Below are positions 1 through 32,475 of a stretch of 32,475 nt of DNA, one piece after another. A model generated the notes under the pieces. That model was not told the origin of the DNA, did not search any database, and worked only from the letters and a program-made list of their open reading frames with translations. Both the position numbers and the translations under genes were made by a program. This stretch comes from Pseudomonadota bacterium (GTDB taxonomy: Bacteria; Pseudomonadota; Gammaproteobacteria; Ga0077536). The DNA lies in the NCBI GenBank assembly GCA_029977665.1, contig JAPOKK010000013.1:1-32475 (forward strand), given 5' to 3'. Numbering within the stretch: position 1 is the first letter of the stretch; each line of letters opens with the position of its first letter.

Positions 1-1420
1 CACGCGGCGCGCGCTCGGCACGCGCTTCCGGGCGACGCGCGCCGCGTGACTCGCTCGCGGGGCCGCGTTCGCGCCAGGCGCGCTCACCGCGCGGCGGTTC
101 GAGCAGCAACGGTTCCTCACCCTGCACGAGCTTTGCCAGCGCCGCGGCGATGCGCCGCGGGTCGACGTCGTGCTCGCGCTGGTAGCGCTCCACGAGTTCG
201 AGGTAGTCGTCGAGATCGGCGGCGGCGAGCGTGTCGGAGATGCTCTGCATGAAACGCGCGAGCCGCTTGTCGTTGATGACCTCGGCCGAGGGCAGTTCCA
301 TGCGCTCGATGGGCTGGTTGGTGGCGCGCTCGATGGTACGCAGCATGCGCGTCTCGCGCGGCGCGACGAGCAGGATGGCGTCGCCCTGACGGCCGGCACG
401 GCCGGTACGGCCGATGCGGTGCACGTAGACCTCGGGGTCGTAGGGGATGTCGTAGTTGATCACGTGGCTGACGCGTTCGACATCGAGGCCGCGTGCCGCG
501 ACGTCGGTCGCGACGAGGATGTCGAGCGTGCCCTGGCGCAGCTCGCCGATGGTCTTCTCGCGCTGCTTCTGCGGCATGTCGCCGTTGATGGCCGCGCAGG
601 CGAAGCCGCGCGCCTGCAGGCGGTCGGCGAGTTCGAGCGTCGCGTGCCGCGTGCGCACGAACACCAGCACGCCCTCGATGCTTTCGCCTTCGAGGATGCG
701 TGTGAGGGCGTCGAGCTTGTGTGCCCCGCCGACCACGCAGTGACGCTGGCGGATGGTCGCCGCGGTCGTCGTCTGCATGCGGATGCTGATGGTCGCGGGA
801 TTGTCGAGATGGCGTTCGGCGATCTTGCGGATCGGTGGCGGCATGGTGGCCGAGAAGAGCGCGATCTGGCGGTCCGGCGGGGTCTCGCCGAGGATCCACT
901 CGATGTCTTCGATGAAGCCCATGCGCAGCATCTCGTCCGCTTCGTCGAGCACCAGGCATTTCAGGTGTTCGAGGGCGAGCGTGGCGCGGCGCATGTGGTC
1001 CATCACGCGGCCCGGGGCGCGGACGACGACATGCACGCCGCGGAGCAGCGCGCGCAGCTGCACGCCGTAGTCCTGGCCGCCGTAGATGGGCAGCACGTGG
1101 AAGCCGGGCAGGTCGGCGGCGTAACGCTGGAAGGCCTCGGCGACCTGGATGGCGAGTTCGCGCGTTGGTGCGAGTACCAGCGCCTGCGGCGCGGCCAGCG
1201 CGAGGTCGATGTGCTGCAGCACGGGCAGCGCGAACGCCGCGGTCTTGCCGGTGCCGGTCTGCGCCTGGCCGATCAGATCGCGGCCGGCGAGCAGCAGCGG
1301 AATGGTTTCGCGCTGGATGGCGGTCGGCGTTTCGTAACCGACCGCGGTGAGGGCGGCGACGAGGGCGTCGCCAAGCGCCAGGTCGCGGAACGACTGCGGC
1401 GTGGAGGAATCTTCGGACAT
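1..1420 (-). CDS. deaD: DEAD-box ATP-dependent RNA helicase, CsdA/DeaD type (3' end beyond window)
   Basis: This is an ATP-dependent RNA helicase of the cytoplasmic CsdA/DeaD group, which unwinds RNA duplexes in ribosome assembly, mRNA decay and cold adaptation. Reading leftward from the ATG at 1420-1418, the frame stays open to the window edge, so about 473 residues are visible and the stop lies outside. The helicase motifs occur in order: Q motif (about 28-36, GYETPTAIQ), Walker A AQTGTGKT (53-60), PTREL, VLDEADEML (DEAD about 159-162), LFSATMP, VFVRTR, ARGLDVERV and HRIGRTGRAGR. The tail after about residue 430 turns Arg/Glu/Gly-rich, the linker normally preceding an RNA-binding domain in this group. 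One oddity is motif Ib, which reads VVVRAPGRVMDH, where the family usually has GTPGR. A perfect TATAAT lies upstream. Family assignment is secure; the exact orthologue is inferred. Confidence 0.95.
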   Translation of the reverse strand, partial: MSEDSSTPQSFRDLALGDALVAALTAVGYETPTAIQRETIPLLLAGRDLIGQAQTGTGKTAAFALPVLQHIDLALAAPQALVLAPTRELAIQVAEAFQRYAADLPGFHVLPIYGGQDYGVQLRALLRGVHVVVRAPGRVMDHMRRATLALEHLKCLVLDEADEMLRMGFIEDIEWILGETPPDRQIALFSATMPPPIRKIAERHLDNPATISIRMQTTTAATIRQRHCVVGGAHKLDALTRILEGESIEGVLVFVRTRHATLELADRLQARGFACAAINGDMPQKQREKTIGELRQGTLDILVATDVAARGLDVERVSHVINYDIPYDPEVYVHRIGRTGRAGRQGDAILLVAPRETRMLRTIERATNQPIERMELPSAEVINDKRLARFMQSISDTLAAADLDDYLELVERYQREHDVDPRRIAAALAKLVQGEEPLLLEPPRGERAWRERGPASESRGARRPEARAERAPR

Positions 1421-1473
1421 GGGAGCCACCTGGCACGGACGTGGGACGGCGGGGAAGCCGACCGGGGCGGCGC

Positions 1474-1502
1474 ATTATAGGCGCCCTGGCCGAATACGCC
1501 AG
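1474..1502 (-). promoter_or_regulatory. sigma70-type promoter for the helicase gene
   Basis: On the minus strand a perfect -10 hexamer TATAAT (1479 to 1474) stands out in an otherwise GC-rich gap. A weak -35 (CTGGCG, 1502 to 1497) sits 17 bp away. Transcription from here would leave a 5' leader of roughly 45-50 nt before the ATG at 1420. The -10 is seen directly; its use is inferred. Confidence 0.55.
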
Positions 1503-1634
1503 CGCCGCGTGCCCGGCGGCGCCGGCCGCGCGGGTCCCCGTGCCGCTCGCGAGCACGTAGAATGGGCTCGACCCCTGGCAACCCGGCCGCGTTGCGCGAC
1601 CGGTGACGCGCGGCGAGCGCGAGGAGCACGCGAC

Positions 1635-3134
1635 ATGAATCACTACGACGTCATCATCGTGGGCGCCGGGCTTTCCGGCATCGGCGCCGCGCGCCGCTTG
1701 CAGGACGAATGCCCGGGCAAGCGTTTCGCCATCCTCGAGGGGCGCGACGCGATCGGCGGTACCTGGGACCTGTTCCGCTACCCGGGCATCCGCTCCGACA
1801 GCGACATGTACACCATGGGCTACGACTCCAAGCCGTGGCGCGAGCCCAAGGCGATTGCCGACGGACCGTCGATCCTCTCCTACGTGCAGGAGGCCGCGCG
1901 CGAGCGCGGTCTGGTCGAGAAGATTCATTTCGGTCACTGGGTGAAATCGGCGGACTGGTCGAGCGCCGACGCGCGCTGGACCATTACGACCGAACACGCC
2001 GGCAGACCCGAGACCTTCACCTGCACCTTCCTCTACATGTGCAGCGGCTATTACAGTTACGAACAGGGCCACGCGCCGTCGTTCCCCGACCGCGAAGCGT
2101 TTGCCGGGCCGGTCATCCATCCGCAGCAGTGGCCGGACGATCTCGACTACGCCGGCAAGCGTGTGGTCATCATCGGCAGCGGCGCGACGGCGATGACGCT
2201 GGTGCCGGCGATGGCGCAGCGCGCCGCGCACGTCACCATGCTGCAGCGCTCGCCGACCTACGTCGTCTCGCTGCCGGCGGAGGACGCGGTGGCCAACCTG
2301 CTACGCAAGGTGCTGCCCGAGCAGCTCGCCTACCGCCTCATCCGCTGGAAGAACATCCGCTTTCAACGCTGGGTCTACCGGCAGACCCGGGTCAAGCCGG
2401 ACAAGGTGCGCGCCAAGCTGCTCGGCATGGTGCGCAAGCAGCTCGGCCCCGACTACGACGTCGAGAAGCACTTCACGCCGAGCTACAAGCCCTGGGATCA
2501 GCGCCTGTGCCTCGTGCCGGACGCGGATCTGTTCAAGGCCATACGCAGCGGCAAGGCCGAGGTCGTCACCGACGAGGTCGAGCGCTTCAGCGCCGAGGGC
2601 GTGGTGCTCAAGTCGGGACAGACGCTGCCGGCCGACATCATCGTCACCGCGACGGGGCTGGAGCTCGTGCTGCTCGGCGGCGCGAGGTTCAGCATCGACG
2701 GCAAGCCGATCGACTTTCCCTCGCGCTGGTCCTACCGCGGCATGATGTTCTCCGACGTGCCGAACCTCGTCTACACGCTCGGCTACATCAATGCTTCGTG
2801 GACGCTGCGCTCGGAACTCGTCGGCGAATACGTCTGCCGGCTACTCAATCACATGGACGACAAGGGTGTGACGGTCTGCACGCCGCGCCTGCGCGAGTCG
2901 GACCGCGACATGCCCGAGCGCCACCTGATCGACGACTTCTCTCCGGGCTATATCCGCCGTGGCATGCACCTGTTCCCGCGCCAGGGCGATCGCGATCCCT
3001 GGCAGAACCACCAGAACTACCTTGCCGATCGCGAGGCCATTCATCACGCACCGATCGAGGATGGCGTACTCGAATTCACGCGCGCGGACGAAGCGGCGCG
3101 CGACGGCGAGGGGGCGGCACGAAGCGCGGCCTGA
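1635..3134 (+). CDS. flavin-containing Baeyer-Villiger type monooxygenase
   Basis: This 499-residue FAD/NADPH-dependent monooxygenase inserts one oxygen atom into ketones (to esters or lactones) or oxidises heteroatoms. The N-terminus has the FAD Rossmann motif VGAGLSGIGAA (about 9-19). The BVMO fingerprint FxGxxxHxxxWP is complete as FAGPVIHPQQWP (156-167). It is followed directly by the NADPH Rossmann motif IIGSGATA, and an ATG motif (TATGLEL) lies towards the C-terminus. Length is normal for the EthA-like class. The frame is open further upstream, but ATG 1635 is chosen because GAGGAG lies 8 bp before it and FAD-fold homology begins at once (MNHYDVIIVGAG). It is transcribed divergently from the helicase and converges on an amidase only 8 bp away. 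The substrate is unknown; a related enzyme lies at 22209-23678. Confidence 0.93.
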   Translation: MNHYDVIIVGAGLSGIGAARRLQDECPGKRFAILEGRDAIGGTWDLFRYPGIRSDSDMYTMGYDSKPWREPKAIADGPSILSYVQEAARERGLVEKIHFGHWVKSADWSSADARWTITTEHAGRPETFTCTFLYMCSGYYSYEQGHAPSFPDREAFAGPVIHPQQWPDDLDYAGKRVVIIGSGATAMTLVPAMAQRAAHVTMLQRSPTYVVSLPAEDAVANLLRKVLPEQLAYRLIRWKNIRFQRWVYRQTRVKPDKVRAKLLGMVRKQLGPDYDVEKHFTPSYKPWDQRLCLVPDADLFKAIRSGKAEVVTDEVERFSAEGVVLKSGQTLPADIIVTATGLELVLLGGARFSIDGKPIDFPSRWSYRGMMFSDVPNLVYTLGYINASWTLRSELVGEYVCRLLNHMDDKGVTVCTPRLRESDRDMPERHLIDDFSPGYIRRGMHLFPRQGDRDPWQNHQNYLADREAIHHAPIEDGVLEFTRADEAARDGEGAARSAA

Positions 3135-3146
3135 GTCCGGGCTCAG
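3131..3146. terminator. short dyad spanning two convergent stop codons
   Basis: CTGAG and CTCAG form a 5-bp stem with a 6-nt loop that covers the stop codons of the monooxygenase and the amidase. There is no T-run. It is weak and could be chance in GC-rich DNA. Confidence 0.25.
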
Positions 3147-4510
3147 TCGGCGAAATCCGGCGCGACCGCTGGCCAGGGGCGCGCCTGTTGCAGCACGTGG
3201 CCGGCATCGAACAGCAGCGCTTCGCCGCCGCGCCGGCCGACCAGCTGGTAGCCCCAGGGCACGCCGAGGGCGTCGCATCCGCCCGGCAGTGACAGCGTCG
3301 GGCAGCCGCTCAGGTTGGCCGGCGCGGTGTAGGCGACGAAGCGCCGCAGTCCCGCGCTGCGCATCTGCCGCGCGGCCTCGGCTCGGCTCGGGGTGAGGCC
3401 GTGCAGGACGGGAGAGAGCAGGACGTCGACCGCCGCGAACAAGCCTCCGAAGCGGCGCGCATAGTCGTCGACGCGCTCGCTGGCCCGTGCCATCGCGGCG
3501 GCGTCGAGCGTCGCACCGTAATCGAGCAAGGCGCTCAGGGCCGGGCCGTAATCAGACGCGCGCGCGGGATAGGTCGCCGCGTGGGCGTCACTTGCGGCGC
3601 GGGCAGTCAATACGAGCCAGTCGTCGGCCTGCGCGCCGAGGCGCGGGATCGCGAGCGGCACGATCGTCGCACCGGCGGCCCGCAGGGTCGACACTGCCTC
3701 GCGCAGCGCCGCGGCAACCGGCGCTGCGACGTCCTCGCCGCACCACGCTTCGTCGTAACCCACGCGCAGCGCGAGGCGGCCGCGCGGCGGTTGCCAGGCG
3801 GGGGCCTCGGCAACCGCCGCACTGGCGACGTGCCACAGCAAGGCCACGTCGCCGACGCTGCGCGCCAACGGACCGACGTGGTCGAAACACGGCGCGAGCG
3901 GGAACACGCCGTCGAGCGGGATGGCGCCGTGGCTCGGTTTGAGGCCGACCACGCCACAGCAGTGCGCCGGGAAGCGGATCGAGCCGCCGGTGTCGGAGCC
4001 GAACGAGCCGAACGCGAGCGCCGCGGCGACGGCGACGCCGGAGCCGCTCGACGACACCCCGGTCCAGGCGTCGGCATGCCACGGGTTGCAAGGCGCGGCC
4101 AGCGAAGGGTGGTGCGCCCCACAGGCGGCTTCGGTGGTCTGGTGTTTGCCGATCAGCACCGCGCCGGCTTCGCGCAGCCGCCGCGTCACGGTTGCCTCGC
4201 CGCCCGGTCGCCAGTTGCGCAGTGCGCGCGAGCCGACGTGCGTCGGTGCCCCGGCTGCGCTGATGATATCCTTGAGTCCGAGCGGCACGCCGGCGAGCGG
4301 CCCGAGCGGACGCCCACGGGCACGGTCGGCATCGATCGCGGCGGCTCGTTCGAGTGCGAGCTCGGCGGTGATCGTGGCGTGCGCGTGCAGCGCCGGTTCG
4401 AGTCGCGCAATGCGGGCAAGCAGGCGTTCGGTCAGATCGCGCGCGCCGAGTTCGCCGCAGCGGATGCGCGCGGCCGTCCGTTCGATCGACGCACTGAAGA
4501 TCCCGCCCAT
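3143..4510 (-). CDS. amidase signature family protein
   Basis: This 455-residue member of the amidase signature family (GatA/fatty-acid amide hydrolase type) hydrolyses carboxamides with a Ser-cisSer-Lys triad. The catalytic Lys is K80 in LGLKDIIS, the cis-Ser lies in the SSSGSG stretch (153-158), and the nucleophile is S177 in DTGGSIRFPAHC. The next conserved block, GVVGLKPSHG, follows normally. No gatB or gatC gene is nearby, so it is more likely a free-standing amidase or aryl-acylamidase than the tRNA amidotransferase subunit. The start at 4510 gives the usual N-terminal helix (ERTAARIRCGELGARDLTERLLARI). It is convergent with the monooxygenase and lies downstream, on the same strand, of the carotenoid oxygenase with an 84-bp gap, so the two could be cotranscribed. 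The substrate is not predictable. Confidence 0.9.
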   Translation of the reverse strand: MGGIFSASIERTAARIRCGELGARDLTERLLARIARLEPALHAHATITAELALERAAAIDADRARGRPLGPLAGVPLGLKDIISAAGAPTHVGSRALRNWRPGGEATVTRRLREAGAVLIGKHQTTEAACGAHHPSLAAPCNPWHADAWTGVSSSGSGVAVAAALAFGSFGSDTGGSIRFPAHCCGVVGLKPSHGAIPLDGVFPLAPCFDHVGPLARSVGDVALLWHVASAAVAEAPAWQPPRGRLALRVGYDEAWCGEDVAAPVAAALREAVSTLRAAGATIVPLAIPRLGAQADDWLVLTARAASDAHAATYPARASDYGPALSALLDYGATLDAAAMARASERVDDYARRFGGLFAAVDVLLSPVLHGLTPSRAEAARQMRSAGLRRFVAYTAPANLSGCPTLSLPGGCDALGVPWGYQLVGRRGGEALLFDAGHVLQQARPWPAVAPDFAD

Positions 4511-4594
4511 GGCGCATCTTTACACGAAGAGGCGCCGGGGGCGCGTGCGGCGTATGCCGTACGCGTCGTTGCCGGCTTGCCGCGGCAGCGCCCT

Positions 4595-6040
4595 TCAGGC
4601 GCTGGCGCCGGCCGCGATCCAGTTGCCGTGGAAGCCGGGCGGAACCCGGTGCGGTAACGTGACCGTGGCGAGCGGCGGTGCAGTGAAGTCCGCGGCGTCG
4701 AGCACGGTGAGCGCCGTGGTGTCGTCGTTCATGTCGACGACCAGCCCGAGCAGCCAGCCGTCGTCCTCGGCCGCATCCGCGCTGCGCGGCACGAACACGA
4801 ACTCGCCCGGGTGGCGCCCAGGGCCGAAGTCGTGCACGGCGCGCTCACCGCGCTCGAGGTCGTGGCGGAACAGGCGCGTATCGGTGACCAGCCCGGGGCC
4901 GGCGGCGGCCGCCGCCATGCAGTAGGCATAGCGGTAGGGGCTGCCGGTGCGACGTTCGTCGTAGCGCGGGAACTCCTGGCCTTCGTTATCGACGATCTCG
5001 CGCGCGACCGCCGCGGCACCGGGGGCCAGCGTCCAGCGCTCGAAGCTCATGCGCGAACCGTCGGGGCCATCGTAATGGTCGTCGAACATGCGATCGTGGG
5101 CGACGACATCGACCACGACGCTGCCGTCGGCGCGTTCGAACGCGTTGGCGGGGTGGAACACGAAGCAGGGATCGACCGCGTACCAGCGCATGTCCGCCGC
5201 CGTGCCGGTACGCGGCAGCAGGCCGACGCGTGCCGGGTGCTCGGGGTTCCAGCGGTAGGGGAACGGGTGTCCGGCGAGCAGCAGTGCCATGGAGAACGTG
5301 ACCGGCAGGTCGAGCACGATCACGTAGCGTGGCGTGATGGCGCAGTCGTGGATGCAGGGGCCGTCGGTGACGGTAATCGGTTCTTCCCGAACGACCCGGC
5401 CGGCGGCGTCGACCACGGTGTGCCACACGGTGTCCTGCACGTCGCCGCGGTAGCAGATGGCATGCAACTCGCCGTTCGCCGGGTCGCGATGCGGATGCGC
5501 GGAGTAGGGGCCGGCGAGACCGCCGGCGAAATCGTCGTAGCGCTGCGTTTCGAGGTTGTCGTCCAGCAGTACCGGCGCGGTGCCGGCCTCGACCAGCGCC
5601 CAGGTACGCCCGGCATGCGCGATGACGTTGGTGTTGACGACGCCGCGCTCGCGCCCGGGCGGCGCCGGCACCGCGGTTTCGCCGAGCGCGGTACTGACCG
5701 CGTCCGAGTGGATCCAGCGATTGCGGTACCACGTGGCCCGGCCGTCGTGCAGGCGTATGCCGTGCACCATGCCGTCACCGACGAACCAGTGGTGCGTGGC
5801 GGGGTTCGGCGCGACCAGCGGATTGGGCCCGATGCGCAGGTAGCGGCCGTCGAGCGCCGGCGGCAGGCAGCCGGTGACGGGCAGGTCGGTGAGGGTGTGC
5901 TCGGCCGTCAGCGGGGTGTGGATACCGCTCAGGTAGGGATGTGCGTCGCCCCGCGTGCGGACCGCGTTGGCGGCGCGGGCGACGCCGCGCGCGCCGGCCG
6001 TGATCGAGGAGCGGATGAGTTTCTCGACTTTGCTCGACAT
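4595..6040 (-). CDS. carotenoid oxygenase family dioxygenase (RPE65/lignostilbene dioxygenase type)
   Basis: This 481-residue non-haem Fe(II) dioxygenase cleaves C=C bonds in carotenoids, apocarotenoids or stilbenes. The four iron-binding histidines expected of the seven-blade propeller fold are visible: H182 (AHPHRD), H231 (IHDCAITP), H296 (FVFHPANAFE) and H471 (FHGNW). Family blocks GPNP (71-74) and FVGDGMVHG (86-94) are also present. The frame is open to 6136, but the start is placed at ATG 6040: GGGAGGT lies 5-6 bp before it, and the upstream extension would read through the operator. It is divergent from a TetR gene with a 35-bp dyad 18 bp upstream of its start, so repression by that TetR is likely. 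No carotenoid biosynthesis gene is visible here, so an apocarotenoid or aromatic stilbene substrate is equally possible. Confidence 0.93.
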   Translation of the reverse strand: MSSKVEKLIRSSITAGARGVARAANAVRTRGDAHPYLSGIHTPLTAEHTLTDLPVTGCLPPALDGRYLRIGPNPLVAPNPATHHWFVGDGMVHGIRLHDGRATWYRNRWIHSDAVSTALGETAVPAPPGRERGVVNTNVIAHAGRTWALVEAGTAPVLLDDNLETQRYDDFAGGLAGPYSAHPHRDPANGELHAICYRGDVQDTVWHTVVDAAGRVVREEPITVTDGPCIHDCAITPRYVIVLDLPVTFSMALLLAGHPFPYRWNPEHPARVGLLPRTGTAADMRWYAVDPCFVFHPANAFERADGSVVVDVVAHDRMFDDHYDGPDGSRMSFERWTLAPGAAAVAREIVDNEGQEFPRYDERRTGSPYRYAYCMAAAAAGPGLVTDTRLFRHDLERGERAVHDFGPGRHPGEFVFVPRSADAAEDDGWLLGLVVDMNDDTTALTVLDAADFTAPPLATVTLPHRVPPGFHGNWIAAGASA

Positions 6041-6057
6041 GGGACCTCCCGGGCGCT

Positions 6058-6092
6058 CGCCGCCTATGTTTACGATGTAAACATAGGCGGCG
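6058..6092. promoter_or_regulatory. operator 1: 16-bp perfect inverted repeat between carotenoid oxygenase and tetR
   Basis: Two perfect 16-bp arms (6058-6073 and 6077-6092) flank a 3-bp GAT centre. The core half-sites are TATGTTTAC and GTAAACATA. This is the most AT-rich DNA nearby and lies between divergent start codons, as expected for an operator of the adjacent TetR protein. The dyad is seen directly; the binding partner is inferred. Confidence 0.85.
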
Positions 6093-6113
6093 CATGGTAA
6101 CGTTGTCAACATG
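6093..6113. promoter_or_regulatory. operator 2: imperfect copy of the same dyad overlapping the tetR start codon
   Basis: CATGGTAAC and GTCAACATG are separated by GTT. Seven of nine positions pair, with the same 9-3-9 geometry as operator 1 and the shared half-site GTnAACAT. The last three bases are the tetR ATG, so binding here would directly autorepress the regulator. The two dyad centres are 28 bp apart. Confidence 0.6.
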
Positions 6114-6692
6114 GGAACGCAGCAGCACAAGGCCACCTATCACCACGGTGACCTGCGCCGCGCGCTGATCGAGAGTGCCCTGCAGCTGCTCGAGACGCGC
6201 GACGACGGCGATGTCGGCCTGCGCGAGGTCGCCCGCCACACCTGCGTCAGTGCAACCGCCGTCTACCGGCATTTCCCCGACAAGGCGGCGCTCTATGCGG
6301 CCCTCGCCGCGGAAGGTTTCGAGCGCCTGGCCGACGCCCAGCTCGCGGCCGCCCGTCGGGCGCGCGAGGACAGCGCGGCGTTCCGCGCGAGCGGCCAGGC
6401 CTACGTGCGTTTCGCGCTGGCCAACCCGGCGCTGTTCCGCCTCATGACCAGCCACATGCACCGGGACGGCAGCACCGGTGTCCTGCTTGCCGACAATCGC
6501 GCCGCGCGCCTGCTACGCGAGCAGGTCGCTCGGCTCATGCCGGCGGCGAGCGAGGCGGAGCGTGCGGTGACGGTGGTGCAGGCGTGGGCCCTGGTACACG
6601 GACTGGCCGTGCTGATGCTGGGCGGACGCATCCCGCCGGACGCCGCACTGATCGAGGCGGCGGTCAACGAGTTCCGGCCCTGGCGGCACTGA
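6111..6692 (+). CDS. TetR/AcrR family transcriptional regulator
   Basis: This 193-residue one-component repressor has an N-terminal YHHGDLRRALIESALQLL helix, then a helix-turn-helix at about 38-60 (VGLREVARHTCVSATAVYRHF) ending in FPDKAALYAAL. An all-helical ligand domain follows, of the class carrying FALANPALFRLM (the WHG-type C-terminal domain). No in-frame start exists upstream of ATG 6111, and no Shine-Dalgarno sequence is visible. The message may therefore be leaderless, or translation may be weak. It is divergent from the carotenoid oxygenase across two dyads, the classical arrangement of a local repressor with its target. The ligand is probably the oxygenase substrate or product, which is inference. 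Confidence 0.93.
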   Translation: MGTQQHKATYHHGDLRRALIESALQLLETRDDGDVGLREVARHTCVSATAVYRHFPDKAALYAALAAEGFERLADAQLAAARRAREDSAAFRASGQAYVRFALANPALFRLMTSHMHRDGSTGVLLADNRAARLLREQVARLMPAASEAERAVTVVQAWALVHGLAVLMLGGRIPPDAALIEAAVNEFRPWRH

Positions 6693-6705
6693 GGGTGCCG
6701 CCAGG
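6679..6705. terminator. stem-loop over the tetR stop codon
   Basis: CCTGGCGGCAC (6679-6689) and GTGCCGCCAGG (6695-6705) are perfect complements with a 5-nt loop containing the tetR TGA. No T-run follows, so it may be a non-canonical terminator or a barrier between the convergent tetR and fbp genes. Confidence 0.5.
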
Positions 6706-6745
6706 CGGTCAAGCCCGACGCGCGGGCGGCGCCGGGACGTGCGTG

Positions 6746-7798
6746 TCAGGCGTTGTTGCTGCCGCCGTTGCTGTTGCCGTTGTTGTGGCGGTCGCGCGCG
6801 ATCTCCGCGCACAGTGCCGCGACGTCCTGCGGACTGCCGAGGATCACCGGCACGCGTTCGTGCAGTGAGCCCGGTTCGACGTCCAGGATGTCGCCGCTGC
6901 CAGTATCGCCGCGGCCGCCGGCCTGTTCGATCAGCCAGGCCATCGGGTTGGCCTCGTACATCAGCCGCAACTTGCCGTTCGGCGCCAATGCCGTTGGCGG
7001 ATAGAGGAACACGCCGCCCTTGAGCAGGACGCGGTGGACATCGGCGACCATCGCGCCGGCGTAGCGGCTGCCGTAGCCCTGACGGCGGCAGTTGTCGAGG
7101 AACCGCCGGTAGCCGGCCGGGAAACCTTCGACGTTGGCCTCGTTGACCGAGTAGATCTTGCCGCGTCGCGGGATCTGCACCTTCTCGCCGGCGCGCACGT
7201 AGTTGCCGATGGCCGGGTCGAGTACGAACATGTCGACGCCGTCGCCGAGCGTCATGACGAAAATGGTCGACGGGCCGTAGAGCACGTAGCCCGCGGCGAC
7301 CTGGCGCCGGCCGGCCTGCAGGTTGGTCTCCTCGCCCGGGGCGACCTCGTAAATTGAGAAGATGGTGCCGACGCTGCCGCCGACATCGAGATTCGACGAG
7401 CCATCGAGCGGGTCGAACAGTACCGCGTAGCGGCAGCCATGGGCCGGCGGGCCATCGACGACGATGAGGTCGTCGTTCTCTTCGGAGCCCAGGACGACCA
7501 CGCCTTCGCGCGCCTGGAGTTCCTGGATGAGGACCTCGTCGGCGATGACGTCGAGGGCCTGCTGGTCCTCGCCCTGGACGTTGACTTCGCCGACGGCACC
7601 CAGGTTGCCGTCGAGACCGGCCGTGCGCAGCCGCGCGGCGATGACCTTTGAGGCGCTGGAAATCGCCGAGACGATCCAGCTGAGCGAACGGCTGCCATCG
7701 GTACGGGCAGCGCGCTCGGCAGCAAGCAGGTGGTTCTGCAGCGTCTGCGGCGCGGGACGGTTACGTAGCGGTACGACGACGGAAGCGGGCTCTGCCAT
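6746..7798 (-). CDS. fbp: fructose-1,6-bisphosphatase, class I
   Basis: This 350-residue enzyme hydrolyses fructose 1,6-bisphosphate to fructose 6-phosphate, the committed step of gluconeogenesis. The metal-binding block is present as GSEENDD followed by VLFDPLDGSSNLD (the DPLDGSSN signature). The substrate-loop region KGGVFLYPP and the block MYEANPMAWLIEQAGG are typical of the class I enzyme. The start is ATG 7798, preceded by AAAGGAG about 7 bp upstream; the frame runs on to 8197, but that extension is Arg/Ala-rich without homology. The last 14 or so residues are an Asn/Gly/Ser tail (RHNNGNSNGGSNNA) beyond the usual end. It is divergent from the glucosylglycerol-type genes, whose sugar nucleotide donor draws on hexose phosphates, so a shared supply role is plausible. 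Confidence 0.97.
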   Translation of the reverse strand: MAEPASVVVPLRNRPAPQTLQNHLLAAERAARTDGSRSLSWIVSAISSASKVIAARLRTAGLDGNLGAVGEVNVQGEDQQALDVIADEVLIQELQAREGVVVLGSEENDDLIVVDGPPAHGCRYAVLFDPLDGSSNLDVGGSVGTIFSIYEVAPGEETNLQAGRRQVAAGYVLYGPSTIFVMTLGDGVDMFVLDPAIGNYVRAGEKVQIPRRGKIYSVNEANVEGFPAGYRRFLDNCRRQGYGSRYAGAMVADVHRVLLKGGVFLYPPTALAPNGKLRLMYEANPMAWLIEQAGGRGDTGSGDILDVEPGSLHERVPVILGSPQDVAALCAEIARDRHNNGNSNGGSNNA

Positions 7799-8196
7799 GA
7801 GGGGCTCCTTTGGTGTTCGTGCTCGGGTTTTCGTTGTCACTATGGGGAGGCATTGTGACCGCACGACGTCAGCGCCGCTGTGAGCACGTTCTAAGATTAC
7901 GCAAGTTAACAATCCTCTCTTGCATGCAAGGCGCGGGCCCGTTCCCGATGCCCCCGCCGCGGCGCGATCGCGGTCCCGGCCGGACGCCGCGGCTGCACCA
8001 AGATGGGGAGGCGCGTGCACGATTACGGCCCACGACGGTCTGGCTGCGGCCCCGTCACCTGGCGCGCCGAACGTGCGGATCGGCCCTGTGGATGCACGTT
8101 TGCGCGTGATTGGCGGTCTCGTGCCGAATGCGCTGGCACGGTTCTCGCTTCGATTGCCGGCAATCGCACCAGCGGCGCGCGGCGCGCCCCGGGACA
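7799..8196. other. intergenic region between divergent fbp and GH13 phosphorylase genes
   Basis: About 400 bp without a convincing gene. It includes an AT-richer patch at 7888-7930 ending in a 12-bp perfect palindrome, CTTGCATGCAAG (7919-7930), that could hold promoter or operator sites for either gene. ORFs crossing it encode Arg/Pro-rich translations and look like shadows. No clear -35/-10 pair could be settled on. Confidence 0.5.
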
Positions 8197-9636
8197 TTGC
8201 TCAAGAACACCTGCCAGCTCATCGCTTACCCCAATCGCATCGGCGCCGGTCTCGGCGATCTCCGCTTCGCGCTCGACAACTACTTCCATACCGCGGTCGG
8301 CGGCGTGCACGTGCTGCCGCCGTTTCCGTCCAATGCCGACGGCGGCTTCTCGCCCATCTCCCATCGCGAGATCGATCCGGCCTACGGTACGTGGAGCGAT
8401 CTCGAGGCGATTGCCGCCGCTTACGACCTCTGCCTCGACATCACGTTGAACCACATTTCCGACGCGTCGCCCGAGTTCCAGGATTTCCTCGCGCGCGGGC
8501 GCAGCTCGGAATACGCGGGGCTGTTCGTGCGTCTCAGCGAGCTGCCCGACATCGGCCCCGACGACCTGGCCAAGATTCATATCCGCAAGGAGAAGGTGCC
8601 GTTCCGCGAGGTGCAGTTCGGTGACGGGACCGTCGACCGCGTGTGGTGCACGTTCACCGAGAACCAGATCGATCTCGATTACACGAGCGAGGACACCTAC
8701 CGCTTCGTCGGCGACATCATCGCGTTTCTAGCCGCCCGCGGCGTCAAGCTGTTCCGCCTCGACGCGTTCGGCTATACCACCAAGCGCGTCGGCACGAGCT
8801 GCTTCCTGGTCGAGCCCGATGTCTACCAGATCCTCGACTGGGCCAACGGCGTGGCGAAGAGCCACGGCGCCGAGATCCTGCCCGAGGTACACGATCATCC
8901 GAGCTACCAAAGCGCGATCGGTCAGCGCGACATGCGGCCCTATGCCTTCGCGCTGCCGCCGCTGGTGCTCTACTCGCTGCTCGATGCCAACAGCCGCTAC
9001 CTGAAGAACTGGCTGCGTACCTGCCCGCGCAACCAGATCACCGTGCTCGATACCCACGACGGCATCTGCATCCCCGACGTCGAGGACCTGCTGCCGGCCG
9101 AACGCGTGCAGGACCTCGTCGACAACGTGATCCAGCGCAGCGCCGACCCCATCATGCGCGGCTCGGCCGCGAGCGTGCATTCCGTCGGCGCCATCTACCA
9201 GCTGACCTGCACGTTCTACGATGCGCTCAAGCGCAACGACGACGCCTACGTCTGCGCGCGCGCCATCCAACTCTTCACGCCCGGCATACCGCAGGTCTAC
9301 TACGTCGGCCTCTTGTGCGGCACGAACGACGAAGCCCTGTGCGAGAAGACTGGTGAGCCGCGTGACATCAACCGCCACTATTTCACGCTGCCCGAAGTGG
9401 AGGAACGCCTGGCGACGCCGACCGTCAAGCGCCTGCTGCGCCTGATGAGCTTCCGCAATAGCTATCCCGCCTTCGATGGCGAGTTCGAGCTGCACTATTC
9501 CAACGACGCCAGCCTGGTCGTCGCGTGGCGCAACGGCGAGGCGTGGTGCGAGCTGTTCTGCGACCTGATGTTCAAGCGCGCCACCATCGACTACTTCGAC
9601 CTCGACACGCGCAGACGATTGTCCATGCGCTGCTGA
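8197..9636 (+). CDS. GH13_18 sugar phosphorylase (sucrose/glucosylglycerol phosphorylase family)
   Basis: This (beta/alpha)8 retaining phosphorylase releases glucose 1-phosphate from an alpha-glucoside. The catalytic residues are in place: nucleophile D189 (FRLDAFGYTTK), acid/base E230 (ILPEVHDHP) and transition-state Asp D288 (LDTHDG). These match the D192/E232/D290 numbering of the bifidobacterial sucrose phosphorylase. The block ending in GTSCFLVEP and the block QVYYVGLL are also family-typical. The start is uncertain: TTG 8197 gives LKNTCQLIAYPNRIG at the family's N-terminus and 479 residues; TTG 8110 or ATG 8128 would add an Arg-rich stretch. The next gene is a fused glucosylglycerol-phosphate phosphatase/synthase, so the likely substrate is glucosylglycerol rather than sucrose. 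A Marinobacter phosphorylase of this subfamily with that activity is known. Substrate is inference; family is secure. Confidence 0.9.
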   Translation: MLKNTCQLIAYPNRIGAGLGDLRFALDNYFHTAVGGVHVLPPFPSNADGGFSPISHREIDPAYGTWSDLEAIAAAYDLCLDITLNHISDASPEFQDFLARGRSSEYAGLFVRLSELPDIGPDDLAKIHIRKEKVPFREVQFGDGTVDRVWCTFTENQIDLDYTSEDTYRFVGDIIAFLAARGVKLFRLDAFGYTTKRVGTSCFLVEPDVYQILDWANGVAKSHGAEILPEVHDHPSYQSAIGQRDMRPYAFALPPLVLYSLLDANSRYLKNWLRTCPRNQITVLDTHDGICIPDVEDLLPAERVQDLVDNVIQRSADPIMRGSAASVHSVGAIYQLTCTFYDALKRNDDAYVCARAIQLFTPGIPQVYYVGLLCGTNDEALCEKTGEPRDINRHYFTLPEVEERLATPTVKRLLRLMSFRNSYPAFDGEFELHYSNDASLVVAWRNGEAWCELFCDLMFKRATIDYFDLDTRRRLSMRC

Positions 9637-9723
9637 GCGGCCTCGTGCCGCTCCCCTTCACCCGCTCGGAAGCCCTTCCCGCCCCGTTCAATCCCCTTCA
9701 AGTCCATTTCACAGGTGACCCGC

Positions 9724-12015
9724 ATGCTGCTAGCAACCGACCTCGACGGCACGTACCTCGGCGGTTCGCGCGCCGATCGCGACCGTCTCTACCGCCTCAT
9801 CGACGAGACCCCCGACATTACGCTCGCCTACGTCACCGGACGCGGCCTCGAGCACGTGCGCCCGCTGTTGTCCGACCCGTCGCTGGCGCGTCCCGACTAC
9901 ATCGTCTGCGACGTCGGCGCGACGATCGTCGATGGTCGTACGCTCGAACCCGTGCAGCCCCTGCAGGCCGCGATCGACGAGCGCTGGCCGGGCGAGCAGG
10001 GTATCGCCGAGGCCATGCGCGCTTACCCCGAAGTGTTGCGCCAGGACGTGCCGCAGCAGCGACGCTGCTCGTATTACTCAGACCCGGACGCGCTGGCGCG
10101 CGTTATGAACGAGGTCAAGCGCATCGCCGAAGACTGCGACTGCGACCTCATCTACTCGGCGAGCTGGTACCTCGACTTCCTGCCGCGCGGCATCAACAAG
10201 GGCTCGACCGTCCGCGAGCTCGCCAGGCTGCTCGACATCTCGCTTGAGGACGTGCTGGTCGCCGGTGACACCCTCAACGACCTCAGCATGTACAAGATCG
10301 GCTGCCGTGGCGTGTGTGTCGGGCGCTCGGAACCGGAGCTGCTCTACGAGACGCGTGAACGTGAGCATATTCTCCACGCCCGACGTTCCGGCTGTGGCGG
10401 CATACTCGAGGCGCTGGAGCATTTCGAGTTCGTCGACGCGCCGGGGCTGCGTGGCGAGAAGCAGGCCGTAGCGCCGGGTGAAGCCGAACTGGTCATGCTC
10501 TACCACCGCCTGCCTTACGCGGAGGTGATCGAGAACGGCGTCGTCGAACGCCGTCCCCATGCGTCACCGAACGGCATCCTGCCGACGCTGCTCGGTTTCT
10601 TCAAATCCGCGCGCTCGGCGGGCTCCTGGGTGGCCTGGTCGGTGCACGAGGACGACGAGGCCCCGTTTGAGAAACGCACCGTCGTCGACGAGGCGCAGTA
10701 CCCGAACCTGGTCTGCTCGCGCGTGCCGCTCAGCAAGCACGAGGTCGACGTGTTCTACAAGCGCTTCTCGAAAGAAGCATTCTGGCCGCTGCTGCACACC
10801 TTCTGGGAACGTTCGGCGTTCAACGAAGAACACTGGCAGATTTATGTCGACATCAACCGCAAGTTCGCGCGGCACGCGGCCGAGGAAGCGGCCGACGGCG
10901 CGCTGGTCTGGATCCACGACTACAACCTGTGGATGGTGCCGGGCTTCCTGCGCGAGCTGCGCCCCGACGTCCAGATTGCCTTCTTCCACCACACCTACTT
11001 CCCTTCGGCCGACGTGTTCAACGTGCTGCCGTGGCGCAACGACATCATCGGCAGCCTGATGCAGTGTGATTACATCGGCTTCCACATTCCCCGGCAGCTC
11101 GAGAACTTCATCGACTGCGTGCGCGGCGTGATGCCGGTCGAGGTACTCGAACGCACGCGCTGCGCGCCGCGTTTCCTCACCTACGGTTGCGCGGTGGGCA
11201 TCGAGCACATGACGACGGCGATTCGCGTCAACGACCATGCGCTCAGGCTCGGCGCGCACCCCGTCGGCCTCGACATCGCGCGCATCGATCACCTCATCGA
11301 GCAGGACAGCATCGCTGCGCGCGTCGAGGAGCTGCGTGCGATGAACGACGACATGCAGGTGATCCTGTCGGTCGAGCGCCTCGATTTCACCAAGGGCGTG
11401 CTGCAGAAGCTGCAGGCCTACGAGCAGCTGCTGGAAGAGAACCCGGATCTCGTCGGGCGCATCACCCTGATCGACGTCTGCGTGCCGGCGGCGCGCGAGA
11501 TGACCATCTACCAGGAGCTCGAGCGCCAGATCGACGAATGCGTGGGGCGCATCAACGGGCGTTTCGGCAAGCTCGGCTACATGCCGGTGCAGTTCCTGTT
11601 CCAGCCGTTGCCGTTCGAGGAACTCGTCGGCCTCTATGCCATCGCCGACGTCATGTGGATCACGCCGCTGCGCGACGGCCTCAACCTCGTTGCCAAGGAG
11701 TACGTCGCAACCCGCTTCAAGACTGCGGGGCACGGCGTCCTGGTGCTCTCGGAGTTCACCGGCGCAGCGGCCGAGCTGCACGGCGCCATCCTCACCAATC
11801 CGCACGATCAGCGGAACCTGGTCGACGCGGTGCTGCGCGCGTTGAATCTCGACGAGCGCGAGGCACGCAACCTCATGACCACGCTTTACAACATCATCGA
11901 GTACAACGACGTCGACAGCTGGGCACAGGAGTTCATGGAAGCGGCACGCGGCGCCTGCCTGCCGCGCCAACCCACGCTGACGCCTGCGCTGGTGGCGAAT
12001 CGCGCGGCCGTCTGA
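9724..12015 (+). CDS. ggpPS: fused glucosylglycerol-phosphate phosphatase/synthase (HAD + GT20)
   Basis: This 763-residue bifunctional protein has two domains. Residues 1-250 are a HAD phosphatase of the sucrose-phosphatase type, with nucleophile D6 and D8 (TDLDGTY) and motif IV GDTLND (181-186). Residues from about 255 are a GT20 glycosyltransferase beginning LVMLYHRLPYAEV, with SPNGILPTL, WIHDYNLWMVP, FFHHTYFPSADVFN, VERLDFTKGV and RDGLNLVAKEY. The opening blocks match glucosylglycerol-phosphate synthase more than trehalose-phosphate synthase. Together the domains would join ADP-glucose and glycerol 3-phosphate and remove the phosphate, giving the compatible solute glucosylglycerol. The same fusion order is known in Azotobacter ggpPS. 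The start is ATG 9724 because AGGTGA lies 5 bp upstream; GTG 9715 would overlap that site. It lies 87 bp after the phosphorylase and 14 bp before the symporter. Confidence 0.88.
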   Translation: MLLATDLDGTYLGGSRADRDRLYRLIDETPDITLAYVTGRGLEHVRPLLSDPSLARPDYIVCDVGATIVDGRTLEPVQPLQAAIDERWPGEQGIAEAMRAYPEVLRQDVPQQRRCSYYSDPDALARVMNEVKRIAEDCDCDLIYSASWYLDFLPRGINKGSTVRELARLLDISLEDVLVAGDTLNDLSMYKIGCRGVCVGRSEPELLYETREREHILHARRSGCGGILEALEHFEFVDAPGLRGEKQAVAPGEAELVMLYHRLPYAEVIENGVVERRPHASPNGILPTLLGFFKSARSAGSWVAWSVHEDDEAPFEKRTVVDEAQYPNLVCSRVPLSKHEVDVFYKRFSKEAFWPLLHTFWERSAFNEEHWQIYVDINRKFARHAAEEAADGALVWIHDYNLWMVPGFLRELRPDVQIAFFHHTYFPSADVFNVLPWRNDIIGSLMQCDYIGFHIPRQLENFIDCVRGVMPVEVLERTRCAPRFLTYGCAVGIEHMTTAIRVNDHALRLGAHPVGLDIARIDHLIEQDSIAARVEELRAMNDDMQVILSVERLDFTKGVLQKLQAYEQLLEENPDLVGRITLIDVCVPAAREMTIYQELERQIDECVGRINGRFGKLGYMPVQFLFQPLPFEELVGLYAIADVMWITPLRDGLNLVAKEYVATRFKTAGHGVLVLSEFTGAAAELHGAILTNPHDQRNLVDAVLRALNLDEREARNLMTTLYNIIEYNDVDSWAQEFMEAARGACLPRQPTLTPALVANRAAV

Positions 12016-12029
12016 GCGCGCCGGGCGGC

Positions 12030-13592
12030 ATGCCGACTCTCGCGAGCGCCGACTACCTGGTGCTCGCGGCGTACGCCGCGGTACTGCTCGTCGTCTGCGT
12101 GCGCGTCTACCAGCGCGCGCCGCGCGACGACGAGCTGTTCCTCGCCGGGCGCAGCCTCGGTGCCGGCGTTGTCGGCTTGTCGTTGTTCGCGTCGAACATT
12201 TCCTCGACGACCCTGATCGGCCTGCCGGGCGCCGCCTGGCAGAGCGGCATCGCGGTGGCGAACTACGAATGGATGGCGGCGCTCGTGCTGCTCGCGAGCG
12301 CCTACCTCGTCGTACCGCGTCTGCTTGCGGCACGCGTGACGACCGTGCCCGAGTTTCTCGAGCAGCGCTTCGGCACCGGCGCGCGGCGCTACCTCTCCGG
12401 CACTTCGCTGTTCCTGAGCATCGTCGTCGACACCGCCGGCTCGCTCTATGCCGGTGCCCTCGTGATCATGCTCTTCGTGCCCGGCTTGTCGCTGGGCTGG
12501 ACCTGTGCCGGGCTCGCGCTCGTCGCCGGCCTGTACACCGCTGCCGGCGGACTGCGCGCGGTCGTCTACACCGACGTGCTGCAAACCGTCGTGCTGCTCG
12601 TCGGATCGCTGACCCTCGCGTTGATCGTATTCAGCGAGTTCGACTTTGAGTGGCGCCGCTTCGTCACGGCCGTGCCGGCCGATCATCTCTCGCTGCTGCG
12701 GCCGCTCGACGACCCGGCGCTGCCCTGGCTCGGTACCCTGCTCGGGCTGCCGATCATGGGCTTCTACTACTGGACGATGAACCAGTACGTGGCTCAACGC
12801 CTGCTCGGCGCGCGCGATGTCGCGGCGGCCGGACGCGGCGCAGTACTCGCCGCGCTGCTCAAGCTCGCGCCGCTGTTCGTGATGGTACTGCCAGGCGCGA
12901 TGGCTTTCGTGCTGCTGCCCGACCTCGCGCGCGGTGACGAGGTGTTCCCGCGCCTCATCGCGACTTACGCGCCGGCCGGCCTGGCCGGGCTGATGATCGC
13001 GGGGCTGGTCGCCGCCATCATGTCGAGCGTCGACTCGGCGCTGAATTCGGCCTCGACGCTGGTCATCGTCGATTTCGTCAAGCCGCGCCGGCCGCAGCTG
13101 GACGCGCGCGCGAGCGCGCGCCTGGGGCGTGCGACCACGATCGCCATGATGCTGCTGGCAGTTGCCTGGGCGCCGGCCATCGCTTCGTTCGAGGGTTTGT
13201 TCGCTTACCTGCAGCAGGCGTTTGCTTACGTCACCGCGCCGCTGGTGGCGCTGTTCGTGCTGTCTCTTCGTCGGCGCCGGCCCGGCCCGCGGGCGGCGCT
13301 CGCCGGCACGCTGAGCGGGCACGTGATCAGTGCGGCCTGCTTCGTCGCGGCGCAGGCTGGCTGGCTCGGCCTGCACTTCACGCTGATTGCAATGATCCTC
13401 TTCCTCGTCACCCTGTTCGCCTGCGCGCTGTGGCAGCGTGTGCTGGGCGAGGCGTTGCAGGTCGATGCGTTGCAAGTAGGCGCCCTCGGTGCGGTGCCGG
13501 CCAGCGCCTGGCGCACGCTGCCGCGCAGCGTGCACGCGGGGACGGCGCTCACGCTGGCCTTGTGCGCGCTGCTCGTGTGGCAGTTCCGCTGA
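12030..13592 (+). CDS. sodium/solute symporter (SSS family)
   Basis: This 520-residue polytopic inner-membrane protein of the SSS/SLC5 family imports solutes using the sodium gradient. It has about a dozen or more hydrophobic segments. The unwound first core helix is recognisable as LFASNISSTTLIGLPGAAW (about 54-72), and the Na2-site helix as MSSVDSALNSASTL (331-344). The start ATG 12030 gives a normal short periplasmic N-terminus before the first membrane segment; the much longer open frame upstream overlaps ggpPS and is a shadow. It follows ggpPS by 14 bp and so is cotranscribed with it. Its cargo is therefore likely a compatible solute or precursor, perhaps glucosylglycerol itself, although cyanobacteria use an ABC transporter (Ggt) for that. 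The cargo is inferred only. Confidence 0.92.
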   Translation: MPTLASADYLVLAAYAAVLLVVCVRVYQRAPRDDELFLAGRSLGAGVVGLSLFASNISSTTLIGLPGAAWQSGIAVANYEWMAALVLLASAYLVVPRLLAARVTTVPEFLEQRFGTGARRYLSGTSLFLSIVVDTAGSLYAGALVIMLFVPGLSLGWTCAGLALVAGLYTAAGGLRAVVYTDVLQTVVLLVGSLTLALIVFSEFDFEWRRFVTAVPADHLSLLRPLDDPALPWLGTLLGLPIMGFYYWTMNQYVAQRLLGARDVAAAGRGAVLAALLKLAPLFVMVLPGAMAFVLLPDLARGDEVFPRLIATYAPAGLAGLMIAGLVAAIMSSVDSALNSASTLVIVDFVKPRRPQLDARASARLGRATTIAMMLLAVAWAPAIASFEGLFAYLQQAFAYVTAPLVALFVLSLRRRRPGPRAALAGTLSGHVISAACFVAAQAGWLGLHFTLIAMILFLVTLFACALWQRVLGEALQVDALQVGALGAVPASAWRTLPRSVHAGTALTLALCALLVWQFR

Positions 13593-13602
13593 CGCTCAGC
13601 GG
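13586..13602. terminator. hairpin shared by convergent symporter and amidase genes
   Basis: CCGCTGA and TCAGCGG form a perfect 7-bp stem around a 3-nt loop (CGC), covering both stop codons. The genes end only 3 bp apart. There is no T-run on either strand, so terminator function is only suggested. Confidence 0.4.
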
Positions 13603-14999
13603 GAGACGAGCGGCGGCGCGGGCATCGCGAACGGCGCGGCGCGCTCGAAGGCGCGGGCCGCGCGCAGGACCGCGCCGTCCGCATACATCGGGCCCACGAG
13701 CTGCAGACCCACCGGCAGGCCTTCGGCAGTGAAGCCGCACGGGCAACTTGCCGCGGGCTGCCCGCCGAGGTTGAACGGGTAGCTGTAATGTGCCCAGTCG
13801 ATCCACGTCGCGAGGCCGCAGCCGGGCGGCACCTGGTCGCCGGCAGGGAAGGCCGCCAGCGGCAGGGTCGGCGTGGCCAGCAGGTCATAGTCGGCGAGCA
13901 GCGCCGTGAGGCGTTCGCCGACCGCGATGCGTGCGTGCATCAGCTCGGCGAAATCGACGAATGAGAACTTCTCGCCGGCTTCGAGCAGGGCGACGAGGCC
14001 GGCGTCCATCTGCACGCGTTCGTCGCGCGAGCGGTGGTGCTGGGCATAGGCCTGGGCGGCCTGCCAGTAGCGCGTGAAGAGCTCACCCAGCGGACCCACG
14101 GGATCGGCGATGGGGATGACGTCCGCGCCGAGGTCGGCGAGTGTCTCGAGCGCCGCGTCGACCCGGGTGCGGACCGGGGCGTCCGCGGAGCCACCGGCGA
14201 ATTCGGCTGCATAGGCGATACGCCAACCGTCGATACCGCCGTCGAGCCGCGCGCCGCACGGCGCGAGCGATTCGCGCGGCAGCGCCATCCAGTCGCGCCG
14301 GTCGGGCGCCGCGATGACGTCGAGCATCAGCGCGGCATCGGCGACGCTGCGCGTCAGCGGGCCCGCCTGGGTTAGGCGCAGCGGCGAATGCTGCGGGTAG
14401 CGCGGCACGCGCGCGAAGCTCGGCTTGATGCCGAACACGCCGCAGAAAGCCGCCGGTATGCGGATGGACCCGCCGCCGTCTCCGCCCAGGTGCAGCAGCC
14501 CGAGATCGAGCGCCGCGGCGACTGCCGCGCCGCCGCTGCTGCCTCCCGCGGTGCACGCCGGATCCCAGGGATTGCGCGTGCTGCCGGTCAGCGGCGACTC
14601 GGTCACACCGGCCCAGCCGAACTCCGGAGTCGTGGTCTTGCCGAGAAACACCGCGCCGGCGGCGCGCAGGCGCGCCACGGGCGAGGCGTCGCTGCTCGCG
14701 GGCACGGCTGGCGTGAGCCGGCTGCCGGCGCGGGTCGGCCAGCCGTGCACGTCGTTCATGTCCTTGATGGTGACCGGTACGCCGTCGAGCGGGCCGCACG
14801 GCGCACCGGCCTGCCAGCGCCGCTCGGACGCGCGCGCCTGTCTGCGCGCGGCCTCCTCGTCGACCATGACGAAGGCGTTGAGGCGCGGGTCGCAGGCCGC
14901 GATCCGTGCCAGCGCGGCGTCAACGACCTCGCAGGGGGACAGCTCGCGCGCACGGTAGGCACGCAGCAGGGCAACGGTGTCGCGGCGCGCCTCAGGCAT
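13596..14999 (-). CDS. amidase signature family protein
   Basis: This 467-residue amidase signature enzyme has the full Ser-cisSer-Lys triad: K79 (PVTIKDMND), S154 (AGGSSGGAA) and S178 (DGGGSIRIPAAFCG). The 75- and 24-residue spacings are the same as in fatty-acid amide hydrolase. The block GVFGIKPSFARVP follows. The start is placed at ATG 14999 (MPEARRDTVALLRAY). An alternative ATG at about 15051 would add a hydrophobic MFTCLFSLVSAPASACA stretch that could be a poor signal peptide but lacks basic residues. It is related to, but clearly different from, the amidase at 3143-4510. It is divergent from a gamma-glutamyltransferase, suggesting a local interest in amide or peptide-like substrates. 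No gatBC partner is present. Confidence 0.9.
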   Translation of the reverse strand: MPEARRDTVALLRAYRARELSPCEVVDAALARIAACDPRLNAFVMVDEEAARRQARASERRWQAGAPCGPLDGVPVTIKDMNDVHGWPTRAGSRLTPAVPASSDASPVARLRAAGAVFLGKTTTPEFGWAGVTESPLTGSTRNPWDPACTAGGSSGGAAVAAALDLGLLHLGGDGGGSIRIPAAFCGVFGIKPSFARVPRYPQHSPLRLTQAGPLTRSVADAALMLDVIAAPDRRDWMALPRESLAPCGARLDGGIDGWRIAYAAEFAGGSADAPVRTRVDAALETLADLGADVIPIADPVGPLGELFTRYWQAAQAYAQHHRSRDERVQMDAGLVALLEAGEKFSFVDFAELMHARIAVGERLTALLADYDLLATPTLPLAAFPAGDQVPPGCGLATWIDWAHYSYPFNLGGQPAASCPCGFTAEGLPVGLQLVGPMYADGAVLRAARAFERAAPFAMPAPPLVSR

Positions 15000-15040
15000 G
15001 GCGCACGCGCTTGCCGGGGCGCTGACTAAAGAGAACAGGC

Positions 15041-15058
15041 ACGTGAACATGTTAACGC
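15041..15058. promoter_or_regulatory. operator-like dyad between divergent amidase and gamma-glutamyltransferase genes
   Basis: CGTGAACATGTTAACG (15042-15057) is a near-perfect palindrome with one mismatched pair, in the AT-richest part of the gap. It contains two GTnAACAT elements facing each other. No local regulator gene is present. Function is speculative. Confidence 0.35.
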
Positions 15059-15109
15059 CTGCCCGCCGAGCACGCCGGCCGGTTGGGCGGGTCGTGTCAC
15101 AATGTCGGC

Positions 15110-16855
15110 ATGCTCGCGCGCCTCGGACACGTCCGCCGCCTGCCCGTCGTGCTGTTCGGCCTGCTGGCCTGCCTCGTCGCTTGCGGCGAGGCGCCGCACG
15201 GCGACGGTGGCGTGCCACCGCCGCGCCAGGAGGCCGCTGCGCGGCACGCCGAGCGTTTCATGGTCGCCGCGGCCAACCCCCACGCGGTCGCGGCCGGCCT
15301 TGCCGTGCTGCGTGCCGGCGGCAACGCGCTCGACGCCGCGATCGCGGCACAGATGGTGCTCGGCTTCGTCGAGGCGCCGGAGACCGGCATCGGCGGCGGC
15401 GGCTTCCTGCTCTACCGCGAGGGTGCGAGCGGCGCGATGCATGTCTACGACGGCCGCGAGACGGCGCCCGCGGCCGCCGGCGCCGCGCGCTTCCGCCCGT
15501 TCGGTGTGACCCTGCCGTGGCCCCTGGCCGTGGTCAGCGGGCGCGCCGTGGGCGTGCCGGGACTGGTCGCGATGCTCGCGCAGGCGCACGCCGCGCACGG
15601 TGCGTTGCCGTGGGCGGCATTGCTCGAACCGGCGGCGCTGCTGGCCGAGCAGGGGGTGCCGATGCCGCCGCGGCTCGGACAGCAGCTCGCCGAGGCGCCA
15701 CTGCTCGGCTGGTTCGGTGACATGCGCGAATATTTCCTGCGCCAGGCGCGCGCCACGCCGCCGCGCGTGGTCAACCCGGCTTACGCGGCGACGCTGCGCG
15801 AGCTCGCTCGCGATGGTCCCGGCGCGCTCTATGCCGGTCCGCTCGCGCGCGACTTCGTCGCGCGGGCCCGCGCGCGACGCTGGTTGCCGAGCGATCTCAC
15901 CGAGGCCGATCTCGCGGCTTACGCGCCGCGCGAACGCCGTGCCATGTGCCGGCCCTACCGTGTCTACACGGTGTGCTCGATCGGGCCGCCGTCCTCGGGC
16001 GGCATCGCGCTGCTGCAGATCCTCGGCATGCTGTCCCGCTTCGACCTTGCCGCGCTCGCGCCGGTCTCTGCCGAGGCGGTGCCCCTGGTCGCCGAGGCGA
16101 GCCGGCTCGCCTTTGCCGACCGCGAACGCTTCGTGGGCGATCCGGACTTCGTCGACGTGCCGACCGTCGCGCTGCTCGACGCCGATTACCTGGCACGGCG
16201 CGCGGCGCTGATCGACCGTGACCGCGCGCGCGGAGTAGCGCCGTCCGGTGCACCCCCGCGGCGCGCCGTCGCTGCCGTGCCGCATCTGCCGGCGGCGCGC
16301 GACGGCGGAACCTCGCACCTGTCGGTCGTCGACGGTGCCGGCAACGTGGTCGCCCTGACCAGTTCGAACGAGGCGCCCTTCGCCGGGCGCATGATGACGC
16401 GCGGTTTCCTGCTCAACAACCAGCTCACCGATTTCAGCTTCGCGCCGGAACTCGATGGGCAGCCGCATCCGAACCGGGTCGCCGCCGGCAAGCGGCCGCG
16501 CAGCTCGATGACCCCGGTGATCGTGCTCGACGCCGCGGGCGAGGTGAAACTCGTGCTCGGCTCGCGTGGTGGAAGCCGCATCATCGGCTACGTGACCAAG
16601 GCGCTGATCGGCGTGCTCGACTGGGGGCTCGACGTGCAGTCCGCGATCGCGCTGCCGAACTTCGTGCACCGCGGCGAGGTGCTCGAACTCGAACAGGACA
16701 CGTCGCTCGCGCGGCAGGCAGCGGCCCTCGAAGCGCGTGGCCACGACGTGGCGGTGCGCGCACTCGGCAGCGGTCTGCACGGCATTGAGCGTGTCGTCGA
16801 CGGCTGGCGCGGCGGCGCCGACCCGCGTCTCGACGGGGTGGCCCGCGGTGATTGA
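15110..16855 (+). CDS. ggt: gamma-glutamyltransferase, predicted lipoprotein
   Basis: This 581-residue Ntn-hydrolase transfers or hydrolyses the gamma-glutamyl group of glutathione and related peptides in the periplasm. The autocleavage nucleophile is T401 in DGGTSHLS, giving a large subunit of about 375 residues after export and a 181-residue small subunit. Further family blocks are GGNALDAAIAAQMVLG near the start, ETGIGGGGFLLY and, in the small subunit, SRGGSRIIGYVTKALI. The start ATG 15110 gives a basic N-region (RLGHVRR), a hydrophobic core and a lipobox LVAC with Cys25, so the protein is predicted to be lipid-anchored rather than soluble. It is divergent from an amidase and is followed after 93 bp by the ACT/UPF0210 pair. 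Glutathione salvage or a conjugate-processing role are both possible. Confidence 0.93.
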   Translation: MLARLGHVRRLPVVLFGLLACLVACGEAPHGDGGVPPPRQEAAARHAERFMVAAANPHAVAAGLAVLRAGGNALDAAIAAQMVLGFVEAPETGIGGGGFLLYREGASGAMHVYDGRETAPAAAGAARFRPFGVTLPWPLAVVSGRAVGVPGLVAMLAQAHAAHGALPWAALLEPAALLAEQGVPMPPRLGQQLAEAPLLGWFGDMREYFLRQARATPPRVVNPAYAATLRELARDGPGALYAGPLARDFVARARARRWLPSDLTEADLAAYAPRERRAMCRPYRVYTVCSIGPPSSGGIALLQILGMLSRFDLAALAPVSAEAVPLVAEASRLAFADRERFVGDPDFVDVPTVALLDADYLARRAALIDRDRARGVAPSGAPPRRAVAAVPHLPAARDGGTSHLSVVDGAGNVVALTSSNEAPFAGRMMTRGFLLNNQLTDFSFAPELDGQPHPNRVAAGKRPRSSMTPVIVLDAAGEVKLVLGSRGGSRIIGYVTKALIGVLDWGLDVQSAIALPNFVHRGEVLELEQDTSLARQAAALEARGHDVAVRALGSGLHGIERVVDGWRGGADPRLDGVARGD

Positions 16856-16948
16856 GCATGGCGGGCACCACCGCCTCCGGCCGACGGCGTTGACGCCCGG
16901 ACCCGCGCTGGCGAGGATCGGTGCCGATTCTTTCGAAGGAGCAGGCAC

Positions 16949-17500
16949 GTGACCCAGGCCGTGATCTCGGTGCTCGGCGAAGATCGCCCGGGCATCATCG
17001 CCGCGGTCTCGCAGGCGCTGCTCGACGCCGGCTGCAACATCCGTAGCGTCAGCCAGACGCTGCTGCAGGCCGTGTTCGGCGCGCTGTTCGTCGTCGCCAT
17101 GCCCGATGAAGTCGACGAAGCGGCGCTGGCTCACACGCTCACCGCCGCGCTCGAAGGCCTCGATCTGGACGTCATCGTGCATGCCTATCCGGCCGGAGCG
17201 GCCGCGTCGCGCCCGCATGCCGAGCCCTTCGTCGTCACCACGCACGGCCCGGATCGCCCCGGTATCGTCGCCGCGGTCAGCGGCGTGCTCGCGCGTTACG
17301 GCGTCAACGTGACCGACCTGCAGGCGGTGTTCGAAGGCGGCGACCGGCCCGAGGCGAACGCCATGATCTTCCAGGTCGACGTGCCGGATTCGGTATCGCT
17401 GGCCGCGCTCAAGGCCGATCTCGCTTCGGCCGCCGAGCGCCTCGGGCTCGAACTCAACGTGCAGCACCGGCGGCTGTTCGAGATCATGAACCGCATCTGA
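16949..17500 (+). CDS. tandem ACT-domain protein (GcvR-like)
   Basis: This 183-residue protein consists of two ACT amino-acid-binding domains. The first begins VISVLGEDRPGIIAAVSQ (about 5-22) and the second VVTTHGPDRPGIVAAVSG (about 92-109), each with the RPGI loop that lines the ligand site. It has no DNA-binding or catalytic domain. The start is GTG 16949, supported by AAGGAG 7 bp upstream. The gene directly precedes a UPF0210 protein by 45 bp; an ACT protein next to UPF0210 is a widespread arrangement in bacteria. A role as small-molecule sensor for that partner is the natural inference, but the ligand is unknown. Confidence 0.88.
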   Translation: MTQAVISVLGEDRPGIIAAVSQALLDAGCNIRSVSQTLLQAVFGALFVVAMPDEVDEAALAHTLTAALEGLDLDVIVHAYPAGAAASRPHAEPFVVTTHGPDRPGIVAAVSGVLARYGVNVTDLQAVFEGGDRPEANAMIFQVDVPDSVSLAALKADLASAAERLGLELNVQHRRLFEIMNRI

Positions 17501-17545
17501 GGCGCGCCGCGCCGGTACCCATCGCGCAGGCTGGAGGGCCATGAC

Positions 17546-18919
17546 ATGCTCGGCAAGCAGGAAGTGATCTCGACGCTCGAGATGCTCAAATACGAGCATC
17601 TCGACCTGCGTACGGTCACGCTCGGCATCTCGCTGCTCGACTGCGCGAGCGACGACGTCCGCGTGTTCACGGCACGTGCGAGACAGCGCATCGAGACCCT
17701 CGCCGCCGCGCTGGTCACGACCTGCGACCGGCTCGGCGCGACCTACGGCGTGCCGGTGGTCAACAAGCGTATCGCGGTCAGCCCGATTGCGCTGGTCGGC
17801 GCGCCTTTCACGGCCGCCGAGATGGTCGAGGTCGCCCGCGCGCTGGACACCGCTGCAGGCAATGTCGGCGTCGATTTCGTCGGCGGTTTCAGTGCGCTGG
17901 TGGAGAAGGGCATGGCCGCCGGCGACCGCGCCCTGATCGACGCTGTGCCCGAGGCGCTGGCGACGACCTCGCGCGTGTGCGCGTCGATCAACGTCGCCAC
18001 CACGCGCGCCGGCATCAACATGGACGCGGTGCTGCGCATGGGCGAGACGGTCAAGGCGACCGCCGAGCACACCGCGGGTGATGACGGTCTCGGCGCGGCC
18101 AAGCTGGTCGTTTTCGCGAATATTCCCGAGGACATCCCATTCATGGCCGGTGCCTACCTCGGCGTCGGCGAGGGCGACGCCGTGATCAACGTCGGCGTGA
18201 GCGGGCCGGGTGTGGTCAAGCGCGCGATCGAGCGCGCCATCGAGGCCGAGCCCGGCATCGACCTCGGCCGTCTCTCCGAAGTCATCAAGCAGACTGCGTT
18301 CAAGGTCACGCGCGCCGGCGAGCTGATCGGCCGCGAGGTTGCGCAGGCACTCGGCGTGACCTTTGGTGTGGTCGACCTGTCGCTCGCGCCGACGCCGACG
18401 CGCGGCGACAGCGTCGGTGAGATCTTCCGCAGCCTGGGCCTGGCCAGCATCGGCGCGCCGGGCAGCACCGCGGTGCTCGCCATGCTGAACGACGCGGTGA
18501 AAAAGGGCGGGGCTTTTGCCAGTTCCTACGTCGGCGGGTTGTCCGGCGCGTTCATTCCGGTCAGCGAGGACCTCGAGATCGCCGCCGCCGCGGCGCGCGG
18601 CGACTTGTCGATTGAGAAGCTCGAAGCGATGACCAGCGTGTGCTCGGTCGGGCTGGATATGATCGCGCTGCCCGGCGACACCAGCGCCGAGGCGCTCGCC
18701 GCGCTGATTGCCGACGAGATGGCGATCGGTGTGATCAATCGCAAGACCACCGCGGCCCGGCTCATCCCGGTGCCGGGTAAGACGGCCGGCGAGCACGCGC
18801 GTTTCGGTGGTCTGCTCGGTGAAGCGACCATCATGGCGCTGCCGCACGGCAGCGGCGGCAATGCCTTCGTGCGCTTTGGCGGACGCGTACCCGCGCCAAT
18901 CCAGAGCCTGGTCAACTGA
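17546..18919 (+). CDS. UPF0210/DUF711 family protein
   Basis: This 457-residue protein is the usual length for the UPF0210 (DUF711) family. It begins with the conserved stretch EVISTLEMLKYEHLDLRTVT, followed by NKRIAVSPIALV, GGFSALVEKGM and ISLLDCAS. The fold of the family is related to pyruvate formate-lyase barrels, but the C-terminal glycyl-radical motif is not seen here, so no radical chemistry is implied. Function is unknown. The start is ATG 17546 with GGAGG 8 bp upstream; an out-of-frame ATG at 17541 is ignored. It is cotranscribed with the ACT-domain gene 45 bp upstream. The high content of Gly, Ala and Val with well-kept codon bias shows a real gene. Confidence 0.9.
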   Translation: MLGKQEVISTLEMLKYEHLDLRTVTLGISLLDCASDDVRVFTARARQRIETLAAALVTTCDRLGATYGVPVVNKRIAVSPIALVGAPFTAAEMVEVARALDTAAGNVGVDFVGGFSALVEKGMAAGDRALIDAVPEALATTSRVCASINVATTRAGINMDAVLRMGETVKATAEHTAGDDGLGAAKLVVFANIPEDIPFMAGAYLGVGEGDAVINVGVSGPGVVKRAIERAIEAEPGIDLGRLSEVIKQTAFKVTRAGELIGREVAQALGVTFGVVDLSLAPTPTRGDSVGEIFRSLGLASIGAPGSTAVLAMLNDAVKKGGAFASSYVGGLSGAFIPVSEDLEIAAAAARGDLSIEKLEAMTSVCSVGLDMIALPGDTSAEALAALIADEMAIGVINRKTTAARLIPVPGKTAGEHARFGGLLGEATIMALPHGSGGNAFVRFGGRVPAPIQSLVN

Positions 18920-18941
18920 ACGCGGCGGCGCGCATCGGGAT

Positions 18942-19862
18942 TCAGTCGGTCGGCCCGCCCTGCGCCACCCAGGTGGCGCACGACGCGCCGAGTTCGTTCT
19001 CAGCCAGACGCTCGTAACGGGCGATGTCGGCAGCCGGCAGCACGGCGCGCCAGCGCCCGTTCGTGCCCTTGTGGATGAAGCGCGTGGCGCCGCCGTCCAT
19101 GCGCTTCCTGATGTGCGGCGCGATGCGCTCGGCGTTCGCCTTCATGTAATCGAACGTGCAACGCTGCACGATCGCGGGCCAGCGGGCCGGGGCTATGTCG
19201 ATATCGAGGAAGTCCGCGACGCGACGCATCTGGCCCTCGAGGTCGGCAAGCAGGTCGTTGTAGTGCAGCAGGAGCACGTTGGGCAGTGCTCGGACTTCCC
19301 ACCAGGAGCGCACGTTGCCGAAGAACGGCCAGGCCGGGTAGCCATCGCCGTCGAGCCAGTCGCGGAAATAGCGCGCGATGTCGGCGCAGGGGCGTTCTAG
19401 CGGCGGACCGACGCGACCGGGGGTGTCGTTGATCATCGCGTAAGCCGCGTCGTTGTAGGCCTGGTGGTGGTTGTACCAGCTCATCAGGGCGTCGCGGCCG
19501 TCGCGAGCGATATACAGGTATCGCGCCCGTGACGAGAAGACCAGGGCATCGACCGGCAGGTGCGTCTTCATGAAGCGCCGGTGCGTCTGCGCCTCGAGCA
19601 TCGCGCGTACTTTCTCGATCGGCGCATAGCGCTGGTCGATCCAAGGCGCGAGATCCATGATGGGCACGGTATCGGCGTCGTCGAACAGCAGCTGTGCGAC
19701 GATCTGCTGCATCCAGGTGGTGCCGGACTTGGCCCAGGTGGCGATGACGATATCGCCGTCGCGAAACGCGAAGCCGTTCCAGCGCGTCGAGTCCATGTGA
19801 TGATTCTGCAGCTCGCGCTGCTTGAGCGGCCACGCCGGTGGCGTTGCATCGTGCGCACTCAT
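18942..19862 (-). CDS. PAPS-dependent sulfotransferase
   Basis: This 306-residue cytosolic-type sulfotransferase would move a sulfuryl group from PAPS to a hydroxyl or amine of a small molecule. The 5'-phosphosulfate loop is ATWAKSGTTWMQQ (K45SGTTW50), the catalytic His is in FMKTHLP, and the 3'-phosphate site is ARDGRDALMSW. The C-terminal block carrying RKRMDGGATRFIHKG is equivalent to the family's RKGxxGDW region. The start ATG 19862 has GGAGGA 6 bp upstream. It is the last gene of a minus-strand block after a P450 (61-bp gap), a dehydrogenase and a BVMO, so sulfation of a hydroxylated hydrophobic compound, such as a steroid-like alcohol, is a reasonable guess. Bacterial members of this family are mostly uncharacterised. 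Confidence 0.93.
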   Translation of the reverse strand: MSAHDATPPAWPLKQRELQNHHMDSTRWNGFAFRDGDIVIATWAKSGTTWMQQIVAQLLFDDADTVPIMDLAPWIDQRYAPIEKVRAMLEAQTHRRFMKTHLPVDALVFSSRARYLYIARDGRDALMSWYNHHQAYNDAAYAMINDTPGRVGPPLERPCADIARYFRDWLDGDGYPAWPFFGNVRSWWEVRALPNVLLLHYNDLLADLEGQMRRVADFLDIDIAPARWPAIVQRCTFDYMKANAERIAPHIRKRMDGGATRFIHKGTNGRWRAVLPAADIARYERLAENELGASCATWVAQGGPTD

Positions 19863-19923
19863 GGGCAGTCCTCCGGGGCGATGCTGCGGTAGCGCCGACG
19901 CGCGGTCATGACGCGGGCCCGGG

Positions 19924-21141
19924 TCAGGCGCACACGCGCGCCTCGACCGGCAGTGACTTTAGCCCGAACAGGCGGTTGTTCGGCATCCACTCGGGTTCGC
20001 CGGCCAGGCTGAAGGTAAGGCCGCTAGCGCGGAGTTCTTCGAGCACCACGCGCAGCTCGAGGCGCGCCAGCGCGGCGCCGAGACAAAAATGCACGCCGGC
20101 GCCGAAGCCGAGGTGGCGATTGGGCGAGCGAGCGATGTCGAACGTGAACGGCTGCGCGAACACGCGCTCGTCGCGGTTGGCCGACATCTCCCAGAACGTG
20201 ACCTTGTCGCCTTCGCGGATGCGCTGGCCATGCAGCTCGAGGTCACGCGTCGCGGTTCGGCGCTTGTAGACGGAGGGCGTGGTCCAGCGTACGACCTCTT
20301 CGACCGCGGTCTTGACCACGCCGCGGTCGGCGCCGAGGCGTAGCCATTGCGCGGGATGCTCGATAAGCGCGAGCATGCCGCCGCTGATCGCGCGCGTGGT
20401 GGTCTCGGCGCCGGCCGGGAACAGCAGCGAGAAGAACGAGCGCAGCTCGTGGTCGCCGAGCCGCGTACCGTCTTCCTCGAGTTCGGCGTGGACGATGGCC
20501 GAGAAGATGTCGGTGCCGGGTTGCGCGCGTTTCGCCTCGATCAGCGACTGCGCGTAGCGCCGCACCTTGTTCGCGTAGTCCGACGCGATGACCGATTCGG
20601 AGGCCGACTCGATGCCGGCATCGACCCAGTCGACGAGCATCTCGCGATCGTTCTCCGGTACGCCGAGCACGATGCAGATCGCCTGGGTCGGAATCTCGCG
20701 CGAGAAGCGTCGCGCGAAATCGAAGCGTTCGCCGTCGCCGATGGTCGCGAGCAGTGCCCGCGTGCGCCGCCGGAGTTCGTCTTCGAGCGCGTTGACCGCG
20801 CGTACCGTGAAGCCCTTGTTGACCAGCGCGCGCAGGCGACGGTGGTAGGGATCGTCAGTGTGGTTGAGCACCTTGCCGGCGGTCGGCTCGTCCTTGATCG
20901 CGGTGCCGCCGCCGCTGCGCCCGCCCGCGGTGTCGGAAGAAAAGCTCGCCGGGTCCATGATGATGGCGTCGACATCGGCATGCCGGCTGACGACCCAGAA
21001 GCCCTCGCCGTCGGGGGTTGCCGTGGTCGGTGCGTGCCAGTAGAGCGGCGCGTGCTCGCGCAGCCAGGTGAAACTCGCGTGCGGGAAGCCACCGGCGAAG
21101 CTGCGACCGTCGGAAAGGTCGACGACGGGCGGGATGCTCAT
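19924..21141 (-). CDS. cytochrome P450
   Basis: This 405-residue soluble bacterial P450 is a haem-thiolate monooxygenase needing an external ferredoxin system, which is not encoded nearby. The haem ligand is C353 in FGAGVHFCLGAALARLE. The I-helix oxygen-binding motif is AGAETTTRA, and the EEVVRW segment is near the expected K-helix position. The frame extends upstream over the next gene, but the true start is ATG 21141 (MSIPPVVDLSDGRSF). It overlaps the stop of the preceding dehydrogenase by 4 bp (ATGA), indicating translational coupling. The N-terminal text LREHAPLYWH and the block DEPTAGKVLNHTDDPYHRRLR are typical of the terpene- and steroid-hydroxylating CYP families found in actinobacteria and proteobacteria. 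The exact CYP family and substrate are not assigned. Confidence 0.95.
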   Translation of the reverse strand: MSIPPVVDLSDGRSFAGGFPHASFTWLREHAPLYWHAPTTATPDGEGFWVVSRHADVDAIIMDPASFSSDTAGGRSGGGTAIKDEPTAGKVLNHTDDPYHRRLRALVNKGFTVRAVNALEDELRRRTRALLATIGDGERFDFARRFSREIPTQAICIVLGVPENDREMLVDWVDAGIESASESVIASDYANKVRRYAQSLIEAKRAQPGTDIFSAIVHAELEEDGTRLGDHELRSFFSLLFPAGAETTTRAISGGMLALIEHPAQWLRLGADRGVVKTAVEEVVRWTTPSVYKRRTATRDLELHGQRIREGDKVTFWEMSANRDERVFAQPFTFDIARSPNRHLGFGAGVHFCLGAALARLELRVVLEELRASGLTFSLAGEPEWMPNNRLFGLKSLPVEARVCA

Positions 21142-22046
21142 GCGGGTTTCACCGGCTTGCGCAGCGATGGCAGCGTGACGCCGGCAGCCTCTTCGAGCAC
21201 TTTGACGGTAGCGTAGAAGTCCTCGCCGCCGAGTCCGCGCGCGAGGGCCTGCTGGTAGATGCCGTGGGCGGCCTCGGTCAGCGGCATGGCGGCGCCGAGA
21301 GCGTGGGCCGAGTCGAGTGCGAGCGCGACGTCCTTGGCCGCGATGTCGAGCGCGAAGACGCCGAGATCGAAGCGCCGCGAGAGCGTCAGCGGCGCGCGGG
21401 CCATGAACGGCCCGGCGGAACTCGCCTTGAGCACCTCGAGCAGGTCGCTCGGATCCATGCCGGCCCGGGCGCCCATGACGAAACCCTCCTGGACGAGCAC
21501 GCTCGCGCAGAGGAAGACCTGGTTGTTGATCAGCTTGGTCAGCGTACCGCTGCCCGCCGGGCCGCGGTAGAAGACGTGCTCGGCCAGGGACTCGAGCAGG
21601 CCGCGGACCGTCTCGAAAGCGTCTCGCTCGCCACCGACCATGATGGCCAGGCGCCCTTCGCGCGCGGCCTGGCTGCCGCCGGACACCGGTGCGTCGAGAT
21701 AGGCGATGCCGCCGGCCGCGGCGCTTTCCGCAAGGCGGCGATTGAGTGCGAGGTCGTTGGTCGAGAGATCGACGACCGTGCGCAAGGCGCCGGCCCGGGC
21801 GAGCAGCCCTGCGTCTCCCGACACGACCGCCTCGATCTGCGCCGGGCCAGGCAGCGAGAGCAGCACCGTCTCGCACGCGTGCGCGAGCTCGGCGACGCTC
21901 GAGGCGACGACCGCGCCCGCGGCGCGCTGGGCAGCCAGCGCCTGCGGGTCGACGTCGAACGCGCGCACCGCGTTCCCCGTCTCGAGCAGCCTGAGTGCCA
22001 TCGGGCCGCCGATGGTGCCGCAGCCGATGAAGCCGACTTCAGCCAT
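21138..22046 (-). CDS. 3-hydroxyisobutyrate dehydrogenase-like NAD(P)-dependent oxidoreductase
   Basis: This 302-residue beta-hydroxyacid dehydrogenase has an N-terminal Rossmann domain opening GFIGCGTIGGPMA (about 5-17), the DAPVSGGSQAAREG substrate block, and the catalytic lysine K171 in TKLINNQVFL. The family oxidises 3-hydroxyisobutyrate, tartronate semialdehyde, 6-phosphogluconate or related short hydroxyacids. The start is ATG 22046, with GGGAGGT 8 bp upstream; the longer frame reaching 22187 lacks homology. The gene ends in an ATGA overlap with the P450 and follows a BVMO by 162 bp. Its place between two oxygenases suggests it handles a hydroxylated intermediate, which is inference. 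An imine reductase-like role cannot be excluded for such family members. Confidence 0.9.
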   Translation of the reverse strand: MAEVGFIGCGTIGGPMALRLLETGNAVRAFDVDPQALAAQRAAGAVVASSVAELAHACETVLLSLPGPAQIEAVVSGDAGLLARAGALRTVVDLSTNDLALNRRLAESAAAGGIAYLDAPVSGGSQAAREGRLAIMVGGERDAFETVRGLLESLAEHVFYRGPAGSGTLTKLINNQVFLCASVLVQEGFVMGARAGMDPSDLLEVLKASSAGPFMARAPLTLSRRFDLGVFALDIAAKDVALALDSAHALGAAMPLTEAAHGIYQQALARGLGGEDFYATVKVLEEAAGVTLPSLRKPVKPA

Positions 22047-22098
22047 GTGCCCGTACCTCCCCGCGCGCATGCCGTCCGTTGTCGAGCGTTGGTTGAAC

Positions 22099-22133
22099 GA
22101 CGCGCACCGTTGCCGCAGTCGGCGGTGCGCGTC
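22099..22133. terminator. long hairpin between BVMO and dehydrogenase genes
   Basis: GACGCGCACCG (22099-22109) and CGGTGCGCGTC (22123-22133) pair perfectly over 11 bp with a 13-nt loop. Allowing a 2-nt bulge, the pairing extends to flanking AACGA and TCGTT. It lies in the 162-bp gap. It has no T-run and could be a terminator, attenuator or mRNA stabiliser. Confidence 0.45.
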
Positions 22134-22208
22134 TCGTTCCCGGCGCCCGGTGTCCGACACGCCGCGATCGAACGCGTCAGGCACCACGCGGGGCGCCGGG
22201 CCGGCGTG

Positions 22209-23678
22209 TCAGCTGGCCAGCTCGAAAGCCTCCAGTTCGGGTTCGCGCATGACCTCGAAGAAGCGCGAGCGCGACCACGGCCAGCTCGCCGGCACGCCGT
22301 TCTTGTCGAGGTACCAGCTCTTGCAGCCGGTCGACCAGATGGAACGCTTGGCGACCGCGGTGCGCTGGCGTTCGAACTCGGCGGCAGCTTCCGCGCTCGC
22401 GCTGATCGCGCGGCACTCGCCGGCGCGGACCCGGTCCATCAGTTGCAGGATGTAGTTGACCTGGTGCTCGGCAATCTGGATGAGCGAGAAGTTGCCGACC
22501 GGGCCGTTGGGCCCGTTGAGCATGAAGAAGTTGGGGAACTCGGGGATCGAGATCGAGAGGTAGGCGACCGGGTGGTCGGCCCATACGTCGTCGAGATTAA
22601 CCCCGTTGCGCCCGAGCACGGTGGTCGGGCGGATGAAGCTGTCGGCGCGGAAGCCGGTCGCGACTACCAGTACGTCGAGATCGCGCAGCTCGCCGTCGGC
22701 GAGGCGCACGCCGCCCGGCTCGACGCCCTGGATGGGCGTGGTCACGAGGTGGGCATTGGGATGCTGGATGGCCTCGTAGAAATCGCTCGAGAAAATCAGG
22801 CGCTTGCAGCCCGCGCGATAGTTCGGGCGCAGCTTCTCGCGCAGCTCGGGGTCGCGCACGTTGTCTTCCAGGTTCGCCAGGCACTCGGCCTCGATGCCTT
22901 TCATCTCGTCCGACTCGGCGTCGATGACCGCGTTGGAAAAGCGCTCGAACTCCTTGTTGGCGAGATCGCGCACTTCCTGCAGCAGGGCCGGGTTGCGCCG
23001 GAACTCGGCTTTCTGCTCCTCGCTGTAGGTGAGGTTCTCGATCGGCGAGATCCACTGCGCGGTACGCTGGAACAGATCGAAGCGTCCGACCTTATCGACC
23101 AGGGCCGAGGTGATCTGGATGGCGGTCGAGCCGGTGCCGATGACACCCACGCGCTTGCCTTCGAGCGGTACCGAGTGATCCCAGCACGCGCTGTGGAAGC
23201 AGGCGCCGGCAAAACTGTCGAGACCGGGAATGTCGGCGGTGTGCGGGTGGTGCAGCACGCCAGTGGCGGCGATGACGAAGTCGGCCTCGTCCTCGCGACC
23301 GCTGGAGGTGCGAATGCGCCAGCGGCCGTCCTCGAACGCGCAGTACGGCACGGCCTCATTGAAGCGGATGTACGGGATGACGTCGTACTTCTGCGCAACG
23401 CGTTCGAAATAGCTCTGGATTTCCGGGCCCGAGGCGAATGTCGAACTCCACTCCGGGTTCGGCTCGAACGAATAGGTATAGAGGTGGGCCGGCACGTCAC
23501 AGGCGATGCCCGGGTAGGTGTTCTCGCGCCAGGTACCGCCGAGGCGGTCGGATTTCTCGTAAATGACGAAATTCTCGTAGCCCGCCTCGCGCAGCTTGAT
23601 GGCGGACAGGATGCCGGCCATGCCGGCGCCGATGATCACGATGCGCAGGTCTTGGCCACTCGTCTGGGTGGTCGTCAT
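22209..23678 (-). CDS. flavin-containing Baeyer-Villiger type monooxygenase
   Basis: This 489-residue FAD/NADPH monooxygenase is distinct from the one at 1635-3134. The FAD fold starts VIIGAGMAGI (about 14-23), followed by GGTWRENTYPG. The BVMO fingerprint is FAGACFHSACWDH (F156, G158, H162, W166) with Asp instead of Pro after the Trp, an accepted variant. The NADPH motif VIGTGSTA and a late ATGF motif complete the pattern. The start is ATG 23678 (MTTTQTSGQDLRIVIIG), with GGGGAG about 8 bp upstream. It is the first gene of a minus-strand block with a dehydrogenase, a P450 and a sulfotransferase, so it may lead an operon. It is divergent from an SDR across a 290-bp gap. Conversion of a cyclic or side-chain ketone to an ester is the likely chemistry. 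Confidence 0.94.
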   Translation of the reverse strand: MTTTQTSGQDLRIVIIGAGMAGILSAIKLREAGYENFVIYEKSDRLGGTWRENTYPGIACDVPAHLYTYSFEPNPEWSSTFASGPEIQSYFERVAQKYDVIPYIRFNEAVPYCAFEDGRWRIRTSSGREDEADFVIAATGVLHHPHTADIPGLDSFAGACFHSACWDHSVPLEGKRVGVIGTGSTAIQITSALVDKVGRFDLFQRTAQWISPIENLTYSEEQKAEFRRNPALLQEVRDLANKEFERFSNAVIDAESDEMKGIEAECLANLEDNVRDPELREKLRPNYRAGCKRLIFSSDFYEAIQHPNAHLVTTPIQGVEPGGVRLADGELRDLDVLVVATGFRADSFIRPTTVLGRNGVNLDDVWADHPVAYLSISIPEFPNFFMLNGPNGPVGNFSLIQIAEHQVNYILQLMDRVRAGECRAISASAEAAAEFERQRTAVAKRSIWSTGCKSWYLDKNGVPASWPWSRSRFFEVMREPELEAFELAS

Positions 23679-23968
23679 GAAATGGTCTCCCCTTGGGCGC
23701 CCCACCGTCGTGGCGGCGCGTCTCGTAGCTTCGAACGCCCCGGTCGGGGCGGCTCAGTGGCGTAGTTTACGTCAACCGGTGCGTGGCTGGCGCCGGGGCA
23801 GCGGTTTCGTGGCGCGCACTTGACCTGGCTCAAGTGGTCGTCGCCGCCGACATGCTCGAAGCGGTACCCGGCCCGGTGGTGGACGGCGCCGACCGCCTCC
23901 GACACCATGGGCGCCTCGGGCGGCGCGACGCCGCTTGCACGGCTCAGGAAAACGAAGGGGGCAGGGGT
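23679..23968. other. divergent promoter region between BVMO and SDR genes
   Basis: About 290 bp separating divergent starts. The only AT-richer patch, near 23762-23776, contains GTTTACGTCAAC, a near-palindrome whose halves resemble the tetR operator half-sites but with no spacer. Otherwise nothing is recognised; ORFs here are shadows. Confidence 0.4.
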
Positions 23969-24739
23969 ATGGATCTGGGACTTGCTGGGAAGACCGCACT
24001 CGTCACCGGCGGTTCACGCGGTATCGGCCGCGCGATTGCCGCGCGCCTGCTTGCCGAAGGCGCCTCGGTCGCGATTTGCGCGCGCCACGGCGTCGAGGTC
24101 GAACAGGCGGGCGCCGCGCTCGCCGCGCAGGCGGCGGCCGGTGCCCGCGTCCATGCTGGTGCCGCCGACGTGACCGATGGCGCAGCGCTGAGCGCCTTCA
24201 TCGACGCGGCGGCCGATGCCCTGGGCGGGATCGACGTCGTCGTCGCCAACGTCAGCGCGCTCGGCGGTTCCCCTGACGAGGAGACCTGGCGGCGCAGCAT
24301 GGAAGTCGACATGCTCGGCACGGTGCGCACCGTCGACGCGGCGATGCCCTACCTCGAACAGTCCGCGGCCGGCGCCATCGTCGCCATCGCCTCGACTGCA
24401 GCGCTCGAGGCCTTTGGCGGCGCGCGCCCCTATAACGCGATCAAGGCGGCGGTCATCAACTACGTGTCGAACCTCGCCACCACGCTCGCGCCGCGCGGGA
24501 TTCGCGCCAACACGGTCTCGCCGGGGACGATCTATTTCGATGACGGCGTATGGGGCCAGCGCAAGCGCGAGCAGCCCGAGACCTATGCCGCCGCGCTCGC
24601 CGGCAACCCGATGGGACGCATGGGGACACCGGAGGAGGTCGCCAACGCGGTCGCTTTCCTGGCCAGCCCGGCGGCGAGCTTCGTCACCGGGGCCAACCTG
24701 GTCGTCGACGGCGGTTTCACCCGGCGCATCCAGTACTGA
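23969..24739 (+). CDS. short-chain dehydrogenase/reductase (SDR)
   Basis: This 256-residue classical SDR has the nucleotide-binding motif TGGSRGIG (about 14-21), a catalytic triad of S142 (AIASTAAL), Y155 and K159 (YNAIKAA), and the C-terminal FVTGANLVVDGGF typical of FabG-like enzymes. The usual NNAG motif reads ANVSA. The start is ATG 23969, after the purine-rich AAGGGGGCAGGGG; the extension to 23783 lacks homology. It catalyses NAD(P)-dependent alcohol/ketone interconversion. It is divergent from the BVMO block and convergent with a ketopantoate reductase family gene, so it could supply the ketone that the BVMO uses, but this is only contextual. Confidence 0.93.
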   Translation: MDLGLAGKTALVTGGSRGIGRAIAARLLAEGASVAICARHGVEVEQAGAALAAQAAAGARVHAGAADVTDGAALSAFIDAAADALGGIDVVVANVSALGGSPDEETWRRSMEVDMLGTVRTVDAAMPYLEQSAAGAIVAIASTAALEAFGGARPYNAIKAAVINYVSNLATTLAPRGIRANTVSPGTIYFDDGVWGQRKREQPETYAAALAGNPMGRMGTPEEVANAVAFLASPAASFVTGANLVVDGGFTRRIQY

Positions 24740-24749
24740 CTGACGCCCC

Positions 24750-24768
24750 TGCGCGCGATCCACGCGCA
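24750..24768. terminator. small hairpin between convergent SDR and reductase genes
   Basis: TGCGCG and CGCGCA form a 6-bp stem with a 7-nt loop in the 59-bp convergent gap. There is no T-run; confidence is low. Confidence 0.25.
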
Positions 24769-24798
24769 CTGGTACGAGCTGCGGCGGAGCATCGGCAC

Positions 24799-25719
24799 TC
24801 AGGCGAAGTGCTCTTCCAGGGCGCGCACGAGCCCGACGATTGCCTCGTTGAGCGGGGCGGCGGTGCCGACCTCCGCGGCAATCTGCGGCACCATGCCGTT
24901 GATGTTCGCGATCTCGGAGCGGCGCCCGGCCAGGTGGTCGAGCAGCATCGACGGCCGCGCGTGCGGGATCTTCTCGCCGAAGGCGGTGATGTAGGCGGCG
25001 GCGTCGTCGAAGGAGAATGCGACGCCCCGGGCACGGCCTGCCTGCCAGGCTTCCAGCCCGCAGCCGAGCGCCAGCGGCCAGGCGTGCGGGTTGGCCATCA
25101 CCTCGCCGACGGTCATGCGCAGCACCGTGCAGGGGCCCGAGAAAGTCACGTTGCAGATGAACTTCTCCCACACGAGCTGGTTGATGTCGGCGTAACACTG
25201 GACGTTGAAGCCGGCGCCTGCCCAGGTTGCGGCGACCGCCTCGACGCGCGCGGAAATGCCGCCGTCCGCTTCGCCCAGCCGGACCAGCTCCATGCCGTTG
25301 TGGTGGACGTGGCCGGGCGCGACGAGTGACGCACCGAAACCGCCGGCGACGCCGACCAGGATGCGCTCGCGCGGCAGCACTCGGGCCAGCGCGTCGACCG
25401 CACCGAGACCGTTCTGGATGGTCAGTACCGGCGTGTGCGCCGCGAGCAGGGCCTGTGCGGCACGCCCGGCAGCCGCGACGTCGGCCGCCTTGGTCGCGAT
25501 GATCACCAGGTCGCACGGGCCGGCGTCGGCGGCCCGGGTCGTCGCGCGCAGGCGGACGACGCGATCGCCGCTCGCGCCGGCCACGCGCAGACCGCTCTCG
25601 CGAATCGCGTCGACATGCGCCGCCCAGCTGTCCACGCCCCAGACCTCGTGGCCCGCGGCGGCCAGCAGGCCCGCGTAGACCGAACCCATGGCGCCGATTC
25701 CGATGATGCCTATCTTCAC
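24799..25719 (-). CDS. ketopantoate reductase family (ApbA/PanE-like) protein
   Basis: This 306-residue NADPH-dependent 2-ketoacid reductase-like protein has the Rossmann motif GIIGIGAMGSVYAG (about 4-17), the TIQNGLG block, and the catalytic Lys K186 in VWEKFICNVTFSGP, as in 2-dehydropantoate 2-reductase. The C-terminal helical domain is present and the length is normal. True PanE makes pantoate for CoA synthesis, but no other pantothenate gene is nearby and many bacteria carry several paralogues with other ketoacid substrates. It is therefore better called a family member than panE. It is divergent from the crotonase operon across a 139-bp gap and could share regulation with it. Confidence 0.9.
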   Translation of the reverse strand: MKIGIIGIGAMGSVYAGLLAAAGHEVWGVDSWAAHVDAIRESGLRVAGASGDRVVRLRATTRAADAGPCDLVIIATKAADVAAAGRAAQALLAAHTPVLTIQNGLGAVDALARVLPRERILVGVAGGFGASLVAPGHVHHNGMELVRLGEADGGISARVEAVAATWAGAGFNVQCYADINQLVWEKFICNVTFSGPCTVLRMTVGEVMANPHAWPLALGCGLEAWQAGRARGVAFSFDDAAAYITAFGEKIPHARPSMLLDHLAGRRSEIANINGMVPQIAAEVGTAAPLNEAIVGLVRALEEHFA

Positions 25720-25802
25720 GTCACGTCTCCGCCCCTGTCATGGCGGTGATTCTCGCGCAGTTGCCGGCAAGGTGCGGTAGTTTTTCATCCGCCCCCGCAA
25801 GC

Positions 25803-25826
25803 ATGTACATTAGCGCCGCTGGCGCT
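25803..25826. promoter_or_regulatory. dyads in the divergent region upstream of the crotonase operon
   Basis: ATGTACAT (25803-25810) is an 8-bp palindrome. Directly after it, AGCGCC and GGCGCT form a 6-bp inverted repeat around GCT (25812-25826). TACATT at 25806 could serve as a -10. These are the only structured sites between the divergent genes; operator function is inferred weakly. Confidence 0.3.
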
Positions 25827-25858
25827 CTGCCAGACGCCAACAGGGGGGAGCCCGCGCC

Positions 25859-26731
25859 GTGGATGCCAAGAGCGAGTACGCCTACATCGACTACCAGTTG
25901 CCCGAGGCGCACATCGCGCGCATCGTGCTCAACCGGCCGGAAACCGCCAACGCCCAGGACACCCGGTTCCTCTACGAACTAAACGATGCTTTCGACCGCG
26001 CCGCACACGACGAGGACGTGCGCGTGATCATTCTCGCCGCCAACGGCAAGCACTTCTCGTCCGGCCACGACCTCGGCGAGAAGAACTGGTACGAGGCGAT
26101 GCACGATTACGACACCGTCGGCACCATGTGCGGATTCACCTGCGCCGGGGCCGAGGCGCAGATGGCGCGCGAGGAGGAGATCTACGTCGGCTTCAGCGAG
26201 CGCTGGCGCAACATTCCCAAGCCGACCATCGCCGCGGTCCAGGGCAAGTGCATCGCCGGCGGGTTGATGCTGTGCTGGCCGTGTGACCTCATCATTGCCA
26301 GCGACGACGCGAGCTTCAGCGATCCAACCGTCAGCTTCGGCATCGGCGGCGTCGAGTTCTTCCACCACCTGTGGGAGGTCGGCGCGCGCAAGGCGAAGGA
26401 GATGCTGTTCACCTCCGACGCCATTTCCGCCGAGGAGGCGCGCGAACTCGGCATGGTCAACAAGGTGGTGCCGCGCGCGGAACTCGAGGAAGCGACGCTC
26501 GAGATGGCGCGCAAGATCGCCGCCAAGTCACGCTTTGCGCTCAAGATGACGAAGAAGGCCATCAACGGCGCGCAGGATGCACAGGGGCGGGAACTCGCCA
26601 TGCAGAACGCCTTCCACCTGCACCAGCTCGCGCACACCCACTGGCTCAAGGTGTGCGATTTCCTCATGGACCCGAGCGGCCTGCCGGAAGCGACGCGCAA
26701 GGCGCTCGGTATCCGGCTCGAACAGGACTGA
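25859..26731 (+). CDS. enoyl-CoA hydratase/isomerase family protein (crotonase)
   Basis: This 290-residue crotonase-fold protein acts on acyl-CoA thioesters. The first oxyanion-hole segment is HFSSGHDLGE and the second is KCIAGGLMLCWPCDLIIAS, followed by a GIGGVEFF stretch where hydratases place catalytic acids. The start is GTG 25859, supported by GGGGGGAG about 8 bp upstream; the ATG at 25863 is out of frame. An insert after the first segment (NWYEAMHDYDTVGTMCGF) is longer than in short-chain hydratases and suggests a larger substrate. It is the first gene of a seven-gene run, 18 bp before an acyl-CoA dehydrogenase, so it belongs to a beta-oxidation-like pathway. Hydratase, isomerase or hydrolase activity cannot be told apart by eye. 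Confidence 0.92.
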   Translation: MDAKSEYAYIDYQLPEAHIARIVLNRPETANAQDTRFLYELNDAFDRAAHDEDVRVIILAANGKHFSSGHDLGEKNWYEAMHDYDTVGTMCGFTCAGAEAQMAREEEIYVGFSERWRNIPKPTIAAVQGKCIAGGLMLCWPCDLIIASDDASFSDPTVSFGIGGVEFFHHLWEVGARKAKEMLFTSDAISAEEARELGMVNKVVPRAELEEATLEMARKIAAKSRFALKMTKKAINGAQDAQGRELAMQNAFHLHQLAHTHWLKVCDFLMDPSGLPEATRKALGIRLEQD

Positions 26732-26749
26732 GTCCGCGGCACGCGCTGA

Positions 26750-27928
26750 ATGTTATTCGAAGCGGCACTCGATGCGGCCGATCGCGCGTTCCTCGCGGAG
26801 GTGCGTGCTTTCCTCGACGGCGCACTCGACGCCAGCATCGTCGAGCCGGAAGACGCGCTGCGCTCTCAGGTCTGCGATCACCCCCGCCAGGAGGCCTGGA
26901 TCGAGCGTTTGCGTCCGCGTCGCTGGCATGTCGGCTTCTGGCCGGTCGAGCACGGCGGCGCCGGGCTCGGCCAGGTCCAGAACTACCTGCTGCTCTACGA
27001 GCAGGGCCGGCGTGGGGCGCCGCTGCTCTCGCCGTTGAGCATCACCTACGTCGGTCCGGTCGTGATGGCGTTCGGCACGCCCGCCCAGCAGCAGGCGCTG
27101 TTGCCGGCGATCGTCGACGGGCGCGATCACTGGTGCCAGGGCTTTTCCGAGCCCGGTTCCGGATCGGATCTCGGTAGCGTATCGACATTCGCCGAGCGCC
27201 GTGGCGACCGTTACGTCGTCAACGGTTCGAAGATCTGGACCACGGACGCACACCACGCCAACAAGATCTTCTGCCTGCTGCGCACGCGTCGCGAGCAGAG
27301 CAAGGACGCGCTCAGCTTCCTGCTCATCGACATGGACACGCCCGGTGTCACGGTACGGCCGATTCGCCTGATGACCGGCGACCACGAGTTCAACCAGGTC
27401 TTTTTCGATGACGTCGAGGTGCCCGCCGAGAACCTCCTCGGTGGCGAGGGCGGGGGCTGGGCGGTCGCGAAGTACCTGCTCGAAATGGAGCGCGGCGCGT
27501 TCGTGTTCGGCGGGCGCCTGCGTCGCCGCTTCGAGCTGCTGCTGGCCGGCGCACGCGCACGCGACGACGTGCCGCGCGCGTTCTGGCACGAGGCCGCGCG
27601 TGTCGACGTCGAGCTGATGGCCTACGAGGCGACCGAGTTCCGTCTCGGCCACCTGCGAGCGCGCGAGGCGCAGACCGCCGCCGAACCCAACGTGATCAAG
27701 ATCGGCTGGACCGAGACCATGCAGCGTATCGACGAACTGGCGCTGATGCTGGCGCGCGTGGACTGGCTCTACGCGCCCGAACCCACCCTTGGCCCGGGTA
27801 AGGACGGCCTGCCGATGTCGAGCTGGCTGGCGGGCTATTTCAACAACCGCGCGGCGACCATTTACGGCGGCAGCAACGAGATCCAGCGCGAGCTGATCTT
27901 CCGCAGCCTGCGCCGCGAGCTGACATGA
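26750..27928 (+). CDS. acyl-CoA dehydrogenase subunit, beta-domain half intact
   Basis: This 392-residue flavoprotein of the acyl-CoA dehydrogenase family performs alpha,beta-dehydrogenation of an acyl-CoA. The beta-domain signature GFSEPGSGSD (131-140) and NGSKIWTT are present, as is the C-terminal YGGSNEIQRE (372-381). The FAD-contacting RxQFG motif and the QxHGGxG motif of ordinary homotetrameric members are missing. These appear in the next gene, which in turn lacks the motifs found here. This split is known from two-gene heterotetrameric enzymes such as mycobacterial FadE28-FadE29 and FadE26-FadE27, which act on steroid side chains. In YGGSNEIQ the medium-chain enzyme's catalytic Glu position is Gly. 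The start ATG 26750 is 18 bp after the crotonase stop; the ribosome site is weak. The substrate is likely bulky, which is inference. Confidence 0.92.
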   Translation: MLFEAALDAADRAFLAEVRAFLDGALDASIVEPEDALRSQVCDHPRQEAWIERLRPRRWHVGFWPVEHGGAGLGQVQNYLLLYEQGRRGAPLLSPLSITYVGPVVMAFGTPAQQQALLPAIVDGRDHWCQGFSEPGSGSDLGSVSTFAERRGDRYVVNGSKIWTTDAHHANKIFCLLRTRREQSKDALSFLLIDMDTPGVTVRPIRLMTGDHEFNQVFFDDVEVPAENLLGGEGGGWAVAKYLLEMERGAFVFGGRLRRRFELLLAGARARDDVPRAFWHEAARVDVELMAYEATEFRLGHLRAREAQTAAEPNVIKIGWTETMQRIDELALMLARVDWLYAPEPTLGPGKDGLPMSSWLAGYFNNRAATIYGGSNEIQRELIFRSLRRELT

Positions 27929-27956
27929 GCCCGGCAGCACCTGCCGCGGAACGCCC

Positions 27957-29063
27957 ATGAGCCTGACGCCGTCCCCGGAATGCGCGGCGCTGGTCGACAG
28001 CGCCGAGCGCATGGTGCGCGAACGCTATGACTACGCCTCGCTGCGTGCGGTGCTGGCGAGCGCGGACGACGACAGCCGGGCGCGCTGGCATGACTTCGCC
28101 GAACTCGGCTGGCTGGCCGTGCCGCTGGCCGAAGCCGACGGCGGCCTCGGGCTCGCGCCGTCGGTCGCGAGTGCGCTGATCGCGGCGCTGGGTCCGGCGG
28201 CGATGAGCGAGCCCCTGCCCAGCCAGCTCGCCCTGTCTGGCTACCTGCTGGGGCGCGCGCGGCCGACGCCGCGCCGCGACGCGGTGCTCGCGCGCTGGCT
28301 GGCCGGGGATAGCCTGCTGGCGCTGCTCGAGCCGCTGCCGGCAACGGGCATGGTGATGACGACGCACGGCGACGCGGTGCTCGACGGGCACGCCGGCGCG
28401 GTGCTCGATGCCGGCCTGGCCGACGTTCTCATCGTCGGCGCGCGGCAGGAGGACGGTGTGCCGGCCTACTATCTCGTCGACGCGGACGCTGAGGGTGTCG
28501 CGCGCCACGCGCGACGGGGCGCGGACGGGCGCGATTTCGCCGACGTCGCGCTGCGCGGTGTTCGTGTGGGTGCGAGCGAACGCCTCGACCTGACGGCAGC
28601 CGCACCTGGCGAGGCGCAGGGCTACTTTGCCTTGTTGCTCGCGTCCGAGTCGCTCGGCATCATGCACGCGCTCGTGCGGCTGACTGCCGAGCATCTTGCG
28701 CAACGCGAGCAGTTCGGCCGCAAGCTCATTGACTTCCAGGAACTCCAGCACCGCCTGGTCGACATGCAGCTCGAGGCCGTGCGCGCGGAATCGATGCTCG
28801 AAGTCGCGCGCCTCCACTGTGATCAAGGCGGCCTGGGCACGGCTGCGGCGATGACCTCCGCCGCCCTGTACCAGGCGGCACGATCGGGCCGGCGCGTCGC
28901 CGAGGAAGCGGTGCAACTGCACGGCGCGATAGGCATGACCGACGAACTCGTCGTCGGGCATTATCTCAAGCGCATCATCAGCAACGCGATCATCGGCGGT
29001 CATGCCGAGACGCATCTGGAGCGGGCCGCGAGTGCGCGCGGCATCTCTTCTCCTTCTCCTTGA
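27957..29063 (+). CDS. acyl-CoA dehydrogenase partner subunit, FAD-motif half intact
   Basis: This 368-residue acyl-CoA dehydrogenase homologue lies 28 bp after its partner. The FAD-binding motifs are here: REQFGRKLIDFQELQHRL from R250, and QLHGAIGMTDE (320-330). The beta-domain signature GFSEPGSGSD is absent, replaced by divergent sequence with no recognisable substrate loop, and the C-terminus lacks the GGSNEIQ block. The N-terminal half is also degenerate (Ala/Leu-rich), as in the non-catalytic partner subunits of heterotetrameric enzymes. It is therefore best read as one half of an alpha2beta2 complex with the preceding gene. The start is ATG 27957; the upstream GCGGAA is only a weak ribosome site, so translation may depend on the upstream gene. 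Confidence 0.9.
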   Translation: MSLTPSPECAALVDSAERMVRERYDYASLRAVLASADDDSRARWHDFAELGWLAVPLAEADGGLGLAPSVASALIAALGPAAMSEPLPSQLALSGYLLGRARPTPRRDAVLARWLAGDSLLALLEPLPATGMVMTTHGDAVLDGHAGAVLDAGLADVLIVGARQEDGVPAYYLVDADAEGVARHARRGADGRDFADVALRGVRVGASERLDLTAAAPGEAQGYFALLLASESLGIMHALVRLTAEHLAQREQFGRKLIDFQELQHRLVDMQLEAVRAESMLEVARLHCDQGGLGTAAAMTSAALYQAARSGRRVAEEAVQLHGAIGMTDELVVGHYLKRIISNAIIGGHAETHLERAASARGISSPSP

Positions 29064-29080
29064 CAGCAACGAGACCAGCC

Positions 29081-29566
29081 ATGCCCCAGACCAACTGTCA
29101 GACCGCGGCCATGCTCAGCGTCGGCATGACGCACGAAGAGCGCGTCAGTTTCAGCCACGAGGAAGTCGCGCGCTACTGCGAGCTCGCCAATGACCGCAAC
29201 GCCATTCACCATGACGTTGCCGCGGCGCGCGTGCGCTTTCCCGGCGTGGCGGACATCATCGTGCCGGGGGGGCTGCTGCAAATCGCTATCACCGGCTTGT
29301 TCGGCACGGTGCTGCCCGGCGACGGCAGCCTGGGCCTGACGTTCGAGCCCGAGCGCATGCGCAAGCCGGTATGTCCCAACGAAGAGGTCGTCATCCGCCT
29401 CGAGATCACGCGGATCCGCGCCGGCATCATTGAATTCGACGTCGGCGTGACCAGCGGCGGCGGCGAGCCCATCAGCGGCGCCAAGGCGCGTGTGTTCGCT
29501 CCGGACGAGAACTACCGCCAGTGGTGGCTGACACAGCAGGCCGCCGCCGGCGAGGCCAGCGCATGA
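29081..29566 (+). CDS. MaoC-like (R)-hydratase, hot-dog fold
   Basis: This 161-residue MaoC-family protein would hydrate trans-2-enoyl-CoA. The hydratase motif is visible as YCELANDRNAIHHD, with catalytic D38 and H43, followed by FPGVADIIVPGGLLQ in place of the usual VAHGML. The hot-dog strands continue to KARVFAPDENYRQWW. The start is ATG 29081; TTG 29060 in frame would overlap the previous stop and gives no family match. The gene begins 17 bp after the second dehydrogenase subunit and overlaps the following SDR by 4 bp (ATGA). Together with the split dehydrogenase it mirrors the dehydrogenation/hydration order of ChsE1-ChsE2 and ChsH1-ChsH2 in cholesterol side-chain degradation. Here a single MaoC gene is present rather than a pair. 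Confidence 0.9.
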   Translation: MPQTNCQTAAMLSVGMTHEERVSFSHEEVARYCELANDRNAIHHDVAAARVRFPGVADIIVPGGLLQIAITGLFGTVLPGDGSLGLTFEPERMRKPVCPNEEVVIRLEITRIRAGIIEFDVGVTSGGGEPISGAKARVFAPDENYRQWWLTQQAAAGEASA

Positions 29567-30243
29567 GCGGGCGCCTCGCCGGCAAGCGCGTGCTGCTGAC
29601 GCAGGCCGGGGATTTCATGGGGCCGGTCACCGTCGACGTGTTCACCGAGGAAGGCGCGACGGTCATCGCCGACACGCGTGACCTGACCCGCCCCGGCGCC
29701 TGCGAGGCGGCCGTGGCGGAGGCCGGCGAGATCGACGTGCTCGTCGCCAACCTGGCCTCTCCGACCTTCACCGGTATCGCGACCACCGAGCTCTCCGACG
29801 ACGATTGGCTGACGCCGTTCGAGGTCATGGTGCACCCGCTGCACCGTCTCACGCGCGCGGTGTTGCCGCAGATGATCGCGCGTCAACGCGGCAAGATCGT
29901 CGTCTACGGCAGCGCGTCGGCGCTGCGCGGCATGAAGACGCTCGCGACTTACAGCGCGGCGCGCGCCGCCCAGCTCGGCTACGTGCAGTCGGTCGGCGTC
30001 GAAGTCGCACCGCACAACGTTCAGGTCAACCTGATCGCGCAGAATTACGTCGCCAGCGAGGACTACTACCCGGCCGAGTTGATGGCCAAGGAGTCGTTCG
30101 TCAAGTCACTGCGCCGCCAGGTTCCGGCAGGACGCCTCGGCACGCCGCGCGAGGACGCGGCGTTCGCGCTGTTCCTCGCCAGCGACGAGTCCGGGTTCTT
30201 CTGTGGCCAGGGTTTTCCCTTTGCCGGTGGCTGGGCGCAGTAG
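29563..30243 (+). CDS. atypical short-chain dehydrogenase/reductase
   Basis: This 226-residue SDR-fold protein has non-standard sites. The nucleotide loop reads LTQAGDFMGP where classical enzymes have TGxxxGxG. The catalytic Ser is S117 or S119 (YGSASALRG) and Tyr is Y130, but the essential Lys is replaced by Arg (YSAARAA, R134). NLAS stands in for NNAG. The C-terminal FFCGQGFPFAGGW matches the usual VTGQxxxxxGG region. The start ATG 29563 is coupled to the MaoC stop by ATGA; the frame extends to 29521 without homology. It would oxidise the hydroxyacyl-CoA made by the hydratase, but the altered loop and Lys-to-Arg change could mean altered cofactor use or a non-catalytic role. A sequencing error is unlikely since the frame is intact. 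Confidence 0.85.
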   Translation: MSGRLAGKRVLLTQAGDFMGPVTVDVFTEEGATVIADTRDLTRPGACEAAVAEAGEIDVLVANLASPTFTGIATTELSDDDWLTPFEVMVHPLHRLTRAVLPQMIARQRGKIVVYGSASALRGMKTLATYSAARAAQLGYVQSVGVEVAPHNVQVNLIAQNYVASEDYYPAELMAKESFVKSLRRQVPAGRLGTPREDAAFALFLASDESGFFCGQGFPFAGGWAQ

Positions 30244-30300
30244 CCGCAAGCGGCCGTATCTGTGCCATGATGCCGCCCTTAACCATGAGGGAGGTTCGCA

Positions 30301-31149
30301 ATGGATATCGGCGTCATCATGTTTCCGACGGACAAGGCCATCCAGCCGATGGACCTGGCGCGCGCGTGCGAGGAGCGCGGATTCGAGTCGCTGTGGTTCC
30401 CCGAGCACAGCCACATCCCGACCAGCCGTGAAACGCCCTGGGGCGGCCGCCCGGAGCTCGGTCCGTTGCCGGAGGAATACTGGCGCACCCACGACCAGTT
30501 CGTTGCCCTGACCGCGGCCGCCGCGGTGACCAGCAAGCTGCGTCTCGGCACCGGCATCACCCTCGTCGCGCAGCGTGACCCGCTGTGGCTGGCCAAGGAA
30601 GTGGCGAGCCTGGACGTCATCTCCGGCGGGCGCTTCGAGCTTGGTATCGGCTACGGCTGGTGCGTGGAGGAGATGCGCAATCACGGGCTCGATTTCAAGC
30701 AGCGCCGTGCGATCCTGCGCGAGCACATCCTGGCCATGAAGGAGTTGTGGACCAAGGACGAGGCAAGCTTCGACGGCGAGTACGTGAAGCTCGAACAGAG
30801 CTGGGCCTGGCCCAAGCCCCTGCAGCGGCCCTCCCCGCCGATCGTGATGGGTGGTGCGGCCGGCCCCAAGACCGCCGCCCACGTGGCCGAGTTCTGTGAC
30901 GGCTGGATGCCGCTCGGCGGACTCTACGACTTCGATGGTGGTCTGAAGCAGATCAACGCCGCGTGCGAGAAGATCGGGCGCGACCCGGCCAGTCTCGACA
31001 TCGGCATGTTCTTCGCCGCGCCGCCGGATGCTGACGCGGTCAAGGGTCTGCGCGATCGCGGTGGTATCAGGCGCGCCATCCTGCCGCTGCCGCCGGCACC
31101 GGCGGACAAGGTGCTGCCGGTACTGGACGCCTACGCCAAGTTCATCTGA
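30301..31149 (+). CDS. LLM-class flavin- or F420-dependent oxidoreductase
   Basis: This 282-residue luciferase-like (TIM-barrel) oxidoreductase opens MDIGVIMFPTDKAI. Further family blocks are ERGFESLWFPEHSHIP, LRLGTGITLVAQRDPL, EVASLDVISGGRFELGIGYGW, and PIVMGGAAGPKTAAHVAEFCDGWMP. These features fit the subgroup often annotated as F420-dependent in mycobacteria (TIGR03619-like), although FMN-dependent members also occur in proteobacteria. No F420 biosynthesis gene is in the window, so the cofactor is open. The start ATG 30301 has GGGAGG about 7 bp upstream. It lies 57 bp after the SDR and 53 bp before an esterase, in the same direction as the catabolic run, and probably oxidises or reduces an intermediate of the same compound. 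Confidence 0.92.
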   Translation: MDIGVIMFPTDKAIQPMDLARACEERGFESLWFPEHSHIPTSRETPWGGRPELGPLPEEYWRTHDQFVALTAAAAVTSKLRLGTGITLVAQRDPLWLAKEVASLDVISGGRFELGIGYGWCVEEMRNHGLDFKQRRAILREHILAMKELWTKDEASFDGEYVKLEQSWAWPKPLQRPSPPIVMGGAAGPKTAAHVAEFCDGWMPLGGLYDFDGGLKQINAACEKIGRDPASLDIGMFFAAPPDADAVKGLRDRGGIRRAILPLPPAPADKVLPVLDAYAKFI

Positions 31150-31202
31150 ACGCGTCCCACGCGTGGCGACCGCGGTTGCGGTAGTCACGCGCGGCAGCGC
31201 CG

Positions 31203-32108
31203 ATGATGGATGCCATCCGCAACGCCCAACTCGCCGCGATCCGCACGCTGCTGCGCGATCGGCCGATCGCGCAGCCCGGCGCTTCCTTTGCCGAGATGCG
31301 GCGCGGCCTCGATGCCCTGGGTGACCTTAGTCCGCCGTTGCCGGGCGTCACCGCGACCGCGGTCGATGCCGGCGGCGTAGCCGCTACCTGGTTCACGGCC
31401 AGCGGCGGCGATAGTGGTCGCATCGTGCTCTACCTGCACGGCGGCGGTTACGTGATGGGCTCGGTGCGTTCGCACCGGCCGCTGCTCGAGCGGCTGGCGC
31501 TTGCCGTCGAGGGGCGCGTGCTGGCGCTGGATTACCGTCTCGCGCCGGAGGCGCCGTTTCCGGCCGCGGTGGAGGATGCGTGCGCCGCCTGGCACTGGCT
31601 TCTCGCCAGCGGTGCGGCGGCCGAGCGCATCGCCGTCGCGGGCGATTCCGCCGGCGGCGGCCTCGCCGTGGCCCTGCTCGTCGCGCTGCGCGATGCGCGG
31701 GTCGCGCTGCCTGCCTGTGCCGTACCGATCTCGCCCTGGACGGACATGACGGCGAGCGGCGCATCGATGCAGACCCGTGCAGCGCGCGATCCCATGGTGC
31801 AACGCGCGGCGCTGCTCGCGATCGCCGCGACCTACCTCGACGGCGCCGCGCCGGAGACGCCGTTGGCATCACCGCTCAATGCCGAACTCGATGGCCTGCC
31901 GCCCTTCCTGATCCAGGTCGGCGACGCGGAGACGCTGCTCGACGACAGCACGCGCCTCGCTGCACGGCTCGAAGCCGCGGGGGTCGACGTGACGCTGGAA
32001 GTATGGGACGACATGATCCACGTGTGGCATCTGTTCGCGCCGATCCTGGATGCCGGCCAACAGGCGATCGCACGAATCGGCGACTTCGTGCGTACGCATG
32101 CTGGCTGA
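31203..32108 (+). CDS. alpha/beta hydrolase, hormone-sensitive lipase family esterase
   Basis: This 301-residue esterase of the HSL (family IV) group hydrolyses short-chain carboxylic esters. The oxyanion-hole motif is HGGGY (79-83). The nucleophile elbow is GDSAGG with Ser149, and the remaining triad members are Asp241 (QVGDAETLLDD) and His273 (DMIHVWHLF). The N-terminal cap helices are normal in length. Two adjacent ATG codons (31203 and 31206) could start it. It is the last gene of the plus-strand catabolic run, 53 bp after the LLM oxidoreductase. Because Baeyer-Villiger enzymes make esters or lactones, an esterase such as this is a natural partner, but the link is contextual only. Confidence 0.93.
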   Translation: MMDAIRNAQLAAIRTLLRDRPIAQPGASFAEMRRGLDALGDLSPPLPGVTATAVDAGGVAATWFTASGGDSGRIVLYLHGGGYVMGSVRSHRPLLERLALAVEGRVLALDYRLAPEAPFPAAVEDACAAWHWLLASGAAAERIAVAGDSAGGGLAVALLVALRDARVALPACAVPISPWTDMTASGASMQTRAARDPMVQRAALLAIAATYLDGAAPETPLASPLNAELDGLPPFLIQVGDAETLLDDSTRLAARLEAAGVDVTLEVWDDMIHVWHLFAPILDAGQQAIARIGDFVRTHAG

Positions 32109-32164
32109 CTCCATGCGAGCTCGAGCGGCGGTGAGCGGTGCCGGCCCGGACGAGGCGGTTCGGG

Positions 32165-32320
32165 TCAGGCTCGCGACACGCTGGCCAGGGTCGCAGGCAC
32201 CATGCTGCCACCCCCGTGCCACGCGCCGAGACGGTGGCTGACATCAATGAAGCACAGGACGACGCCGAGTACGAGTGCAAGCAGCACGGCATGTGAGAGG
32301 TAGTCGGTCAGTTTGTCCAT
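32165..32320 (-). CDS. small single-pass membrane protein, function unknown
   Basis: This 51-residue ORF has a good ribosome site, GGGAGGTG, 5-6 bp before ATG 32320. The protein has a short charged N-terminus (MDKLTDYLS), one hydrophobic helix (HAVLLALVLGVVLCFIDV, about 10-27) and a His/Gly-containing tail (RLGAWHGGGS). A longer frame reaching 32398 adds a Gln/Pro/Arg-rich stretch without the ribosome site. I do not recognise a family. It converges on the esterase gene. It could be a small inner-membrane regulator or part of an operon running to the left edge of the gene cluster; nothing indicates its partner. Confidence 0.6.
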   Translation of the reverse strand: MDKLTDYLSHAVLLALVLGVVLCFIDVSHRLGAWHGGGSMVPATLASVSRA

Positions 32321-32475
32321 GTGGCACCTCCCGGGGCCTTGTTGCTGTGACTGACAGCGTGTCTCGGTCCCGGGTCTGGTGGGTGTGGCAATCGCCACAG
32401 GTTCGGTGTCATTGAACGTGAGGTGTGGCGCCGCGAAGAACAGGGTTCGGACAGCGGCCGCCAGGGAGATTCGGG

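Follow-up and report, generated by a model that had tools for sequence, protein, structure and literature searches.

Conserved twin dyads between a carotenoid oxygenase gene and a divergent tetR gene: predicted operators that enclose the predicted oxygenase promoter

In the window (the whole stretch of DNA that was analysed, 32,475 bp) a carotenoid oxygenase gene and a tetR-family gene diverge from a short gap that carries two neighbouring inverted repeats, here called O1 and O2. The question was what these repeats are: operators of the adjacent regulator, promoter elements that happen to look like dyads, or, in the case of the longer one, a hairpin or a double binding site.

The two genes and the gap between them

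The oxygenase gene (4595-6040, minus strand) encodes a protein of the RPE65 family (Pfam PF03055, E 3.4e-113), predicted to be an 8'-apo-carotenoid 13,14-cleaving dioxygenase with a score of 730.3 bits against NCBIfam NF052295, for which the curated equivalog cut-off is 675. The product of the ccoR-like regulator gene (6111-6692, plus strand) contains TetR_N (PF00440) and TetR_C_33 (PF13305), both above the Pfam cut-offs. Its structure model (nine helices, mean pLDDT 88.7, built from 35 homologues) is consistent with membership of the TetR family, the N-terminal helix-turn-helix and the all-helical C-terminal domain both being predicted. The top solved match to the model was 3on2_A (Z 17.5, rmsd 3.0 over 177 residues, 32% identity), a protein of Rhodococcus RHA1 described solely as of unknown function; 1zk8 was tied with it (Z 17.4, 16% identity). 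No match above the cut-off was obtained with a crtI model in the bacterium's own genome, which makes it doubtful that the substrate is made by the cell itself. A rhodopsin model had no match anywhere, the controls included.

A gap of 70 bp (6041-6110) separates the start codon of the oxygenase gene (ATG, 6040-6038, minus strand) from that of tetR (ATG, 6111-6113). The preliminary description had placed in this gap a 35-bp dyad with perfect 16-bp arms at 6058-6092, and the repeat scan bore this out: the O1 arms (6058-6073 and 6077-6092) are 16 nt each, 100% complementary and separated by a 3-nt spacer. O1 is the longest dyad of the window. The runner-up has 13-nt arms, and arms of 13 bp were also the maximum found in 25 Markov shuffles of the window. 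Two other repeats were noticed in the window. A perfect 26-bp palindrome without spacer (31250-31275) lies within the open reading frame 31203-32108 and is inside the range of the shuffles, and a dyad with 11-bp arms (6679-6705) spans the tetR stop codon; it has no T-run, and may be a weak terminator.

O2 (CATGGTAAC-GTT-GTCAACATG, 6093-6113) had been described as a second dyad of the same 9-3-9 design. It is present and ends in the tetR ATG, but only seven of its nine arm pairs are complementary, and the unit conserved in both dyads is 19 bp long with an 8-3-8 layout. In these terms the predicted O1 operator, drawn as 21 bp (6065-6085), has its core at 6066-6084 and its centre at 6075, and the predicted O2 operator has its core at 6094-6112 and its centre at 6103, overlapping the tetR start codon; no strand is assigned to either. 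The distance of 28 bp between the centres stood as described. Three of the four half-sites match the proposed GTnAACAT exactly, and the fourth, GTTACCAT (left half of O2), has one mismatch. The dyads fall slightly short of filling the whole gap, contrary to what had been thought, since 6041-6057 is the leader of the oxygenase gene and carries its Shine-Dalgarno sequence (GGGAGG, 6045-6050, minus strand). The twin-dyad observation as such is confirmed.

Conservation of the dyads and the predicted promoter inside them

Conservation beside orthologous tetR genes was the point on which the preliminary description had made its proposal depend. A scan of 84,980 species genomes was carried out and the best 80 TetR relatives (45-93% identity) were retained; the copy in the window itself and four relatives belonging to the window's family bring the number of loci to 85. 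These include near-copies and represent 81 distinct operator regions. In a best-match search with thresholds of at least 12/16 for O1 and at least 13/15 for O2, both dyads were found in all 85 loci, with a centre spacing of 23-28 bp, a count that is partly circular because the scoring patterns were drawn up after the gap alignments had been viewed. At the same thresholds none of 85 upstream control regions and none of 1700 shuffles passed. A sequence-blind scan, which asked for two like dyads of 8-3-8 layout at a distance of 20-35 bp, put 77 of the 85 loci above 99% of the null. An RPE65 gene is divergent from tetR in 83 of the 85 loci (78 of the 80 best relatives). Of 398 Pseudomonadota genomes sampled evenly, 114 contained a TetR relative with E up to 1e-12; among the 29 best new loci examined, seven had a close divergent oxygenase (52-57% identity), and all seven carried both dyads.

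Across the 81 distinct regions, positions -9 to +9 of both dyads had a high information content; the middle bases and a small number of arm positions (+3 and +4 of O1, -6 of O2) were exceptions. Just outside these limits the information content was at most 0.72 bit and mostly under 0.5-0.6 bit, indicating that the operator is a 19-bp unit of 8-3-8 layout. O2 is non-coding in 16 of the 85 loci, the window included, where the sole in-frame start lies at or beyond the end of O2; the remaining loci allow a start within O2 or upstream of it, in one frame in 35 loci and in another in 34. As the frame of O2 differs between species, or O2 is non-coding, the constraint acts on the DNA and not on a shared amino-acid sequence.

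The only promoter-like site reported by a consensus scan of 5950-6250 was TTGACA-18-TATGTT on the minus strand, directed towards the oxygenase gene. Its -35 hexamer (6104-6109, minus strand) lies in the right half of O2 and its -10 hexamer (6080-6085, minus strand) in the near half of O1, with an 18-bp spacer. At the -35 position TTGACA was found in 83 of the 85 loci and TTGACG in two, and the conservation of O2 is owed in part to this hexamer. The distance between the operators is 26 bp in 46 loci, 27 bp in 28, 28 bp in eight and 23 bp in three, that is 26-28 bp in 82 of 85. These distances probably arise because the -35 and -10 hexamers sit in O2 and O1 with a promoter spacer of 16-18 bp. 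At a spacing of 26, TATGTT with a 16-bp promoter spacer was present in 38 of the 46 loci; at 27 and 28 the fit was more mixed, and at 23 (the three Parasphingopyxis loci) the promoter alignment fails. In most lineages, we infer, it is the promoter spacer that fixes how far apart the operators stand. A promoter-only reading leaves unexplained why the left half of O1, situated past both oxygenase hexamers, is conserved as well.

Judged by its sequence, the promoter of tetR is weak. Inside O2 a possible extended -10 element, TGGTAACGT (6095-6103, plus strand), can be discerned, which the consensus scan of 5950-6250 did not report. The presence of this element and the lack of a Shine-Dalgarno sequence suggest that the tetR mRNA may be leaderless, with a predicted 5' end at 6111 or just before it.

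Repression model and competing explanations

Taken with this conservation, O1 and O2 are very probably the operators of the divergent TetR protein, which would act as a CcoR-like local repressor of the (apo)carotenoid oxygenase. The earlier prediction of twin operators for the adjacent TetR is thus supported by the occurrence of both dyads in every locus compared. Its further claim, strong repression of the oxygenase, draws support by analogy from an experimental precedent: according to the accessible portion of the report, disruption of ccoR in M. kansasii raises expression of the divergent cco1 about 100-fold and leaves the crt genes tested unchanged (PMC9861118). In M. kansasii ccoR-cco1 and M. 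tuberculosis Rv0653c-Rv0654, as in the window, a TetR/AcrR gene is divergent from a carotenoid cleavage oxygenase (same portion of PMC9861118), and the likeness of the window to the CcoR system is one of gene arrangement. The window has explicit dyads, whereas the main text of that paper, as far as it was accessible, contains no palindrome, operator or inverted repeat term. For Rv0653c a motif is listed with an e-value of 1.1E-18, under the authors' cut-off, in the accessible portion of PMC4482099.

In the proposed mechanism one TetR dimer would bind each 19-bp dyad, and dimers on O2 and O1 would together shield the oxygenase promoter, beginning at the -35 hexamer and reaching slightly beyond the start point, which is predicted to lie near 6073. 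Since O2 holds the -35 and O1 the -10 and the start region, bound repressor would shut out RNA polymerase. Repressor on O2 would also cover the start region of tetR, with which O2 overlaps, and so limit its own synthesis; autorepression, as had been predicted, is therefore plausible. A hydrophobic ligand would release the repressor, most likely an apocarotenoid that is substrate or product of the enzyme. Apocarotenoids are the first inducer candidates because NACOX1 of Novosphingobium aromaticivorans, an apo-carotenoid 13,14-dioxygenase in the accessible portion of PMC5133782, yields beta-apo-13-carotenone and its locus shares the gene pair and the dyads. The product name points to NACOX1 being SARO_RS18775 of plasmid pNL2, which is recorded as an 8'-apo-carotenoid 13,14-cleaving dioxygenase and is 54% identical to the window enzyme; on pNL2, as in the window, a TetR gene is divergent from the oxygenase gene and both dyads are present. 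The same portion of PMC5133782 gives no account of how NACOX1 is regulated.

The divergent regulator and the palindromic operators in a shared gap are as in classical TetR and QacR (accessible portion of PMC4482099). The window differs from these systems in that each of two equal 19-bp dyads includes one of the target promoter's hexamers and in that one dyad overlaps the start codon of the regulator. The arrangement is thus of a known kind, and the explicit overlap of operators and promoter is unusual. Neither a description of these operators nor one of such an operator-promoter overlap was found in a literature search limited to open-licence PMC papers.

It could be argued that O1 alone is an operator, and that O2 is an overlap of the oxygenase -35 with the extended -10 of tetR which forms a dyad by coincidence. 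The near-invariant TTGACA at O2 agrees with this, and so does the left half of O2, whose deviation from the ideal half-site is nearly always the same (A or G at -6, A at -4), as that of a -10 element would be. On the other hand, the conservation of O2 covers the same -9 to +9 as that of O1 and ends as sharply, and relatives that guard other genes also carry paired like dyads, some of which lack TTGACA. We consider the coincidence unlikely. That the protein is an activator of the oxygenase is a thought raised by the fact that some TetR proteins act as activators; activation is hard to reconcile with predicted sites lying over the -35 as well as the -10 of the oxygenase promoter and with the repressor role of the M. 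kansasii counterpart, and we regard it as highly improbable.

The full length of O1 (6058-6092) allows yet another explanation, namely that the long arms are the functional unit, either as an extended operator for two dimers, like that of QacR, or as an RNA hairpin. The perfect 16-bp arms speak for it, and so does the congener, in which seven of the eight outer pairs are kept although one arm has an insertion and the other a substitution. Outside the genus the picture is different: against eight of eight outer pairs in the window, only one or two of eight are left in three other family members, and the mean in the other orthologue loci is 2.1 of eight, about that expected by chance. The extended arms are confined to the window's genus. 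With respect to RNA, the oxygenase mRNA likely starts inside O1, and no hairpin was found in its leader, which folds no better than its shuffles (z 0.39). A functional role of the long arms thus appears very improbable, and a QacR-like single long palindrome for two dimers was rejected because the outer arms lack conservation beyond the genus. Operators of 19 bp, one in O1 and one in O2, remain the preferred reading.

A probable one-locus switch and its relatives

The preliminary description had offered the motif as a means of finding other members of a regulon. In the own genome, O1 with up to three mismatches had no match besides this locus, and O2-type sites with zero to two mismatches were found only at O2 and O1. 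Other matches with two or three mismatches occurred at six places (O2, three mismatches) and at 14 distinct places (relaxed palindrome, two mismatches). The relaxed palindrome outnumbers its reversed control in many genomes (the own genome and 36 family genomes were searched), with and without ccoR, and for this reason its matches were not taken as a regulon. The exact O2 consensus occurred at five places in the 398 phylum genomes, all five between tetR and an oxygenase gene. One mismatch added ten places: three adjoin a TetR relative (one of them is this window, and one is without oxygenase), and seven have neither tetR nor oxygenase within about 1.5 kb. In these searches no regulon beyond this locus emerged, and the switch is read as a local, one-locus one. 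Clustering of open reading frames across 80 loci revealed no third partner shared beyond tetR, the oxygenase and their antisense frames, apart from neighbourhood genes common to the Novosphingobium-like loci.

In the TetR tree the ccoR clade comprises 90 proteins (support 98/98). The window TetR groups with that of the alphaproteobacterial Parasphingopyxis (support 100/99) and apart from members of its own family (L005 and L006), suggesting that the tetR-oxygenase pair has probably moved between classes. The TetR of an Acidobacteria-labelled contig (L107) hardly differs from the one in a Hyphomonas genome (L102); the contig is likely misbinned. Outside the clade, 27 more distant TetR relatives were compared, and 14 of them have paired like dyads above 99% of the null, 26-33 bp apart, from which it appears that the twin layout may be older than its link to this oxygenase; the half-sites of these pairs often differ, and several of the relatives are near-copies. 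In two members of the window's family (L009 and L010) a distant RPE65 relative (27-29%) is paired with a divergent TetR of another type (35-39% identity); twin dyads are present here too, at a distance of 31-32 bp. On a Streptomyces plasmid (L133) a carotenoid oxygenase gene has a divergent TetR gene (31% identity) and an unrelated dyad, TTACGTAACATCGTTACGT. No divergent TetR is annotated at the Methylobacterium and Lichenicola oxygenases, and tblastn found no CcoR-like gene there or at one further locus.

Two Rhizobiaceae retain the ccoR-like gene and both operators and have no divergent oxygenase. The divergent gene in these loci (L064:4317-4934 and L056:4143-4937, both minus strand) encodes a membrane protein of the VC0807 family (NF041646; 154 bits in L056 and 165 bits in L064), the two being 59% identical to each other. 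This raises the tentative idea that the clade has a fixed twin-operator cassette, in which regulator and operators may move as a module and the output gene can be exchanged while the sites are kept. Were this so, the loci would share an inducer, probably apocarotenoid-like, and VC0807 proteins would have a new role in handling it.

The unit formed by O1, O2, tetR and the oxygenase gene is real, strongly conserved and of a known kind. It supplies an explicit, conserved operator and promoter architecture for a regulator-enzyme pair on which published work was found only for the genetic effect, in M. kansasii, and does so in bacteria that are easier to handle. The architecture suggests that the spacing of operators can be set by the spacer of the promoter they enclose. 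The switch is dedicated to one locus rather than to a regulon and is linked to the 13,14-cleaving enzyme that has been characterised in N. aromaticivorans. It would make a compact sensor module that lends itself to a screen for the inducer.

Follow-up and report, generated by a model that had tools for sequence, protein, structure and literature searches.

Two adjacent acyl-CoA dehydrogenase (ACAD) genes, here called ACADα and ACADβ, raise the question of whether an uncultured gammaproteobacterium encodes at this locus two enzymes or the two halves of one, and on what substrate class such an enzyme would act. The window analysed is the entire contig C438 (32,475 bases), taken from a 4.2 Mb assembly in 442 contigs. 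The initial annotation had placed both open reading frames exactly: they lie on one strand, separated by 28 nt, within a run of seven same-strand genes at 25859-32108 that starts with an enoyl-CoA hydratase (ECH) gene ending 18 nt before ACADα (Table 1). No Rfam matches were found in the window, and the assembly yielded no 16S gene. The luciferase-like protein of the run matches TIGR03619, an F420-dependent family; the host is a gammaproteobacterium.

Table 1. Genes of the same-strand run that includes the ACAD pair (window coordinates)
Feature	Position	Strand	Remarks
Enoyl-CoA hydratase (ECH), third member of the conserved cassette	25859..26731	+	NCBIfam PRK08290, 392.7 bits (cut-off 280)
ACADα, putative FAD-binding, catalytic-type subunit	26750..27928	+	392 aa; GFSEPGSGSD (aa 131-140); E247 as candidate base; IYGGSNEIQ replaces YEG
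ACADβ, putative non-catalytic partner	27957..29063	+	368 aa; REQFG (aa 250-254) and QLHGAIG (aa 320-326); FAD motif and catalytic Glu both absent
MaoC-like hydratase, same operon	29081..29566	+	below the Pfam gathering score
SDR oxidoreductase, same operon	29563..30243	+	
Luciferase-like oxidoreductase, same operon	30301..31149	+	TIGR03619, 245.8 bits (cut-off 166.9)
Hormone-sensitive-lipase-like esterase	31203..32108	+	last operon gene on the contig

Elsewhere in the window, a carotenoid-cleaving dioxygenase gene (4595-6040, minus strand) matches the NCBIfam model for 8'-apo-carotenoid 13,14-cleaving dioxygenase with 730.3 bits (cut-off 675), and the gene at 9724-12015 (plus strand), next to an α-amylase-family gene, encodes a sucrose-phosphatase-like HAD domain fused to a GT20 domain, perhaps for compatible-solute synthesis. 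A sulfotransferase gene (18942-19862, minus strand) with no NCBIfam match at 1e-20 adjoins a cytochrome P450 gene.

The motifs typical of the FAD pocket are divided between the two proteins in a complementary way. ACADα has the ACAD middle (FAD) domain (71.6 bits in Pfam) with the GFSEPGSGSD motif and lacks both RxQFG and QxHGxxG; ACADβ has these latter two motifs, lacks GFSEPGSGSD and has no Pfam match to the middle domain. Both translations thus bear out the distribution of motifs given in the initial annotation. Where ordinary ACADs have their C-terminal catalytic Glu (the 'YEG' of SCAD and MCAD), ACADα has a Gly, and ACADβ has no Glu at either of the usual catalytic positions. E247 of ACADα aligns with the Glu of the 'NHER' motif in ChsE4 (4X28_A) and Tcur3483 (6WY9_A), which in ChsE4 we take to be the catalytic base. 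This is in line with the description of heteromeric ACADs as enzymes with the catalytic Glu in one subunit and FAD at the subunit interface (PMC8399759), and a Glu on ACADα only, as read from the sequence, matches that arrangement. By alignment to ChsE4 and Tcur3483, E247 is likely the catalytic base of ACADα: a Glu is present at this position throughout the alpha-type homologues examined, 25 of them paired and 62 unpaired, and the dipeptide E247-R248 is kept in all 87.

The closest relatives of known structure are subunits of heteromeric enzymes. The top PDB sequence match of ACADα is Tcur3483 (8e-36), followed among distinct proteins by ChsE4, and that of ACADβ is Tcur3481 (1.3e-16). The best NCBIfam models are PimC for ACADα (TIGR03204, 262.8 bits, cut-off 623.85) and PimD for ACADβ (TIGR03203, 150.7 bits, cut-off 652.7). 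In a tree of 58 proteins, built with a quick method and with partial PDB references drawn from HMMER alignments, alpha subunits join alpha subunits (support 100) and beta subunits join beta subunits (support 99, Tcur3481 included). Grouping with ordinary ACADs, which the initial annotation had named as an outcome counting against one shared enzyme, was not found: the homotetrameric enzymes lie outside both subunit groups and mix into neither. ACADα falls into a six-member clade (support 100) inside a proteobacterial group, with the PimC-like proteins as the neighbouring group, and the clade of ACADβ contains the same genomes as the clade of ACADα.

The AlphaFold2 models of both proteins are of high confidence (mean pLDDT 89.7 for ACADα and 92.3 for ACADβ). 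For the ACADα model, Foldseek ranks one to four are α chains from 6WY9, 6WY8 and 4X28, all of them α2β2 complexes, followed by 8HK0, a two-protein ACAD complex; with VIA-align, 6WY8_B comes first (Z 38.5, rmsd 3.2, 374 aligned residues). For the ACADβ model, Foldseek places Tcur3481 first, whereas VIA-align prefers a homotetrameric SCAD (43.6) to ChsE5 (41.0). As the two methods disagree, the fold of ACADβ is by itself not diagnostic of the heteromeric type.

ACADα and ACADβ are therefore very likely the subunits of one heteromeric, FAD-dependent acyl-CoA dehydrogenase, very probably of α2β2 composition; motifs, E247, PDB and NCBIfam matches, tree and α fold agree with the initial proposal that the two genes encode complementary halves of one active enzyme. 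From what is directly visible (the motifs and their complementarity, the adjacency and conservation of the genes, the trees and the predicted folds) we infer that the two proteins assemble in this stoichiometry, share FAD and are active. ACADα would contribute the base E247 and the middle domain that holds FAD, and ACADβ would reach across the dimer interface to complete the pocket for FAD with its RxQFG/QxHGxxG half, without taking part in catalysis, as in ChsE4-ChsE5 and Tcur3481-Tcur3483. The product would be an α,β-enoyl-CoA, to be hydrated by the co-conserved ECH and perhaps also by the MaoC protein.

The order ECH-α-β is shared by eight further genomes from the host's family, three of which are affected by contig ends: the cassette is complete in G006, G007, G010, G020 and G021, a contig end cuts β in G029 and α in G014, and G001 has all three genes, split over two contigs. 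Across this set, amino acid identity is 80-97% for ECH, 56-91% for α and 38-54% for β. At 58-63% alpha identity, the cassette has so far turned up only in one uncultured gammaproteobacterial family. Near a contig end of G001, a 488-aa open frame (L097:613-2061) joins the N-terminal half of ACADα to a glycogen-binding CBM48/AMPK1_CBM domain; this apparent fusion is likely an assembly chimera. Within the genome of the window, the best PimC-like matches are on contigs C15, C232, C438, C423 and C60, and each adjoins or is fused to a PimD-like partner. Since the best PimC-like matches of this genome each come with a PimD-like partner, and the ECH-α-β order is kept in the family, chance adjacency does not explain the pair.

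Outside the same genus, the MaoC and luciferase-like genes are near the cassette in G007 only (luciferase-like gene: 77%), and the plasmid relatives of ECH and α are found in varied degradation operons that have no substrate in common. The substrate class is most likely a ring-bearing (cyclic), branched or dicarboxylic acyl-CoA. Tentatively, the ECH-α-β cassette may represent a functionally separate heteromeric ACAD subfamily whose substrate is a ring-derived or branched acyl-CoA not yet described; the adjacent P450, BVMO and esterase might make this compound.

It is possible, if rather unlikely, that the pair oxidises dicarboxylyl-CoAs or medium-chain acyl-CoAs in the manner of PimCD. Among named families, PimC and PimD score best for the two proteins, the PimC-like group is next to the group of the window clade in the α tree, and PimCD homologues have fitness phenotypes on dicarboxylates, namely C8-C12 diacids, in β-proteobacteria (PMC12543098). 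However, both proteins score far below the equivalog cut-offs, ACADα is outside the PimC-like group in the tree, and it is about 43% identical to the α protein with the best PimC score (563 bits) among 274 genomes of the class, none of which has a PimC equivalog above the cut-off.

The initial annotation had compared the pair with FadE28-FadE29 of cholesterol side-chain catabolism. It is improbable that this organism uses the pair as its dehydrogenase for steroid side chains, of the FadE28-FadE29 (ChsE1-ChsE2) or Scd type, even though the nearest relatives of solved structure are steroid ACADs, BVMO and SDR genes occur close by, and the P450 (19924-21141, minus strand) has CYP126 as by far its closest solved natural relative (387 bits), ahead of CYP125/CYP124-type enzymes. 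In the tree, which is built without FadE28 and without proteobacterial Scd sequences, a branch with SH-aLRT 99 separates ACADα from ChsE4 and Tcur3483. Among the window genes, no Ltp2-like aldolase, SCP2-type thiolase or DUF35 partner was found, only a 168-aa MaoC-like protein. The best matches in the genome to IpdE2 (126.3 of 450 bits) and FadD3 (415.9 of 657 bits) are below the cut-offs, with the assembly fragmented and both models possibly too narrow for Proteobacteria; the best FadD3-type match of G007 is just under the cut-off (652.8 of 657 bits). The window BVMO is nearest to cyclohexanone monooxygenases. P450, BVMO, and SDR genes near the cassette are common to the same genus only, save other BVMO-like genes in one further genus; such other BVMO-like genes are near the cassette in G021 and G029. 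The P450 and BVMO genes are thus weak clues to the substrate, contrary to the use first made of them together with the SDR gene. Heteromeric ACADs also serve dicarboxylates, and the architecture alone is therefore no pointer to steroids. Nor is the occurrence in Proteobacteria new: Scd1AB, Scd2AB and Scd3AB/ScdC1C2 (PMC8399759) and PimCD (PMC12543098) are already proteobacterial. The enzyme type is thus known from this phylum, and a steroid link of this pair is not supported.

The complementary split of motifs had been regarded as the hallmark of a paired enzyme. The split between ACADα and ACADβ stands, but the absence of RxQFG does not by itself mark a paired protein: of the 87 alpha-type homologues aligned, 62 lack both RxQFG and a same-strand β gene within 300 bp, and such a β gene is present at 26 of the 92 α loci examined. 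Unpaired α loci are mostly alphaproteobacterial (many are among loci L110-L184), and RxQFG is missing there too, except in fused β-α proteins. At some of them a β gene lies about 3 kb away, at others none was seen in the sequence examined, and some proteins of this branch may work without a neighbouring β. These unpaired homologues, together with the faster divergence of β (43-47% identity) than of α (58-63%), would fit a degenerate, non-functional ACADβ next to an α protein that works without it. This is very unlikely for the window: β is open and full-length in the five complete relatives, R-x-QFG and QLHGAIG are invariant in the clade, and β is kept beside α wherever the contig is long enough, the exception being G001, where α is broken across two contigs. 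Hardly credible at all are two independent, separately active ACADs that arose side by side by tandem duplication: both proteins belong to the ACAD superfamily and the predicted β fold is near homotetrameric ACADs, but each lacks, in complementary fashion, the motifs for FAD binding and catalysis of its own, α and β are separate ancient branches of the tree rather than recent duplicates, and family members retain the α-β order.

If the pair works as one heteromeric enzyme, a known enzyme design extends to one more lineage, with no new principle, and heteromeric ACADs are not to be taken as markers of steroid degradation. The conserved ECH-α-β cassette is a defined and testable unit for finding the substrate.

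Among the known systems, PimC-PimD, the pimeloyl-CoA dehydrogenase, is likewise a proteobacterial α/β pair encoded by adjacent ACAD genes, from which the window pair differs by its low equivalog scores and its separate clade. Tcur3481-Tcur3483 (6WY8/6WY9) and ChsE4-ChsE5 (4X28) are α2β2 steroid ACADs with the same split of motifs and the α base at the same helix position, but they are about 23-28% identical to the window pair and belong to an actinobacterial steroid branch, whereas the window has no steroid gene context. Fic32-Fic33 of Streptomyces ficellus (8HK0) is a two-protein ACAD complex, presumably part of an antibiotic pathway, to which ACADα is 24% identical (Z 37.0 in VIA-align). Scd1AB, Scd2AB and Scd3AB/ScdC1C2 of Pseudomonas stutzeri Chol1 and Comamonas testosteroni (PMC8399759, PMC6678751) are also proteobacterial heteromeric ACADs but, unlike the window pair, are located in steroid gene clusters. 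A CasC-like fused β-α ACAD is encoded in the same genome on contig C15 as one 816-aa open frame (L099:544-2850), and many members of the family have comparable open frames of about 780-900 aa. In CasC-type proteins a single chain unites both halves (PMC8399759), whereas in the window they are encoded by separate genes.
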